A stretch of DNA of 64,000 nucleotides from Burkholderia savannae. GTDB lineage: Bacteria; Pseudomonadota; Gammaproteobacteria; Burkholderiales; Burkholderiaceae. A model generated the notes under the pieces. It searched no databases and was not told where the DNA came from. It worked only from the letters and a program-made list of their open reading frames with translations. Below are positions 1 to 64,000 of the stretch, in pieces. A program made the position numbers and the translations under genes. Each line of letters opens with the position of its first letter. Position 1 is the first letter of the stretch. The stretch is from contig NZ_CP013418.1 of NCBI RefSeq assembly GCF_001524445.2, forward strand, positions 620,001 through 684,000, written 5' to 3'.

Positions 1-2168
<2,168 letters not shown>

Positions 2169-2370
2169 ACGCGCGTGTCGATCGCGGCCGTTGCCTGCGC
2201 CGTCGCTGTTGCCCTCGCGGCGCGGGCGGGGGCGCGAGCGGGCGCGTGCCGGCCCATGCGCACGCGTTCGCGCGGGCGTGCGCCGCTTCGTCGTCCCGGC
2301 GCGCGGGGGCGTTCGTCGTCGTCGCGGACGACGGCCCGCCCAGCGCGGCGCATTTCCAACGGAGCCCATC

Positions 2371-3219
2371 GTGACGATTTCCGTGCAGACCGCTTTTTTT
2401 CCCGACATCGCGCGGCCGCAGGACGAAGCGGCGTCGTTCGCGCCGATTCCCGCGCGGCGCGGCGCGCATGCGGGCACGGCCGTGTCGGTCGCGCTGCACG
2501 GCGCGGCGCTCGCCGCGCTGTGGGCGTTTCACGCACATGCGCCGCAGCCGCCCGCGCGCGAGCGCGCGATCGAGCTGACGATCGCGCAGCCCGCGCCGGC
2601 GCGCACGCTCGTCGCGCCGCAGCCGGCGCCGGCGCCCGTGCATGCGTCGCGCGAACCGGCGAGCGAGCCCGTGAAGCGCGCCGCGCCGCCGCCCGTGCGC
2701 CGCAGCGAGCCGGCGCGGCCTGCGGCTCCCCGTTCCGCCGAGCCGGCCGCGCGCCCCGCGCCGCCGGCGAACGCGCCCGCCGCGACGCCCGCCGCGACGA
2801 CTGCCGCTGCAGCCGCGCAGCCCGCACCGGCTGCACAAGCCACGTCCGCGCTGCCTCCGCCCGCGCCGAGCGCCGCATCGACGCCCGCCGCATCGCGGCC
2901 GTCGCCGGCCGTCGTCGGGATGTCGGGCATCCCGAGCGATTACGCGGCGAAGGTGCTCGAGCGGATCGACCGCTACGCGGCCGACAGCTATCCGCGCGCC
3001 GCGCGGCTGCGCCGCGACGAAGGGCGCGTCGGCTACCGGCTCACGCTCGATCCGGACGGCCGCGTGCAGCACGTCGAAATCGTCTCGTCCGGCAACGGCG
3101 AGCTCGACGCGGCCGCGCGCGAAGCGATCCGCGCGGCCGCGCCGTTTCCGAAGCCGCCGGATCTCGGCGCGAGCGCGTACCGGCTCGCGGGCGCGATCGT
3201 CTACCAATTGACCGACTGA
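2371..3219 (+). CDS. tonB: TonB-family energy transducer
   Basis: The 282-residue protein would couple the inner-membrane proton gradient to outer-membrane receptors. One N-terminal membrane anchor is visible near residues 34-52. A long Pro/Ala-rich linker spans about 55-190, and a TonB C-terminal domain spans about 195-282 (YPRAARLRRDEGRVGYRL, then APFPKPP). The start is a GTG at 2371, chosen because GGAG sits six bases upstream at 2361-2364; the open frame runs further left but without family similarity. exbB follows after 27 bp and exbD after that, forming a standard TonB-ExbB-ExbD unit. The neighbours suggest it serves a sulfate-ester receptor, which is inference. Confidence 0.9.
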   Translation: MTISVQTAFFPDIARPQDEAASFAPIPARRGAHAGTAVSVALHGAALAALWAFHAHAPQPPARERAIELTIAQPAPARTLVAPQPAPAPVHASREPASEPVKRAAPPPVRRSEPARPAAPRSAEPAARPAPPANAPAATPAATTAAAAAQPAPAAQATSALPPPAPSAASTPAASRPSPAVVGMSGIPSDYAAKVLERIDRYAADSYPRAARLRRDEGRVGYRLTLDPDGRVQHVEIVSSGNGELDAAAREAIRAAAPFPKPPDLGASAYRLAGAIVYQLTD

Positions 3220-3246
3220 CGCCGTCTTTTTTCTCAGGAGAACCGC

Positions 3247-4410
3247 ATGAATTCCGCCCACGTCGCCGCCCATTTGTCGCCGCTGCAGTTGTTCGAGCAG
3301 GCGGACTGGCTCGTCAAGAGCATCATGGCGCTGCTCGCGCTCGCGTCGGTGGCGAGCTGGGCCGTCATCGCCGACAAGCTGCTGCGCTTTCGCACGCTTG
3401 AACGCCGCGCCGCGCGCTGGCTCGCGCTGCTGCGCGAGCCGCGGCCGCTGCCCGCGCTCGCGCAGGCGCTCGGCGCGCACGCCGGCGATCCGTTCGCGCG
3501 CGTGTATCGCGCGATCGCGGCCGAGTGGCGCGAAAGCTGGCGGCAAGGGCTCGAGCAGCGCGAAGCCGGGCGCGACAGCCTGAAGGAGCGGCTCGCGCGC
3601 GTCGGCGCGATCGCGCGCGGCGTCGAGATCGAGCAGTTGCAGCGCGGCTTGCCGGTGCTCGCGACGGTCGGCTCGGTCGCGCCGTTCGTCGGGCTGTTCG
3701 GCACCGTCTGGGGGATCATCAATGCGTTCCAGGGGATCGCCGCGACCAACGACACGAGCCTTGCCGTCGTCGCGCCGGGGATTGCCGAGGCGCTGTTCGC
3801 AACCGCGCTCGGGCTGGTCGCCGCGATTCCGGCCGTCGTCGCGTACAACCGCGCGTCGGGCGATTTGAACGCGTACGCGAACCGGCTCGACACGCTCGCG
3901 GGGCTCGTCGAAGTGCAGTTGTCGCGGCAGCTCGATGCGGGCGATCCGGTCGTCGACGCGGACGGCGGCGCCGGCCGTGACGCGCAGCGCGTCAGCGGCC
4001 GCGACGGGAGCGCGGCGCACGGCGATGGCGCGCGGCCGGCGGTCGCTGGGGTAGCGGTGGCGGCGGTCGCGGCGAATACGGCGAATACGGCGAATACGGC
4101 GAATACGGCAAATACGGCAAATACGGCAAATACGGCAAATACGGCAAATACGGCAAATACGCCGGCCCCAATTGCGCCGGCGGCGGCAATCGGCCGTACC
4201 GCGGCGGCCGCACCGGCCGCCGCGAGCATCGCTGTCGTGTCGACGCGAGCGGGGGAGCGCGACGCGTCGTCGGCGCTTGCGCGTTCGACCACGCGCACGT
4301 CGTCGGCGGCGGCGACGACCGCGACGGCGACGGCGGTCGAGCCGCGCGACGCGGCCGGCCTCGTGCCCGTTGCCGCAGGCATCGCGGGCGTCGCGACGGG
4401 AGGGGCGTGA
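3247..4410 (+). CDS. exbB: ExbB/TolQ-family proton channel subunit with repetitive C-terminal tail
   Basis: The 387-residue protein is the membrane channel subunit of the TonB motor. The conserved core (about 1-250) has a first helix near SIMALLALASVASW and the MotA/TolQ/ExbB segment VGSVAPFVGLFGTVWGI, followed by APGIAEALFATALGL. Family members are usually 220-330 residues. This one adds a C-terminal tail of about 130 residues, rich in Ala and Thr, that contains ten copies of an Asn-Thr-Ala type triplet encoded by a 9-bp tandem repeat. The tail should not be needed for the channel and would vary in length between strains. The ATG at 3247 follows an AGGAGA ribosome site. The stop at 4410 adjoins the exbD start. 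Confidence 0.92.
   Translation: MNSAHVAAHLSPLQLFEQADWLVKSIMALLALASVASWAVIADKLLRFRTLERRAARWLALLREPRPLPALAQALGAHAGDPFARVYRAIAAEWRESWRQGLEQREAGRDSLKERLARVGAIARGVEIEQLQRGLPVLATVGSVAPFVGLFGTVWGIINAFQGIAATNDTSLAVVAPGIAEALFATALGLVAAIPAVVAYNRASGDLNAYANRLDTLAGLVEVQLSRQLDAGDPVVDADGGAGRDAQRVSGRDGSAAHGDGARPAVAGVAVAAVAANTANTANTANTANTANTANTANTANTANTPAPIAPAAAIGRTAAAAPAAASIAVVSTRAGERDASSALARSTTRTSSAAATTATATAVEPRDAAGLVPVAAGIAGVATGGA
4075..4164 (+). repeat. In-frame 9-bp tandem repeat inside exbB
   Basis: Ten consecutive units of AATACGGCG or AATACGGCA are present; the last ends in CCG instead. The unit is three codons, so copy-number change would lengthen or shorten an Asn-Thr-Ala repeat without breaking the frame. 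Confidence 0.95.
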
Positions 4411-4411
4411 G

Positions 4412-4843
4412 ATGGGCGCGAAGATCGGAACGACATCGGCCGCGCGCGCGGCGGCCGCGCCCGTCAGCGACATCAACGTGACGCCGCTCGTCGACGTGAT
4501 GCTCGTGCTGCTGATCGTCTTCATGGTCGCCGCGCCGCTGATGGCGCAGGGCGTGAAGGTGGACTTGCCGCAGGCGAAGGCGGGCGCGCTCACCGAGGAC
4601 AAGCCGCCGATCGCGGTGAGCTTCGCGCGCGACGGCAAGGTGTTCGTCGGCACGACCGAGGTCGCCGCCGCGCAGCTCGTGCCAGCGCTCGCGCGCGAGG
4701 CGGCGGGCGACGCCGCGCGGCGGATCGAGATCCGCGGCGACAAGGCGCTGCCGTACGGCCGCATGATCGAGGCGATGGGCGAGATCAGCGCGGCCGGCTA
4801 CACGAAGATCGCGCTCGTGTCCGAGCCCGCGCCCGCGCGATGA
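4412..4843 (+). CDS. exbD: ExbD/TolR-family biopolymer transport protein
   Basis: The 143-residue protein is the third member of the TonB motor. It has a short cytoplasmic N-terminus, then DINVTPLVDVMLVLLIVF. This is the single membrane helix, with the conserved Asp used for proton movement. A periplasmic domain follows. The length fits ExbD. The ATG at 4412 starts one base after the exbB stop codon, so the two genes are translationally coupled. It completes the tonB-exbB-exbD set lying between the sulfatase gene and the ABC ATPase gene. Confidence 0.95.
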   Translation: MGAKIGTTSAARAAAAPVSDINVTPLVDVMLVLLIVFMVAAPLMAQGVKVDLPQAKAGALTEDKPPIAVSFARDGKVFVGTTEVAAAQLVPALAREAAGDAARRIEIRGDKALPYGRMIEAMGEISAAGYTKIALVSEPAPAR

Positions 4844-4897
4844 CGGCGTCGCGGCGCGGTCCGGCCGGCGTTCGTTTTTTTTGACCGGAGAACGGAG

Positions 4898-5719
4898 ATG
4901 AATCGATTGACGCCCGCCGTCGCGTTTCGCGGCGTCGGCAAGACGTTCGACATGGGCGGACGCGCCTACGAAGCGATCCGCGGCTTCTCGCTCGACATCG
5001 CGGCGGGCGAGCTCGTCGCGATCGTCGGCGCGAGCGGCTGCGGGAAGTCGACGCTGCTGCGCCTGCTCGTCGGCCTCGACACCGAGTTCGACGGCGAAAT
5101 CCGCGTCGACGGCGAGCCGATCGCGGGCATCGGCGCCGAGCGCGGAATCGTGTTTCAGGAGCACCGGCTGTTTCCGTGGTTGACGGTGGCGCGCAACGTC
5201 GCGCTCGGCGTCGCCGCGCAGGCGCTGCCGGGCGACGAGGCGGCGCGGCGTGTCGCCGACGCGATCCGGCTCGTCGGCCTCGACGGCTTCGACGACGCGT
5301 TGCCGCATCAACTGTCGGGCGGCATGGCGCAGCGGGTCGCGATCGCGCGCGGGCTCGTCGCCCGCCCGCGAATCCTGATGCTCGACGAGCCGTTCGGCGC
5401 GCTCGACGCGCTCACGCGCCATCAGCTTCAGGACGAGCTGCTGCGGATACGCGAACGCGAGCGGATCACGACGCTGTTCGTCACGCACGACGTCGACGAG
5501 GCGGTGGTTCTCGCGGATCGCGTCGTCGTGATGCGGCCGCGGCCCGGGCGGATCGGACAGGTCGTCGAGATCGCGCTGCCGCGGCCGCGCGATCGCGGCA
5601 GCTACGACTTCCACCGCTATCGCGAGCGGCTCACCGAATCGCTGCTGCGCGACGGCGTCGAGGTCGGCGACTTGCGCGCGGCGGCGCATGCGTTCGAGCT
5701 CGATCGGATCGCGTGGTAG
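4898..5719 (+). CDS. ABC transporter ATP-binding protein (SsuB/TauB/AtsC-like)
   Basis: The 273-residue ATPase powers import through the permease whose end is seen at 1-447. The Walker A motif GASGCGKST is near residues 45-53. The Q-loop is in VFQEHRLFPWL, the ABC signature is LSGGMAQRVAIARGL, and Walker B is ILMLDEPFGALD with a switch histidine in FVTHD. These are the hallmarks of the nitrate/sulfonate/taurine ATPase subfamily. Unusually for such operons, the gene is separated from its permease gene by the sulfatase and the TonB-ExbBD genes. GGAGA upstream of 4898 is the ribosome site. Substrate (sulfate esters) is inferred from atsA. Confidence 0.92.
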   Translation: MNRLTPAVAFRGVGKTFDMGGRAYEAIRGFSLDIAAGELVAIVGASGCGKSTLLRLLVGLDTEFDGEIRVDGEPIAGIGAERGIVFQEHRLFPWLTVARNVALGVAAQALPGDEAARRVADAIRLVGLDGFDDALPHQLSGGMAQRVAIARGLVARPRILMLDEPFGALDALTRHQLQDELLRIRERERITTLFVTHDVDEAVVLADRVVVMRPRPGRIGQVVEIALPRPRDRGSYDFHRYRERLTESLLRDGVEVGDLRAAAHAFELDRIAW

Positions 5720-5840
5720 CGGGGCGGCCGCGGCGCGCATGCGTTCCGTGAGGATGCGTTCCGTGAGGATGCGTCGAGGTTCGCGGCGCGACGGCGCGCC
5801 GTGACGTGCCGGGACGCGCGGCCGCGAATCCCTCGTATAT

Positions 5841-6057
5841 CCCGAGAATCCCGAGAATCCCGAGAATCCCGAGAATCCCGAGAATCCCGAGAATCCCGAG
5901 AATCCCGAGAATCCCGAGAATCCCGAGAATCCCGAGAATCCCGAGAATCCCGAGAATCCCGAGAATCCCGAGAATCCCGAGAATCCCGAGAATCCCGAGA
6001 ATCCCGAGAATCCCGAGAATCCCGAGAATCCCGAGAATCCCGAGAATCCCGAGAATC
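5841..6057 (+). repeat. 24-copy 9-bp minisatellite (CCCGAGAAT)
   Basis: About 24 uninterrupted, identical copies of CCCGAGAAT lie between the ABC ATPase gene and the DM13 gene. All frames are open on both strands because the unit is a multiple of three, but no start or ribosome site argues for translation. Identity of all copies suggests recent expansion by slippage. Confidence 0.97.
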
Positions 6058-6249
6058 CTCGCCGACTTCGTCAGGCTCTCCAAGTTCCCCGAGTCCGATC
6101 GGCCGGTCGCGACTTCCGTCCCGCGACCGCTTGCCGCACGTCGAACATGGCCGCCCGGCTGTCATATTTCGCCCGCCGCGCCGACTGTCGTCATGCCGGG
6201 CCCGTTCGCGGGCAACGGCGCATCGATTCGACTACGGAGGACGGAAGCT

Positions 6250-6720
6250 ATGAAGAAAGAAGGGATCTGGATCGGCTCGCACGTGATCGCGTTCGTATTG
6301 GGCTTCGCGCTCGGCGTGTATTCGCTGCCGCTCCTGACGGCCGAAGCCGGCGCGAGCGAAACCGAGCTGCGCCCGATCACCGGACGCGCGCTTTACACGG
6401 GCCGCTTCGAGCGCGGCCTGACGGGCGGCGATCCGCTGCACTGGACGGACGGCAAGCTGTCCGTCACGCGCACGGCGCTCGCGTTCGAGGGGCGCGTCGC
6501 GCCGGGCCCGGACTACAAGATCTACCTTGCGCCCGAATTCGTCGCGTCGAAGCAGGCGTTTCTCGCGATGAAATCGCGCGCGCTGCGGGTCGGCGAGCTG
6601 AAGACGTTCGGCGACTTCGTCGCGCCGCTCGCGGAGGGCGTCGACGTCGACGCGTATACGACCGTCGTGATCTGGTGCGAGCGGTTCTCGCAGTTCATCG
6701 GGGCGGCGCGGTATCGGTGA
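6250..6720 (+). CDS. DM13-domain protein with N-terminal membrane anchor
   Basis: The 156-residue protein has an N-terminal hydrophobic stretch (about 7-28, [20 protein letters not shown]). It then has a compact domain ending in [18 protein letters not shown], which matches the C-terminal signature of DM13 domains. DM13 domains are small beta-rich modules proposed to take part in redox or adhesion; their role in bacteria is not established. The ATG at 6250 is preceded by GGAGGA about seven bases upstream. It appears to be a single gene, lying between two microsatellite arrays. The call to DM13 rests on the Trp-Cys-x-x-Phe and final segment. Confidence 0.75.
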
Positions 6721-6797
6721 TGCGTGCCGGTCGGGCGCCGTCGGATCGGCGCGCGGCGAAATCGCGGCGGAATAGGGATTGGGCGAGTTGATATCCT

Positions 6798-6953
6798 AAG
6801 AGCGCAAGAGCGCAAGAGCGCAAGAGCGCAAGAGCGCAAGAGCGCAAGAGCGCAAGAGCGCAAGAGCGCAAGTGCGGAAGAGAGGAAGAGAGGAAGAGAG
6901 GAAGAGAGGAAGAGAGGAAGAGAGGAAGAGTGCGAAAGTGCGAAAGTGCGGAA
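6798..6953 (+). repeat. Compound 8-bp microsatellite
   Basis: About nine copies of AAGAGCGC are followed by AAGTGCGG, then six copies of AAGAGAGG, then diverged units ending in AAAGTGCG twice. The array is purine-rich on the plus strand and lies downstream of the DM13 gene, about 335 bp before the 3' end of the convergent cupin gene. Confidence 0.93.
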
Positions 6954-7288
6954 GCGCCGGTCCGCGCTGCCTTGCCCGTCGACGGCTTGCGCCGGATCGG
7001 CGGAGCCGGGCGCTCTGCGCGCATCGAGCCTCTTTTCTCGCCGTTCAGCGTGCGCACGCTTCAATGCGCCGCTCGGCGCGAGTTTCGGGGGCTCGGGGGC
7101 ACGCACCTCGGCGGGCCGCGCCGTCGCCGGTCACGCTCGCCGTGCTGCCCGATTGCGATGCCGGATGCCGGCGGGCGCCATCCCCGTCGCTTGTCGTCGG
7201 CGGCGGCCGATCGTCGGTCGCTGCTCGCTGCTCGCGGCTCGTCGCGCCGCCGCCGGGCAACCGGCGAAGCGCGGCGCCGAACGAACCG
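6954..7288. other. Gene-less spacer
   Basis: GC-rich sequence between the microsatellite and the end of the cupin gene. Open frames here are rich in Arg, Ala and Gly and resemble no family I know. I see no promoter or RNA structure. Confidence 0.5.
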
Positions 7289-7792
7289 TCAGCCATCGCC
7301 GTCGCGCGGCGCGGGCTTGCCGTCGTGCGGCCCGAGCGGCCGCGCGGGCCAATCGATCCAGCGGTCCGCGCGCGTCGCCTCGTACGCCTTGTTGCGCGGA
7401 TAGCGAATGCGATTCTCGGCTTTCGGCCTTTCGCCGACGACGAGCAGCCGAACCTCGGCGTCCGTGTCGTTGATGAACGTGTGGCAAAGTCCGGTGCCGG
7501 CCGGGAACCCGACGGCGTCGCCGGGCGCGAGGCGGTGCAGGTGTCCGTCGAGCCAGACGTCCGGCGTGCCTTCCAGGACGAACACGAATTCCTCTTCCGC
7601 GCTTTCCGCGTGCGGATACGACGTGCGGCGGCCGGGCGGCAGCCGGCAATGATGGATGCCGATCCGCGTGATGCCGAGCTTCGCCGCGAGCGGCGCGCCG
7701 ATCGCGAGCAGTTCGGTGTCGCCGCGATAGTGCGCGTCGTCTTCGTCCTCGAGTTCGGTCCAATGGCGGATGCAGTCCGGGCGGGTCAACAT
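7289..7792 (-). CDS. Cupin-domain protein
   Basis: The 167-residue protein has one cupin beta-barrel. Motif 1 lies in YPHAESAEEEFVFVLEG, with His and Glu that could bind a metal. Motif 2 lies in PAGTGLCHTFIN. Single-cupin proteins of this sort are often sugar- or acid-binding enzymes or stress proteins, and no substrate can be read from the sequence. The ATG at 7792 was chosen because AAGGAG lies about seven bases upstream. It is a single gene facing the DM13 gene across the microsatellite. Confidence 0.82.
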   Translation of the reverse strand: MLTRPDCIRHWTELEDEDDAHYRGDTELLAIGAPLAAKLGITRIGIHHCRLPPGRRTSYPHAESAEEEFVFVLEGTPDVWLDGHLHRLAPGDAVGFPAGTGLCHTFINDTDAEVRLLVVGERPKAENRIRYPRNKAYEATRADRWIDWPARPLGPHDGKPAPRDGDG

Positions 7793-8113
7793 GGAAGGCT
7801 CCTTGTGAACGTGCGCCATCACACCATGCCGCGCCTGCCTTGTCCACGCTCGCGCGGCGGCGGTTCGGCGCGGCCACGCCGTTTGAATCGAAAGCGCTCG
7901 TCGGGCGGGCAAGAGCGTAACGCGGCTGCTCGAGTCCGTCGGCAGTATCGACCGAACTTGGCCGTGGCGAGCGGGGTGCTGCCGTCGTCGGCCGAATGTG
8001 CTCCCGATGAAGCCGATGCCCGCCGAGTGCCGGCTCGACGGGCGCCGATCGACGATTTGCTCCGGCATGTTTCCCCGCTCCGTAGCGAACCTAGTTCGAC
8101 CGGCGACGCACGC

Positions 8114-9085
8114 TTAACGCGTCAGCGCGGACTTGATCGAACGCCAGAGCGAGCGGCGAGCGGGAGACGATGACCGAAGATCGTAGTACATGCTCGAATA
8201 GTGTAGCTGGCCACGCTGGACGACGGCGTCGTGGCAGGGGGCGTGATCGAAGTACCGTGGCCTTGCCGAGGCCGGGCAGAAATGTCCGACGAGGCTTTGG
8301 CGAGTCAGCGCCGGATCGACGACGGGCGAGCCGCCGTGCGCGAGATCGGCATGCCACACGAGGATGTCGCCCTTCTTCGCGAGGAAGCGTTCGACGCCTC
8401 GCTCGCTACTGGCGGCGGAGCTGCGTAGCCAGTCGGACCATTGCTCGTGAACATCCCAGCCGTCCAGGGCGGCGTCGAAGTGCTTGCGTCCCTCGCCGAA
8501 CGGCCAATCGGGCAGGCGGTGGCTGCCGGGCGCGTACATCAATTCGCCCGAGCCTTCCTTGATGTCCTCGAGCGCGATCCAGCATGCGGCGAGTTCCATC
8601 GGGCGGTCGACGACGACATAGGCGGTGTCGCGGTGCAGGCCCTGCTGCGAACCTTGGTCGAAGCTGAGGCTTTGGAAGAGGAGCGGCGCTTCGCCGAAGA
8701 TGGCCTTCAGGAAAGCGATCAGCTGCGGCGACGAAAAGAGGTCCAGCGCCTCGCTCATTGCGCCGTAGCAGTCCACGACGCGCGTGCCGAGGCGGTTCAC
8801 GGGTTCGTCGAGCTTGCGCGTGTCACGCGAGCCGTGCTTTTGGTAGAACAGCTCCGGATTTCCTTCCCGGAACGAAAGGTCGATTTGCGCCTGGAACGCA
8901 TCCACTGCGCTCGGATCGGCGCCGCCTTCCAGCACGATGAAGCCGTCGCGGACAAAATCCGTAATGAGACGAGCAAGCTCCGGAACAGGCACTCTTGATT
9001 TCAATTGCTCCTGCCAGTCGGTGCGGTCGATCCACATACCGCCGAAGTTGGAATGGTTGTCGACATGGCCCGAAGTTGTGATCAT
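8114..9085 (-). CDS. Phytanoyl-CoA dioxygenase (PhyH) family protein
   Basis: The 323-residue protein belongs to the Fe(II)/2-oxoglutarate oxygenase fold. The metal triad is visible as His151-x-Asp153 (LHRDTAY) and a distal His near 249 (LVWHADLAHGG). Such enzymes hydroxylate lipids, amino acids or natural products, and the substrate here cannot be assigned. The ATG at 9085 was preferred over a methionine 15 codons upstream because TTGGAG is positioned before it and the upstream residues do not look conserved. The region upstream (about 9100-9210) is AT-rich and is the likely promoter. Confidence 0.85.
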   Translation of the reverse strand: MITTSGHVDNHSNFGGMWIDRTDWQEQLKSRVPVPELARLITDFVRDGFIVLEGGADPSAVDAFQAQIDLSFREGNPELFYQKHGSRDTRKLDEPVNRLGTRVVDCYGAMSEALDLFSSPQLIAFLKAIFGEAPLLFQSLSFDQGSQQGLHRDTAYVVVDRPMELAACWIALEDIKEGSGELMYAPGSHRLPDWPFGEGRKHFDAALDGWDVHEQWSDWLRSSAASSERGVERFLAKKGDILVWHADLAHGGSPVVDPALTRQSLVGHFCPASARPRYFDHAPCHDAVVQRGQLHYSSMYYDLRSSSPARRSLWRSIKSALTR

Positions 9086-9718
9086 CGTTGGTCTCCAAGG
9101 GACGATTTTGGTCTGAATTGGGCGCGGCAAATAATGCGATGTATCGCGACATTTTGCTTACGCACAAATATCAATAATATTACATTCGCTGAGAGTGCGA
9201 ATTACGGGAACGAGCGGGGATGTTTAGTCCAATTGGCTGCGACGCGGGATTGATCGCGTGATCGTGGCCGCAGAAAAGACCGTCCCAAACGGACTTGGGG
9301 GATCAAAATGACGAGAGGCGCGAAGCCAGGCGCTGTGCCGTTGCTGTCGTGAAGTGTAAGGAGCGGCATCGGACCGCGTGAATGAGCGCCGTGACAAGAA
9401 GCGCCGGCAATCCGCCCGAGCTTCGTTCGCGAAAGGCGAAGACTTTGCCGTATCGCGGGTGTGCGACTTGCCAATGCGTCGGCTCAGTCGGCGGTCGAGC
9501 GGTGGACGCGACACGAAGCCGATCCGCCCGACCGAGTTCGCTGGCCGCTCCGGCGCTTCTCCACGGTTTTCGCGCGCGATAGATCCGCGCACGCTCGGTG
9601 AGGAACATGGCACACGTCGCTCGCCACGGCGAGGAGCGATGCGGCGAGCCAAATTGTCCCGAGCGCGACTACCGTGCGAAACGTCGCGCGCAGGGCCGCG
9701 TTGCGTCGGGCGCGGTCG
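9086..9718. other. Gene-less region with AT-rich promoter segment
   Basis: The part at about 9110-9210 is markedly AT-rich (runs such as AATATTACATT) and lies just upstream of the PhyH-family gene, so it probably holds its promoter. The rest, to the 3' end of the MFS gene, is GC-rich. Its short open frames have no recognisable similarity or ribosome sites. Confidence 0.5.
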
Positions 9719-10852
9719 CTACCGCTTCCCCGTCACGAGCCGGGCGCAGCACGGAACGAGGCACAGCAGGACGGCCAGCATCCAGAACGCGCTTTCGAGG
9801 CCGACGCTCCGGGCGACGAAGCCCATGCCGGCCGGGCCGACCAGATGGCCTCCGTAACCGGTGATCGTGATGACCGTGACGGCCAGCGCGGAAGGCATCG
9901 CCCGCTGCGCGCCCGCACGGCGAAACAGCACGGGCACGATGTTCGACGCGCCCAGGCCGATGAACGCAAAGCCGGCCATCGCGACGCCCGCAATCGGCGC
10001 GGTCAGCAGAATCACGAACCCGGCGACTGCGAGAAGTCCGCCCCAGAACATCGTCGGCCGATCGCCAATGCGCGTCGCGATCGCATCTCCGCCGAACCGG
10101 CCGGCGGTCATCGCGATCGAGAACAGCACATAGCCCAATCCGCCCTGGGCCGCGACGACGAGCCCCTTGTCCGTGATGAGCAACGCGCTCCAGTCGAGCA
10201 GCGCGCCTTCGGCGAGAAACGTGATCGCGGTGAGGAGCGCGAGGAGCGGAACCACGCCGCGCGGCATCACGAACCGCGGCCGCTCGCCGGCCTGCGCGCC
10301 TTGCAGCAGTCTGGGGCTCGCGAAGAGGATCGCGGCGAGCATCGGCATTGCGCACAGCAAGGTGCTGGCGAACGTGCCGATGCGCATCGAGAGCAGGAAC
10401 GTCATGATGCCGGAGCCGGCGGCGCCGCCGACGCTGAAGAGCGCGTGAAATCCGGACATCAGCGGCCGCGCGGCGGCGCGCTCGACTTTGACCGCATGGA
10501 CGTTCATCGCCACGTCGAGCGAGCCGAGCGCCGCGCCGAACGCGAACAGCGCGACGCCGAGCGTGATCGGCCCGCTCGCGACGGTCAGCAGCGGCAGGAT
10601 CGCGGCGAGCGCGACTCCGCCCGCGACGATGATCGGCTTGCTGCCGTATCGCGTGCTGAACGGGCCGGTGAGCAGCATCGAGGCCACCGAGCCGAGGCCG
10701 ACGCAGAGCAGCAGCGCGCCGAGAGCGCCGTCGTTCACGCCGAGCCGCTGTTTCGCGAACGGCACGAGGGGCGCCCAGCACGCGAGCCCGAAGCCCGCCG
10801 CGAGAAAGGCGAGACGGGTGGCAAGCCGGGTAGCCGGCCGGTCGGCGGACAT
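9719..10852 (-). CDS. MFS transporter (YbjJ-like)
   Basis: The 377-residue integral membrane protein has about 12 predicted helices and the major facilitator layout. A first-half loop, GPFSTRYGSKP, stands in the motif A position. It resembles small sugar or drug exporters of the YbjJ type. The ATG at 10852 is preferred over a GTG five codons upstream because GGAG lies at a good distance before it. The DeoR-family regulator gene ends 27 bp upstream on the same strand, so the two are likely co-transcribed and the regulator probably controls the transporter. Substrate unknown. Confidence 0.85.
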   Translation of the reverse strand: MSADRPATRLATRLAFLAAGFGLACWAPLVPFAKQRLGVNDGALGALLLCVGLGSVASMLLTGPFSTRYGSKPIIVAGGVALAAILPLLTVASGPITLGVALFAFGAALGSLDVAMNVHAVKVERAAARPLMSGFHALFSVGGAAGSGIMTFLLSMRIGTFASTLLCAMPMLAAILFASPRLLQGAQAGERPRFVMPRGVVPLLALLTAITFLAEGALLDWSALLITDKGLVVAAQGGLGYVLFSIAMTAGRFGGDAIATRIGDRPTMFWGGLLAVAGFVILLTAPIAGVAMAGFAFIGLGASNIVPVLFRRAGAQRAMPSALAVTVITITGYGGHLVGPAGMGFVARSVGLESAFWMLAVLLCLVPCCARLVTGKR

Positions 10853-10879
10853 GTCGATCGACTCCACGAAGAACGGGCG

Positions 10880-11662
10880 TTACGGCCGCACGGGCGGCTG
10901 CGCCTGCAACACCGACGCACCGGCTTTCGACAGCAACGCGCATTCGGCGCGCGGCAGATCGTGCTCGACGACGATGCAGCCGATCTCGTCGATCGTCGCG
11001 ACACGGTGCGGCGCGCGCGCGGCGAGCTTGTCGGCCGTCGCGAGGACGACGCGGCGCTCGCTCGCGGCGACGACGGCGCGCTTGAACGCCGCATCGGCGA
11101 TGCCGAATGCGCTGAGGCCGCCTTTCGGCGACAGCGCGCAAGCGCCGAGAAAGGCGTGATCGACGTTCATCCGGCTGACGCTCTGAACGGCGGCCGCGTC
11201 GACGCATCCGCCGACCGCCGGATCGACCGCGCCGCCGATCATGATCAGGTTCAGATCGGAGCGCCGCAGCACGGCGGCGGCGATGTCGATCGAGTTGGTG
11301 GCGACCGTGAGCTCGGCGTCTTCGGGCAGGAACTCGACCAGCGCGAGATTGGTGCTGCCGCTGTCGAGAAACAGCAGTTCGCCGCGCCGGATCAGCGGCG
11401 CGGCCGAGCGGGCCAGGGCCTCCTTGCGTTCGCGCGCGGCGTCGATCCTGGCCGCCATCGGCGCGGACGCCGGCGTGACGGGCAGCGCGCCGCCATAGAC
11501 CCGGCGGCAGCGGCCTTCGGCGGCCAGCGCGCGAAGGTCGCGGCGTATCGCGTCTTCGGAAACGTCGAATTCGGCGGCGAGCGCCGCGGCCTGGACCGGC
11601 TGCCCGAGGGCCAGCCGGCTTGCGATGGTGTCGCGTCGCGCGAGGGGAAGTGCGTCGGTCAT
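10880..11662 (-). CDS. DeoR/GlpR-family transcriptional regulator
   Basis: The 260-residue protein has an N-terminal DeoR winged helix (ARRDTIASRLALGQPVQAAALAAEF, then SEDAIRRDLRALAAEGRCRRVYGGA). This is followed by the sugar-phosphate sensor domain (DSGSTNLALVEFL, then IMIGGAVDP and FLGACALSPKGGLSAF). Family members sense phosphorylated sugars and usually repress neighbouring genes. The ATG at 11662 gives the standard length; the frame extends upstream without similarity. It precedes the MFS gene on the same strand. Confidence 0.9.
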   Translation of the reverse strand: MTDALPLARRDTIASRLALGQPVQAAALAAEFDVSEDAIRRDLRALAAEGRCRRVYGGALPVTPASAPMAARIDAARERKEALARSAAPLIRRGELLFLDSGSTNLALVEFLPEDAELTVATNSIDIAAAVLRRSDLNLIMIGGAVDPAVGGCVDAAAVQSVSRMNVDHAFLGACALSPKGGLSAFGIADAAFKRAVVAASERRVVLATADKLAARAPHRVATIDEIGCIVVEHDLPRAECALLSKAGASVLQAQPPVRP

Positions 11663-11854
11663 GCACGCAGTATAACGTGCATAAACAAGAATTGAAACGT
11701 GCAAGAACGTGCATTTCGGAATGAGCGGGCGCCGCCGCCGTCGCGCGCCGGCGTTCGGCCGGACGCGCGGCGGCGCGAATTCCCGTGGCTGCACTTCGAT
11801 CCGGCGCCCGCTGCAGGCGAGCGCGGGATGTCCCGCCGCCGCAACGGCGCCTGG

Positions 11855-13090
11855 CTAACGCGCCGCCCGCGCGGCCGTCCAGCGCCGATAACGCCGCGTC
11901 TGGCAGGACGTGGACAACTGCTGCAGGAGCAGCGCTCTCAGCGGCGAGACGCGCGGATTCGTCACACGCCCCTCACTGAGCCGCTTCAGCTGAAACTTGA
12001 CGACCGCCATGTTGGCGAGCGAGCCCAGCACCTTGTTCTTCCAGACGATCGGACGCAGCGCCGGCGCGTTGTTTCCGCCCGCCAGCCAGTCGCGCGGCAG
12101 GTTCGGATCGACGGACAGCGCGGTGGCGATGCCGACCATCGCGACGCCGCTGTCGACGACCTGCTCGGCGACCGCGCGGCGGCGAATGCCGCCCGTGACC
12201 ATCAACGGCATGCGCGCGGCCGCAGCGATGTCGCGAGCGAATTCGAGGAAATAGGCTTCGCGGGCGAGCGTGCGGCCGTCGCGCGCTTGTCCCTGCATCG
12301 CCGGGGCCTCGTAGCTTCCGCCAGACAGTTCGACCAGATCGACGCCGAGCGGATTGAGCATCTCGACCACGCGCTTCGCGTCGTCGGAGCTGAAGCCGCC
12401 GCGCTGGAAATCGGCGGAGTTCAGCTTGACGGACACCGCGAACCCGGGCGATACCGCGTCGCGCACGGCGCGGACGATGTCGAGCAGCAGGCGGGCGCGG
12501 TTCTCGATGCTGCCGCCCCACCGGTCCTGGCGGCGGTTCGTGATCGGCGACAGGAACTGGCTCAGCAGGTAGCCGTGCGCGGCATGAATCTGCACGCCGG
12601 TAAAGCCGCTTCGTTCCGCCAGCCGCGCGGCCTGCACGAAGCGGCGCTGCACGCCGGCGATGTCGTCGTCCGTCATTTCCCGCGGCACCGGAAACTGCTT
12701 GGACAGCGCGCCGAGCGCCAACGGCACCGCGGACGGCGCGAGCGTGGTCTGGCCGAGCGCGGCGGCCATCTGGCGGCCGGGGTGGTTGATCTGCATCCAG
12801 ATGTGCGCGCCGTGGGCGCGCGCGACTTCCGCCCAGCGCCGGAAGCGGTCGAGGTGGGCGTCGTCCTCCAGCACCACGCCGTTCGGGCCCGTCATCGCGC
12901 GGTGATCCACCATGACGTTGCCGGTCAGGATCAGGCCGGCCTTGCCCTTCGCCCATGCGTCGTACAGGCGCAAGAGCGCGTCGGACGGCGCGTGGTCCGC
13001 ATCCGCCATGTTTTCTTCCATGGCCGCTTTGGCGAGACGGTTCGGAATCACCGCGCCGTTGGGGAGAACGAGGGGAGTGAAGAGCTTCAT
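11855..13090 (-). CDS. NADH:flavin oxidoreductase, old yellow enzyme family
   Basis: The 411-residue protein is an FMN-containing TIM-barrel ene-reductase type enzyme. The start KLFTPLVLPNGAVIPNRLAKAAM is typical of the family. The catalytic-site region HIWMQINHPGR, the HAAHGYLLSQFLSP segment and the phosphate-binding VTGGIRRR part are present. The C-terminus is longer than the basic barrel but lacks the 4Fe-4S/FAD domains of the large 2,4-dienoyl-CoA reductases. The ATG at 13090 fits the family N-terminus. It is divergent from a MerR regulator gene, and a MerR-type promoter lies between them. It probably reduces activated alkenes or electrophiles. Confidence 0.9.
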   Translation of the reverse strand: MKLFTPLVLPNGAVIPNRLAKAAMEENMADADHAPSDALLRLYDAWAKGKAGLILTGNVMVDHRAMTGPNGVVLEDDAHLDRFRRWAEVARAHGAHIWMQINHPGRQMAAALGQTTLAPSAVPLALGALSKQFPVPREMTDDDIAGVQRRFVQAARLAERSGFTGVQIHAAHGYLLSQFLSPITNRRQDRWGGSIENRARLLLDIVRAVRDAVSPGFAVSVKLNSADFQRGGFSSDDAKRVVEMLNPLGVDLVELSGGSYEAPAMQGQARDGRTLAREAYFLEFARDIAAAARMPLMVTGGIRRRAVAEQVVDSGVAMVGIATALSVDPNLPRDWLAGGNNAPALRPIVWKNKVLGSLANMAVVKFQLKRLSEGRVTNPRVSPLRALLLQQLSTSCQTRRYRRWTAARAAR

Positions 13091-13118
13091 GGGGAGCACC
13101 CGCGGTTGACGACATCGT

Positions 13119-13150
13119 GACCTTAAGCTTAAAGTCAACTTCAATGTCAA
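13119..13150 (-). promoter_or_regulatory. MerR-type promoter with palindromic spacer for the oxidoreductase gene
   Basis: On the minus strand TTGACA (13145-13150) and TAAGGT (13120-13125) are separated by 19 bp. This is the over-long spacer that MerR-family activators untwist. The spacer overlaps a near-perfect palindrome at 13119-13136 (GACCTTAAGCTTAAAGTC on plus, one mismatch pair). The adjacent divergent gene encodes a MerR regulator, which supports the reading. Confidence 0.7.
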
Positions 13151-13167
13151 GTGCCGGGAGGGCGCGA

Positions 13168-13626
13168 ATGAAGATCGGCGAGCTCGCGCAGTTGAGCGGC
13201 GTGACGGCGTCGCGTATCCGGTTCTACGAGGCGAGCGGCTTGCTGCAGCCTGCGCAGCGGCAGGCGAACGGCTATCGGGAGTATGCGCCGGACGCGTTGA
13301 CGCGGCTGGAGATCATCGTCGGCGCGCAATGCGCGGGTTTCTCGCTCGACGAAATCCGGGCGATTCTGCCGCCGGATCTGGACAAGTGGCCTCGCGAGGA
13401 ATTGCTGCAGGCGCTGCGGCGCAAGATCGACGAAATCGAGCTGCTGGAGCAGCGTCTCGCGAGCAGCAAGCGCCAGCTTGTCGCGCTCGCCGACGAGATC
13501 GATCACAAGGCGGACGGCGAGGATTGCGCGGGCAGGGCGAAGCGCGTGCTGGACAAGATGAATCGACGGGCCGCCGAGCAATCGCCGGTGGAGCTTCGCA
13601 GCCGTCCGAAGAGAAGGCGCGCTTGA
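13168..13626 (+). CDS. MerR-family transcriptional regulator
   Basis: The 152-residue protein begins with the MerR winged helix (MKIGELAQLSGVTASRIRFYEASGLL, residues 1-26). The second half of the binding domain and a long dimerisation helix (about 80-120) follow, with a basic tail. No cysteine pattern typical of metal sensors is seen, so it is more likely a SoxR-like, organic-ligand or electrophile sensor. The ATG at 13168 has GGGAGG seven bases upstream. It is divergent from the old-yellow-enzyme gene and very likely controls the shared promoter. Confidence 0.9.
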   Translation: MKIGELAQLSGVTASRIRFYEASGLLQPAQRQANGYREYAPDALTRLEIIVGAQCAGFSLDEIRAILPPDLDKWPREELLQALRRKIDEIELLEQRLASSKRQLVALADEIDHKADGEDCAGRAKRVLDKMNRRAAEQSPVELRSRPKRRRA

Positions 13627-13684
13627 CCGGCGGGGTCGCCGCACCCGCCGCACCCGCCGCGCCACGAACGACGATCCGAATCCC

Positions 13685-14060
13685 TCATGCGGAAGCCAGC
13701 GGCGCTTCCGTCACGACTTGCGCGATTTGGCTTCCTTCCGGCGTGGCCCAGTCGCCCGAGGGTTGCCTGACGATCCGGCTCGGGCCGGCGAGCGCGACGC
13801 CGTGACCTTGCGTGCGGCGCCGGGCCATGCCGTCGACGATCGTGCCGGGCGGGCCGTCCGCATCGGCGACGGCGGGCACGCCGCAGCCTTCGCGCACGAC
13901 GCTCAGCGCCGGGAGCGCCGGGAGCACTGTGCACACGTCGTTGGTGACGCCGGCGACGATGAACTTGGTGCGCCCGGTCGCCTTCACGGCCGCCGCGAAG
14001 CGTTCGTCGCCCATCGCGGCGACGATGCCGGCGAGCGCGGATTCGCGCCGCGTACCCGGT
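13685..14060 (-). pseudogene. Isochorismatase-family hydrolase, N-terminally deleted remnant
   Basis: Reading on the minus strand, the frame gives a recognisable second half of a cysteine hydrolase (AAVKATGRTKFIVAGVTNDVC, then LPALSVVREG and VADADG). The catalytic Cys context VTNDVC is present, but the first half with the catalytic Asp is missing. Family members are about 180-210 residues; only about 110-125 are readable. The right boundary is approximate. It faces away from a LysR remnant, suggesting a once divergent regulator/enzyme pair. Confidence 0.7.
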
Positions 14061-14200
14061 GGGCGGGATAGATCCGGGTTCGTTCAACGGCAGCGCCTGC
14101 GCATGTCCCTCCATGCCGGAGGTCGGCGCGGCCGGCATGCTCGGGATGCGCGCGGTCTTCGCCGGCATCGGCGAGGTGCGCTTCATGTCGCTGAACGGCA

Positions 14201-14924
14201 TGGACTTGACTCAGCCCATGGCGCCGATCCGATGGTCGATCAGCGCAAGCGCGGCGTGCTCGCCATCGAATCGCTCGCAGCCCATGTTGAAACGCCGTTG
14301 CGCTCGGGTTGACGCGGCGTGCAGCGGCGAGCCGGCGAAAAGCATGACCTTGGCGCCGCCGTGACCTACCTGGCGCCGCTGATCGCCGAGTTCGCCGCCC
14401 TCTATCCGGGCATCACGTTCGATTTCGATCTGACGCCCAGGCGCGTCGATCTCGTCAGCGAGCCCTTCGACGTGGCGATCCGCATGGGGGAATCCGAAAG
14501 CTCGCAGCTCATCGCGCGCCCGCTGGCGTCGCTCACGCCGCATCTTTATGCATCGCCGGGCTACCTCGAACGATCGGGCGAACCGGCAAAGCCCGCCGAT
14601 CTGGCGCGGCACGAGTGCCTGGGCATCCTGAGAGCGGCCTCGTGGACGCTGCGCGACGGACGCCGAGAGACGACGGTTTCGGTGGGCGGGCGCTTCACGC
14701 TGAACAGCGTCGGGATGATCCGCCGCCTGGCGACGCTCGACATGGGCATCGTCCTGATGCCGGAGGAAGTCGTCGCCGACGAGCTGGCGAGCGGGAAACT
14801 GCGCCGGATCATGCCCGGATGGCACGGCGTGCCGATGCCCGTCTATGCGATCACCGAGACTCGTCTGCTGCCCGCGAAGACACAGCGGTTCATCGAGTTT
14901 CTCCGCGAGCGGCTGGGGCGGTAG
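14201..14924 (+). pseudogene. LysR-family regulator, HTH deleted and frameshifted
   Basis: From about 14366 to 14924 an intact LysR effector-binding domain is readable (VTYLAPLIAEFAALYPGI to FIEFLRERLGR). The preceding part (DAACSGEPAKSMTLAPP, ending at a stop at 14362-14364) joins it only after a frameshift at about 14355-14366. A possible start, MDLTQPMA, is at 14201, but the 60-residue winged helix that should follow is absent. The product could not bind DNA. Together with the hydrolase remnant it marks decay of a divergent gene pair. Confidence 0.72.
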
Positions 14925-15017
14925 CGTGCGGTGCGTGCAGGTCCGGCCGCCGGCGCGCTGCGCGCGCCGGGCGCGGCTTGCCGACGTCGGCCCGTGGGGC
15001 CCGGGAAAACGCGGCGA

Positions 15018-15250
15018 TCAGCGCTGCGGCACGAGCATGCGCGACAGCCATTTGCCCCGGTCGCCATTGGTTCCGGTCGATATGGCAGCGCCGAAAATGC
15101 CGCGCGCCGGATCGTCGTGCGCGTGAGCGCGCCGCCATCCCGGATCGAAGCGGCTGGCATGACCGTCCGGCCATTGGGCGACGAGCGCGCCTTCGGCATC
15201 GATTCCGGCCGTCGGAGGGCGCGGCTTGGCGATGGGCCGGAGCGCACGTC
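15018..15250 (-). pseudogene. Possible remnant of a gamma-butyrobetaine hydroxylase N-terminal (DUF971-like) domain
   Basis: On the minus strand a short frame reads WPDGHASRFDPGWRRAHAHD and ends at a stop at 15018. This recalls the N-terminal WPDG-x-x-SxFxxxWLRDH motif of carnitine-pathway dioxygenases. Only about 70 residues are present and no catalytic domain follows. It may be a gene fragment or a chance match. Confidence 0.33.
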
Positions 15251-15274
15251 GCGGCAGATGCCCGACCGCGCGAA

Positions 15275-15706
15275 TCAATACGCCATGTGAATCAACGGAA
15301 ACGGTCTGCCGGCCGAATCGGTTTCCGAGCGCCCGACGTCCTTGAATCCGTATCGGCGATAGAAGCCGTGGGCCAGCGGATTCTGTTCGTTGACGTCGAC
15401 GCTCAGGCGAGGATGCTCGGCCCTGACATGGTCGAGCAGGCGCGTCCCGACACCCTGGCCGACCAGGTCCGGATCGACGAACAGCATTTCGATTCGCGCG
15501 CCGTTCGCACCGACGAAGCCGGCAATGCGGCCGTCGATGGCTTCGTCGATCCATACGGTGACGTTCGGCAGGTAAGTGTTCCGGACTTGCGGATATAACT
15601 CCCGGATGTCCTGTTCGCTCAGGAAGGTATGCGTCGCGCGCACCGAACGGTGCCAGATTTCCGCGAGTACGGGATTGTCCGTGGAAAATCGACTGCGAAT
15701 GCTCAT
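15275..15706 (-). CDS. GNAT-family N-acetyltransferase
   Basis: The 143-residue protein has the acetyl-CoA binding motif in FVDPDLVGQGVGTRLLDHV (motif A, Q-x-x-G-x-G/A type). A C-terminal FYRRYGFKDVGRSETD follows, typical of the last strand and helix of small GNAT enzymes such as YjaB. It transfers an acetyl group to an amine on a small molecule or protein; the acceptor is unknown. It is a single gene with an AT-rich upstream region that should hold its promoter. Confidence 0.85.
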   Translation of the reverse strand: MSIRSRFSTDNPVLAEIWHRSVRATHTFLSEQDIRELYPQVRNTYLPNVTVWIDEAIDGRIAGFVGANGARIEMLFVDPDLVGQGVGTRLLDHVRAEHPRLSVDVNEQNPLAHGFYRRYGFKDVGRSETDSAGRPFPLIHMAY

Positions 15707-16199
15707 GGCGATAGAAAGTAATTGATTGATGGCCGGTTATTTTAAGGATTTATGCATGCGTGTATATAGGAAATAAGGAAATAGCGTCAAGACGGGAGCC
15801 ATTCCCCATGCGTTGCCCGGTCATTCAGTCGGCCCGGATTAATCGAGTCGGCCAATCGGGCGACGCAGCGGGTGATGATCGATATCGGGAAAATGCATGA
15901 TCTCGATTCATATCGATCGACGCCGCTTATTGTGGCGCAGCGCGAATTCGCATTTCAAATCGTGGACGAGCGAGATGCAAGCGTGCCTGCCATATGCGAC
16001 ATGGCCGACTTTTCGTCATGGAATTTCGGCTATCGCCACGAACGATTCATTTGCAACGGGAGCCTCGGCGCAGCGCGCGTCGGCGATCCGATCGAAACGG
16101 AAAAGGCGCGACGCGGCAGGCGCGGCGGCCGGGGCGCGAGCGAAATCCCTCGGGCCGGTCCCGCACGTGCGGCGGACCGGCGCTTCGCCTACCTGCCGA
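15707..16199. other. Gene-less, lower-GC region
   Basis: The segment is less GC-rich than its surroundings and holds only short frames with no recognisable similarity. The part near 15710-15780 is probably the promoter of the acetyltransferase gene. The remainder shows nothing I can name. Confidence 0.45.
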
Positions 16200-16547
16200 T
16201 CATGCGTCTTGCGGCACGTGCCGCCGCACGCACAGCCGCGCAACGATCATCACGACGATCCACGTGACGCCGAACGACGCGAGCATGAACCCGGCATCCA
16301 CGCTCACGCCGTCGAATAGCCGGCGCGCATAGATCGGCAGCGGCGCGCGATAGGCGTCGTACGACGGGGCGATCCCGGCCGCGGCGATCGCGCACGCGAT
16401 CGCGTAGCGAAGACGATTGCCGATACGTGCGCGCGCGATGCGCGCGAACCCGCGCGCGAGAGCGATGAACGGCAGCCCGTAGACGGCCAGCAGCGGCGCC
16501 ATCAGCACCGTAATGAGCAGATACAGCAGGAAAGTTTGCATGTCCAT
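16200..16547 (-). CDS. Small integral membrane protein, unknown function
   Basis: The 115-residue product has three hydrophobic segments: about 5-28 (FLLYLLITVLMAPLLAVYGL), about 46-62 and about 84-104. A basic end follows. I do not recognise the family. Its start lies 13 bp after the stop of the c-haem/beta-propeller gene on the same strand, so it is probably the last gene of that operon and could anchor or assist that exported protein. An alternative start two codons later is equally possible. No clear ribosome site is visible, so translational coupling is likely. Confidence 0.65.
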   Translation of the reverse strand: MDMQTFLLYLLITVLMAPLLAVYGLPFIALARGFARIARARIGNRLRYAIACAIAAAGIAPSYDAYRAPLPIYARRLFDGVSVDAGFMLASFGVTWIVVMIVARLCVRRHVPQDA

Positions 16548-16560
16548 GGCGGGTATTCGC

Positions 16561-18537
16561 TTAGTGTGTCGAACGATCGGCGCGCGAGGCGACGAGCTGG
16601 ACGGGGCCGGCCTGAATCGCGCCGGCGCGATTCGATCCGGCGCCGGCGAGCATTGCGCGGCTTCCCGCCGCTCGGCTCGACGCTTGCCGCTCGGCCGGCA
16701 AGCGATCTGACGCGTCGCCGGCAGCGGCCGCCGCCGCGCTTGCCGTACCGCCCGCCGCCGCGCCGCCGCGCTCGCCGTCCGGATACAGGCAGATGAACGA
16801 CGCGCGCGCGCCTTCGATCCCGTACGCGGGCAGATTCGACGAACTCGAGCACACCGCGCCGTCCTGCGTGAACGACATGTCGCGCAGCCACGTGACGCGC
16901 GTCGGCAGCGGATACGTGACGAAGGTCCGGGTGGACGGCGCGAAGCGGAAGATCCGATCGGACATGTTCGACGTGATCCACACGTCGCCCGTCTTCGGAT
17001 TCACGTTCAGCGCATACGGCACTTCGTATTCGTTGTGCGCGAGAAGCGGCAGCTTGTAGGTTTCGAAGCGATGCGTGCGCGGATCGAATTTCATCAGCCC
17101 GCCGTCGTCGAACGCCGGAATCCACAGGTTGCCCTGCGGATCGAAGCGCAGCCGTCGCGGGCCGCTGAGCGGCGTGTCGAATTCGGTGACGTCGAGCGTC
17201 GCCGGATCGATGCGGCCGATCTTGTTCGCATAGAGCTTCGCGTACCAGATCGAGCCGTCGAGCGGATTCACGTCGATGCCGTACGGGAACGGGAACGCGT
17301 CGCGGCCCTGGAATGCCCACTTGTGATGCGTGAGCGCGAGGTGCAGGTTCTGCCCCGGGAACCACGCGGCCATCTTCACGATGAGCGGAAACAGATAGTG
17401 CGACACCGCGCGCCAGAACCCGCCGTCGGGCAGATGGATGATCGTGAACGTCTCGGTCTTAGGATCGAAGCGCGCGACTTCGTTCGACGCGACGATCGTG
17501 AACCAGACGATGCCCGCGCGGTCGATGCGGAGCGTGTGCGGATACAGATGCGAGTGGCCGAGCGGGTAGAGCTTGAAGCGCTTCGTCGCCGGATCGAACG
17601 ACGCGAGCGTCGACGACAGCGCGTTCGTGATCCAGAACCGGCCGTCGGCCCCCTGCGCGAGGCTGTGCGGCCCGTGCTTGCCGCTGAACACGCCGATCGG
17701 CAGCTGCACGCCCGAGAATATGCCGCCCACCGGCAGATCGACGTCGGGCTCCTTCCATTCGCTGAGCTTGCCGCTCTTGCGGTCGAGCTCCCAGATCTTG
17801 TCGTGGCCTTCGTCGGCGCCGTACAGATGATCGTCGGAGCCGACGTCCGCGTCGTGGATGAACGTGAGGCCGTCGCCTGCCGCCCATTCCCGGATCTTCG
17901 CGGGCGCGAGCTGATCGTCATACAGGTATTTCTCGACCGCCGCGACCGCGCGGCCGTCCATTCCCTCGTGCAGCGCGTGCGTGATGTCCCGCGCCTGATT
18001 GTTCGTGAGGAGCGCCGCGTAGCCCTCCATCCGGCGCACCGTCGCGCCCCACGCGGCCTCGTCGCGCGGCGTGCGCGTGAGCGCATTGCCGACCTGGTGG
18101 CAGTAGTTGCACTGGCTGATGAACGCGGTCCGCGAGTCCTGGCTGGGCCACGACAGCGCGCTCAGATGCGCGGACGCGGGCAGGCTCGCGGACAGCTCGT
18201 CGGCCACCGTCTGCCGCTCGAGCGAGAAGTCGAGCGTCTTGCGCGCGCCGGACGCAAGCGCGAGGCTCTGCGCCGCATCCTTGAAGTACGGCGTGCGGGC
18301 GCGTACGCGCAGCTCGCCCGCGAAGTCGACGGCGATGCCGTAGTGGCCGTTGCGGTCGGTGTAGACGGTGTCGCGGCGCGTCTGCGCCGCGTCGAACACG
18401 GTGACCATCGCGCCCGGCAGCGGCTTGCCGTCCGACGAGACGGTGCCCGTCAGCGTGCCCGCCGCGGCGCCGAGGCTCACGGCCTGCGCGCCGAGCAGCA
18501 ACAGCGGCGCAACCCGTTTCAAGCGAATGTCGATCAT
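16561..18537 (-). CDS. Exported c-haem protein with carboxypeptidase-regulatory domain and Vgb-like beta-propeller
   Basis: The 658-residue protein starts with a signal peptide (about 1-26). A small beta-sandwich of the carboxypeptidase regulatory-like type follows (28-108, GTVSSDGKPLPGAMVTVFD). Next is a cytochrome c-like segment with a haem motif CNYCH at 143-147. A long propeller spans about 205-605, with repeats such as GRFWITNALSSTLASFDP and GIDVNPLDGSIWYAKLYANKIGRIDP, resembling streptogramin (virginiamycin B) lyases. The last 50 residues are an Ala/Gly-rich tail. Periplasmic location is predicted. The haem plus propeller suggests a redox enzyme rather than a true lyase; the substrate is unknown. 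It sits between a metal-hydrolase-like gene and a small membrane protein gene. Confidence 0.8.
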   Translation of the reverse strand: MIDIRLKRVAPLLLLGAQAVSLGAAAGTLTGTVSSDGKPLPGAMVTVFDAAQTRRDTVYTDRNGHYGIAVDFAGELRVRARTPYFKDAAQSLALASGARKTLDFSLERQTVADELSASLPASAHLSALSWPSQDSRTAFISQCNYCHQVGNALTRTPRDEAAWGATVRRMEGYAALLTNNQARDITHALHEGMDGRAVAAVEKYLYDDQLAPAKIREWAAGDGLTFIHDADVGSDDHLYGADEGHDKIWELDRKSGKLSEWKEPDVDLPVGGIFSGVQLPIGVFSGKHGPHSLAQGADGRFWITNALSSTLASFDPATKRFKLYPLGHSHLYPHTLRIDRAGIVWFTIVASNEVARFDPKTETFTIIHLPDGGFWRAVSHYLFPLIVKMAAWFPGQNLHLALTHHKWAFQGRDAFPFPYGIDVNPLDGSIWYAKLYANKIGRIDPATLDVTEFDTPLSGPRRLRFDPQGNLWIPAFDDGGLMKFDPRTHRFETYKLPLLAHNEYEVPYALNVNPKTGDVWITSNMSDRIFRFAPSTRTFVTYPLPTRVTWLRDMSFTQDGAVCSSSSNLPAYGIEGARASFICLYPDGERGGAAAGGTASAAAAAAGDASDRLPAERQASSRAAGSRAMLAGAGSNRAGAIQAGPVQLVASRADRSTH

Positions 18538-18622
18538 GGGTGATGTGGTGTAGGCAAAGAAAATCGATGAATGGGTGGAACCGTGCGGGCGGCGGCGAAC
18601 GAGGCGGGCGATCGAGGGGCGC

Positions 18623-19525
18623 TCAAGTCGTCTTTTTCGCGCCCCAGTTGCCGCCGTGCGCGGCCGCCTGCGTGGCGGGCGAGCGCGCGAGATAGTCGAG
18701 CGCGAGCTCGGTCGAGCCTTCGCCGTGCGGCGTGTACGCGGGGTTGAAGTAGCGCAGCGCGGCGCCGATCGTCTTCCAGAACGACGGCAGGTGCGCGCGC
18801 CGCGAGCCGCGCTTCCACGCGCGCACGAAACCGGGATAGCGGCCGGCCTGCGGATCGCGCGTGTACATGAACTTCGAGCCCATCGACACGAACAGGATCA
18901 GCAGCACGATCGCGAGCAGCATGTGGAACGCGCGGCCGAAGTAGCCGCCGCCCATGTAGCGATGCAGGTCGAACGCGACGGTGCCGTGCTCGACTTCCTC
19001 CGCGCCGTGCCAGCGCAACAGGTCGAGCATCGCCGGATCGGCCTGCGCTTCGTCGAGCTCGCGCGCGTTCAGCACCCAGCGGCCGAGGTACGCGAAGAAA
19101 TGCTCGAGCGCGGCGATGATGCCGAGCTGCTGGCGCAGCCAGAAGCGCGTGCCGCCGATCTTCAGGCCGAGCGGCGTCTCGCCGAGCACCTTGCTGAAGA
19201 GCCAGGTCAGGCGTTTCGTGTACGGCTGCGTGTCGACGCCGTGCCGCGCGTAGCACTGCTTCGCAACCGCGTGATGCGAGCGCGAATGCACCGCCTCCTG
19301 GCGCAGGAAGCCGTCGGCGTCCGCGTGCAGCGCCGGGTCGTCGATGAGCGGCAGCGCCTTGTTGTACACGCGGCAGAACCACAGCTCGCCTTCCGGGAAC
19401 AGCAGGTTCAGCGTGTCGATGATGTGCGTGCTCTCGGGGTCGCCCGGAATCCACTGAAGCGGCGTCGCGCTGAAATCGAACTTGACGTGACGCGCCTTGA
19501 TCTGATGGTGCTTGCCGACTGCCAT
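18623..19525 (-). CDS. Predicted metal-dependent hydrolase (PF10118, ferritin-like)
   Basis: The 300-residue protein matches the family of predicted metal-dependent hydrolases with a ferritin-like four-helix core. Histidine and glutamate pairs that could bind two metals are seen in FLRQEAVHSRSHH, ALEHFFAYLG and WHGAEEVEHGTVAFD. A hydrophobic stretch near 220-238 (MLLAIVLLILFVSMG) suggests membrane contact. The ATG at 19525 is preferred to one nine codons upstream because GGGAGG precedes it by about six bases. The activity of the family is not settled. It lies between an M24 peptidase gene and the c-haem gene on the same strand. Confidence 0.85.
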   Translation of the reverse strand: MAVGKHHQIKARHVKFDFSATPLQWIPGDPESTHIIDTLNLLFPEGELWFCRVYNKALPLIDDPALHADADGFLRQEAVHSRSHHAVAKQCYARHGVDTQPYTKRLTWLFSKVLGETPLGLKIGGTRFWLRQQLGIIAALEHFFAYLGRWVLNARELDEAQADPAMLDLLRWHGAEEVEHGTVAFDLHRYMGGGYFGRAFHMLLAIVLLILFVSMGSKFMYTRDPQAGRYPGFVRAWKRGSRRAHLPSFWKTIGAALRYFNPAYTPHGEGSTELALDYLARSPATQAAAHGGNWGAKKTT

Positions 19526-19819
19526 GTGTGCCTCCCTGTGGTTTGAATTCATCGGACGGCGTGCGGCCGTCCCGTATCGCGTGTGGCTGGAGAATGCGGG
19601 GCCGCGCGGGCGCGGCGGCCGGCGCCGCGCGGGGCGTCGAGGCGTCGAGGCGTCGCGTGGCCGGATGCGGCCGTCGCGCGCGCCGCCGCGGCGTCCGCGT
19701 CGTTCGCGGCATCGGCGTGGCGTTCGCGGCGCCCGGCGACGTCCGCGGCGCGGATCGTCTTCGTCGTGTTCGCCGCGTGTCGCATGACGCGTTCCATCGC
19801 GCGTTCCTCGCGCATCCGC

Positions 19820-20707
19820 TCATGCCGCGTACTCGAGCGCGGCATGAGCGGCCGTTTGCCGGCGCCGCCAGCGGCGCACGTGCGGCAGATCGTCGTCGAG
19901 CCAGTACGCATCGTCGGCGGTGACGACGAGCAGCTCCTCGAACTTCGCGCCGACGCCCGCGAACCCGAGATGCGGCTCGACCGCCCAGAGTCCGGGCGTC
20001 GGCGCGTGCTCGGAGCGGCGCTCGGCCGACCAGAGCGGCGACCAGCCTTGCGCGCGGCCCGCGCGCATCTGCTTCGCGACGAGGTTCAGCGCGAAGTCGA
20101 CGCCGAAGCGCGCGACGAAGCGCGGCTTGCCGCCGGTGGCGATCCGCTCGATCCGGTGCGCGAGCACGTGAAACGGATACGCCTTGTGGCGCGGCTCGAC
20201 GCCCTGGCGGCGGCAGAGCGCGTCGACTTCGCGCGCGACGTCGGCGAGCGTGCGGCGCGCGTTGACGAGCGTCACGATCAGCTCGCGATGCGCGATCAGA
20301 TCGTCCTGGATCTGCGCGAGAATCGGGTTCTCGCCAAGGCAGGTCGTGTAGCCGACGTCCGCGACGAAGCCGTCGACGACGGGCGCGATGTCGAGGATCA
20401 CCGGCATGCCCGGCTCGAGGCGGCGATCGCTCGGGAAGAACGCCGGATTGAAGCCCGCGAGGTGCGTGAGGCCGGAGAAGCCCGCGAATGCGGTGCGTTC
20501 GCCGAACCACGCGAACGGCTTGTGCCCCCAGTTGCGCACGCCGTGGTCCTGTGCCCATTCGGTCAGGAGGCGCACCGCGGTTCTCTCGGTGATGCCGGGG
20601 TAGAGCATGCCGCCGACGGTTTCGACGCAGCGATACGCGAGCTGCTGCAGCGCGCGGAACGATTCGAGCTCGTCCGCGCGGACTTCGGGCAGCGGGTGGT
20701 CGGCCAT
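19820..20707 (-). CDS. M24-family metallopeptidase (Xaa-Pro aminopeptidase/creatinase fold)
   Basis: The 295-residue protein has the pita-bread fold of M24 enzymes. Likely metal ligands are Asp in VILDIAPVVDGFVADVGYTTCLG, His in KAYPFHVLAHRIERI and Glu in GLWAVEPHLGF and FEELLVV. The length fits a single catalytic domain. It could be a peptidase or a creatinase-like hydrolase. The ATG at 20707 has AGGAGG eight bases upstream. A TetR-like palindrome lies at 20785-20802, about 80 bp upstream. It appears to head a minus-strand run continuing to 16200, although a 294-bp gap separates it from the next gene. Confidence 0.8.
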   Translation of the reverse strand: MADHPLPEVRADELESFRALQQLAYRCVETVGGMLYPGITERTAVRLLTEWAQDHGVRNWGHKPFAWFGERTAFAGFSGLTHLAGFNPAFFPSDRRLEPGMPVILDIAPVVDGFVADVGYTTCLGENPILAQIQDDLIAHRELIVTLVNARRTLADVAREVDALCRRQGVEPRHKAYPFHVLAHRIERIATGGKPRFVARFGVDFALNLVAKQMRAGRAQGWSPLWSAERRSEHAPTPGLWAVEPHLGFAGVGAKFEELLVVTADDAYWLDDDLPHVRRWRRRQTAAHAALEYAA

Positions 20708-20784
20708 GATCGATTGCCTCCTAGTCGACGCCGGTTCGCATCGGCGACGCCGTCGCGGCGTCCGCCGGGATTCACCGGCAACCA

Positions 20785-20802
20785 TTACATTGAACGATGT
20801 AA
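20785..20802. promoter_or_regulatory. Palindromic operator, TetR-like
   Basis: TTACAT-N6-ATGTAA is a perfect inverted repeat with an 18-bp span, about 80 bp upstream of the M24 peptidase start. Symmetry and spacing resemble operators of TetR-type repressors. No TetR gene is in this window, so the regulator is unassigned. Confidence 0.55.
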
Positions 20803-21202
20803 CGATGATAATCGCTTGATCGGCGAGCACCAGCCGTTTCGCGTGGGGATTTTCCCTGATGCGGCGATGGGAATATCCGGGGCTTTGGAAATGCCGGAGA
20901 AGAGGGCGTGTCGCGCGCTGTTTGATTGCCGGTCGGAAAGCAATATGGGTAGGGCATTCAGACGAATCGTCATGGTTCGATTTCGAACGGATTCGGTGAA
21001 GTGCGACGGATGGTCGCGGCAATGGCGGTGAAACTCTTTTTCTGAATGCTTTCCAACAGAACGAGTTTTGATTCGCTATGAACCGAATGAAACTTGATTT
21101 GAATCAAGGACGGGATGACTAATTCGGATTAAGCGGCGATCCGAATTCATTCGACGAGGCGATGGCGGCCGTCCGCAGAATGTTCGTGGTGCCGGCCCAT
21201 CG
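20803..21202. other. Gene-less, lower-GC intergenic region
   Basis: The region between the divergent M24 peptidase and antiporter genes is richer in A and T than the surrounding genes. No open frame has a ribosome site or recognisable similarity. It should hold promoter elements for both directions. I see no RNA structure I can support. Confidence 0.45.
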
Positions 21203-21253
21203 GAGTCAGAGTCAGAGTCAGAGTCAGAGTCAGAGTCAGAGTCAGAGTCAGAG
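21203..21253 (+). repeat. 6-bp microsatellite (GAGTCA), eight copies
   Basis: Eight identical copies of GAGTCA plus a partial ninth lie about 300 bp upstream of the antiporter gene, in a gene-less stretch. Confidence 0.95.
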
Positions 21254-21559
21254 CGGCGGCCGGCGCGACAGGCGACATCCGCGCGCAGCCGCGCCGCAAG
21301 GCGATGCGGGGCTGATTCATTCTGCGCGCCGCATGTGTGCAGTGTGCGCGCGCACGCTCGGGCGCGAATCCCGCTGCAAGGCCGGAGGCCGGCAAGCGCG
21401 CCGCCGGCCGGGCCGCTCGCCCGACCCGGCGCGCCGCTGCGGCCGCCCGCCGCGTTCTCGGATCGCTCCCCCCGGCAAATTTTGGTCAGTTCGCACATTT
21501 GCCGCCGCGATCCCTTATCCTTGAAGTCTTACGAAAACGTTACATCGAATGGAGCACGG

Positions 21560-23308
21560 ATGCCTCATGACGTCAGCCTGATTGCACTGCTCGCGGCCGG
21601 TTTCGGTCTCGCGATGATCCTCGGTTACTTCGCGTCGCTGCTGAAGATGCCACCGCTCGTCGGCTATTTGCTCGCCGGCATCGTGATCGGCCCCGGAACG
21701 CCCGGCTTCGTCGGCGATCTCGCGCTCGCGCAGCAACTCGCCGAAATCGGCGTGATGCTGTTGATGTTCGGCGTCGGCCTGCATTTCTCGCTCGGCGATC
21801 TGCTCGCCGTGCGCAAGATCGCGCTGCCGGGCGCGATCGTCCAGATCGCGGTCGCGACGGCGCTCGGCGCCGGGCTCGCGCTGCTGTGGGGCTGGAACGT
21901 CGGCGGCGCGCTCGTGTTCGGCCTCGCGCTGTCGGTTGCGAGCACGGTCGTGCTGCTGCGCGCGCTCGAAGGGCGCGGGCTCGTCGAATCGGTCAACGGG
22001 CGGATCGCGGTGGGCTGGCTTGTCGTCGAGGATCTCGTGATGGTGCTCGTGCTCGTGCTGCTGCCGCCGCTCGCCGCGCTCCTCGGCGGCGGCCCTCAGG
22101 CGCACGGCGATGCGGCCGCGCAGGCGGCCGAGGCGGGCGGCAGTCTCTGGAGCGCGCTCGGCGTCACGCTGCTGAAGGTCGCGGCGTTCATCGCGCTGAT
22201 GCTCGTGGTCGGCAAGCGCGTGTTTCCGCGCATCCTGTGGCTCGTCGCGCGCACCGGCTCGCGCGAGCTGTTCACGCTGTGCATGATCGCGGCGGCGGTC
22301 GGCGTCGCGTTCGGCGCGGCGAAGCTGTTCGACGTGTCGTTCGCGCTCGGCGCGTTCTTCGCCGGAATGATGATGCGCGAATCGGAGTTCAGCCGCCGCG
22401 CCGCCGACGAAACGCTGCCGCTGCGCGACGCGTTCTCGGTGCTGTTCTTCATCTCGGTCGGCATGCTGTTCGACCCGCGCGTGCTGATCGACGAGCCGCT
22501 GCACGTGCTCGAAGTCGCGGCGATCGTCGTGGTCGGCAAGACGCTCGCGGCGGTGGCGCTCGTGCTCGCGTTCCGCTACCCGTTGAACACGGCGCTCACG
22601 GTCGGCGCGGGCCTGGCGCAGATCGGCGAGTTCTCGTTCATCCTCGCGAGCCTCGGGCGCGGGCTCGGGCTGCTGTCGGCCGAAGGGCAGAGCCTGATTC
22701 TCGCGGTCGCGCTGCTGTCGATCGCGCTCAACACGCTGCTGTTCGCGGCGATCGATCCGGCGCTCGCGTGGATTCGCCGGCACTCGGCGTTCGCGCGCCG
22801 GCTCGAGTCGCGCGACGATCCGCTCGCCGCGCTGCCGATGTCGACGCCGCAGACGCATCTGACCGGGCAGGTCGTGATCGTGGGCTACGGGCGCGTCGGC
22901 ACGCGGATCGCGCAGGCGCTCGACGCGCGCGGGATCGCGTACGTCGTCGTCGAGCAGAATCGCGAGACGGTCGAGAAGTTGCGCGTGGACGGCGTCGCGG
23001 CGGTGTCGGGCGACGCGATCGAGCCGATCGTGCTCGTGCAGGCGCACATCGCGCGCGCGGGGATGCTCGTCGTCACGCTGCCGGACGTGTTCGACGTGCG
23101 GCAGATCGTCGACATCTCGCGCACGCTGAATCCGGCGATCGAGATCGCGCTCTGCACGAACAGCGACGACGAGGCGGCGCTGCTCGCGAACGAAGGGATG
23201 GGCGACGTGTTCGTCGGCGAGACCGAGCTCGCGCGCGGGATGACCGAGCACGTGCTTGCGCGGATGGGCGCGGATGCGGGCAGGGTGCGGCCGGCGGCCG
23301 CGCATTGA
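21560..23308 (+). CDS. ybaL: CPA2-family cation:proton antiporter with TrkA-N domain (YbaL/KefB-like)
   Basis: The 582-residue protein has an N-terminal Na+/H+ exchanger domain of about 12-13 helices (residues 1-400). It carries the conserved GYLLAGIVIGPGTPG and a LVVEDLVMVLVLVLLPP segment. A cytoplasmic RCK/TrkA-N domain begins at about 435 with VVIVGYGRVGTRIAQAL, a dinucleotide-binding Rossmann motif. This layout is that of YbaL and KefB/C, which exchange K+ or Na+ for protons under control of a nucleotide. The ATG at 21560 has GGAG five bases before its spacer. It is a single gene. Confidence 0.92.
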   Translation: MPHDVSLIALLAAGFGLAMILGYFASLLKMPPLVGYLLAGIVIGPGTPGFVGDLALAQQLAEIGVMLLMFGVGLHFSLGDLLAVRKIALPGAIVQIAVATALGAGLALLWGWNVGGALVFGLALSVASTVVLLRALEGRGLVESVNGRIAVGWLVVEDLVMVLVLVLLPPLAALLGGGPQAHGDAAAQAAEAGGSLWSALGVTLLKVAAFIALMLVVGKRVFPRILWLVARTGSRELFTLCMIAAAVGVAFGAAKLFDVSFALGAFFAGMMMRESEFSRRAADETLPLRDAFSVLFFISVGMLFDPRVLIDEPLHVLEVAAIVVVGKTLAAVALVLAFRYPLNTALTVGAGLAQIGEFSFILASLGRGLGLLSAEGQSLILAVALLSIALNTLLFAAIDPALAWIRRHSAFARRLESRDDPLAALPMSTPQTHLTGQVVIVGYGRVGTRIAQALDARGIAYVVVEQNRETVEKLRVDGVAAVSGDAIEPIVLVQAHIARAGMLVVTLPDVFDVRQIVDISRTLNPAIEIALCTNSDDEAALLANEGMGDVFVGETELARGMTEHVLARMGADAGRVRPAAAH

Positions 23309-23893
23309 TCGTTGGACGGACGCGCGCGCCGGGCGCGTGCGCGCGTTCGGTTCGTTTGGTTCGTCCGGTTCGTTTGGCGCGGGCGTGGCGGCGAAGGCGG
23401 CGCGCCGGAGAGCACGCCTTGTTCGGGAAAGCGCCGGAACGGCGGGCGGTTGTCGTCGGTCAGGAGACCGGCGGCGACGGTGCTCTTGTCGCCGCGAAAC
23501 GCGATGTTCGACGGCGCGATGAACGGCAAATGCCTGCGCGGCCAGCGAAACTTGAATTCGCACGAGTTCGGAAATTCCATCGCCGCGCTCGTCAACAGGA
23601 CCTCGAATCGGGCGGTGTCTCGAAGGAGCGGCCTTCGGCGACGGCCGCCTCCATCATCTGCGCATGCCCCGGCGCGACGAAGTTCGCGGGATCGCGCCCA
23701 GCGCATGCTTGCCATGACGGTTCGCAACGATGCGTCGCGCGATATGCCATGCGGGCCGCGCGGAAAACGCATCGGCGCCGTGATCACGGCGGCGTCCGCG
23801 TCGGCCGCGATTCGAATCATCCGGCGCGTCTGCGGTCACGCCGGACGTTCCGGTGGTTCGCACGCGCGGCGCGAACGCATCGTTCGCCGCACG
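23309..23893. other. Gene-less region, possible degraded coding remnant
   Basis: A T/G-rich tract at about 23345-23380 contains near-repeats of GGTTCGTTT. On the minus strand a frame at about 23400-23620 (CEFKFRWPRRHLPFIAPSNI) looks less biased than random frames but matches nothing I know. It has no ribosome site. It may be a decayed gene. Confidence 0.35.
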
Positions 23894-24658
23894 TCAATAG
23901 AACGATTCGAGCGTCAGTTCCTGCGCCATCACCCGATTGCCGGCGAGCAGCCCGCCGTCGACGGGCAGCGTGACGCCCGTGATCGCGCGCGCCGCGTCCG
24001 ACGACAGGAAAAAAGCCGCGTTCGCGACGTCGTCGGGCGTCGCGAAGTCTTCGAGCGGATACCACTTCTTCAGTTGCTCGAACACCTGCGGGTTCTGCCG
24101 CACGCGCGCTTCCCATGCGGGCGTCTTCACGGTGCCCGGACAGACGATGTTCGCGCGCACGCCCTCTCGCCCGTATTCGATCGCGAGCGACTTCGCATAG
24201 CTGATGAGTCCCGCCTTCGCCGCGCTGTACGCCGGATGGCCGAGCGCGACGACGCCGTTCACCGAGCCGACGATCGTGATCGCGCCGCGCCGGCGCGCGC
24301 GCATCCCGGCGAGCGCCGCCTCGACGCTCACGTAGGTCGCGGTCAGGTTCGCGTCGAGATCCGTGCGCCACGACGCGCTCGTCGTCGTGCGCAGCGTCGC
24401 CGACGCGGCGGTGCCCGCATTCGCGACGAGCACGTCGACGCGCTCGCTCGCGAGCGCGGCCGCGAGGCGCTCGGCGTCGGTCAGGTCGTCGACGACGGGC
24501 GCGACGGCGGCGCCGCCGAGCGTGTCGACGAACGCGGCGAGCGCCGCGCGGTCGCGGTCGAGCGCGAGCACGCGGTCGCCCGCGGCGAGAAAGCGGCGCA
24601 CGAGCGCCTGTCCGATGCCGCCCGCGGCGCCCGTGATCAACGTGGTGCGTGTCGTCAT
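23894..24658 (-). CDS. SDR-family NAD(P)-dependent oxidoreductase
   Basis: The 254-residue protein has the short-chain dehydrogenase fold. The cofactor motif TGAAGGIG is at about 9-16 and NAG occurs in VLVANAGT. Ser is in IVGSVNGVV, and the catalytic Tyr-x-x-x-Lys is in YSAAKAGL. The C-terminal substrate loop is complete. The gene follows a periplasmic arabinose-type binding protein gene by 55 bp on the same strand, suggesting sugar oxidation, for example of L-arabinose or a related aldose. That link is inference. The ATG at 24658 follows a GAGGAAT ribosome site. Confidence 0.88.
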   Translation of the reverse strand: MTTRTTLITGAAGGIGQALVRRFLAAGDRVLALDRDRAALAAFVDTLGGAAVAPVVDDLTDAERLAAALASERVDVLVANAGTAASATLRTTTSASWRTDLDANLTATYVSVEAALAGMRARRRGAITIVGSVNGVVALGHPAYSAAKAGLISYAKSLAIEYGREGVRANIVCPGTVKTPAWEARVRQNPQVFEQLKKWYPLEDFATPDDVANAAFFLSSDAARAITGVTLPVDGGLLAGNRVMAQELTLESFY

Positions 24659-24713
24659 GCGTATTCCTCCGATTCGAAGCGGACTGTCGACGCCGCCCGC
24701 CGCGCGGCGCCGC

Positions 24714-25715
24714 TCACAGCCCGAGTTGCGCGCGCGCCGTTTTCTCGTTCGCGCGCGTGATCAGCGTGCCGGACGTCAGCACGAGCGGCGGCGGCGTCCG
24801 GTTCCGGGTGATCCAGTCGTACATGTTGACCGACGTGTCGTAGCCGTGCTGTCGCGGATTCAGCAGGATCGAGCCGAAAAAGCCCGTCGGCTTCGGTTTC
24901 GCGAACTCGTTCATCGCGACCTGGCTGCCGTTGATGCCGACCGCGATCATGTTGTCCGCGCCGATGCCGCGACCTTCGCCCGCGCGCACCGCGCCGACCG
25001 TCGTGTCGTCATTCGATCCGAACGCAACCCAGCGCTTGAAGTTCCGATGCTTGGTGAACGCGATGTTCGCGGCGTTGAACGCGCCTTCGGTGTCGGCCGT
25101 CATCTCGGGCGCGTCGACGACGTTCGCGGCCGGGAAGCCGGCTGCCTTCAGCGCGTCGACGGCGCCCGCCGTGCGCTCGCGCGCGGTCGGCAACTGGTCG
25201 TACGCGAGCCGCAGCACGCCGACCTCGGCCGGATTCCAGCCGCGCCGCTTCGCCTCGGCGGCGAGCGCGTCGCCGACCTGCCGGCCGATCTTGTACGCGG
25301 AGATGCCCATGTGCGGCACGCCCGCCAGCGTCGCGCCGCGGCCGTCGACGAGCTGGTCGTCGACCGACATCAGCTTCATCCCGTAGCGCTTGGCCTTCGC
25401 GGCGATGCCCGGGCCGAGCTTCACGTCCGGCGCGCAGATGATCACGCCTTGCGCCTTTTGCGCGGCGAGGCTATCGAGCGCGGTCGACACTTTCTCGCCG
25501 CTCGGCGCGGCGATCTTCACGAGCGTGAACTGCTTGTCCTTCGCCGCTTGCTCGGCGAAGCGCCATTCGTCCTGAAACCAAGGGTCGTCGGGCTGCTTGA
25601 CGACGAAGCCGATCTTCACCGGCGCGGCGCCTTGCGCATGCGCGAGGCCCGCCGCCGACAGGCCGGCGGCGACGCTCGCGCAGACGAGGGCGGCTCTGGA
25701 CCAACGCGATCCCAT
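24714..25715 (-). CDS. araF: Periplasmic sugar-binding protein, L-arabinose type
   Basis: The 333-residue protein has a signal peptide ending near AHAQG (residue 27) and a periplasmic-binding fold. Segments such as GFVVKQPDDPWFQDEWRFAEQA, then VDDQLVDGRG, and the late VGINGSQVAMNEFAKPKPTGFFGSI follow the AraF subfamily. It would deliver arabinose to an ABC importer. No ATPase or permease gene is next to it here, which is unusual because araFGH are normally adjacent. The ATG at 25715 has AAGGAG six bases upstream. The downstream SDR gene is probably in the same operon. Confidence 0.85.
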   Translation of the reverse strand: MGSRWSRAALVCASVAAGLSAAGLAHAQGAAPVKIGFVVKQPDDPWFQDEWRFAEQAAKDKQFTLVKIAAPSGEKVSTALDSLAAQKAQGVIICAPDVKLGPGIAAKAKRYGMKLMSVDDQLVDGRGATLAGVPHMGISAYKIGRQVGDALAAEAKRRGWNPAEVGVLRLAYDQLPTARERTAGAVDALKAAGFPAANVVDAPEMTADTEGAFNAANIAFTKHRNFKRWVAFGSNDDTTVGAVRAGEGRGIGADNMIAVGINGSQVAMNEFAKPKPTGFFGSILLNPRQHGYDTSVNMYDWITRNRTPPPLVLTSGTLITRANEKTARAQLGL

Positions 25716-26343
25716 AAGCGTCTCCTTCGTGCTCCGTTTTGAATGGATGCGGCCTTGCGAGCCGCGCACGGCATGCATGTCGTGCGGCAGATTGTAGGCG
25801 GCGGGAAAGCGGGCTTCCAAATAATGCGAGGTGATCCTAAAGAATGGGACCGCCGGGGGATGGGGGGGTTGTTCGTGCAAGTGCCGGTTGCGGGATGCGG
25901 CCGCGCGGATGGCGACGAAGCTCAGCGAAGTAGGAAGCCGCAATGACATCGGCGCGCCGCGGCGCAGGCACGATGATGCGACCGGTGTGTTCGCGGTGCG
26001 GAGCGACGTCCCGACGTCCGGAATCGGGCATGAAGCATTCGATCGCCGAGATTCGACGCGGGCCGCGCGTGGGCGGGCACGGAAAAGATGAGGGCCGTCC
26101 GAGCGGCGCGACGTATCGAAGCGCCCAGGCTCGACGTGAACGGGCGAAGCGCCGCTCGGCGGCAAACATCCGGCGATGAAGCGCCGGCGGCGGGCAGACT
26201 CGAATCGGCAAGCCGATCAGTCGTAAAGCGCCGCGCGACGAACGCGATGCAAACGCCGACGTGCCCAACTCGTGATGCGACGCCGTTGCCAACCGCGGCG
26301 CAAACGCGCGATCGCTTGCCCGCGCCGCAGTGCGTGCATCGAC
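25716..26343. other. Gene-less spacer upstream of the binding-protein gene
   Basis: About 630 bp without a convincing open frame. The part next to 25720-25830 is less GC-rich and should hold the promoter of the binding-protein operon. The rest shows nothing recognisable. Confidence 0.5.
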
Positions 26344-28188
26344 TCAAGTTCTTGCGTTCGCTTGAGCCGGAGCCTGCGCCTGCGCCCGAGGCTGCGCTTG
26401 CGCTTGCGCCTTCGCCGGAGCCTGCGCCTTCGCGCCGCCCGTCGCCGGCTTGCCGGCCGCGACGGGCGCGTCCGGCGGCACGCCGAGCAGTTGCAGCGAG
26501 CCGCTCATCACCGACGAGAACACCGGCCCCGCCACCGTGCCGCCGTAATAGCTCTTCGCGGCGGGCTCGTCGATCATCACGGCGACGATGAGGCGCGGAT
26601 CGCTCATCGGCGCCATTCCCGCGAAGAGCGCGCGGTACTTCCCCTTCGCGTACGACGCGCCCACCTGCTTGCGCGCGGTGCCGGTCTTGCCGCCGATGCG
26701 ATAGCCGTCGACGCGCGCGGCGCGCCCGGTGCCGCCCTGGCCGACCGCCATCTCGAGCATCGAGCGGATCGCGGCCGCGGTGGCCGGCGTCGTCACGCGA
26801 TGGCCGCGGTGCGCGTCGGCGAAGTGCGGATCGGCCGTCGTCCTGAGCAGCGACACGGGATGGATCGTGCCGTCGCCCGCGTACGCGGTATAGACCTGCG
26901 CGATCTGCAGCAGCGACGTCGACAGCCCGTAGCCGTACGCCATCGTCGCCTGCTCGATCGGCCGCCAGCGCTTGTACGGGCGCAGCCGCCCGGACGCGAC
27001 GCCGGGAAACGTCAGCTCCGGCGCGCGGCCGATTCCGTATTCCTGGTACTTGTTCCAGATCGTCTCGGCGGGCAGGTGGAGCGCGAGCTTCGCGAGCGCG
27101 ATGTTGCTCGACATCTGCAGCGCCTGCGCGACCGTGATCGCGCCGTGGTTCGACGTGTCGTGAATCACGTTCGGGCCGATCTTGTACGAGCCGGGGGACG
27201 TGTCGATGATCGTCTGCGGCCGCACCTTGCCCGCGTCGATCGACAGCGCGACGACGAGCGGCTTGATCGTCGAGCCCGGCTCGAACGTGTCGATCACCGC
27301 GCGGTTGCGCAACTGCTGGCCCGTGAGGCGCGAGCGGTCGTTCGGATCGAACGTCGGATAGTTCGCGAGCGCGAGGATTTCGCCGTTCTGCGCATCGAGC
27401 ACGACGACGCTGCCCGCCTGCGCGTTGTTGGCGGTGATCGCGGATTTCAGCTGCGCGTACGCGAGCTGCTGAATCCGCCGGTCGACCGTGAGCTCGATCG
27501 TCGCGCCGTGCTGCGCGGGCACGAGCGGCCCGGTGTCGGAGATGATCCGGCCGAGCCGGTCGCGGATCACCTGGCGCTGGCCCGCGGTGCCGGACAGCCG
27601 CCCGTTCGCGGCGAGCTCGACGCCTTCCTGGCCCTGATCCTCGACGTTCGTGAAGCCGACGACGTGCGCGGCCGATTCGCCCTCCGGGTAGAAGCGCTTC
27701 GAATCGGCGATCTGCGTGAGCCCGTCGACGTCGAGCTTCTCGATCCGGGCGGCCGTTTCGGGATCGACCTGGCGCTTGAGCAGCACGAACGAGCGGTCGC
27801 TCCTCAGGCGCCGCCGCACTTCGGCGAGCGGCAGGTCGAGCAGCTTCGCGAGCGGCGCGTAAGCCGTCTCGTCGACCTGCTTCGGATTCGCCCAGATCTC
27901 GTAGGTCGTCAGGCTGACGGCGAGGAGCGCGCCGTTGCGGTCGACGATGCTGCCGCGCATCGCGCCGAGCTCGATCGTGCGCTGATAGCGTTTCTGGCCC
28001 TGGCCGACGTAGAAATCCTGGTTCGCGATCTGCACCCAGAATGCGCGGGCGATCAGCGTGCCGAACGCGAGGAACACGAGGATCACGACGAATTTCGAGC
28101 GCCACATCGGCAGGCTCGCCGACAGCATCGGGCTTTTCGCGACGGCGACGTAAGGATCGGACGACTTCGGTTTTTTCTTCAGGCGCAT
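26344..28188 (-). CDS. Penicillin-binding protein 3 / FtsI-like transpeptidase (paralogue)
   Basis: The 614-residue class B PBP cross-links septal peptidoglycan or a related wall. A basic N-terminus is followed by one membrane helix (about 31-51). The dimerisation domain includes RGSIVDRNGALLAVS. The transpeptidase domain has Ser306-x-x-Lys309 (FEPGSTIKP), SSN at 360-362 and KTGT at 501-504. A C-terminal tail made of Ala-Gln/Ala-Pro dipeptides covers about the last 40 residues. The gene stands alone, outside a division/cell-wall cluster, so it is probably a second FtsI. The ATG at 28188 begins the conserved basic segment; frame to the left has no similarity. Confidence 0.92.
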   Translation of the reverse strand: MRLKKKPKSSDPYVAVAKSPMLSASLPMWRSKFVVILVFLAFGTLIARAFWVQIANQDFYVGQGQKRYQRTIELGAMRGSIVDRNGALLAVSLTTYEIWANPKQVDETAYAPLAKLLDLPLAEVRRRLRSDRSFVLLKRQVDPETAARIEKLDVDGLTQIADSKRFYPEGESAAHVVGFTNVEDQGQEGVELAANGRLSGTAGQRQVIRDRLGRIISDTGPLVPAQHGATIELTVDRRIQQLAYAQLKSAITANNAQAGSVVVLDAQNGEILALANYPTFDPNDRSRLTGQQLRNRAVIDTFEPGSTIKPLVVALSIDAGKVRPQTIIDTSPGSYKIGPNVIHDTSNHGAITVAQALQMSSNIALAKLALHLPAETIWNKYQEYGIGRAPELTFPGVASGRLRPYKRWRPIEQATMAYGYGLSTSLLQIAQVYTAYAGDGTIHPVSLLRTTADPHFADAHRGHRVTTPATAAAIRSMLEMAVGQGGTGRAARVDGYRIGGKTGTARKQVGASYAKGKYRALFAGMAPMSDPRLIVAVMIDEPAAKSYYGGTVAGPVFSSVMSGSLQLLGVPPDAPVAAGKPATGGAKAQAPAKAQAQAQPRAQAQAPAQANART

Positions 28189-29290
28189 GGGCTGGCTATC
28201 GCTGGGCGGGACCGCGGATCGCGTCCCGAAGATGGAATTGTAATGAATGAGTAATGATTTCGTCTGGATTGGCTGCCAAATCATTGAAAAATCTGACAAA
28301 TGTGGAAGAAGGGCGCGGGGCGCGCGGAACCGGTGCGAGCGGCGAAAGAGGGCGCTACGAGACGTGCGCGACGCGTGCGCTCGCGGTTGCGCGCGAGCGC
28401 GATCGGCGAACGAATCGACGCGTCGGCGCGGCGCTGGATTGACGGTGTTGCCCGGCGAAAGCGGACGGTGGCCGGCGAGGCGTTGCGAATGCGCTTGCCT
28501 TGCGCGCCGAGGATGGAAGCCATCGGGCGGTGGGAGGCCGTCGGCGCTAGACGCGCGGCGATCGGCGGATGCGACGAGGCGTGCGATACGTCAGCGGGCG
28601 TGGGGACGTCGGTCGAATGGAATGGATCGCCCGCGCATGTGGTCGATTCGGCGTTCGGCCGATGGGATCGCCCAACGGAATGGGCCGGAGGAGCGAGCCG
28701 GCGCCCCGAAACCGAAAGCGATCGGCGAATGCGGCGACGGGCGCGATGCGCGAGCTCGAATGCGTCTGCCGCGACGTGTCTGGGCGTCGGCGTGCGCGGG
28801 CCGGCCCCCGGTGTCGGTCCGGCGGGATCGCGCGCTGAGCGAGCCGGCGGCGCGAAGCGTCGAGAGGGCGACGTATGCGGCGGGGGGCGTCATGCGCGGG
28901 CACGGACAAGTCAGCCGAAGAGAAAGGGGCGTTCGAACGCTGGGCGAAACGGCGTCCGGCGAGCGGAAACGGCCGATTGGCGGAAAGGGCCGCGCGCGAG
29001 GCGCGCGCACGGGCAAACGGGCAAACGGGCAAACGCTCGCGCGCCGGACGTCACGCGCCGCGAGCGGCGGGCGGTGCGGCTGAGCGGCTGAGCGGCGGCG
29101 TGCAAACGCAAACGCAAACGCAAACGGGGAGCACGCACCGGATTCGGAGAAAGGCCCGCGAGCTCCTCGCCGCGAGCGACAGAAAGGCCGGAAACGCCGC
29201 CCGGCCAACGAAACCGTCCGGGCGGCGAAAGCAAGACGGCGAAAGCAAGACCGGGGCCGCCGAGCCGCCCATCGCATCGGCCGGCGTCGC
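28189..29290. other. 1.1-kb gene-less region with short tandem repeats
   Basis: Between the chemoreceptor and PBP genes, both on the minus strand, lies about 1.1 kb whose open frames are Arg/Gly/Ala-rich and unlike any family. It contains GGCAAACG repeated three to four times at about 29009-29036 and GCAAAC repeated four times at 29102-29126. The AT-richer end at 28200-28300 probably holds the PBP promoter. Confidence 0.55.
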
Positions 29291-30844
29291 TCAGGCCGGC
29301 AGCGCGAACAGCGCGACCGCCGAGCGCAGCGCGTCCGCCTGATCCTTCAGCGAATGCGCGGCGGCCGCCGCCTGCTCGACGAGCGCGGCGTTCTGCTGCG
29401 TAACCTGGTCCATCTCGCCCACCGCGCGGTTGACCTGATCGATGCCCGCGCTTTGTTCGTGCGACGCGTGGCTGATTTCCTCGAGGATCTCGTTCACGCG
29501 CTTCACCGACTGCACGATCTCCGTCATCGTCGCGCCCGCGCGCGTGACGAGCGTCGCGCCGTGCTCGACCGTCGTGTTCGACGTCTCGATCAGCGATTTG
29601 ATTTCCTTCGCCGCCGTCGCGCTCCTCTGCGCGAGCGTGCGCACTTCGCCCGCGACGACCGCGAAGCCGCGGCCCTGTTCACCCGCGCGTGCCGCCTCGA
29701 CGGCCGCATTGAGCGCGAGGATGTTGGTCTGGAACGCGATGCCGTCGATCACGCCGATGATGTCGCCGATCTTGCGCGACGCGTCGGTGATCTCGTCCAT
29801 CGTCCGCACGACGTCGTCGACGACGGCGCTGCCGCGCGTGGCGACCTGCGCGGCCTCGTCGGCGAGCTCGGCCGCCTGCGACGCGCTGTCCGCATTGTGC
29901 TTCACGTTCGACGTCATCTGGTCCATGTTCGACGCCGTCTCGACCAGCGCGGCCGCCTGCTGCTCGGTGCGCTGCGACAGATCCGTGTTGCCGGCCGCGA
30001 TCTCGGACGCGCCGACGTTGATGTTCTCGGTGCCGAGCCGCACGCGCGACACCATGTCGATGAGCGCCGTCTGCATCGTGTGCAGCGCGTGCAGGAGGCT
30101 CGCGCGGTCGCCGTGGTGGAGGTCGACGTGCGCGGTCAGGTCGCCCTGCGCGATCCGCTGCGCGGTTTCGACGGCCGCTTCGAGATCGCCGCCGAGGCTG
30201 CGGCGCACGCTGCGCAGCACGAGCACCATCAGGATCGTCGCGGCGACGCCGAGCACGGCCGTCATCGCGAGCCAGCGGCCGGTGCTCGCGAGCACGGCGG
30301 CGTGCAGGTCGTCCATGTACATGCCGGTCACGATGTACCAGTCCCACGGCGCGAAATGGCGAACGGCGCTCGTCTTGTCGATCGGCTTGTCTGCGCCCGG
30401 CTTCGGCCACATGTATTCGACGAAGCCGAGGCCGCCTTCCGTGTTGCCCGCCTTCACGATCTCGACGAACAGATGCTTGCCGCCCGGATCGGTGAAGCCC
30501 GATACGTCCTTGCCGTTCAGCGCCTGCTTGATCGGATGCATCACGACGACGGGCTTCGAATCGTTGACCGACAGGTAGCCGTCCTTGCCGTAGCGCATCG
30601 CGGCGATCGCTTCGAGCGCGGCGCGCTTCGCGTCGGCTTCGGGCATCGCGTTTTGCTGCGACAGCTTGTAGAAATGGCTGCTGACGCTGTACGCCTGCGC
30701 GGTCAGGTTCGCAAGCTGCTCGCGCCGGTCCGTGATCATCGACGCGCGGTTCTGCCACGCGCCGGTCGCACCGATCAGCAGCAGGCCGATCCAGAGAATG
30801 ACGATCATCGACGCGAGCTTGTGGTTCAGTGAAAGGGAGCGCAT
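29291..30844 (-). CDS. Methyl-accepting chemotaxis protein with periplasmic Cache domain
   Basis: The 517-residue receptor has a first membrane helix at about 10-30, a periplasmic single Cache domain (about 35-190, with KDGYLSVND and [10 protein letters not shown]), a second helix at about 190-212, a HAMP region and the signalling coiled coil. The hairpin tip [24 protein letters not shown] is the kinase-contact region. Small organic acids are common ligands for such Cache domains, but none can be assigned. The ATG at 30844 directly precedes the first helix. It is a single gene. Confidence 0.93.
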
Positions 30845-31640
30845 GGTCTGTTGTCGGTCAGGCGGCTGATGCTTGGGGACGAATGCCTGTTTATCGGCGC
30901 GGCGCACGAGGGGCGCAGGCGGGTATTCCCTAGGTGCGGGCGCGGGCGGGCAAGTCTTGAGAGCGTGTTTGGAAATGCAAATTCTCGCCCTTCCAGCCTT
31001 CTCGACGAAGAGCACCGCTCTGAAAAAACCGTCGCCAAGGCATGCAAGCGCGGTCCAGATGGGCTGGAATTCTCCATTTCATCAATTTTCAAACGGGCTC
31101 CGAGAGGCGGTTGGCGGATGCCGGCAGGCGTCGCCGCGCGCGCCGAGGGGCGCGGGACGGTGGGTCATCACGCCGGCCGATCGCGTCGTGGATGGCGATT
31201 CGTCGGTCGAACCCGGATCGACGAGGCGGCCGGCGAGATCGGCAAGGCGGCGATCGGCAACGCGTTGCGGCGCCATGCGCAGCGCCGGCATCCGCCGCCG
31301 CACGACCGACGTGCGACGACCGACGTGCGCCGCGTAAGGCCGATTTCAAGCCGCGGGCGGCAGGGTGGCCGGCCGAATCGGCGGCGCGGGACGAATCGGG
31401 CGGGGTTTCGGCCGTGGGCCGTTGCGCGCGTCCGAAGCCTGCGCGCCGGCCCCGTGCTCGAAGCTCGCTCCAGCGCCGCTTTCCCGATTCTCTCTCCCGA
31501 TCCGCGCTTCCGATCCTCGCGCGTGCACCCGGCGTGCGAGCCCGAAAGCCGAAGCCGAACGAACGCCGATACTCAGGCTCGCGGCGCGAGCCGCGCGCAC
31601 GATCGGGGCGTGCGCGGCGCGTCGGCGCGTCGCGTGCGCG
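30845..31640. other. Gene-less region upstream of the chemoreceptor gene
   Basis: About 800 bp with no convincing gene. The first 250 bp (30845-31095) is closer to 50-55 percent GC and likely contains the chemoreceptor promoter. The rest is GC-rich without recognisable structure. Confidence 0.5.
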
Positions 31641-31790
31641 TCAAACCGGGTCCTTGCTCGGCGGCTCTTCCGGTTTTTGCGGATTCTCGTGGTGATGGTG
31701 GCCGGGCGACGGCGGCGCGAGCGTGTCTTCCTCGGGGTCGCGAGTGGGGTCGGCGGGCGGTTCCGGCAGCGGCGTGGTGTGATCGGTCAT
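31641..31790 (-). CDS. Small acidic Pro/His-rich protein, unknown function
   Basis: A 49-residue frame starts MTDHTTPLPEPP and continues with acidic and proline residues, a GHHHHEN cluster and a PEEPPSKDPV end. It looks like a disordered peptide and lacks any membrane segment or signal peptide. The biased but ordered composition differs from random frames nearby, and it is in the same orientation as its neighbours. The ribosome site is weak. The His cluster could bind metal; this is a guess. Confidence 0.55.
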   Translation of the reverse strand: MTDHTTPLPEPPADPTRDPEEDTLAPPSPGHHHHENPQKPEEPPSKDPV

Positions 31791-31893
31791 GGAAGTCGGC
31801 AAGTGTCGGTGAAAGCGGGGACCGGCGCGGCACACGCCGGGTCTCGTCTTCCGTTATAGCCAATCGGGCGCGCGTTTGCCGGGCGATGCGGCG

Positions 31894-32496
31894 TTAGTCG
31901 CGCGGCGGCGGCGCGAGCAGGTCGGCGCGCGTGTCGACATCGCGCAGCACGGCCGGATCGGCGACGTCGACGAGCGCGGGCGGCGCGGCCGTCAGCAGCG
32001 CGCGGGCGCCGATGTCGCCGTCGAGCGCGGCGAGCGCGTCGTAATGGCGGCTCGCGAAGCCGACCGGATGGCCGCGCTGCCCGCGATAGACGGGCGCGAC
32101 GCTCGACGCGAGCCCGGCGTCGAGCGCGCGCGCGACGGCCTCGATCGTCGACGGCGCGATCCACGGCATGTCCGCGAGCGCGACGATCCAGCCCGGGCTT
32201 TCGGCGCGCGCGCGCACGCCGGCCGCGAGACTCGCGCCCATGCCGCGCTCGGCGTCCGGCGCGAACACCACCTGGCAGCCGGCGTCGTTGAGCAGGTGCG
32301 CGAGCCGCTCCGCGCCGGGGCGCACGACCGCGACGACATCGGGAAGCACGGCGGCGAGCCGTTGCGCGGCCGCGACGGCGACGGGCGTGCCGTCGGGCAG
32401 CTTCGCGAGCAGCTTGCTGTGCACGCCGCCGGGATCGAAGCGGGTGCCGAGGCCCGCGGCCAGCAGCACGCCGGAGGCGAGCGACGCATGGGTCAT
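31894..32496 (-). CDS. MobA-like NTP-transferase (MocA/CoxI-like nucleotidyltransferase)
   Basis: The 200-residue protein starts with the nucleotide-binding loop LAAGLGTRFDPGG and a following Lys in HSKLLAKLPDG. ALADMPWIAPSTI gives the metal-binding Asp. GHPVGFASRHYDAL is the later family motif. Such enzymes add CMP or GMP to molybdopterin. A molybdenum enzyme (NarGHI) is encoded about 20 kb away, but there is no operon link. The ATG at 32496 gives the standard length; the frame further upstream has no similarity. Confidence 0.85.
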   Translation of the reverse strand: MTHASLASGVLLAAGLGTRFDPGGVHSKLLAKLPDGTPVAVAAAQRLAAVLPDVVAVVRPGAERLAHLLNDAGCQVVFAPDAERGMGASLAAGVRARAESPGWIVALADMPWIAPSTIEAVARALDAGLASSVAPVYRGQRGHPVGFASRHYDALAALDGDIGARALLTAAPPALVDVADPAVLRDVDTRADLLAPPPRD

Positions 32497-32835
32497 GGCG
32501 GTATGCGGTGGCGAAGGTGCAGCGATTGTGCGGTGCGGCGCGGGCGGGGCGCAAGTTCGGGGAAGCCCTTTCTTCGGACGGGAGCGGTGGGGTGCGGGCG
32601 GCATGCCGCCGAAGTCCGCCGGGATGGCGGGCATCGAGATGGGCGGCGCCCGAGGTGAAGGGCGACGATAAACGACGACATACGACGACATACGACGGCG
32701 GGCGACGACAAGCGAAAACAGGTGGCGACAAGCAAGAACAGGCGGCGACGCATTGTCGATCCCGTTTATCGACGCGGCCGATATGGCCGATACAATCGTC
32801 GCTCGGTTTATCTTCGCGATCGATTCGCTTTCCAC
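32497..32835. other. Divergent intergenic region with short direct repeats
   Basis: Between divergent genes. The stretch 32665-32710 has repeats of ACGACGACAT, and TCGATCCCGTTTATCG-like AT-richer sequence at about 32755-32820 should hold the promoter of the hydrolase-fold gene. No gene is seen. Confidence 0.45.
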
Positions 32836-33411
32836 ATGGACGCATCCACATTGCTTGCCGCGCGCGCCGCTTTGCTGCTCATCGATTTGCAGAAAGGCAT
32901 CCACGAACCGAAGCTCGGCCGCCGCAACAATCCGGACGCGGAGTCGCACGCCGAAGCGCTGCTGGCAAGCTGGAGGCGCAGCGGGCGTCCGGTCGTGCAC
33001 GTCCGGCACGTGTCCCGGTCGCCGGAATCGGTGTTCTGGCCGGGGCAACCCGGCGCGGCGTTTCAGGACGCGTTTTCGCCGCTCGCGCGCGAGCACGTGG
33101 TCGAGAAGAACGTTCCCGACGCGTTTGCGGCAACCGGGCTCGCACGCTGGCTGCACGAGCATGGGATCGCGCAGCTCGTGATCGCGGGCGTCATCACGAA
33201 CAACTCGGTCGAATCGACCGCGCGCTCGGCCGGCAATCTCGGCTTCGACACGATCGTCGCGGGCGACGCGTGCTTCACGTTCGATCAGCGCGACCTGTCG
33301 GGGCGGCTCTGGGCCGCCGAGGATGTCCATGCGCTGTCGCTCAGCAACCTCGCGATGGACTACGCGCGCGTGCTGGACGCCGCGAGCATCGTGGCGCGCC
33401 TCGGCGGCTGA
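32836..33411 (+). CDS. Isochorismatase-fold hydrolase with Cys-to-Ser active site (YrdC/TNNSV type)
   Basis: The 191-residue protein has the cysteine-hydrolase fold. Two members of the usual triad are present: Asp17 (LLIDLQKGIHE) and Lys91 (VVEKNVPDAF). At the cysteine position the sequence reads GVITNNSVESTAR, so Ser124 replaces Cys. A subfamily with TNNSV at this site exists and its activity is not clear to me. The ATG at 32836 begins the conserved core. It is a single gene, divergent from the MobA-like gene. It may have a different nucleophile or a binding role. Confidence 0.82.
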   Translation: MDASTLLAARAALLLIDLQKGIHEPKLGRRNNPDAESHAEALLASWRRSGRPVVHVRHVSRSPESVFWPGQPGAAFQDAFSPLAREHVVEKNVPDAFAATGLARWLHEHGIAQLVIAGVITNNSVESTARSAGNLGFDTIVAGDACFTFDQRDLSGRLWAAEDVHALSLSNLAMDYARVLDAASIVARLGG

Positions 33412-33747
33412 CGCGTGAATCGGCGGCGGCCGTCGCGATCGGCTCGATTGCGTGCCGCCGTCGATGCCGATTGCGTCGGCGCGGTTGGCCGGCGGCCCGG
33501 TGCGCGGGCGCGCAGGCCGGCGTCCAATCGCGTACGCCGGCAATTTCGTGTGATTGCGTATTTCCTCGCCCGATCGAAACAATGAAAAGGGCAAGCCGCG
33601 ATCAAGCGGCGCCGTTCGGTCGTCGGCCGCAAATCGACCGACTGCGGAATCGTCACGCCCGATCCGCATCCGATCCGCATCCGACGGCGGCCGGCGATCG
33701 ATGGCAATTCCTGACTCCCATCCGAACGCCGCCCGAATCCTCACGCG
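33412..33747. other. Gene-less convergent spacer
   Basis: Lies between the ends of the isochorismatase-fold gene and the PiuC gene. I see no coding frame with similarity and no strong terminator hairpin. Confidence 0.4.
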
Positions 33748-34431
33748 TCACGCATCGGCCCACCGCCGCAGCAGATTGTGATAAATCCCGGTGAGCGCGA
33801 TCACGCTGGCATCGCGCCCGCCTTTGTCCGCGGTCAATTGCTGAATCTGCGTGTCGAGCTGGAACAGCAGGGTGCGGTCCGCGTCGTCGCGCACCATGCT
33901 CTGAATCCAGAAAAACGACGCGATCCGCGCGCCGCGCGTCACGGGCGTCACGTGATGCAGGCTCGACGCCGGATACAGCACCATGTCGCCCGCCGGCAGC
34001 TTCGCGTGGTGGACGCCGAACGTATCCTCGACGCACAGCTCGCCGCCGTCGTACGCATCCGGCTCCTCGAGAAAGAGCGTCGCCGACAAGTCGCTGCGCA
34101 CGCGGAAATCGGTGCCGCGCAGCAGGCGGATCGCATTGTCGACATGCGTGCCGAACGCGTCGCCGCCCGTGTAGCGGTTGAAGAGCGGCGGAAATACCTT
34201 GAGCGGCAGCGCCGCCGAGAAGAACAGCGCGTTGCGCGCGAGCGCGTCCTGGATCGCGTCGCCGACCGCGCGCGCGACGGGCGAGCCCTCCGGCAGTTGC
34301 TGGTTGCGCTTCGCGAGCGCCGATTGCGCGCCGGACGTCGCATTGCCGTCGGTCCAGTCGGCGAGCTCGAGCGCGTCGCGGCATTGCGCGACCTGCTCCT
34401 TCGTCAGCACGCCGGGAATGTGAAGCATCAT
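33748..34431 (-). CDS. piuC: PKHD-type Fe(II)/2-oxoglutarate hydroxylase PiuC/YbiX
   Basis: The 227-residue protein matches the PiuC/YbiX family in length and motifs: [16 protein letters not shown] at the start, the metal pair His96-x-Asp98 (GTHVDNAIR), and a distal His with Arg in [18 protein letters not shown]. Family members are co-expressed with catecholate siderophore receptors and are thought to process the siderophore or the receptor. Its ATG overlaps the stop of the Sel1 gene (ATGA), and that gene follows a TonB receptor, so the three form one operon. A second ATG immediately follows. Confidence 0.92.
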
Positions 34432-35168
34432 GTCGCGAACTCCTGCCGCGCGGCGATCGAACGAAACGCGTCGATCGGCGACGCCGCGAGATACGCGCGC
34501 ATCTTCGCGACGAACGCGGGCGTCGCGGTGCGCGGCACCCGCGCGAGCCATTCGAGCGCCTCCGCCACGCGGCCGCGCTCGCCGAGCAGGCGCGCATAGT
34601 TGAACTGGCCTCGGAAGTCGCCCGCGGCGGCGGCGCGCCGGTAGCAGTCGAAGGCCGCGTCGCGGTCGGCCGCGACGACCCAGCCGTCTTCATGGAAGCC
34701 GCCGATCAGGTTGATCGACTTCGCGTGGCCGAGCGCCGCCGCCTTCTCGAACCATTCGAGCGCGGCCGCGCGATCCTCGTCGACGCCTTTGCCGAGCGCG
34801 AGCAACGTCGCGTAGTTGTACATGCCCCAGTCGAGCCCCGCGCGCGCGGCCTCGCGATACCAGTACGCGGCGACGGCCGCGCTCGCGGCCGTTCCCCAGC
34901 CGAACTCGTAGCAGCGGCCGACCATGTTCATCGCCATCGGATGATCGGCGCGCGCCGCGTGCTTGAACCATTCGAGCGCGGCCGCGGTGTCGCGTGCGAC
35001 GCCGCGGCCGTCGAGCAGGTATTGCCCGTAGACGGCCTGCGCCTCGACGATCCCGTTCTCCGCGGCCGCCGCGACCCACGCGGCCGCGCGCTCGGGCGGC
35101 CCGGCGAGGACCCCGGCGAGATCCTCGCGCGACGCCGATGCGAGCGCCTTCAACGATACCGGCCGCAT
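34428..35168 (-). CDS. Sel1/TPR-repeat protein of the iron-uptake operon
   Basis: The 246-residue protein is built of Sel1-like helical repeats (for example [28 protein letters not shown] and [27 protein letters not shown]), about five in all. Such repeats bind other proteins. No signal peptide is seen. It sits between the receptor gene (4 bp upstream) and piuC (overlapping by four bases), an arrangement found with Fiu/PiuA receptors in other Proteobacteria. A partner role for PiuC or the receptor is inferred. Confidence 0.88.
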
Positions 35169-35172
35169 CGCG

Positions 35173-37419
35173 TCAGTAGCGCGCGTTCAGCGTGACGAAC
35201 GCCGAGCGGCCCGGCGCGATCGACGCGTAGTGCGCCGGATACGCCTGATCGAAGTACGTGCGGTTGAACAGGTTGTTCACGTTCAGCCGGACGTCGAGCT
35301 TCTTGCTGATCCGGTACTGCGCCATCGCGTCGAAGCGCCAGTACGACGGCACGGCGCGCAGGTTCGCGGTGTCGCCGAACACCTTCGACATGTAGAACGC
35401 GCCGCCGCCGACCGTGAGCTTCGGCGTCACGTCGTAGTTCGTCCACAGCGTGAAGCTGTGCTTCGGCGTCTGCGGGAACTGGTGGCCGTTGTCGGCGGTG
35501 TTCTTGCCGTTGTCGCGCAGTTCGCTCTTCATGTACGTGTAGCCGCCGAACACCTGCCACGCGCGCGTGAGCTGCCCGGCGAAGCCGAGTTCGAGCCCCT
35601 GCACGCGCTTGTCGCCGACCATCGCGTACTGGTCGTTCGGCAGCGTGACGCGCGCGTTCGTCGTGTCGATCTGGAAGAGGGCGGCCGTGAGCGAGAGCTT
35701 GTCGTCGAGCACGTTCCACTTCGTGCCGAGTTCGATGCTGCGGTTCTTCTCCGGCGCGAGCTGGTCGGCGTTCGAGCCGACGCCGCCGCGGCCCGGCGTG
35801 AGCGACTGCGTCTCCGAGCCTTCGCCGAGCAGCATGCCGGCGGGCGTCGACGACGTCGCGTACGACGCATAGATGCTGCCGTTCTGCGCGGGCTTGAACA
35901 CGAGGCCGAGCTGCCAGTTGAAGAGCGTGTCGTCGCGCGTGTAGGTCTTGCCGCCGTTCGCGCGGGTGTCGGTGAAGCGGGTCGAGTAGTCGTCGAGACG
36001 CACGCCGGCGTTCACCTGCCAACGCTTGCTGAGCTCGATCGTGTCGAAGCCGTAGATCGATTTCGTGACGGTGCGCGCGTGCGCGTAGTCGTTGTTGCGC
36101 GTGATCGAGCCCGTCCACGGATCGTTCGGGTTCGGCGACCACAGGCTCGTGCAGTTGTAGCCCGACGCGGCGCCGATCCCTTGCTGGCAGATCTTGCCGG
36201 TGCCCGTCGCGACGGTGTACGTGTCGCGCTTGCCCCATTCGCGCGACAGCTCGATGCCCGTCGTGAAGCTGTGCTTGAACGGGCCGGTGCGGAATTCGCC
36301 GAACAGCTCGGTCAGGTTCGCGATGCTGTTGATCGAGCTGTTGCGATTGTTGTTGCGCCGCCAGACACGGCCGTTGATCACGTTGCCCTGGCTGTCGTCG
36401 GGCTGCGTCCAGATGTAGTCCTGCGTCGATTCCGTGTAGCGCGTCGTGTTGCGGATCGTCAGCGACGGCGTGATGTCGTGCTCGATCTTGAGCGTGCTGA
36501 TGTCCGACGTCGTCTTGCGGAAGTCGCGGTCGATCAGGCCGTAGAAGTTGTGGCGGTCGACGTTGGCCGGATAGATCGTGTCGACGTTCGCCGGCTTGTT
36601 CGAGCTCGTGTAGAAGTACGGAATGCCGCTATCGGGCAGGTCGTCGGTCGACAGGTGGTAGTAGCTCGCGGTCACGCGCGTCGGCGTGCCGAGACCGAAC
36701 GCGATCGACGGCGCGACGCCCCAGCGCTCGTTGTTGACGGCGTCGCGGCCGGCGACGTCGTTGTTGTGGCTCATCAGGTTCAGGCGAAACGCCGCGTGAT
36801 CGGCGAACTGCCAGTTGCCGTCGGCGGTGAAGCGGCGGTAGCGGTCGGTGCCGAGGCCCGCGCTCGCTTCGGCCGTCGTGCCGAGGTGCGGCGCCTTCGT
36901 GACGAGATTGACGCTGCCGCCCGCGCCGCCGCGGCCGCCGTACGCGCCGTCCGAGCCCTTCGTGATTTCGACGCGCTCGGTGTTGAAGATCTCGCGCGTC
37001 GTCGCGCCCGTGTCGCGCATGCCGTCGACGAAGATGCTGCCTTGCGTGTCGTAGCCGCGGATGAACGGGCGATCGCCGAGCGGGTTGCCGCCTTCGCCCG
37101 CGCCGAACGTGATGCCGGGCACCGTGCGCAGCGCTTCGGTGAGCGTCGCCGCGCCGCTGTTCTGGATCAGCGCCTGCGGGATCACGGTGACGGACTTCGG
37201 CGTGTCGACGAGCGGAGCGGTGAATTTCGCCGACGAGGAAAAGTCGGCCTTGTAGCTGTGCTCGGCGGCGCCCTTGACCTGGATCGGCGCGAGTTCCTTG
37301 TCGTGATCGGCGGTCGCGGCGGGCGGCGCGGCGTCCTGCGCGAACGCAGGGCTCGCGGCGAGCACGCCGCAAAGGGTGGTGAATTTTCCGAGCTTCAACT
37401 CGTCGGAACGCGGCTTCAT
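35173..37419 (-). CDS. fiu: TonB-dependent siderophore receptor (Fiu/PiuA-like)
   Basis: The 748-residue outer-membrane protein has a signal peptide (about 1-27, ending SPAFAQ). The plug domain includes TPKSVTVIPQALIQNSGAATLTEAL and RPFIRGYD, and a 22-strand barrel closes with the terminal aromatic segment FVTLNARY. This matches receptors for catecholate siderophores such as Fiu and PiuA, which also admit siderophore-linked beta-lactams. The ATG at 37419 starts the signal peptide. The Sel1 and piuC genes follow at once. Likely Fur-repressed; a Fur-like site is marked upstream. Confidence 0.92.
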   Translation of the reverse strand: MKPRSDELKLGKFTTLCGVLAASPAFAQDAAPPAATADHDKELAPIQVKGAAEHSYKADFSSSAKFTAPLVDTPKSVTVIPQALIQNSGAATLTEALRTVPGITFGAGEGGNPLGDRPFIRGYDTQGSIFVDGMRDTGATTREIFNTERVEITKGSDGAYGGRGGAGGSVNLVTKAPHLGTTAEASAGLGTDRYRRFTADGNWQFADHAAFRLNLMSHNNDVAGRDAVNNERWGVAPSIAFGLGTPTRVTASYYHLSTDDLPDSGIPYFYTSSNKPANVDTIYPANVDRHNFYGLIDRDFRKTTSDISTLKIEHDITPSLTIRNTTRYTESTQDYIWTQPDDSQGNVINGRVWRRNNNRNSSINSIANLTELFGEFRTGPFKHSFTTGIELSREWGKRDTYTVATGTGKICQQGIGAASGYNCTSLWSPNPNDPWTGSITRNNDYAHARTVTKSIYGFDTIELSKRWQVNAGVRLDDYSTRFTDTRANGGKTYTRDDTLFNWQLGLVFKPAQNGSIYASYATSSTPAGMLLGEGSETQSLTPGRGGVGSNADQLAPEKNRSIELGTKWNVLDDKLSLTAALFQIDTTNARVTLPNDQYAMVGDKRVQGLELGFAGQLTRAWQVFGGYTYMKSELRDNGKNTADNGHQFPQTPKHSFTLWTNYDVTPKLTVGGGAFYMSKVFGDTANLRAVPSYWRFDAMAQYRISKKLDVRLNVNNLFNRTYFDQAYPAHYASIAPGRSAFVTLNARY

Positions 37420-37534
37420 CAGTGGTATTTCCTCGCCAGATGTGACTCGATCGGGCGAAGCAACCGCCGGTGCGCGACGCACCCCACCCGAATATTACAA
37501 ATTGTTTTCGGGCGCCATTTTAGTGAATATTTTT

Positions 37535-37557
37535 ATAAATGAGAAGCGTTCTTGTTA
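37535..37557 (-). promoter_or_regulatory. Possible Fur box upstream of the receptor gene
   Basis: The AT-rich stretch here contains AAATGAGAAGCGTTCTTG, which follows the GATAATGAT...ATCATTATC pattern only partly. It lies about 120 bp upstream of the receptor start, in the only AT-rich segment of the spacer. The case rests mainly on the gene's function. Confidence 0.4.
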
Positions 37558-37625
37558 CGTTTTCTTGAGCAATCGCCGAAAAACCGGCTATCTGATTGAA
37601 AGATAAGGAACAAGCGGCTGACTAC

Positions 37626-37653
37626 GCGCAGGCGGGCGCGAACCCGCCTGCGC
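37626..37653 (-). terminator. Hairpin terminator after the aspartate carbamoyltransferase gene
   Basis: GCGCAGGCGGG and CCCGCCTGCGC form a perfect 11-bp stem with a six-base loop, eight bases after the stop codon of the minus-strand gene. There is no long T-run, so the efficiency is uncertain. Confidence 0.65.
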
Positions 37654-37660
37654 GCCGGAA

Positions 37661-38956
37661 TCAGTCGATTCCGTGGAACGTCGCGTCCTCGGGCCCGAGA
37701 TACGCGGGCGGGCGCCAGGTCGCGTCGCGCATCGAGTGCTGGACCAGATGCTCGACGCCGAGCAGCACCGCGAAGATCGCCATGCGCACCGGAATCCCGT
37801 TGTCGGTCTGGCGGAAGATCGCGAGGCGCGGGTCGCGGTTCAGGTCGGTCGACAAGTCGTTCGCGCCCGGGCGGCTGTCGCGCGGCAGCGGGTGCATGAT
37901 CAGCGTGTCGCGGCCGCACGCGGTGTCGACGAGCGCCTGGTTGATCTGGAAATCCGGCGTGTAGCCTTCGAACGATTCGTCGGTGAAGCGCTCCTTCTGG
38001 ATTCGCGTCGCGTAGACGACGTCCGCGCCCTTCAGGCCCGCCGCGAGGTCGTGCGTCTCCTCGACCACGTGGCCGTTCTTCGAGATCTGATCGACGATGT
38101 ACGCGGGCATTTCGAGCGTCGGCGGCGACACGAGCGTGAACTTGAGCCCGCGATACAGCGCGAGCAGCTTGACGAGCGAGTGAACGGTGCGCCCGTACTT
38201 CAGATCGCCGACGAGCGCGATGTGCGCGCCGTCGACGATCTTGCCGAGCCGCGAGAATTCGCGCTGGATCGTGTACAGGTCGAGGAGCGCCTGGCTCGGA
38301 TGCTCGCCGGGGCCGTCGCCGCCGTTGATCACGGGCAGGTTGATCGCGCGCGCGAACTCGGCGACGGAGCCTTGCTCGGGGTGGCGGATCACGAGCGCGT
38401 CGACGTAGCCTGCCATCACGCGGCTCGTGTCGTAGATCGATTCGCCTTTCGCCATCGACGAGAACGTGAAGCCCGTCGTGTCGCACACCGAGCCGCCGAG
38501 CCGGCAGAACGCGGCGCCGAACGATACGCGCGTGCGCGTGCTCGCCTCGAAGAACAGATTGCCGAGCACCGCGCCCTCGAGCACGCGCGAAATCTTGCGG
38601 CGGCGGGCGATCGGCTGCATCACGTCGGCGACCCGAAAGAGCGCCTCGACCGAGTCGCGCGAGAACTGGTCGACCGACAGCAGTTGCGGCTTGCCTTCGA
38701 ACAGAAACTGGCTTGCGAGCGGCGGCGGAGCATCTACGCGATGCGTATAGACTTCGGCGGATTCCGGGCGCGCGACGATCTCGGAGACGAAGCGCTCGAC
38801 GATTTCTGGCATCCCGCGAGATTCCTGCGAATCGTCGGGCAAAAGCCATGTGTCGAGTGCGCGGCGGCTAATGCCGATGCGGTTCGCGAACGCGTCGCGG
38901 GTCATGTTGAGGCGGCGCATCGCGTCGCGCAGGAACGCTTGTTGAGGAACGGTCAT
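37661..38956 (-). CDS. pyrB: Aspartate carbamoyltransferase fused to an N-terminal HTH domain
   Basis: The 431-residue protein would make carbamoyl-aspartate for pyrimidine synthesis. Catalytic motifs are complete: STRTR at 139-143, Lys170 of the mobile loop (SSMAKGES), HPSQ at 219-222, DLKYGRTVHSL at 251-261 and MHPLPRDS at 354-361. Uniquely, residues 1-66 form a Cro/XRE-like helix-turn-helix domain (FLRDAMRRLNMTRDAFANRI, then SRRALDTWLLP). E. coli PyrB is about 311 residues and lacks this. No pyrI gene is adjacent. A 15-bp palindrome overlaps the promoter and a 14-bp match lies in the linker codons, suggesting that the enzyme binds its own gene. That last point is inference. Confidence 0.93.
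   Translation of the reverse strand: MTVPQQAFLRDAMRRLNMTRDAFANRIGISRRALDTWLLPDDSQESRGMPEIVERFVSEIVARPESAEVYTHRVDAPPPLASQFLFEGKPQLLSVDQFSRDSVEALFRVADVMQPIARRRKISRVLEGAVLGNLFFEASTRTRVSFGAAFCRLGGSVCDTTGFTFSSMAKGESIYDTSRVMAGYVDALVIRHPEQGSVAEFARAINLPVINGGDGPGEHPSQALLDLYTIQREFSRLGKIVDGAHIALVGDLKYGRTVHSLVKLLALYRGLKFTLVSPPTLEMPAYIVDQISKNGHVVEETHDLAAGLKGADVVYATRIQKERFTDESFEGYTPDFQINQALVDTACGRDTLIMHPLPRDSRPGANDLSTDLNRDPRLAIFRQTDNGIPVRMAIFAVLLGVEHLVQHSMRDATWRPPAYLGPEDATFHGID
38735..38748. promoter_or_regulatory. In-gene copy of the pyrB palindrome
   Basis: TACGCGATGCGTAT here is identical to the core of the promoter palindrome 248 bp away. It falls in codons 69-74 (VYTHRV), exactly between the HTH and the catalytic domain. 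Confidence 0.6.
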
Positions 38957-38977
38957 CAGTCGGCTCGGCTCTCTAAA

Positions 38978-39010
38978 ATATACGCGATGCGTATGGTAGG
39001 TCGACAGCGG
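38978..39010 (-). promoter_or_regulatory. pyrB promoter with overlapping 15-bp palindrome
   Basis: On the minus strand TATATT (38978-38983) fits a -10 box, with TCGACC 16 bp upstream as a weak -35. The perfect inverted repeat ATACGC-GAT-GCGTAT (38982-38996) sits between them and overlaps the -10, about 26 bp before the pyrB ATG. This is a classic position for a repressor site. Confidence 0.6.
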
Positions 39011-39225
39011 CCGAAGTCAAGCGGAAAATGCGAACGAGTTGACGGATGACGGACGGCGGCGCGGCGCACGAAGCCGCCGTACGAGCCGCAACACGTTTAA
39101 CAATTGCTTTGCCCCGTGCGGCGCGGCCCGTCCGTATAATCGGGACCAGTCCCCGCGCCTTGGCGCGGGCGGATTCGGATACGTCGGTCGCACGCCAAGC
39201 GCCCGCATTGACAAGGAGAGTGAGA

Positions 39226-39360
39226 ATGAACCGCGCGATTGCCGCCGCCCTGCTGATCCTGACCGCCGCGCTTGCCGGCTGCAACACGATCGCGGGCGTC
39301 GGCCAGGACATTTCGAAGGGCGGCCAGGCGATCTCGGATACGGCCGAGAAGGCGAAGTAA
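39226..39360 (+). CDS. ecnB: Entericidin-like small lipoprotein
   Basis: The 44-residue precursor has a lipoprotein signal (MNRAIAAALLILTAALAGC, with the lipobox LAGC). The mature peptide NTIAGVGQDISKGGQAISD is followed by a Lys-rich end. This is the entericidin A/B pattern. Entericidins are stress-linked, membrane-active lipopeptides studied in toxin/antidote pairs; only one is present here. AAGGAG is placed before the ATG at 39226, and a strong hairpin follows at 39413. It is a single gene, divergent from pyrB. Confidence 0.88.
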   Translation: MNRAIAAALLILTAALAGCNTIAGVGQDISKGGQAISDTAEKAK

Positions 39361-39412
39361 GCGAGGTCGTTCTCCCGTTGAGGGAATCGCCGCCGTGACG
39401 GCGGCGGTATCG

Positions 39413-39439
39413 GCGGGCCCGGCGCGATGCCGGGCCCGC
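39413..39439 (+). terminator. Strong hairpin after the entericidin gene
   Basis: GCGGGCCCGGC and GCCGGGCCCGC form a perfect 11-bp stem with loop GCGAT, about 50 bp after the entericidin stop; a short GTCGTTTC follows. A weaker hairpin (CCGCCGTGACGGCGG) lies just before it. Confidence 0.7.
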
Positions 39440-39718
39440 GTCGTTTCGGGCGGGCGCGAAGGCCGGGCCGCGCGCGCCATGATTCGCCGGCCTCGTCGTC
39501 GGCTCTCCTTCGAGCGGGCGTCCCAGACCGGCGAACCGCGCGCACGGCTCGGCCAGCCGGATCGGCGCGCCGCGTTCCGGCCGCGGCAGCCGGCATTCGG
39601 CGGCGCGCGACATTCGGCCCGCGACCCACGGCGCATGACTCACGGTGCACGACTCACGGCGCACGGTGCATGGCGCATGGCGCATGGCCCGCGACATCCG
39701 GCGCGCACGCGCGTCACA
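39440..39718. other. Gene-less spacer with short imperfect repeats
   Basis: Downstream of the entericidin terminator and facing the IclR gene end. At 39632-39690 there are near-repeats such as GACTCACGG and GCGCATGGC. Nothing else is recognisable. Confidence 0.4.
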
Positions 39719-40489
39719 TCACAGCACGTTCATCATCGCGAGCGCGGTTTCCTGCAGGGGCGGCAGCACGCGCTCGAGCGCGGCTTCGGCGCTTTCGCCG
39801 CCGATCGGCATGTTGGTGCTGAGCGCGGCGACGACCTCGCCCTGACGGTTCTTGAGCGGCACCGCGATCCCGCGCACGCCGACCTGCAACTGCTGCTCGA
39901 TCAACGCATAGCCGTCGATGCGCGCGCGGTCGATCTTCTCCTGCAGGCGCGACTGGTTCGTTAGCGTGTGCGGCGTGAACGGCGGGAACTCGGTCGAGTC
40001 GAGCCACGCGCGCACCGCGTCCTGGTCGTCCTTGTACGCGAGCAGCACGACGCCCGGCGAGATCAGCGGCGCGGGCACGCGCGCGCCGAGCACGAAGCCC
40101 GTCGTCATCACGCGCGACACGCCGTTGCGCGCGATCACGACGAGCTCCCATTCGTCGAGCACGCTCACGTACGCGGATTCGTTGAGCGTCGCGCTCAGTT
40201 GCTGCAGATACGGCTGCACGGTGCGCGGCAGCCGCGCCGAGTCGAAGTACGACCAGCCCACCCGCAGCACGCGCGGCGTGAGCCCGTAGAGCCGCCCGTC
40301 CGTGTACACGTAGCCGAGCGATTCGAGCGTGAGCAGATAGCGGCGCGCGGCGGTGCGCGTCAGGCCGGTGCGCGCGGCGGCCTGGGTCGGCGTCATCCGC
40401 GCGTGCTGGCTGTCGAACGCCTCGAGGATCGCGAGGCCCTTTTCGAGGCCCGCGATCCAGTCGCGCTTGTCGAGCGGCGTCTTCTTCAT
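39719..40489 (-). CDS. IclR-family transcriptional regulator (PcaR/PobR-like)
   Basis: The 256-residue protein has the IclR winged helix (IAGLEKGLAILEAFDSQ, then MTPTQAAARTGLTRTAARRYLLTLESLGY). The effector domain follows (YVSVLDEWELVVIARNG to GESAEAALERVLPPLQ). This subgroup controls aromatic-acid catabolism, for example of protocatechuate or 4-hydroxybenzoate. The adjacent transporter gene (55 bp away, upstream on the same strand) and the nearby 4-hydroxyphenylpyruvate dioxygenase gene fit such a role. The specific ligand is unknown. Confidence 0.9.
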   Translation of the reverse strand: MKKTPLDKRDWIAGLEKGLAILEAFDSQHARMTPTQAAARTGLTRTAARRYLLTLESLGYVYTDGRLYGLTPRVLRVGWSYFDSARLPRTVQPYLQQLSATLNESAYVSVLDEWELVVIARNGVSRVMTTGFVLGARVPAPLISPGVVLLAYKDDQDAVRAWLDSTEFPPFTPHTLTNQSRLQEKIDRARIDGYALIEQQLQVGVRGIAVPLKNRQGEVVAALSTNMPIGGESAEAALERVLPPLQETALAMMNVL

Positions 40490-40544
40490 GCTCGGCTCAT
40501 GGGCGTTTCACGGACGCTTTTCATGCACGTTCGGCCGTCGGCGC

Positions 40545-41852
40545 TCAGGCGGCGCGCATCCGCGCGGCGACGAACGTCGAGATCAGGCAGCCGATCGCGA
40601 GATACGCGGCGACGAGGTGCCACGAGCCGCCGCCGAAGCTGACGAGCGCGACCGCGATGAACGGCGTGAAGCCGCCGCCGACGACGCTCGCGAACTGATA
40701 GCCGACGCCCGCGCCGCTGTAGCGGTACTCGGCGCCGAACAGCTCGGTGAAGAGCGGTTGCTGGACGCTCACGACCATGTCGTGCGCGACGTTCGCGAGC
40801 ATCACCGAGAAGATCACGATCCAGACGGTCGCGCGCGCCTCGAGCGCGACGAAGAACGGCACCGCGCTCGCGAGCCCGACGAGCGCGCCGACGATGTAGA
40901 CGCGGCGCAGCCCGAAGCGGTCGGCGAGCCATGCGAAGCAGGGGATCGTCACGCAGCTGATCGCGCCCACGAGAAGGCCGATGTTCAGGAACAGGTCGCG
41001 CGACATGCCGAGGTTCGACGTCGAATAGCTGAGCGCGAACGCGGTCACGATGTACATCGTGAACAGCTCGGCGAGGCGCAGCGCGACGATGTAGAGGAAC
41101 GCCTTCGGATGGCGGGTCAGCGCCTCGATCACCGGCAGCTTCAGCTTGCGGCGGCCGTGCTCGACCTTCTCGACGAATTCCTGCGATTCGTCCATGCTCG
41201 CGCGCACCCACAGGCCGATCAGCACGAGCACGATGCTGAACACGAACGGCAGCCGCCAGCCCCACGCGCGGAACGCGGCGTCGCCGAGCGTGTGGCTCAG
41301 GATCGACACGATGCCCGTCGCGAGCACGAGACCGACGCCGTAGCCCACCTGCACGCCGCTGCTGTAGAACGCCTTTTGCTTCTGCGGCGCGCTTTCGACC
41401 GCCATCAGCGCCGCGCCGCCCCATTCGCCGCCGACCGCGAAGCCCTGCACCGCGCGCAGCGCGACGAGCAGCACGGGCGCCCACCAGCCGATCGTGCCGA
41501 AACTCGGCAGCAGGCCGATCGCGACCGTCGACAAGCCCATCAGCATCACGGTCAGCACGAGCATCCGCTTGCGGCCGAGCCGATCGCCGTAGTGGCCGAA
41601 CACGACGCCGCCGAGCGGCCGGAACAGGAACCCGACGCCGAACGTCGCGAATGCGGCGAGCGTGCCCATCGTCGGGCCGACGTTCGGGAAGAACGCGTGG
41701 TTGAACACGAGCGCGGCGACGATGCCGTACAGCAGGAAGTCGTACCAGTCGACGACCGCGCCGACGAAGCTGCCGATCGCGGCCTTGCGGGCCTGGTTCT
41801 TGTGGATGGGTTCGGCGCCGACCGCGCCGGCTGCGTCAAATGCTGGGGTCAT
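40545..41852 (-). CDS. MFS transporter, metabolite:H+ symporter (MHS) family, ShiA-like
   Basis: The 435-residue membrane protein has 12 helices and the MHS signatures: GSFVGAVVDWYDFLLYG at the first helix, FGHYGDRLGRKRML in the first cytoplasmic loop, and ALRAVQGFAVGGEWGGA. MHS members import shikimate, alpha-ketoglutarate, proline or aromatic acids with protons. The ATG at 41852 follows AGGAGACAAGGA; the frame upstream has no similarity. It lies before an IclR gene on the same strand and is divergent from the HPPD gene, so an aromatic or shikimate-type substrate is likely. Confidence 0.88.
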   Translation of the reverse strand: MTPAFDAAGAVGAEPIHKNQARKAAIGSFVGAVVDWYDFLLYGIVAALVFNHAFFPNVGPTMGTLAAFATFGVGFLFRPLGGVVFGHYGDRLGRKRMLVLTVMLMGLSTVAIGLLPSFGTIGWWAPVLLVALRAVQGFAVGGEWGGAALMAVESAPQKQKAFYSSGVQVGYGVGLVLATGIVSILSHTLGDAAFRAWGWRLPFVFSIVLVLIGLWVRASMDESQEFVEKVEHGRRKLKLPVIEALTRHPKAFLYIVALRLAELFTMYIVTAFALSYSTSNLGMSRDLFLNIGLLVGAISCVTIPCFAWLADRFGLRRVYIVGALVGLASAVPFFVALEARATVWIVIFSVMLANVAHDMVVSVQQPLFTELFGAEYRYSGAGVGYQFASVVGGGFTPFIAVALVSFGGGSWHLVAAYLAIGCLISTFVAARMRAA

Positions 41853-42276
41853 TCCTTGTCTCCTGTTGTCGTCGGCGCATGGCCGCCGCGGCCGCGACGC
41901 GTCTGCGGCGTGGCCGACGCGGCTCGCGCAAGCCGTCGTGCCGGGTTGACACGCAGCATAGGAGCGGCGGCGGCTTCGGAGCAACGGAACGGCACGTCAT
42001 GATGAACGATCATCGAACGCAGGCGTGCGATTATCGAACGGTTTCGGGGTTTGCACTAGGCCGGCGCAAGCCCGTCGCCGGCGTGAACAGGCCCTGGGCG
42101 GGCGGCCGATGCGCGCCGCGCGTCGACACCGCTTGGCATCGTGAACGATTTGGTTAAAATTGCCGGCGCCGTCCGGCAATCGACGATCGCCCGCCGTCGC
42201 GCCGCGCCGCCGCGATTGCGCACGGCCGCGCCGATCGCAGGTCGCGTAAGATCTACCGCCAGCCCAGGAGACACCG
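41853..42276. other. Divergent promoter region
   Basis: About 420 bp between the divergent transporter and HPPD genes, with somewhat AT-richer sequence at 41990-42060 and 42135-42175. Promoters for both should be here, and IclR-family control is plausible. No palindrome stood out. Confidence 0.45.
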
Positions 42277-43407
42277 ATGCCCAGCCCCGCCAGCTCCCCG
42301 TCCAGCGCCCCCGCGTTTACCGGCCCGCCGGGCGACAATCCACTCGGGATGGCCGGACTCGAGTTCGTCGAATTCGCGTCGCGCGAGCCCGACGCGCTCG
42401 CGCGACGCCTCGGGCAGCTCGGTTTCAAGGCGATCGCGCGCCACGTCAGCAAGGCGGTCACGCTGTACCGCCAGGGGCACATGAACTTCCTCGTCAACGC
42501 GGAGCCCGACTCGTTCGCCGCGCGCTACGCGGACGAATACGGCACGGGCGTCTGCGCGATCGGCATCCGCGTCGACAACGCGCAGCGCGCGTTCGACCGC
42601 GCGATCGAGCTCGGTGCGTGGGCGTTCGAGGGCGAGCGGATCGGCGTCGGCGAGCTGACGATTCCGGCGATCCAGGGGATCGGCGCGTCGCACATCCATT
42701 TCGTCGACCGCTGGCGCGGGCGGGGCGGGCTGCGCGGCGGCGTCGGCGACATCTCGATCTTCGACGTCGATTTTCGCCCGATCGACGTCGCGACCGCGCA
42801 GGCCGACCTCGACTACGTCGGCACGGGCCTGCGGCAGGTCGACCACCTGACGCAGACGGTCGGCAGCGGCCGGATGCAGGAGTGGCTCGATTTCTATCGC
42901 GATCTGCTGCATTTCCGCGAGATCCACGAGCTCAACGCGAACTGGCACGTGTCGGAGGAATCGCGGGTAATGGTGTCGCCGTGCGGCGACGTGCGGATTC
43001 CGGTGTACGAGGAGGGCGCGCGGCGCACCGAGCTGATGCACGAATACCTGCCCGACCATCCGGGCGAGGGCGTTCAGCACATCGCGCTCGCGACCGACGA
43101 CATCCTCGCGTGCACCGACGCGCTCGTCGCGAACGGCGTGGAGTTCGTCGAGCCGCCGGCGCGCTATTACGACGAGATCGACGCGCGGCTGCCCGGCTGC
43201 CGGATCGACGTCGACGCGCTGCGCACGCGCGGCATACTGGTCGACGGCGAGATCGGCGACGACGGCGTGCCGCAGCTTTTCTTCCAGACCTTCGTCAAGC
43301 GGCGGCCCGGCGAGATCTTCTTCGAGATCGTCCAGCGGCAGGGGCATCACGGCTTCGGCGAGGGCAACCTGCGCGCGCTCGCGCACGCGCGGGGCGCGGG
43401 CGGCTGA
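42277..43407 (+). CDS. hpd: 4-Hydroxyphenylpyruvate dioxygenase
   Basis: The 376-residue protein has two vicinal-oxygen-chelate domains. The iron ligands are seen as His in QVDHLTQTV (about 190), His in GVQHIALATDD (about 272) and Glu in GEIFFEIVQRQG (about 350). The C-terminal HHGFGEGNLRAL helix of HPPDs is present. It converts 4-hydroxyphenylpyruvate to homogentisate in tyrosine catabolism. AGGAGA precedes the ATG at 42277. No homogentisate genes follow, so it may supply another route, or be a second HPPD. It is divergent from the MHS transporter gene. Confidence 0.9.
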   Translation: MPSPASSPSSAPAFTGPPGDNPLGMAGLEFVEFASREPDALARRLGQLGFKAIARHVSKAVTLYRQGHMNFLVNAEPDSFAARYADEYGTGVCAIGIRVDNAQRAFDRAIELGAWAFEGERIGVGELTIPAIQGIGASHIHFVDRWRGRGGLRGGVGDISIFDVDFRPIDVATAQADLDYVGTGLRQVDHLTQTVGSGRMQEWLDFYRDLLHFREIHELNANWHVSEESRVMVSPCGDVRIPVYEEGARRTELMHEYLPDHPGEGVQHIALATDDILACTDALVANGVEFVEPPARYYDEIDARLPGCRIDVDALRTRGILVDGEIGDDGVPQLFFQTFVKRRPGEIFFEIVQRQGHHGFGEGNLRALAHARGAGG

Positions 43408-43524
43408 GCGGATTCGCGGCGTCGCCCGCATGCGTTTGCGGCGGACTCGCCGGGGCGGGCGACAGCGCTTCGCGCGCGGACGCACGTACGAACCTGCCAA
43501 CGGGCACCCCGCCGCCGGCGCCGC

Positions 43525-44760
43525 TCATCCGTCGATCTTCTCGAACAGCAGCGATGTCGCGGTGAGCCCCGGTCCGAACGCCACCGACACGATCTTGCCG
43601 CCGACGGGCACCGCGTCGTCGCCGAGCATCGCCTGCCAGATGTGCGGCACAGTCGCCGACGACATGTTGCCGCACTGCTTCAGCACGTCCCAGCTCCAGT
43701 GCATCCGCGCGCGATCGACGCCGAGGCTCGCGACGATATGATCGAGAATCTTCGGCCCGCCGGGATGGATCGCGTAGAGCAGCGCGTTGCGCTCGCGCGC
43801 GAAGTCGATTCCGCATTGGCCGCACAGCTTCGTGAAGAGCGGCGCGATCGCGTCGCGTATGTAGAGCGGCACGCGTCGCGACAGATACATCTCGAAATTG
43901 TGCTCGCCGGGCTTCCAGGTCATCTCGTGGGTCGACGCTTCGATGATCGCGGTTTCCGCCGCGAGCAGGCGCAGCCCGCGCTTGTGCCGGCGGCGCGCTT
44001 CGTCGCCGCGATACGCGGAATACTTGATGAACCCGTCCGCGAACAGGGTGAGCGTGACGAGGTTGCCGCTCGACAGATCCGAAAAGTCGCCGTGGATCGA
44101 CAGCAGCTCGGTGTGCACGACGTCGACGCGGCGCTTCGGTTTCGGCAGCAGGCAATGCGCGGCGGACAGATAACCGGACGCCATGTGAACGGGCGGAAAC
44201 GCGCCGTAGCAGCCCATGTGGTACGAGTGCGTGACGTTCGTCGAGAGCCAGCGCTTGCGCGACACGAGCTTTTGCGCGGCGCTCGGCGACAGGTAGCCGG
44301 AGCAGCTCACATGGATGATGTCGTCCGGCGCCTCGCGCTCGTTTTGGTAGAAGCGCTCGAAACATGTGTCGGCGACTTCCGCGAAGTAGTCGAGGCGCTC
44401 GCCGAGCCCGCGCCCGCGCGGCGACTCGACGCCGACTTCGTTGAAGACCGCACGGTCCCACGTGTCCGGATCGCCGTTCAAGCGGGTCGACGAGGGAAGC
44501 GCGTGCAGTTGCCGGTGGCCGATGTGCTCGGGCGCGACGCCATAATGCCAGACGCGATCGCGAATGTAGGACGACAGATCGGTCCGGACGGCGTCGCCGA
44601 CATCGACATCGTCGCGTTCGACTTCAAAGCGGCTCGATTCCCGGCCGCTCTTTTGCTCGATGAGCCATGCGATGTAGTCGAGCGATCGAGCCTGCGGCAT
44701 CGGCGGCGACAATTGTTCGGAACGGAAATCCGTCAGCACGACGTCGAGTGATTGGGCCAT
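43525..44760 (-). CDS. Type III polyketide synthase (chalcone synthase-like)
   Basis: The 411-residue enzyme has the thiolase fold. The type III PKS triad is intact: Cys184 (HMGCYGAFP), His332 (AIHPGGPKIL) and Asn365 (CGNMSSAT). The C-terminal AFGPGLTATSLL matches the GFGPG loop of chalcone synthases. It would extend an acyl-CoA starter with malonyl-CoA to give a pyrone, resorcinol or related aromatic; starter and product cannot be read. GGGAG precedes the ATG at 44760. The Rieske oxygenase gene lies upstream on the same strand, 327 bp away, and could oxidise the product. Confidence 0.88.
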   Translation of the reverse strand: MAQSLDVVLTDFRSEQLSPPMPQARSLDYIAWLIEQKSGRESSRFEVERDDVDVGDAVRTDLSSYIRDRVWHYGVAPEHIGHRQLHALPSSTRLNGDPDTWDRAVFNEVGVESPRGRGLGERLDYFAEVADTCFERFYQNEREAPDDIIHVSCSGYLSPSAAQKLVSRKRWLSTNVTHSYHMGCYGAFPPVHMASGYLSAAHCLLPKPKRRVDVVHTELLSIHGDFSDLSSGNLVTLTLFADGFIKYSAYRGDEARRRHKRGLRLLAAETAIIEASTHEMTWKPGEHNFEMYLSRRVPLYIRDAIAPLFTKLCGQCGIDFARERNALLYAIHPGGPKILDHIVASLGVDRARMHWSWDVLKQCGNMSSATVPHIWQAMLGDDAVPVGGKIVSVAFGPGLTATSLLFEKIDG

Positions 44761-45087
44761 GGCGATCTCCCTGTTCGAGTGGGGGATGGTGTCGGGAACG
44801 GCAAACGGCGTCGCGGCGGCTTGTGCGGAACGCGCGCCGGGGCGCGCCTCGGGGCTGCCGCGCGTCCCCGGCCGACGCGCGCCGATCGGCGCGCTAGCCC
44901 GCCGGCGAGCGAACCGGCGACGATTCGTCCGAGGCGGCCTCGCGCGTTGGCCGATCGATGAGGCCCAGGGCCGGAGCGGCGCGCGGGCGATTCGAGAAGA
45001 CGCGCTATCGGCCGCGCGCGAGCGGCCCGGCGAGCCCCGCGATGCGCGCGGGCCGGACTGCTCCGCGCGGCGAGCGTCGCACGCGAA
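44761..45087. other. GC-rich spacer between the Rieske and PKS genes
   Basis: About 330 bp of GC-rich sequence with no gene I can support. It is long enough for a separate PKS promoter, so the two genes may not form a strict operon. Confidence 0.45.
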
Positions 45088-46299
45088 TCATTTCTTGCCC
45101 TGCAGCGCGATGCCGACGTAGTCGCGCAAGCGCTGCACCGCGAATTCAACCGGCTTGCGCTTGCCCCATGTGAACGGCCGCGGCAGTTGCGATTCCATGC
45201 CGATGTCGCGAACGTTCCAGCGCAGCCCGCTTTGCATCGACGCGATCTCGACTGCGGTGTCCTTTTGCGTGCGCGTCAATCGGGTTTCGAGGCTGTCGAG
45301 CGCGTCAAGCACGACGCCCTCCGGGCCATAACGCTTGAACCAGACCTTGTCGTTGTAGTGCTCGCGGTACCACGCGACGAACTTGTCGGACAACTGCGAT
45401 GTGCCGCCGATGCCGAAGCGGCTCGCGCCTTGCTGCAAGCGCTCGAACTGCTTTTCGGCGACATAGAAATCCTCGTAGGCGATCGCGCTCGTGAACGCCT
45501 TGCGCGGCGTCGTCAGATTGAAGATCACCTTCGCGAGCGGCGTGGCGAGCTTCTTCGACGAAGGCATCATCATCAGGAAGTGCCGGTTCGAATGCTCACG
45601 CGTGGGGACGATCAGCAGATAGATATGGACCGCGTACCATTCGCTCAAGTGCGGCTGCGCGAGCGTCGCGGCCGGCGAGAGCTCCGGATCGTAGTGATAG
45701 CGCAGATTCTGATGCCGCTCGCCCGCCACGCTTCTGCGGTGCACGTGCCTCGTGTGCAGCAGGTCGAGGAATCCCGCCGTCCACAGATCCCACGGCTGGT
45801 TGAAGTCGAACACGTCCGCCCTGAAGCAGGCCGGCAATGGCGCGTCGTCGCCGATGAGGCGCGTGAGCGGCTGTACGAACGGGATCGGCTCCGACGCGTC
45901 CGGATAGATCCAGATCAGCAGGCCGTCGTCGAGCGCCGGATAGCTGTATCGGCACGCGTCCATGCGATTCGACATGCCGCTCGGATGGCTGCATTGGCCG
46001 GCGCCGTTGAACTGCCAGCCATGGTAGCGGCAGACGATGTGTCCGTCTTCGACCGTGCCGATCGACAACGGCACCGATTTGTGCGGGCACAAGTCCTGCA
46101 AGCATTGAACGCGGCCGCTCGCGTTGCGGAACAGCGCGAGCGGCTCGCCGAATAGCGAGATGCCGTGCGGTAGCGTCGAGCCCACGTCGTGCGAGTAAGC
46201 GACGGGCCACCAGTTCTTGCGCAAGTCGTCGTTCGGCTGTCGCGGGCGGTTGCCGTGCGTGGTGTCGGTCTCGGTGATTTTCAGTTTCAGTGAGTGCAT
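45088..46299 (-). CDS. Rieske-type aromatic ring-hydroxylating oxygenase, alpha subunit
   Basis: The 403-residue protein has an N-terminal Rieske centre: Cys71-x-His73 (CPH) and Cys90-x2-His93 (CRYH). A mononuclear iron domain follows, with Asp179-x2-His182-x4-His187 (DLLHTRHVH) as likely ligands. Single-component alpha subunits of this type (VanA-like) hydroxylate or demethylate aromatic compounds using a separate reductase, which is not encoded nearby. The ATG at 46299 has AGGAG six bases upstream. With the type III PKS gene downstream, it probably tailors a polyketide-derived ring; this is inference. Confidence 0.88.
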   Translation of the reverse strand: MHSLKLKITETDTTHGNRPRQPNDDLRKNWWPVAYSHDVGSTLPHGISLFGEPLALFRNASGRVQCLQDLCPHKSVPLSIGTVEDGHIVCRYHGWQFNGAGQCSHPSGMSNRMDACRYSYPALDDGLLIWIYPDASEPIPFVQPLTRLIGDDAPLPACFRADVFDFNQPWDLWTAGFLDLLHTRHVHRRSVAGERHQNLRYHYDPELSPAATLAQPHLSEWYAVHIYLLIVPTREHSNRHFLMMMPSSKKLATPLAKVIFNLTTPRKAFTSAIAYEDFYVAEKQFERLQQGASRFGIGGTSQLSDKFVAWYREHYNDKVWFKRYGPEGVVLDALDSLETRLTRTQKDTAVEIASMQSGLRWNVRDIGMESQLPRPFTWGKRKPVEFAVQRLRDYVGIALQGKK

Positions 46300-47274
46300 G
46301 TCGAACTCCTGTCGTCGAGATGCGGTGCCGTTGCCAGTTTCCTTCCGGTGGCGAGCGGTTCCGGCGCGCGCGGGCCGGATCGCGGAGGGCGGCGGCGAAC
46401 GCTTGTCGTGTGGCGCGGCGTCGCGTGCGCAACGCGCCGCCCGCGAGCGATGTCGCCGGATGGGCGGACCAAGGCGGCGCGGAGTTGCTTCGAGTGCAAT
46501 GATTCAACGCACGCCGGGCGCGACGGTGCGCCAATTGACGAAGCACGCTTGCGATGGCGGTCTCTAGCCGCAGCGCGCCGTTTGTCGGATGTCGTGGGGC
46601 AAACGCTTTTTCTACAAGATTTTTTTGCGATTTCGAAATCAGTATAGGTTCAGTTATTTTTTGTCGACGGCAACTTCATGGTATGGCCTCTCTAATCAAT
46701 GACGATTTATTTTTAAAAAATAGCCAATTGTTTGATTTTGGCTGAATCATGAAAATCGGTATTGCGATCTGCTTGAAGAAAATTCTCGAAATCGCATTCA
46801 TTTCGGATACGGCCCCGGCGATTCGCCGGCCGCGTGCGAATTAGGTCGCCACCAAGGTTTTCGTTGCACCGCGCCATACGATTCGCGCGGCGACCCCGCC
46901 CCGATTCGACGCGGCCGGCTCGCGCCGAATGCGCCAAATGCGCCGGATGTTCGTTTTCATCGCGTTTCCGTGTTTCGATTCGACTCGGCGTTTCGTTTCG
47001 AATGTTTACTTTATTTTTTGCGCGGGCACCGGTTTCAAACGACGACGAAGCGCGGCGGCGGCGGCTCGGCATTGCGATATGGGACACCCTCTGCGCGGCT
47101 CAAACGGTAAGCGGCGCGCACGCGCCGCCGGTTGGCGTTTTCGCACCTTTCACCCACCTTGACCCTCGGCTCGGCGAATGGCTCAATCAGTCAGCGCCGC
47201 GCTGGAATCCGCCAAGCGGGCCGCCGGCGGCGCGACCCGACCGAACAAGATCCAAGAGCAATTGGAGGAGATAC
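46300..47274. other. Intergenic region with an AT-rich core
   Basis: Nearly 1 kb between the divergent Rieske and CocE-type genes. The part at about 46590-46800 is strongly AT-rich (runs such as TTTATTTTTAAAAAATAG), in sharp contrast with its surroundings. It probably holds promoters and could be bound by H-NS-type silencers. Short frames here have no similarity. Confidence 0.5.
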
Positions 47275-48993
47275 ATGAAGCTTGCGCGTTTCATTGGGGG
47301 CTGGAGTTTGGTGCTTGCCGCCTCGCTCGCCCACGCGGGCGTGTCCTGCCGCCCCGCGACGCCCGCCGAAGCGGCCGTCTACACGACGCCGTTCCAGTTT
47401 CCCGGCGTGAGCTCGCCGAAGGACGGCACCTGCTGGGTCAACAACCAGACCGTGACGGCGACGGACGGCACGCGGCTCACCGCGAACGTGTTCTTGCCGA
47501 AGATCACGAGCCCCGACCAGAAGTTTCCTGCGATCGTGATGATCTCGAGCTGGGCCGCAGCCGATTTCTTCGAGTATCTCGGCCAGCAGCGCAAGCTCGC
47601 GCAGGACGGCTACATCGTGCTCGCGTACACCGCGCGCGGCTTCTATCTGTCGGGCGGGCAGGTCGAGGTCGCGAGCCCGCAGGACGTGAAGGACGTATCG
47701 TCGGCGCTCGACTGGGTGTCGGCGAACACGCCCGCCGATCCCGACAAGCTCGCGGCGAGCGGCATTTCGTACGGCGCGGGGCTGTCGCTCCTCGCGCTCG
47801 CGCAGGACAAGCGGCTGAAGACGGCGGCCGCGCTCTCCGGCTGGGGCGATCTCGCCGATCAGCTCTACGGCGCGCAGTCGCCGAACGCGACGTGGAGCGC
47901 GGTGCTGTTCCTGTCCGGCAAGGTGACGGGGCGGCTCGATCCGATCGTCGACCAGTACGTGAAGGCGCTGCTCGATCCGAACACGACGCAGGCCAAGGCG
48001 GACGAGATCATCGCGTGGGCGCGGGTGCGCTCGCCGTCGACGTATCTCGACGCGCTGAACCGCCGCGGCGCGCCGGTCTTCATCAGCAAGAATTTCGAAG
48101 ACGACATGTTCACGCCGAACTCGTCGCTGAAGCTGTTCTCGCAGTTGACGGTGCCGAAAAAGCTCGTGCTGAATCCGGGCATCCATGCGCAGGCCGAGAT
48201 TCCGGGCGCGCTCGTCGGCGCGCCGAACGTTCCGTACGACCAGGCGCACCGCTGGTTCGACCGCTGGCTGAAAGGCGTGCAGAACGGCGTCGACACGGAG
48301 CCGAAGGTGTCGATGCAGATCAAGTTCACGAACACGCGCGAATCGTTCGACACGTGGCCCGCGAGCAACGTGCAGGCGCAGACGCTGTACGTCGCGCCGC
48401 GCGGCCCGCTGCGCTGGGATCTGTCGTGCCTGTGCAAGAAGGGCGTGTCGGGCGCGCTGCAGAGCGGGCCGAACCGCACCGCGGGCGGCGATCTGATCCA
48501 GAACTTCGCGGACACGACCGCGACGAGCGGCCCGATTCCGGTGCTGTCGACGTTCGGCGAGAGCCTCGGCGCGCCCGTCGTCAATCAGCTCGCCACCGTC
48601 AATCTCGCAACGGGCGTGCGCTACGAGGGCGCGCCGCTCGCGCAGCCGCTGCATCTGCGCGGCGTCGCGCAGCTGAACCTGCGCGCGACGCCGTCGCAGG
48701 CGCGCGCGCAGGTCGTCGCGTACCTGTACGACGTCGACGCGCTCGGCTTCGGCAAGCTGATCACGCACGGCGCGCGGACCGTGCACTGGGCGAGCCCGGG
48801 CGCGACGATCGATTTCCCGATCGAGTTTTCGGCGACCGCGTACGACGTGCCGGCGGGCCACCACATCGGCATCGTGCTCGACACGTACGACAGCCTGTAT
48901 CAGCCGCCCGTCAATCCGGGCGAGCGCTTCGGCGTGACGTTCGAGTTCGATCCGAACAAGCAGTCGACGCTCGTGCTGCCGGTGCGCTCGTAA
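47275..48993 (+). CDS. Secreted CocE/NonD-family hydrolase (X-Pro dipeptidyl-peptidase like)
   Basis: The 572-residue protein has a signal peptide (about 1-21, ending LAHAG) and an alpha/beta-hydrolase domain with nucleophile Ser in GISYGAG (about residue 163). Asp and His are in the FEDDMF and PGIHAQAE segments. A C-terminal beta-sandwich of the X-Pro dipeptidyl-peptidase type follows (from about 375). Family members cleave ester or amide bonds, such as cocaine esterase, glutaryl acylases and alpha-amino acid ester hydrolases. GGAGGAG precedes the ATG at 47275. It is a single gene, probably acting in the periplasm or outside the cell. Confidence 0.87.
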   Translation: MKLARFIGGWSLVLAASLAHAGVSCRPATPAEAAVYTTPFQFPGVSSPKDGTCWVNNQTVTATDGTRLTANVFLPKITSPDQKFPAIVMISSWAAADFFEYLGQQRKLAQDGYIVLAYTARGFYLSGGQVEVASPQDVKDVSSALDWVSANTPADPDKLAASGISYGAGLSLLALAQDKRLKTAAALSGWGDLADQLYGAQSPNATWSAVLFLSGKVTGRLDPIVDQYVKALLDPNTTQAKADEIIAWARVRSPSTYLDALNRRGAPVFISKNFEDDMFTPNSSLKLFSQLTVPKKLVLNPGIHAQAEIPGALVGAPNVPYDQAHRWFDRWLKGVQNGVDTEPKVSMQIKFTNTRESFDTWPASNVQAQTLYVAPRGPLRWDLSCLCKKGVSGALQSGPNRTAGGDLIQNFADTTATSGPIPVLSTFGESLGAPVVNQLATVNLATGVRYEGAPLAQPLHLRGVAQLNLRATPSQARAQVVAYLYDVDALGFGKLITHGARTVHWASPGATIDFPIEFSATAYDVPAGHHIGIVLDTYDSLYQPPVNPGERFGVTFEFDPNKQSTLVLPVRS

Positions 48994-49099
48994 CGCGCGC
49001 GCGACGCCGATCGACGGACGCGCCGCGGCGAAGTGACGAGGCGGCGCACATCGGCGACGAAACGCGCGGCGCGAGCGGCCGGGCGTTGGCAAAAAAAAT

Positions 49100-49124
49100 G
49101 GACGGCCGTATCGCTACGCCGTCC
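49100..49124 (-). terminator. Rho-independent terminator for the fnr transcript
   Basis: GGACGGC and GCCGTCC form a stem around an 11-base loop. On the minus strand it is followed by eight T (A8 at 49091-49098 on plus). It lies downstream of fnr, about 220 bp after its stop. Confidence 0.65.
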
Positions 49125-49223
49125 TCAAGCGCCTCTTTCGAGGTAGGGTATTCAGCCGTCGATTTTCGATCTCGTTCTGCTCGTGCCAGCCAGTTTGCTC
49201 CCCGTATGGTTCGGCCCCGTCGC

Positions 49224-49243
49224 GGCCCGGCGTGCGCCGGGCC
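49224..49243. terminator. Bidirectional hairpin between the CocE-type and fnr genes
   Basis: GGCCCGGC and GCCGGGCC form a perfect 8-bp stem with a four-base loop. It lies in the convergent spacer and is followed by TTCCT on the plus strand. Confidence 0.5.
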
Positions 49244-49269
49244 TTCCTCGTGATGTCCGGCCTGCCTGT

Positions 49270-49307
49270 CTTTTTTCTATCCCCGTAGCTTTTTTCTATC
49301 CCCGTAG
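49270..49307 (+). repeat. 19-bp tandem duplication
   Basis: Two exact adjacent copies of CTTTTTTCTATCCCCGTAG lie in the convergent spacer before the 3' end of fnr. Confidence 0.93.
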
Positions 49308-49340
49308 CGATTGTTCCGCGATCCGCGTGGCCGCCGCGCG

Positions 49341-50123
49341 TCACACGCGCGCGAGGCCGACCGGATCGATGATGCGAATCTGCTTGCCGCGCGGCGCGAT
49401 CAGCTTGTCGCGCTGGAACTTCGACAACATCCGGCTGACGGTCTCGAGCTTCATTCCCAGATAGCAGCCGATTTCCTCGCGCGTCATCCGCAGGTTGAAT
49501 TCCGCGGCCGAGTAGCCGCGCTTCTGGAAACGCTCGGAGATGTTGAGCAGGAACGCGGCGACGCGCTGGTCGGCCGTCATCGTGCCGAGCAGCATCATCT
49601 GGCTCGACTCGCGGACGATCTCGCTGCTCATCAGGCGATGCACGTGATGCTGCATCGGCTTCACGTCGCGGCACACGACTTCGAGCTGCGCGAACGGAAT
49701 GATGCAGACGGTGCTGTCCTCGAGCGCGACCGCATCGCTGTTGTGGCGGCCGGCGCACACGCCGTCGAGGCCCATCGTCTCGCCGACGATCTGGAAGCCC
49801 GTCACGTGCTCCTGGCCGTCGCGATGCATGACGACCGTCTTGAACGAGCCGGTGCGCACCGCGTAGATGCTCTGGAATGTGTCGTGCGTGCGGAACAGCG
49901 TGTCGCCGCGCTTGACCTGACGCGTCGAGCAGATCAGCGCGTCGAGCTTCGCGAATTCGTTGACGGTCAGGTCGGCGGGCATGCAGACGCTGCGCATCGC
50001 GCAGTTCGAGCAGCGCGTGGCCGGACGCTTGGCCGCGTCGTCACGCGCGGCCGCACGCACCGCTATCATCGCGCGCTGCTGCGCCGCGGGCGTCAAGGCG
50101 TTCTGCGTTTGCGCTTGCAACAT
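49341..50123 (-). CDS. fnr: FNR-type oxygen-sensing transcriptional regulator
   Basis: The 260-residue CRP/FNR-family protein has the four cysteines for an oxygen-labile 4Fe-4S cluster: Cys38, Cys41, Cys47 (CSNCAMRSVC) and Cys123 (DGVCAGRH). A cyclic-nucleotide-like barrel and a C-terminal winged helix follow (MTREEIGCYLGMKLETVSRMLSKF), with the E-x-x-S-R recognition residues. It would activate nitrate respiration without oxygen. It sits in the nitrate locus, 12 bp after a receiver-like gene on the same strand. I could not find a clear FNR box (TTGAT-N4-ATCAA) upstream of narG. Confidence 0.92.
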   Translation of the reverse strand: MLQAQTQNALTPAAQQRAMIAVRAAARDDAAKRPATRCSNCAMRSVCMPADLTVNEFAKLDALICSTRQVKRGDTLFRTHDTFQSIYAVRTGSFKTVVMHRDGQEHVTGFQIVGETMGLDGVCAGRHNSDAVALEDSTVCIIPFAQLEVVCRDVKPMQHHVHRLMSSEIVRESSQMMLLGTMTADQRVAAFLLNISERFQKRGYSAAEFNLRMTREEIGCYLGMKLETVSRMLSKFQRDKLIAPRGKQIRIIDPVGLARV

Positions 50124-50135
50124 GATCTGCTCCTG

Positions 50136-50546
50136 TCATTCGGCTGCGTGCGGTCGACGCGCGCTGGCCAGGGTCCTCACGGTGCGGCAGGCGGCGTCGA
50201 CGTCGGCGGTCTTGTCGAAGAAGAAATCCGCTCCCGCGTCGCTGCATGCCGCGCGAAATGCCGGTCCGGACAGGTTGGTCAGCACGATCTTGACCACCTT
50301 CGGAGCGGCGCGCGTCAGCGCCGAAATCAACTCGAGTCCGCTGCCGCCCGTCAGTCTCAGCTCGATGACGGCGACGTCGGCGCCCGTTTCGAGAATGCCC
50401 GCGAGCGCGGCCGGAGCGTCCTCGGCCTCGCCGACCACCTCGACCCCGAGGATCGTCTCGAACAGCGACGTAAGGCGATCTCTGACCGGGGCCGCGTAGT
50501 CGGCGAGAAAGACTCTCAGCGGAGGAGTTGACTCGCGTGCATCCAT
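50136..50546 (-). CDS. Stand-alone receiver-like protein with Glu in place of the phospho-Asp
   Basis: The 136-residue protein is a CheY-like receiver with no output domain. Asp16 (FLADYAAP), Thr90 (KIVLTN) and Lys112 (FFFDKTAD) correspond to conserved receiver sites. The phosphorylation site reads VAVIELRLTGGSG, so Glu62 (codon GAG) replaces Asp. This may lock it in an active-like state. It lies between fnr (12 bp downstream) and the NarL-type regulator (494 bp upstream) on the same strand, so it is probably co-transcribed with fnr. No clear ribosome site precedes its ATG. Confidence 0.82.
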   Translation of the reverse strand: MDARESTPPLRVFLADYAAPVRDRLTSLFETILGVEVVGEAEDAPAALAGILETGADVAVIELRLTGGSGLELISALTRAAPKVVKIVLTNLSGPAFRAACSDAGADFFFDKTADVDAACRTVRTLASARRPHAAE

Positions 50547-51040
50547 GACCGGCAGTATGGTCGGCCCGGGCGCGGCGCGAAATCAGCGCCGGGTGAAAAT
50601 GGGGTAGGCAATGGCGGGTTCGACGTAGGGATATTCCTACGAGGGATTGCGCGGATGCGGACAGGCGCCGGGGCGCGGGGCGGTGGAGGCGGAACGTGCG
50701 GCGGAAACGGCGCGCTCAGGGGGCCGGCGTCGAGGGCACGGCCGGCCCGGCCGTGGCGCATCGCGCGGAGGGCGCGGGGCGGCGAGCGGTCGAGTTGTCG
50801 AGCGGCGGCTCGTGGAAAGCGCGCCGCCGCCGCAACGGCAGGCGAGATCGGGCCAAATCGATTCGAATCGGGCGGAATCGGGCGGAATCGGTCAGCCACG
50901 GGCGACGAGCGCCGCCCGGTAAGGACGATAGCGGGCGAACGCAAGCGGCGAACCCGCGGCCGGCAGGCGGGCCGGGAAGCGCACGAACGAACGAGCGAGC
51001 GGCGCAGGCGCGCGCGGCCCGCCCGCGGCGACGCGCTCGA
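50547..51040. other. GC-rich gene-less spacer inside the nitrate regulatory locus
   Basis: Between the NarL-type regulator and the receiver-like gene, both on minus. Contains near-repeats of AATCGGGCG/GGAATCGG at about 50860-50895. A promoter for receiver-fnr could be at 50560-50640, which is AT-richer. No gene is seen. Confidence 0.45.
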
Positions 51041-51688
51041 TCAGACTTCGTCGCTGTCGTCGAACAGCTTGTGCCGCAGCGCGTAGCGCACGAGCGCCGC
51101 ATCGTGCGGCATCTGCATCTTCTCGAGGATGCGCGCCTTGTAGGTGCTGACCGTCTTCGCGCTCACGTCGAGCGCCTGCGCGATCTCGGTGATCGTCTCG
51201 CCGGCGGCGATCCGGCGGAACACGTCGAACTCGCGGTCCGACAAGCGCTGGTGCGGCAGCGATTCGACGGGCTCGTTCAGGCTCTGCGCGAGCCGCTCGG
51301 CCATCGCGAGGCACACGTAGACGCCGCCCGCCGCGATCTTCGTCAGCGCGCCGACGAGCTCCGCGCTCGCGCTTTCCTTCGTCATGTACCCGGACGCGCC
51401 CGCGCGAAACGCGCGCGACGCGTATTGCTGCTCCGCATGCATCGTCAGCACGAGGATGCGCAGCGCGGGCTTTTCCTCCTTGATCTGCTTGATGAGATCG
51501 ATGCCGTTGCGGCCCGGCATCGACAGGTCGAGCACCAGCACCTGCGCGTCGGCCGAGCGCATCAGCTCGATGGTCGAGATGCCGTCGCACGCCTCGCCGA
51601 CGACCTCGAAGCCCGTCGCGCTGCCGAGAATGTGACGCAGGCCGTCGCGCACGAGCGCGTGATCGTCCGCGATCAAGACCTTGATCAT
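51041..51688 (-). CDS. NarL/FixJ-family response regulator
   Basis: The 215-residue protein has a full receiver domain (acidic pair in IADDHALVRDG, phospho-acceptor Asp54 in LVLDLSMPG, Lys in GYMTKESA). A LuxR-type helix-turn-helix follows (LSDREFDVFRRIAAGETITEIAQALDVSAKTVSTYKARI). It is the partner of the histidine kinase whose gene overlaps its start (ATGA at 51685-51688). It probably controls the nitrate genes, but it could serve another regulon. Confidence 0.92.
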   Translation of the reverse strand: MIKVLIADDHALVRDGLRHILGSATGFEVVGEACDGISTIELMRSADAQVLVLDLSMPGRNGIDLIKQIKEEKPALRILVLTMHAEQQYASRAFRAGASGYMTKESASAELVGALTKIAAGGVYVCLAMAERLAQSLNEPVESLPHQRLSDREFDVFRRIAAGETITEIAQALDVSAKTVSTYKARILEKMQMPHDAALVRYALRHKLFDDSDEV

Positions 51689-53733
51689 AGGAGCGCGTCC
51701 TGTTGCCGGATCGCCGCGAGCGGCAGCGTGACCTTGATCGAGAAGCCCTGTCCGGGCACGGAATCGATCGTGACGGTGCCGCTCAGCATGTGCGCGCGCT
51801 CGCGGATGCCGATGAGCCCGAACGACTTGTCGCCGTGCCTGTCGCGACGCTCGCCGGGCTGCACGCCGCGGCCGTCATCCTTGATCTGCAGCAGGCACAA
51901 GTCCTGGTCGATCGCGAGCGTGAGGTCCACGCGGGACGCGTCCGCGTGGCGCGCGACGTTGGTGAGCGCCTCCTGGACGATCCGGAACAGCGTCGTCGCG
52001 CCGGCGTTCGTGAAGCGCGTGTCGGCCGTGTCGAGCCGGCGCTCGACGTCGATCCCGTAGCGATTCGTGAAATCGTTTGCGAGCCATTCGATCGCGGGCA
52101 CGAGACCGAGATCGTCGAGCATCACGGGCCGCAGGTCGGCCGCGATGCGCCGCACCGACGCAACCGTCGAATCGATGAGCCGCCGCATCCCTTGCAACTG
52201 CTGCTCGACGGCCGCGATCGGCTGCGCGTCGGCTTGCTCCTCGCGATGGCGGGCGAGTGCGATCGCGATTGCCGATACGTCCATCTTGAGCGCGGTGAGC
52301 TGCTGACCGAGATCGTCGTGCAGCTCGCGCGCGATTCGCGTCTTCTCCTCCTCGCGCACGTTCTGCAGGTTCGCGGACAGCTCGCGCAGCTCCTCGCGCG
52401 ACTGGCGCAGCGCATTCTCGGCGCGCACGCGCTCGGTGACGTCGCGCAGCATCACCGTGTACAGCTTGCCGGAGCCGTCGCGGATCTGCGAGATCGACGC
52501 CTCGATCGGAAACTCCTCGCCGTTCTCGCGCAGCCCGAACAGCACGCGCTGGCGGCCCATCTGCCGCTCGGACACGCCCGTCACGCCGAACTGCTCGACG
52601 TGCTTCGCGTGCGCCGGGCGAAAGCGCTCGGGGATGAAGCGCGACAGCGACGAGCCGATCGCATCCATCGCGGACACACCGAACACGCGCTCGGCGGCCG
52701 GATTGAAGATCACGATGGTCTGCCTGTCGTCCACCGTGATGATCGCTTCCATCGACGAGCGGATGATGCCCATCATCCGCGCTTCGTTGAGCGGGCTGTC
52801 GTCGGCGTATTCGCTGCGCGCGCCGAGCCGGCCGACGAGCAGATACGCGAGCACCGCGAACAGCGCGGAGGTGGCCGCGCCGGCGACGAGCACCGTGGTC
52901 GCGACGGCGTTCGAGCGGATCGCCGCCCAGCGGTTCTCGGTCTTGTAGGCGAGGGTGAGCGGCGTGCCGCCGAAATTGAGCGGGTCCGCTCGCGTGAGCG
53001 GCGGATGCGACGAGTCCGCGCCGGCGTCGTCGCGATCGGTCGTGTAGACGAGCGCGCCGCGCTCGCCCGCCGTCAGGCGCAGGTCGATGTCGCGATCGTT
53101 CGACGTCGACAGCTCGACGAGCCGCCGCGGATCGAGCGTCGCGACCAAGAAGCCCGACGTGTCGGCGCGGCGGCGCTCCGCGGCGGGCAGCGCTTCGTTC
53201 GCGGCGTAGACGGGCAGGTAGAGCGCGAGCGTGCCGGCGCCGTTGTCCGGCGCGTACGTGCCGTCGGCCGGCGCCGCATGGGCGTCGAGCGTCGCGAGGC
53301 CGGAGTCGGCCGCGCGCAGCAGCGCGGCGCGCGCCTGCGGATCGACGCTCGCTTGCGCGGCGCCGACGATCGCTTTCGCGTCGATGAAGCCAAGCGAGCG
53401 GATCGGCGAGCGCGCACGGTCGAGATCGAGCTGCGCCTGATAGTTCGCCCAGCCGCCGGCGGCGGGCGACGCGTTCGAGCCGAGCATGCCGCGCGCGCCG
53501 CGCAGCACCGTCGTGGCGGTCAGCAGCTCCTGGCGCAGGGTTGTCGTCACATGTGCGGCGCGGCGCTCGAAACGGGCCTGCGCGGCGTCGCGCTCCTGCT
53601 GCAGCACGAGGCGCGCGACGCCGTACGACGCGGCGATGCCCAGCGCGGCGACGGCCACGGCCACGAGCGCGGCGCGCCGGTCGGTGCGGGACGCATCGCG
53701 CGATGCGCCAGGGCTGAACCCGCTGGCGGTCAT
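51685..53733 (-). CDS. Sensor histidine kinase with CHASE and PAS domains
   Basis: The 682-residue membrane kinase has helix 1 at about 21-43, a periplasmic CHASE-type sensor (about 60-225), helix 2 at about 277-300 and a PAS domain (about 318-435, EAIITVDDRQTIVIFNPAAERVFG). A HisKA_3 module follows, with His472 (ARELHDDLGQQLTALKMD), then a HATPase domain (GRGVQPGER, then GLIGIRERAHMLSGT). NarX/NarQ proteins use a nitrate-binding four-helix sensor; this one does not. The signal is therefore unclear. The ATG at 53733 directly precedes the basic N-terminus. It overlaps the NarL-type gene. Confidence 0.9.
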   Translation of the reverse strand: MTASGFSPGASRDASRTDRRAALVAVAVAALGIAASYGVARLVLQQERDAAQARFERRAAHVTTTLRQELLTATTVLRGARGMLGSNASPAAGGWANYQAQLDLDRARSPIRSLGFIDAKAIVGAAQASVDPQARAALLRAADSGLATLDAHAAPADGTYAPDNGAGTLALYLPVYAANEALPAAERRRADTSGFLVATLDPRRLVELSTSNDRDIDLRLTAGERGALVYTTDRDDAGADSSHPPLTRADPLNFGGTPLTLAYKTENRWAAIRSNAVATTVLVAGAATSALFAVLAYLLVGRLGARSEYADDSPLNEARMMGIIRSSMEAIITVDDRQTIVIFNPAAERVFGVSAMDAIGSSLSRFIPERFRPAHAKHVEQFGVTGVSERQMGRQRVLFGLRENGEEFPIEASISQIRDGSGKLYTVMLRDVTERVRAENALRQSREELRELSANLQNVREEEKTRIARELHDDLGQQLTALKMDVSAIAIALARHREEQADAQPIAAVEQQLQGMRRLIDSTVASVRRIAADLRPVMLDDLGLVPAIEWLANDFTNRYGIDVERRLDTADTRFTNAGATTLFRIVQEALTNVARHADASRVDLTLAIDQDLCLLQIKDDGRGVQPGERRDRHGDKSFGLIGIRERAHMLSGTVTIDSVPGQGFSIKVTLPLAAIRQQDALL

Positions 53734-54419
53734 GAATTCATACCTATGCTTCGTTATGCCGGTGTTGCTGGTTGGGGGGCATCGAGCGAATGCGCTCGAT
53801 ACGCGGCGGGTATTGGAATGCCGATATTTTGCGTGATTCCCGTCATTTTCGGCAATGCGACAACGCGGAGGCGCCGCGTGCCGAATTCTTTCAAATATTG
53901 CGCCGCGAGGCAATCGGTTCCCACCCGGCACAGCCGCGCGGACTCGACACGCGCGCGCGGGCCGCCGTCAACGTCCGCGAGCCGCGCATCGCATCGTGCG
54001 GTGCGGCATCCGCGCGACGGGCAAGAATGCGCCGCGCGCGCGATCGGCATTTTTTGCGCCGCCAGGCGCGCGTCATCGATTTCACCGATATTCGGCGAGA
54101 CCTCGCCATCGGCATTTTCCATGTCTTGGCGATCATTCGAATGGCGTGCGGCGCGAGTTTTCCGTTACCGATTATTTCGCTGCCGCGTCGGCGGATTCGG
54201 CCGCGCAATGGCGGCGCCCGGCCGATTTTGCATCGGATGCCGGCGCCGGCCCGATCGGCGCAAATGCCCGGCCGGCGCCGCGGCGCGCCGCCCCGGCCGG
54301 CGGCGGCGCGCGCTCCGCGCGGGCGCGACGGCGGCCGCGATTGGTTACGTTACCTTTACTTTGCGGAAGGCCGTTGCTAGATTCAAAACCGTGCGCCTCA
54401 CTCCCCCACAAGGATCGCC
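53734..54419. other. Divergent regulatory region of the kinase and nar genes
   Basis: Nearly 700 bp between the kinase and narG starts. AT-richer stretches occur at about 53810-53910, 54060-54175 and 54335-54390. Promoters for both directions must lie here. I see neither a good FNR box nor NarL heptamer pairs by eye. ACAAGGA is present just before narG. Confidence 0.5.
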
Positions 54420-57400
54420 ATGAGCCATTTCCTGGACAGGCTGCGCTTTTTCACGACGGCCCGCCCACAGTTTTCCGACGGGCACGGCGCGGTCACCGAC
54501 GAGGACCGGAAGTGGGAAGAGGGCTACCGGCAGCGCTGGCAGCACGACAAGATCGTCCGTTCGACGCACGGCGTGAACTGCACCGGCTCGTGCTCGTGGA
54601 AGGTCTACGTGAAGGGCGGCATCGTCACGTGGGAGACGCAGCAGACCGACTATCCGCGCACGCGAGCGGACATGCCGAACCACGAGCCGCGCGGCTGCTC
54701 GCGCGGCGCGTCGTACTCGTGGTACCTGTACAGCGCGAACCGGCTCAAGTACCCGCTCGTGCGCAGCGCGCTCGTCAAGCTGTGGCGCGCGCGGCGCCGC
54801 ACGATGGCGCCCGTCGACGCGTGGCGCTCGATCGTCGACGACGAAGACGCGCGGCGCGCCTATCAGAGCCGCCGCGGCCTCGGCGGCTTCGTGCGCGCGA
54901 CGTGGGACGAAGTCAACGAGATCGTCGCGGCGGCGAATGTTCATACGATAGCCCGCCACGGGCCGGACCGCGTCGTCGGCTTCTCGCCGATCCCGGCGAT
55001 GTCGATGGTGTCGTACGCGGCGGGCTCGCGCTATCTGTCGCTGGTGGGCGGCGTGTGCCTGAGCTTCTACGACTGGTATTGCGACCTGCCGCCCGCGTCG
55101 CCGCAGACGTGGGGCGAGCAGACCGACGTGCCCGAGTCCGCCGACTGGTACAACTCGACCTTCATCATGATGTGGGGCTCCAATGTCCCGCAGACGCGCA
55201 CGCCCGACGCGCACTTCCTCGTCGAGGCGCGTTACCGGGGCACGAAGATCGTGTCGGTGTTCCCCGATTACGCCGAAGGCGCGAAGTTCGGCGACCTGTG
55301 GCTGCATCCGAAGCAGGGCACCGACGCGGCGCTCGCGCTCGCGATGGGGCACGTGATCCTGAAGGAATTCCACGTCGACGGGGCGAGCGACTATTTCTCC
55401 GATTATTGCCGCCGCTACACGGATATGCCGTGCGTCGTGCGGCTCGTGCCGCATGGCGCGGGCTACGTGCCCGAGCGGCTCGTGCGCGCGTCCGACTTCG
55501 GCGGCGCGCTCGGCGAAACCGGGCGTCCGGAATGGAAGACCGTGATGATCGACGACGCGACGGGCGAGTTCGTCGTGCCGGTCGGCTCGATCGGCTTTCG
55601 CTGGGCGCAGCAGGACGGCGGCGATCGCGGCAAGTGGAACCTGAAGGCCGAGACGTCGGCGGGCGACGCGCTCGCGCCGCGGCTGTCGCTCGCGAAAGCG
55701 CATGACGAAGTCGTCGACGTGCTGTTTCCGTACTTCGGCAACCAGCCGCACGCGCATTTCGATCACACCGCGCATCCGTCCGAGCTGTCGCGCAAGATCG
55801 GCGCGCGGCGCGTCGCGACGCCAAACGGCGAGATGCTCGTCGCGACCGTCTATGACCTGTTCGTCGCGAACTACGGAATCGATCAGGGCCTGGGCGGCCG
55901 CGACGTCGCGAAGACCTATGACGACGACGTGCCGTACACGCCCGCGTGGCAGGAGGCGATCACCGGCGTGAAGCGCGGCGACGCGATCGCCGTCGCGCGG
56001 CAGTTCGCGGAAAACGCGCACAAGACGCAGGGCAAATCGATGGTGATCGTCGGCGCGGGGATCAACCACTGGTTCCACATGGACATGACGTACCGCGCGA
56101 TCATCAACATGCTGATCATGTGCGGCTGCATCGGCAAATCGGGCGGCGGCTGGTCACACTACGTCGGCCAGGAAAAGCTGCGGCCGCAGACCGGCTGGAC
56201 CGCGCTTGCGTTCGCGCTCGACTGGCACCGGCCGCCCAGGCAGATGAATTCGACATCGTTCTTCTACGCGCACACCGACCAGTGGCGCTACGACCCGATG
56301 GACCCGGCCGCGCTCTTGTCGCCGCTCGCCGACAAGAGCCGCTTCCACGGCGCGCCGATCGACTACAACGTGCGCGCCGAGCGGATGGGCTGGCTGCCGT
56401 CCGCGCCGCAGCTCGCCGCGAATCCGCTGCGCGTCGGCGCGGACATCGCCGATCCCGCGCACGCGGGCGCGGAGATCGCGCGGCGGCTCGCGTCGGGCGA
56501 GCTGAGGATGGCGTGCGAGGACCCCGACGCGCCCGAGAACTTCCCGCGCAACCTGTTCGTGTGGCGCTCGAACCTGCTCGGCTCGTCGGGCAAGGGCCAC
56601 GAATATTTCCTGAAGCACCTGCTCGGCACGACGCACGGCGTGCAGGGCGACGAGATCCGCGAAGGCGAAGGCGCGCGCCCCGAGGAAGTGACGTGGCGCG
56701 CGCAGGCGCCGCGCGGCAAGCTCGATCTGCTCGTCACGCTCGACTTCCGGATGTCGACGACCTGCATGTACTCCGACGTCGTGCTGCCGACCGCCACGTG
56801 GTACGAGAAGGACGACATGAACACGTCGGACATGCATCCGTTCATCCATCCGCTGTCGGCGGCGGTCGATCCGGCGTGGCAGTCGAAGAGCGACTGGGAG
56901 ATCTTCAAGGGCATCGCGAAGCGCTTCTCGGAGCTGGCCGACGGCCACCTCGGGGTCGAGCGCGACATCGTGCTTTCGCCGATCGCGCACGACAGCCCGG
57001 CGGAGCTCGCGCAGCCGTTCGACGTGCGCGACTGGAAGCGCGGCGAATGCGACGCGGTTCCCGGCAGGACGATGCCGGCCGTGACCGTCGTCGATCGCGA
57101 CTATCCGAGCACGTACCGCAAGTTCACGTCGCTCGGGCCGCTGATGGACCGGCTCGGCAACGGCGGCAAGGGCATCGGCTGGGATACGAAGGACGAGGTC
57201 GCGCTGCTCGGCGCGCTCAACTATCGCGTGACCGAGGACGGCTGCGCGCAAGGCCGCCCGCGGATCGACAGCGCGCTCGACGCGGCCGAGGTGATCCTCG
57301 CGCTCGCGCCGGAGACGAACGGCGCGGTCGCGGTGAGGGCGTGGCAGGCGCTCTCGCGCGTCACCGGCATCGAGCACGCGCATCTCGCGCATGCGCGTGA

Positions 57401-58256
57401 GGACGAGAAAGTCCGCTTTCGCGACATCCAGGCGCAGCCGCGCAAGATCATCTCGTCGCCGACGTGGAGCGGAATCGAATCCGAGCACGTGTCGTACAAC
57501 GCGGGCTACGTGAACGTGCACGAGCTCGTGCCGTGGCGCACGCTGAGCGGGCGGCAGCAGCTCTATCAGGATCATCCGTGGATGCGCGCGTTCGGCGAGT
57601 CGCTCTGCGCATACAAGCCGCCCGTCGATACCGGCAGCTACGCGCACATGGTCGGCCAGCGCTCGAACGGCAATCCCGAGATCGTGCTGAACTTCATCAC
57701 GCCGCATCAGAAGTGGGGCATCCACAGCACGTACACGGACAACCTGCTGATGCTGACGCTCTCGCGCGGCGGGCCGATCGTCTGGATGTCGGAGCGCGAC
57801 GCGCAGACGATCGGCGTCGCCGACAACGACTGGATCGAGTGCTACAACGCGAACGGCGCGCTGTGCGCGCGCGCCGTCGTGAGCCAGCGCGTGCCGCGCG
57901 GGATGGTGATGATGTATCACGCGCAGGAGAAGATCGTGAACACGCCGGGCTCGGAGATCACCGGCACGCGCGGCGGCATCCACAACTCGGTCACGCGCGT
58001 GTCGCTGAAGCCGACGCACATGATCGGCGGCTACGCGCAGCTGTCGTACGGCTTCAATTATTACGGCACCGTCGGCTCGAATCGCGACGAGTTCCTGATC
58101 GTGCGCAAGATGAAACGGATCGACTGGCTCGACGACGAAAACGAAAACGAAAGCGAACGCGCGCGCGCAGGCGGCGCGGCCGCCGCACCGTCGGCCGCAC
58201 CCGCTGCTCCGGGTGAGCCGGCCGCACGCAATGCCGACGCAGGAGAAACGCGATGA
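54420..58256 (+). CDS. narG: Respiratory nitrate reductase, alpha subunit
   Basis: The 1278-residue catalytic subunit reduces nitrate at a bis-MGD molybdenum site on the cytoplasmic side of the inner membrane. The N-terminal His/Cys set for the FS0 4Fe-4S cluster is seen in [18 protein letters not shown] and GCSRGAS. The Mo-ligand region [20 protein letters not shown] and the [13 protein letters not shown] motif are intact. The length matches NarG (about 1250). A 40-residue Ala-rich, charged C-terminal tail is an addition. The ATG at 54420 follows AAGGA. The stop overlaps the narH start (ATGA). The leading twin-arginine-like vestige is weak, as usual for NarG. Confidence 0.97.
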   Translation: [1278 protein letters not shown]

Positions 58257-59782
58257 AAATCCGCGCGCAGATCGCAATGGTGCTCAATCTCGACAAGTGC
58301 ATCGGCTGCCACACGTGCTCGGTCACGTGCAAGAACGTGTGGACGAGCCGCGAAGGGATGGAGTACGCGTGGTTCAACAACGTCGAGACGAAGCCGGGCA
58401 TCGGCTATCCGAAGGACTGGGAGAACCAGGAGCGTTGGCGCGGCGGCTGGAAGCGGCGCGCGGACGGCAGGATCGAGCCGCGCCTCGGCGGCAAGTGGCG
58501 GCTGCTCGCGCAGATCTTCGCGAATCCGCATCTGCCGGAGATCGACGATTACTACGAGCCGTTCACGTTCGACTACGCGCATCTGCAGGAAGCGGGCGAC
58601 GCGCGCGCGATGCCTGTCGCGCGGCCGCGCTCGCTCGTGAGCGGCGAGCGGCTCGAGAAGATCGAGTGGGGGCCGAACTGGGAGGAGATTCTCGGCGGCG
58701 AATTCGAAAAGCGCTCGAAGGACTACAACTTCGATCACGTTCAGAAGGACATCTACGGACAGTTCGAGAACACGTTCATGATGTACTTGCCGCGGCTGTG
58801 CGAGCACTGCCTGAATCCGGCGTGCGTCGCCGCGTGCCCGTCGGGCTCGATCTACAAGCGCGAGGAAGACGGCATCGTGCTGATCGATCAGGACAAGTGC
58901 CGCGGCTGGCGAATGTGCGTGTCCGGCTGTCCGTACAAGAAGATCTACTACAACTGGCAAAGCGGCAAGGCGGAGAAATGCATCTTCTGCTATCCGCGCA
59001 TCGAGGCGGGGCAGCCCACCGTGTGCTCGGAGACCTGCGTCGGCCGCATTCGCTATCTCGGCGTGCTGCTGTACGACGCGGATCGCATCGGCGACGCGGC
59101 GAGCGTCGAGCGGGAAACGGATCTGTACGGTGCGCAACTGTCGCTCTTTCTCGATCCGAACGATCCGGCGATCGCCGCTCAGGCGGAGCGCGACGGCGTG
59201 CCGGCCGCGTGGCTCGACGCGGCGAGGCGCTCGCCCGTCTACAAGATGGCGATCGACTGGAAGATCGCGTTCCCGCTGCATCCGGAGTACCGGACGCTGC
59301 CGATGGTCTGGTACGTGCCGCCGCTGTCGCCGATCAACGCGGCCGCGAACAGCGGCACGCTCGGGATGAACGGCTATTTGCCCGACGTCGAATCGCTGCG
59401 CATTCCGCTGCGCTATCTCGCGAACCTGTTGACGGCGGGCGACGAAGCGCCGGTGAAGCTCGCGCTCGAGCGGCTGCTCGCGATGCGCGCGTTCATGCGC
59501 GCGCGGCATGTCGATCGCGTCGACGCGCCGGGCGTGCTGAAGCAGGCGAGCCTGTCGATCGCGCAGGTCGACGAGATGTATCGCTATCTCGCGATCGCGA
59601 ACTACGAGGATCGCTTCGTGATCCCGACGACCCATCGCGAATACGCGGAGGACGCGTTCGATCTGCGCGCGTCGTGCGGCTTCTCGTTCGGCAACGGCTG
59701 CTCGGGCGGCACGTCGGAGGCGAGCCTGTTCGGCATGAAGAAAGGCCAGCGGACGATTCCGATCAAGGAGGTGGAGCGATGA
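58253..59782 (+). CDS. narH: Respiratory nitrate reductase, beta subunit
   Basis: The 509-residue electron-transfer subunit holds one 3Fe-4S and three 4Fe-4S clusters. The four cysteine groups are present: CIGCHTCSVTCKN near the start, CEHCLNPACVAACPSG, CRGWRMCVSGCPYKK (Trp replaces one Cys, giving the 3Fe-4S cluster) and CIFC, then CSETCVGR. It passes electrons from NarI haem to NarG. Length is normal. The start overlaps the narG stop by four bases and its own stop overlaps the narJ start, so translation is coupled along the operon. Confidence 0.97.
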   Translation: MKIRAQIAMVLNLDKCIGCHTCSVTCKNVWTSREGMEYAWFNNVETKPGIGYPKDWENQERWRGGWKRRADGRIEPRLGGKWRLLAQIFANPHLPEIDDYYEPFTFDYAHLQEAGDARAMPVARPRSLVSGERLEKIEWGPNWEEILGGEFEKRSKDYNFDHVQKDIYGQFENTFMMYLPRLCEHCLNPACVAACPSGSIYKREEDGIVLIDQDKCRGWRMCVSGCPYKKIYYNWQSGKAEKCIFCYPRIEAGQPTVCSETCVGRIRYLGVLLYDADRIGDAASVERETDLYGAQLSLFLDPNDPAIAAQAERDGVPAAWLDAARRSPVYKMAIDWKIAFPLHPEYRTLPMVWYVPPLSPINAAANSGTLGMNGYLPDVESLRIPLRYLANLLTAGDEAPVKLALERLLAMRAFMRARHVDRVDAPGVLKQASLSIAQVDEMYRYLAIANYEDRFVIPTTHREYAEDAFDLRASCGFSFGNGCSGGTSEASLFGMKKGQRTIPIKEVER

Positions 59783-60471
59783 GCGACGCACCGCTCGAGC
59801 CGCGCGGCGCGGTGTACGCGGCGCTGTCGGCGCTGCTCGATTATCCGGGCGACGCGCTCGTCGACGCGCTGCCTTCGATCGACGCGTGCCTGCGCGACGC
59901 GAAGGGATTGACGAACGGCGCGCGCGCGGGGCTCGCGCGCCTTGTCGCGTATCTCGGCGAGCGCGACTTGCTGACGCTGCAGGAGAACTACGTCGCGCTC
60001 TTCGATCGCGGCCGCGCGACGTCGCTGCATCTGTTTGAGCACGTGCACGGCGAATCGCGCGACCGGGGCCAGGCGATGGTCGATCTGCTGCAGATGTACG
60101 AGCGGCACGGGCTCTATCTGAGCGCGCACGAGTTGCCCGATTATCTGCCGGTGTTCCTCGAATATCTGTCGCGGCTGCCGGAGCGCGACGCGCGCAATCT
60201 GCTCGAGGAGACGGCCGAGATTCTGCAGGCGCTGGCAACGGCGCTCGCGAAGCGCGGCAGCCATTACGGCTTCGCGATCGGCGCGCTGTTGTCGCTCGCG
60301 GGCAAGGGGCGGGCGGACGTGCCCGAGTCGCCGGACGACGATGCGCACACGGCAGTCGATCACCGCGCGCTCGACGCCGACTACGCGGACGAACCGGTTC
60401 GCTTCGTCGGCGCGGAGACGCCGGGCGCGGCGGAGCCCGTGCGGTTTTACGACAAGCGGCCGGGCCGCTAG
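59779..60471 (+). CDS. narJ: Nitrate reductase molybdenum-cofactor assembly chaperone
   Basis: The 230-residue cytoplasmic chaperone binds NarG and helps insert the molybdenum cofactor and FS0 cluster. The helical NarJ/TorD-type core is recognisable (YAALSALLDYPGDALVDALPS, then LFEHVHGESRDRGQAMVDLLQMY and LPDYLPVFLEYLSRLP). The C-terminal part is acidic and variable. The ATG at 59779 overlaps the narH stop. The stop codon at 60469-60471 touches the left end of an inverted repeat, and narI begins only 235 bp later, an unusually wide gap. Confidence 0.95.
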   Translation: MSDAPLEPRGAVYAALSALLDYPGDALVDALPSIDACLRDAKGLTNGARAGLARLVAYLGERDLLTLQENYVALFDRGRATSLHLFEHVHGESRDRGQAMVDLLQMYERHGLYLSAHELPDYLPVFLEYLSRLPERDARNLLEETAEILQALATALAKRGSHYGFAIGALLSLAGKGRADVPESPDDDAHTAVDHRALDADYADEPVRFVGAETPGAAEPVRFYDKRPGR

Positions 60472-60560
60472 GGAAACGCTGATCAAAGGCCGGATTCGCG
60501 CTACTGAGCATGGCCCGACAAGGGTTTGCGGCGCTGCGAGCGATTGAATCAGTGTTTCCC
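60471..60560. mobile_element. MITE-like inverted-repeat element between narJ and narI
   Basis: GGGAAACGCTGATCAA at 60471-60486 is matched in inverted form by TTGAATCAGTGTTTCCC at 60544-60560, with one mismatch and one extra base. The 90-bp unit is non-coding and resembles terminal inverted repeats of an IS5-like element, with no transposase. It splits a junction that is normally tight. No clear target duplication is seen. Confidence 0.6.
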
Positions 60561-60706
60561 CAGGTCGCGCAACGGGCCGCGCGCGGCCGTCTGGCCGACG
60601 GCGCGACGATGCGAAGGCCGGCGGCGCGGGCGGGCGGCGCAAGGCCCTGGCGCAGGATCAACGAAGTACCCGGCGAAAGTACCCGGCGAAAGATCAGGAG
60701 AAGCCC

Positions 60707-61390
60707 ATGAGCGATTACTTGAATACGTTTCTGTTCGGCCTCTATCCGTACCTCTGTCTCGCGGTGCTGCTGATCGGCAGCCTGATCCGCTTCGATCGAG
60801 AGCAGTACACGTGGAAGAGCGATTCGTCGCAGTTGCTGCGGCACGGCGCGCTGCGGCTCGGCAGCAACCTGTTCCACTGGGGCGTGCTCGTCGTCGTGAT
60901 CGGCCACTTCGCCGGCTTTCTCGCGCCGCACTGGCTCGTGTCGCCGTTCCTGTCGGCGTCCGCGCATCAGCTCGTCGCGATGGTGGGCGGCGGCGCGGCG
61001 GGCGCGGTCGCGATCGTCGGGCTCACGATCCTGATCGCGCGGCGGCTCGGCGACGCGCGCATTCGCCGCAACAGCCGCAAGTCCGACATCCTGATCGTGC
61101 TGATGCTCTGGGCGCAGCTCGCGCTCGGGCTCGGCACGGTCGTGCTGTCCGCGCGGCACATGGACGGCGCGATGTTCGAGGTGCTGACCGACTACGTGAA
61201 GGGCGTCGTCACGTTCCGGCCGGGCGTCGCGGATCTGCTCGCCGGCGTGCCGTGGACGTATCGCGCGCACATCCTGCTCGGCTTCACGATTTTCCTCGTG
61301 TCGCCGTTCACGCGGATGGTGCACATCTGGAGCGGGTTCGCGTCGCTCGCGTACCTGATCCGGCCGTACCAGCTCGTGCGCAAGCGTTGA
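60707..61390 (+). CDS. narI: Respiratory nitrate reductase, gamma subunit (cytochrome b)
   Basis: The 227-residue membrane protein has five helices and takes electrons from quinol. Histidine pairs for the two b haems are in SSQLLRHGALRLGSNLFHWGVL (helix 2 region) and the C-terminal YRAHILLGFTIFLVSPFTRMVHIWSG. It anchors NarGH to the membrane. AGGAGA precedes the ATG at 60707. The wide gap to narJ contains an inverted-repeat element. The PPIase gene follows after 10 bp. Confidence 0.97.
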   Translation: MSDYLNTFLFGLYPYLCLAVLLIGSLIRFDREQYTWKSDSSQLLRHGALRLGSNLFHWGVLVVVIGHFAGFLAPHWLVSPFLSASAHQLVAMVGGGAAGAVAIVGLTILIARRLGDARIRRNSRKSDILIVLMLWAQLALGLGTVVLSARHMDGAMFEVLTDYVKGVVTFRPGVADLLAGVPWTYRAHILLGFTIFLVSPFTRMVHIWSGFASLAYLIRPYQLVRKR

Positions 61391-61400
61391 CGAGCAGCTG

Positions 61401-62198
61401 ATGAATACGATCGACGAAACCCTCGACGCGGGGGCGCATGCGCGCGTGAGCGTCAACGGCGTCGAGATCGGCGCGGCCGAGATCGCCGACGAGCGCGCGC
61501 ACCATGCCGACGCCGGCGATCCGCTCGACGCGGCGCGGCGCGCGCTCGTGGTGCGCGAACTGCTGCGGCAGCGCGCGATCGCGCTCGGCCTCTGCGCCGA
61601 AGGCGCGCCGCTCGACGACGACGCGCTCGACGCGCTGCTCGAGCGCGAGCTCACGCACTTGCCGCAGCCGGCGCGCGAGGACTGCGAGCGCTACTACCGG
61701 AACCACGCGGCGCGCTTTCGCCGGCGCGACATCGCCTACGCGAGCCACATCCTGTTCGCGGTGACGGACGCGACGCCGCTCGCGCCGCTGCGCCGCGAGG
61801 CCGAAGCGACGCTCGCGCGCGTGCTCGCCGATCCGCAAACGTTCGAGGCGCTCGCGCGCGAGCTCTCGAACTGCCCGTCGGCGAGCGTGGGCGGCAGCCT
61901 CGGGCAGCTGCTGCGCGGCGATTCGGCGCCGGAGTTCGAGGCGGCCGTGTTCGATGCGCCCGACCTCGGCGTGCTGCCGCGCCTCGTGAACACGCGCTTC
62001 GGCTTTCACATCGTGCGGATCGAGCGCCGCGTGCCGGGCGATCCGGTGCCGTTCGACGCGGTCGCCGCCGACATCGCCGCGTTCCTCGCCGAGCGCGTGC
62101 GGCACAAGGCGATCCAGCAATACGTGACGATTCTCGCGAGCGGCGCGCGCGTCGAGGGCGTCGCGTTCGGCGACGCGAACGGCCCGCTGGTTCAATGA
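61401..62198 (+). CDS. PpiC/parvulin-type peptidyl-prolyl isomerase of the nar operon
   Basis: The 265-residue protein has an N-terminal helical region and a parvulin domain (about 110-205: YASHILFAVTD, then FEALARELSNCPSASVGGSLG and FGFHIVRIERR). This is the layout of NifM-like and PpiC-like chaperones. No signal peptide is seen, so it is cytoplasmic and may help NarG fold or mature. It is 10 bp after narI and 24 bp before narK, hence co-transcribed. A similar gene follows narI in Pseudomonas. Confidence 0.9.
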   Translation: MNTIDETLDAGAHARVSVNGVEIGAAEIADERAHHADAGDPLDAARRALVVRELLRQRAIALGLCAEGAPLDDDALDALLERELTHLPQPAREDCERYYRNHAARFRRRDIAYASHILFAVTDATPLAPLRREAEATLARVLADPQTFEALARELSNCPSASVGGSLGQLLRGDSAPEFEAAVFDAPDLGVLPRLVNTRFGFHIVRIERRVPGDPVPFDAVAADIAAFLAERVRHKAIQQYVTILASGARVEGVAFGDANGPLVQ

Positions 62199-62222
62199 AC
62201 TGATCGGGAAAGGAGGGCGGAC

Positions 62223-63497
62223 ATGGTCTCACAGCACGATTCCGGCGCGCTCGACCATGCGCCGGCGATTCCCGCGCGCGCGTGGTCGGTGCTTTTCGCG
62301 AGCACGTTCGCGTTCCTCGTCTGCTTCGTCGTCTGGATGATGTTCGGCGTGCTCGGCATCCAGCTGCGCGAAGACTTGCATCTGAACGCGACCGAGTTCG
62401 GGATGCTCACGTCGACGCCCGTGCTGACGGGCGCATTGATGCGGCTGCCGCTCGGCGCATGGACCGACCGCTTCGGCGGGCGCATCGTGATGACGGTGCT
62501 GCTCGTCGTCTGCGCGGTGCCCGTCTATGCGGTCAGCTACGCGACCGCGCTTTGGCAGTTCCTGCTGATCGGGCTCTTTCTCGGCTGCGTCGGCGCGTCG
62601 TTCGCGGTCGGCACGCCATACGTCGCGCGCTTCTTCCCGCCACAGCGGCGCGGGCTTGCGATGGGCGTGTTCGGCGCGGGTACGGCCGGCGCGGCGGTCA
62701 ATCTGTTCGTCACGCCGCTGCTGCTCGCCGCGTACGGCTGGCGCGTCGTGCCGCGCGTGTACGCGGTCGCGCTTCTCGTCACCGCGGCGATCTTCTGGTT
62801 CGCGTCGGCGCCCGATCCCGGCGCGGGCGCGCAAAAGGGCTCGTGGCTCGAATCGTTCGGGGTGCTGCGCGATCGGCGCGTGTGGAAGCTCTGCCAGTAC
62901 TACTCGATCACGTTCGGCGGCTTTACGGCGCTGTCGCTGTGGATGCCGCAGTACCTGAAGAACGGCTATGGAATGTCGCTTGTCGCCGCGTCCGCGTTCG
63001 CGGCGGGCTTCTCGCTGCCGGGCTCGGTGCTGCGCGCGCTCGGCGGCGCGCTCGCCGACCGCTACGGCGCGCACGCGGTCACATGGTGGGGGTTGTGGGT
63101 CGCGTGGATTTGCCTGTTCCTGCTGTCCTATCCGCCGACCGACCTCGTGATCCACACGGTCGACGGCACCGCGACGCTGCGTCTCCATATTCCGCTCGCC
63201 GCGTTCGTCGTGCTGACGTTCGTGTTGGGCGCCGTGTTCGCGTTCGGGATGGCGTCGACGTTCAAGTACGTCGCCGACGATTTTCCGGACAACATGGGCG
63301 TCGTCACCGGCATCGTCGGGCTCGCGGGTGGGCTCGGCGGCTTCCTGCTGCCGATCATCTTCGGCGCGCTCGTCGACTTGCTTCGCGTGCGCTCGACGTG
63401 CTTCATGTTCCTGTACGGGATCGTCTGGGTGTCGCTGATCATCCTCTATCTGGCGGAGATCCGGCGCGTGCCGATCGCGGGCGCCGCCGCGCGCTGA
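62223..63497 (+). CDS. narK: Nitrate/nitrite MFS transporter
   Basis: The 424-residue membrane protein has 12 helices of the NNP (nitrate-nitrite porter) family. The signatures are LMRLPLGAWTDRFGGR in the first loop, the nitrate motif FGAGTAGAAVNLFVTP in helix 5 and GIVGLAGGLGGFLLPIIFGAL in helix 11. It exchanges nitrate for nitrite or imports nitrate with protons. AAGGAGGG precedes the ATG. It is the last gene of the nar operon; placing narK at the 3' end is less common than at the 5' end. Confidence 0.94.
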   Translation: MVSQHDSGALDHAPAIPARAWSVLFASTFAFLVCFVVWMMFGVLGIQLREDLHLNATEFGMLTSTPVLTGALMRLPLGAWTDRFGGRIVMTVLLVVCAVPVYAVSYATALWQFLLIGLFLGCVGASFAVGTPYVARFFPPQRRGLAMGVFGAGTAGAAVNLFVTPLLLAAYGWRVVPRVYAVALLVTAAIFWFASAPDPGAGAQKGSWLESFGVLRDRRVWKLCQYYSITFGGFTALSLWMPQYLKNGYGMSLVAASAFAAGFSLPGSVLRALGGALADRYGAHAVTWWGLWVAWICLFLLSYPPTDLVIHTVDGTATLRLHIPLAAFVVLTFVLGAVFAFGMASTFKYVADDFPDNMGVVTGIVGLAGGLGGFLLPIIFGALVDLLRVRSTCFMFLYGIVWVSLIILYLAEIRRVPIAGAAAR

Positions 63498-63501
63498 ACG
63501 A

Positions 63502-63831
63502 TCACGCGGCCTGCTCGGCGCCGGCAGGCGGCGCGTGCGGCTCGGCCGCGGCGCTGCGTTCGGCGCTCGACGGCGGGCGCTTGCGCGCGGAAGGTTCGAG
63601 GATGCTCGTCGCGTCGCCGAGGAAGAGCCAGTGAACCTGGCCGGGCGCGGACGCGTCCGATTCGCGGATCCAGTTCGCGCCGCAGGCGCGGCAGCGGAAC
63701 TTGCCGATCATGAGCGGCTTGCGAAACAGCGGCCGCAGCTTGGTCGGCTTGCCGAGCGCATCGAGCGGAACATCGCCCGACTCCGGATGCCGCTCGGCGA
63801 GGAGCGGCTGACAGACATCACAAGGTATCAT
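63502..63831 (-). CDS. Small zinc-ribbon-like protein, unknown function
   Basis: The 109-residue product has two CxxC pairs: CDVC near residues 4-7 and CRAC near 47-50. They are spaced like a zinc ribbon around LFRKPLMIGKFRCRACGANWI. The last 40 residues are low-complexity Ala/Pro/Ser. I do not know the family. It faces narK, the two stops being only four bases apart, and has no operon partner within the window. Confidence 0.65.
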   Translation of the reverse strand: MIPCDVCQPLLAERHPESGDVPLDALGKPTKLRPLFRKPLMIGKFRCRACGANWIRESDASAPGQVHWLFLGDATSILEPSARKRPPSSAERSAAAEPHAPPAGAEQAA

Positions 63832-63890
63832 TGCTGCTTTCTACGGCACGGCACGACAAGGTGCGACACGGGCGCGCACGCGCCCACGAA

Positions 63891-64000
63891 TCAGGCGGTG
63901 GTCTTGCGGCGCGGCTGCGGCTTCGCGGCGCCGCGCGGGGCGACCGGGCTGCGCGTCTTGTAGCTCACGCCGTGCTGCTCGAGATAATCCCGAATCATCT
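63891..64000 (-). CDS. Partial basic protein cut by the right window edge
   Basis: A minus-strand frame ends at a stop at 63891-63893 and is still open at the window edge. The visible part reads MIRDYLEQHGVSYKTRSPVA and has a very basic, Pro/Arg/Lys-rich tail. A methionine occurs at 63998, but the true start may lie outside. The tail recalls nucleic-acid-binding proteins. No family can be assigned. Confidence 0.5.
   Translation of the reverse strand, partial: MIRDYLEQHGVSYKTRSPVAPRGAAKPQPRRKTTA

Follow-up and report, generated by a model that had tools for sequence, protein, structure and literature searches.

An aspartate carbamoyltransferase with an N-terminal helix-turn-helix domain as a probable repressor of its own gene in Burkholderia savannae

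In the textbook allosteric enzyme aspartate carbamoyltransferase (ATCase), separate parts usually govern expression and activity. In Burkholderia savannae, one ATCase gene encodes an additional N-terminal helix-turn-helix (HTH) domain and carries one palindrome twice, at its promoter and again within its own codons. This locus raises the question of whether the enzyme also controls the transcription of its own gene. Based upon comparisons of the window (the whole stretch of 64,000 nucleotides analyzed here) with related genomes, we consider it highly probable that a biosynthetic ATCase acts as its own transcriptional repressor, a trigger enzyme working through operators of its own gene. If so, a single polypeptide would serve as sensor, enzyme, and repressor, and a second operator inside the gene's own codons would place one DNA stretch under double selection.

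Several known systems share parts of this arrangement. The DNA-binding domain of PutA is a ribbon-helix-helix, and BirA and NadR each possess an N-terminal HTH domain; the latter two differ from the HTH-ATCase in enzyme and in target, and we know of no operator inside the coding sequence of either one. The lac operator O2 inside lacZ resembles the in-gene site of the HTH-ATCase gene in being a second operator that lies within codons and aids repression at the promoter, but the lac repressor is encoded by a separate gene. PutA of Salmonella functions as a proline dehydrogenase and as the repressor of the put operon, and BirA is a biotin ligase that represses its pathway operon (bio); both serve as models for dual enzymes (PMC6978683). 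PutA is akin to the HTH-ATCase as read here in that an enzyme of metabolism represses the operon encoding it (PMC6978683), but it is a different enzyme. PepA and PyrH are trigger enzymes on carAB of E. coli, a gene shared by pyrimidine synthesis; they differ from the HTH-ATCase in acting on carAB, and the available part of that source mentions no fused HTH domain (PMC6245113). Trigger enzymes are already known, and a self-repressing ATCase with a fused HTH domain is not described in the literature searched. We recognized no description of a DNA-binding ATCase there, in a screening that was shallow apart from the cited papers.

The fused gene and its two palindromes

The features of the locus, in coordinates of the window, are as follows.
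37661-38956, minus strand: HTH-ATCase coding sequence, 431 amino acids, ATG start, full-length match to NF008853
37664-38686, minus strand: ATCase catalytic part, residues 91-431, with Pfam domains at residues 92-231 and 243-397
38687-38770, minus strand: variable linker from the HTH domain to the catalytic part, residues 63-90
38734-38748, no strand: putative in-gene operator in linker codons Y-T-H-R-V, fixed in place and codon choice
38771-38956, minus strand: predicted N-terminal helix-turn-helix domain, residues 1-62 (AlphaFold2)
38980-38994, no strand: putative promoter operator ATACGC-GAT-GCGTAT, an exact and conserved palindrome
38993-38998, minus strand: predicted -10 element TACCAT (TAATAT in 72 of 81 Burkholderia-group genes)
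39015-39020, minus strand: predicted -35 element TTGACT, with a 16-bp spacer

The gene product is an aspartate carbamoyltransferase with an N-terminal HTH domain, its catalytic activity being predicted from the sampled genomes (below) in which no other ATCase was found. The original prediction of a complete ATCase bearing an extra HTH domain is borne out by a full-length match to the NCBIfam aspartate carbamoyltransferase model NF008853/PRK11891 (878.3 bits against a cut-off of 560), in which protein residues 1-431 align to model positions 1-430, by OTCace_N (PF02729) and OTCace (PF00185) matches that both exceed their Pfam cut-offs, and by the active-site motifs STRTR, SSMAKGE, HPSQ, TRIQ, and HPLPR, which align with those of solved ATCases. 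The protein is a full-length member of this family, N-terminal domain included; the model description covers the enzyme only, and a DNA-binding role is absent from it.

Structure prediction of the N-terminus, proposed earlier as a check, yields an HTH domain for the first ~62 residues, with helices at residues 4-16, 20-27, 31-37, and 51-62 and a mean pLDDT of 83.6. The full-length AlphaFold2 model is weak (mean pLDDT 67.5, shallow alignment), and the catalytic part was not judged from it. On the N-terminus alone, Pfam HTH_3 scores 15.7 bits, under its 23-bit cut-off. The predicted fold may be XRE-like; the best Foldseek matches are Aca1, solved on palindromic DNA, and HigA2, with weak E-values of 0.015 or weaker, and the further matches are other DNA-binding HTH proteins, again at weak E-values. 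Aca1, the anti-CRISPR-associated protein that is the best fold match and acts as an autorepressor, is a small stand-alone phage protein to which the HTH domain is 20-22% identical, a likeness of fold rather than an established homology. Querying the sequences of solved structures with the HTH alignment returned one meaningless match (E 0.47). Across the family, R/K31, R32, D35, and W37 are common to 183 of 183 scored intact HTH genes, the scoring motif having missed two of the 185.

A search for stand-alone HTH relatives of the N-terminal domain gave 44 matches; the sequences inspected look like pieces or frameshifted starts of HTH-ATCase genes, and a separate regulator family was not evident among them. 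Two of them, P0152 and P0158, are open reading frames of 74-75 amino acids on contigs of 209,779 and 310,305 bases, in which the HTH domain is followed by a frame shift. Both end in N-I-R-K-A, which is the operator read in another frame, and they are probably frameshifted HTH-ATCase genes.

Upstream of the start codon, the perfect 15-bp palindrome ATACGCGATGCGTAT is found at 38980-38994 exactly as predicted. Its distance from the gene had been given as 26 bp; the site spans -38 to -24, leaving 23 bases to the ATG. The overlap with the -10 region is confirmed, as the last two -10 bases start the palindrome in 81 of 81 Burkholderia-group genes; all 81 likewise carry TTGACT (at most one mismatch) and a 16-bp spacer followed by a -10-like hexamer. 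The second copy does lie inside the linker, with one mismatch, at a start-to-start spacing of 246 bp rather than the 248 bp first stated. The linker peptide there reads Y-T-H-R-V, and mostly Y-T-Q-S-V in relatives. A position weight matrix trained on the promoter sites of the same gene set, including the HTH-ATCase gene of the window, scores the two sites of that gene at 22.8 and 23.7. The strict threshold used below, a score of 11.9, corresponds to 1 in 10,000 positions of control sequence.

Conservation of the sites and coupling to the HTH domain

To gauge conservation, we compared the window with 80 loci from named genomes, which are the best 80 of 515 and encode proteins 89-94% identical. 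The promoter site has zero, one, or two mismatches in 52, 27, and 2 of these 81 cases. The comparison extends to an order-wide sample, with matches in 45 of 300 genomes, 17 of them above cut-off, and to a four-family sample, with matches in 109 of 151, 8 of 97, 2 of 10, and 5 of 28 genomes; 92 of the 109 matches in family f4 were examined. Among 185 HTH-ATCase genes with an intact HTH domain from six Burkholderiales families, where related genomes are non-independent observations, the promoter site has zero, one, two, or three mismatches (of 12 positions) in 87, 84, 12, and 2 genes. Zero or one mismatch is found in 171 of the 185 real upstream regions; among shuffled upstream regions (n = 3,700), none has zero and 0.05% have one. 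Family f4 and the other families have diverged flanks, and the information content is highest at the palindrome and a few bases next to it. Conservation across Burkholderiales that carry the fusion, on which the earlier proposal had been staked, is evident at the strict threshold: 184 of 185 genes possess the promoter site and 156 of 185 possess two or more sites. On this comparative evidence, both palindromes are under strong selection.

The linker site passes the strict threshold in 83 of 83 Burkholderia-group genes, 56 of 84 f4 genes, and 12 of 18 others; two or more sites anywhere are found in 83 of 83, 56 of 84, and 17 of 18, respectively. Although the linker varies in sequence, codon choice beneath the palindrome is fixed in 81 Burkholderia-group genes. 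Valine is encoded by GTA in 79 of 79 cases (3.4% of valine codons elsewhere in the same genes), tyrosine by TAT in 75 of 75 (27.6% elsewhere), glutamine by CAA in 75 of 77 (20.7% elsewhere), and serine by AGC in 73 of 73 (27.4% elsewhere). The bias is weaker in f4, with GTA for 14 of 16 valines (7.5% elsewhere), GCA for 35 of 52 alanines (9.2%), and CAA for 58 of 79 glutamines (25.1%). Y-T-Q-S-V is frequent in the linker, as would be expected if the site were kept for its peptide rather than for its DNA, but three observations make that explanation very improbable. Rare synonyms are fixed exactly within the palindrome and relaxed at the next codon, where aspartate is encoded by 37 GAT and 36 GAC; six tyrosine-to-histidine (CAT) and eight serine-to-arginine (CGC) substitutions retain the palindrome bases; and the five genes of family f23 have a second promoter site but no linker site. 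Judged by this fixed codon choice, the linker site is kept at the DNA level.

A role of the palindromes in RNA, as a hairpin or attenuator, accords with their being inverted repeats and is barely credible on two other counts: the promoter copy starts on the -10 element, so its first part would stay untranscribed, and substitutions such as GCGTAC, which are frequent, disrupt the pairing.

The two upstream sites of the five f23 genes are separated by 45-46 bp. In L103, a second upstream site at a distance of 30 bp scores 11.85, marginally below the threshold. Only one site passes the strict threshold in L103 and in 28 of 84 f4 genes; among the latter, it is the promoter site in 27 and the linker site in L163. 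We therefore discarded the rule that absence of the linker site entails a second promoter site, which is true for the five f23 genes and nearly so for L103 and fails in the 28 f4 genes. Three f4 genes (L119, L128, and L130) possess a second upstream site above the strict threshold, at a distance of 18 to 74 bp from the main site.

Genes without a functional-looking HTH domain provide a further comparison. Within 900 bases before the STRTR codons, none of 13 distinct HTH-less relatives has a site (best score 6.4 against the threshold of 11.9); these comprise three f14 genes, those of G053, G431, and G332, and seven from elsewhere in the class (L106 is the same as L157). Nor is a site found in any of five genes with a decayed HTH domain (best score 3.3), which keep the N-terminus, come from genomes of about 0.8 Mb, and read LH, KK, LC, LC, and AN at positions 31-32, where intact domains have R/K followed by R. 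All of the decayed genes, and two of those without the HTH domain, come from small AT-rich genomes, and such genomes lose regulation in general. In the tree, G053 stands apart from the small-genome group, on a long branch of unsure placement, and the domain and site may therefore have been lost jointly more than once. Across the genes compared, site and HTH domain go together.

The binding protein and its mode of action

Genome-wide, the exact palindrome occurs once in the 7.43-Mb genome of B. savannae, at the HTH-ATCase promoter, which answers, for the exact pattern, the earlier question of whether it occurs only here. Allowing one mismatch adds 15 places, among them the in-gene site and a place elsewhere in the window that scores 8.3; the 13 others, re-fetched from the genome, score 4 to 14. 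Two of the one-mismatch places, G000:C1:220269 and G000:C1:2446948 (L235 and L238), share identical surrounding sequence, which suggests that they belong to a repeated element.

Neighboring genes were considered as the source of the regulator and rejected, since the eight tested are found in only 0 to 37 of the 80 loci. Read by eye, a TonB receptor, a Sel1-repeat protein, a PKHD-type oxygenase, and an entericidin-like lipoprotein are present in 37, 33, 32, and 31 loci, and four other neighbors in 0 to 2. Unlike these neighbors, the promoter site is retained in all 80, never with more than two mismatches. The TonB-dependent-receptor-like gene (35173-37482, minus strand) lies directly downstream of the ATCase gene, and 33 of its 37 relatives are in Burkholderia; the small entericidin-like gene (39226-39360, plus strand) is divergent from it, with relatives in 31 of 80 loci.

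Because the neighbors are not conserved with the site and the exact site occurs only once in its own genome, the fused HTH domain likely binds the sites. An unlinked regulator might instead bind the palindromes while the HTH domain of the ATCase serves another role, such as assembly; DNA binding by this domain is, after all, a prediction with a Pfam score under the cut-off. We regard this alternative as unlikely given the distribution of the promoter site (at the strict threshold, 184 of 185 genes whose HTH domain is intact, 0 of 13 without it, 0 of 5 with a decayed one), the lack of conservation of neighboring genes with the site, and an exact site unrepeated in its own genome, as expected of an autoregulator.

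The HTH-ATCase could also be an activator, or regulate further genes, rather than be a plain autorepressor. Besides the one-mismatch places, exact sites away from the ATCase promoter exist in G300 (score 18.2), G119 (22.9), and G255 (8.8). The looser half-site AT[A/G]CGC gives 12 places in the B. savannae genome against 1 for the reversed control, so this looser pattern is not unique; 17 of 22 genomes contain it, at 1 to 17 places each. G158, a genome without the fusion, has 7 such places against 0 for the control, and the excess is therefore not tied to the fusion. Several findings render a wider or activating role quite unlikely. The site overlaps the -10 element and likely start point, a repressor's position, and the other one-mismatch places in the genome score low, as given above. 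All 16 re-fetched places fall in open frames of at least 60 codons, a weak point in GC-rich DNA, and none of the 16 exact or one-mismatch places in the B. savannae genome lies within 60 kb of the canonical pyrB or pyrD. The exact sites in G119, which carries the fusion, and in G158, which does not (G119:C55:89289, L250; G158:C85:84530, L217), show the same palindrome and spacer inside 330-amino-acid frames and are probably coding coincidences; an extra regulatory target in G158 was rejected for that reason.

Autorepression by the HTH-ATCase would proceed as follows. The putatively XRE-like HTH domain would bind the 15-bp palindrome, composed of half-sites AT[A/G]CGC around a 3-bp spacer. Since the promoter palindrome overlaps both the likely start point and the end of the -10 element, its occupation would block initiation. 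In most relatives, the second copy, ~250 bp downstream in the linker codons, would also be bound. The catalytic chains of ATCases form trimers, so that an oligomer would present several HTH domains, and one oligomer binding two palindromes is therefore plausible; contact of its other HTH domains with the second site would raise occupancy or block elongation. Binding may be gated by the state of the catalytic domain, through substrate or nucleotide. The core of the original prediction, that this ATCase represses its own gene, is supported in part: the promoter site is conserved with the intact fusion, is absent from all 13 HTH-less and all five decayed genes, and is seated on the promoter; binding by the HTH domain, repression, and gating by substrate or pyrimidine state we infer.

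The spacing data do not support a rigid loop set by helical phase. Across 148 genes, the promoter and linker sites are 232 to 281 bp apart, with a resultant length of 0.33 at a 10.5-bp period (0.16 over distinct spacings). As the spacing is not phased, the tether would be flexible, or the second site would act by local concentration or as a roadblock.

An extended reading is that the trimer or hexamer senses its substrates or nucleotides and, while idle or inhibited, bridges both operators of the gene that encodes it. One of these operators would once have stood at the promoter of an unfused ATCase. When that ATCase gene fused with a regulator gene, the operator would have been enclosed in the open reading frame and kept ever since as DNA through the linker codons. 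In 137 of 149 genes, the start of the linker site lies 59 nt ahead of the catalytic start motif. Measured from the start codons of unfused relatives, its place corresponds to -41 (L107 and L108) and -53 (L157), and these three agree with the earlier suggestion of a captured old operator; in L155 and L156, where the HTH domain was lost secondarily, it corresponds only to -26 and -5, which does not. The deepest fork within the family is supported at only 81/40, so on this tree the linker site may be ancestral or derived. We hold this bridging and capture scheme as a tentative possibility, somewhat short of even, the f4 exceptions to the two-site arrangement counting against it.

Enzymatic role of the HTH-ATCase

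The B. savannae genome encodes a second, canonical ATCase (PyrB, P0165) that is 34% identical to the HTH-ATCase, and at this identity we do not treat the two as orthologs. A 2015 review asks what role the second Burkholderia ATCase of ~430 residues plays, and whether one of the two is catabolic (PMC4581275). Using the canonical ATCase as the query against 29 genomes, we found matches of at least 73% identity in 13 (the B. savannae genome, G285, G255, G119, G158, G031, G178, G007, G453, G535, G152, G297, and G188). In 11 of the 29 (G098, G300, G207, G339, G304, G341, G392, G431, G332, G053, and G194), the sole ATCase found is the HTH-ATCase or its HTH-less or HTH-decayed form. These 11 each contain one further match at 24-29% identity to the canonical ATCase, taken as ornithine carbamoyltransferase (OTCase) by analogy with the OTCase of the B. 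savannae genome.

PyrD is present in all 11 genomes, in G332 as two pieces. Since PyrD accompanies the sole ATCase found there, the HTH-ATCase, or its HTH-less or decayed form, most likely makes pyrimidines in these genomes. The sole-ATCase genomes bear on the question raised in PMC4581275 and, for these organisms, point to biosynthesis, not catabolism. In the small genomes of L155, L156, and L158-L162 (0.7-0.9 Mb), the ATCase is kept and its HTH domain is lost or decayed; no other ATCase was found in the five that were searched. Outside the two groups of 13 and 11, G138 and G237 each encode a further copy 43% identical to the canonical ATCase, and G320 encodes one at 36%.
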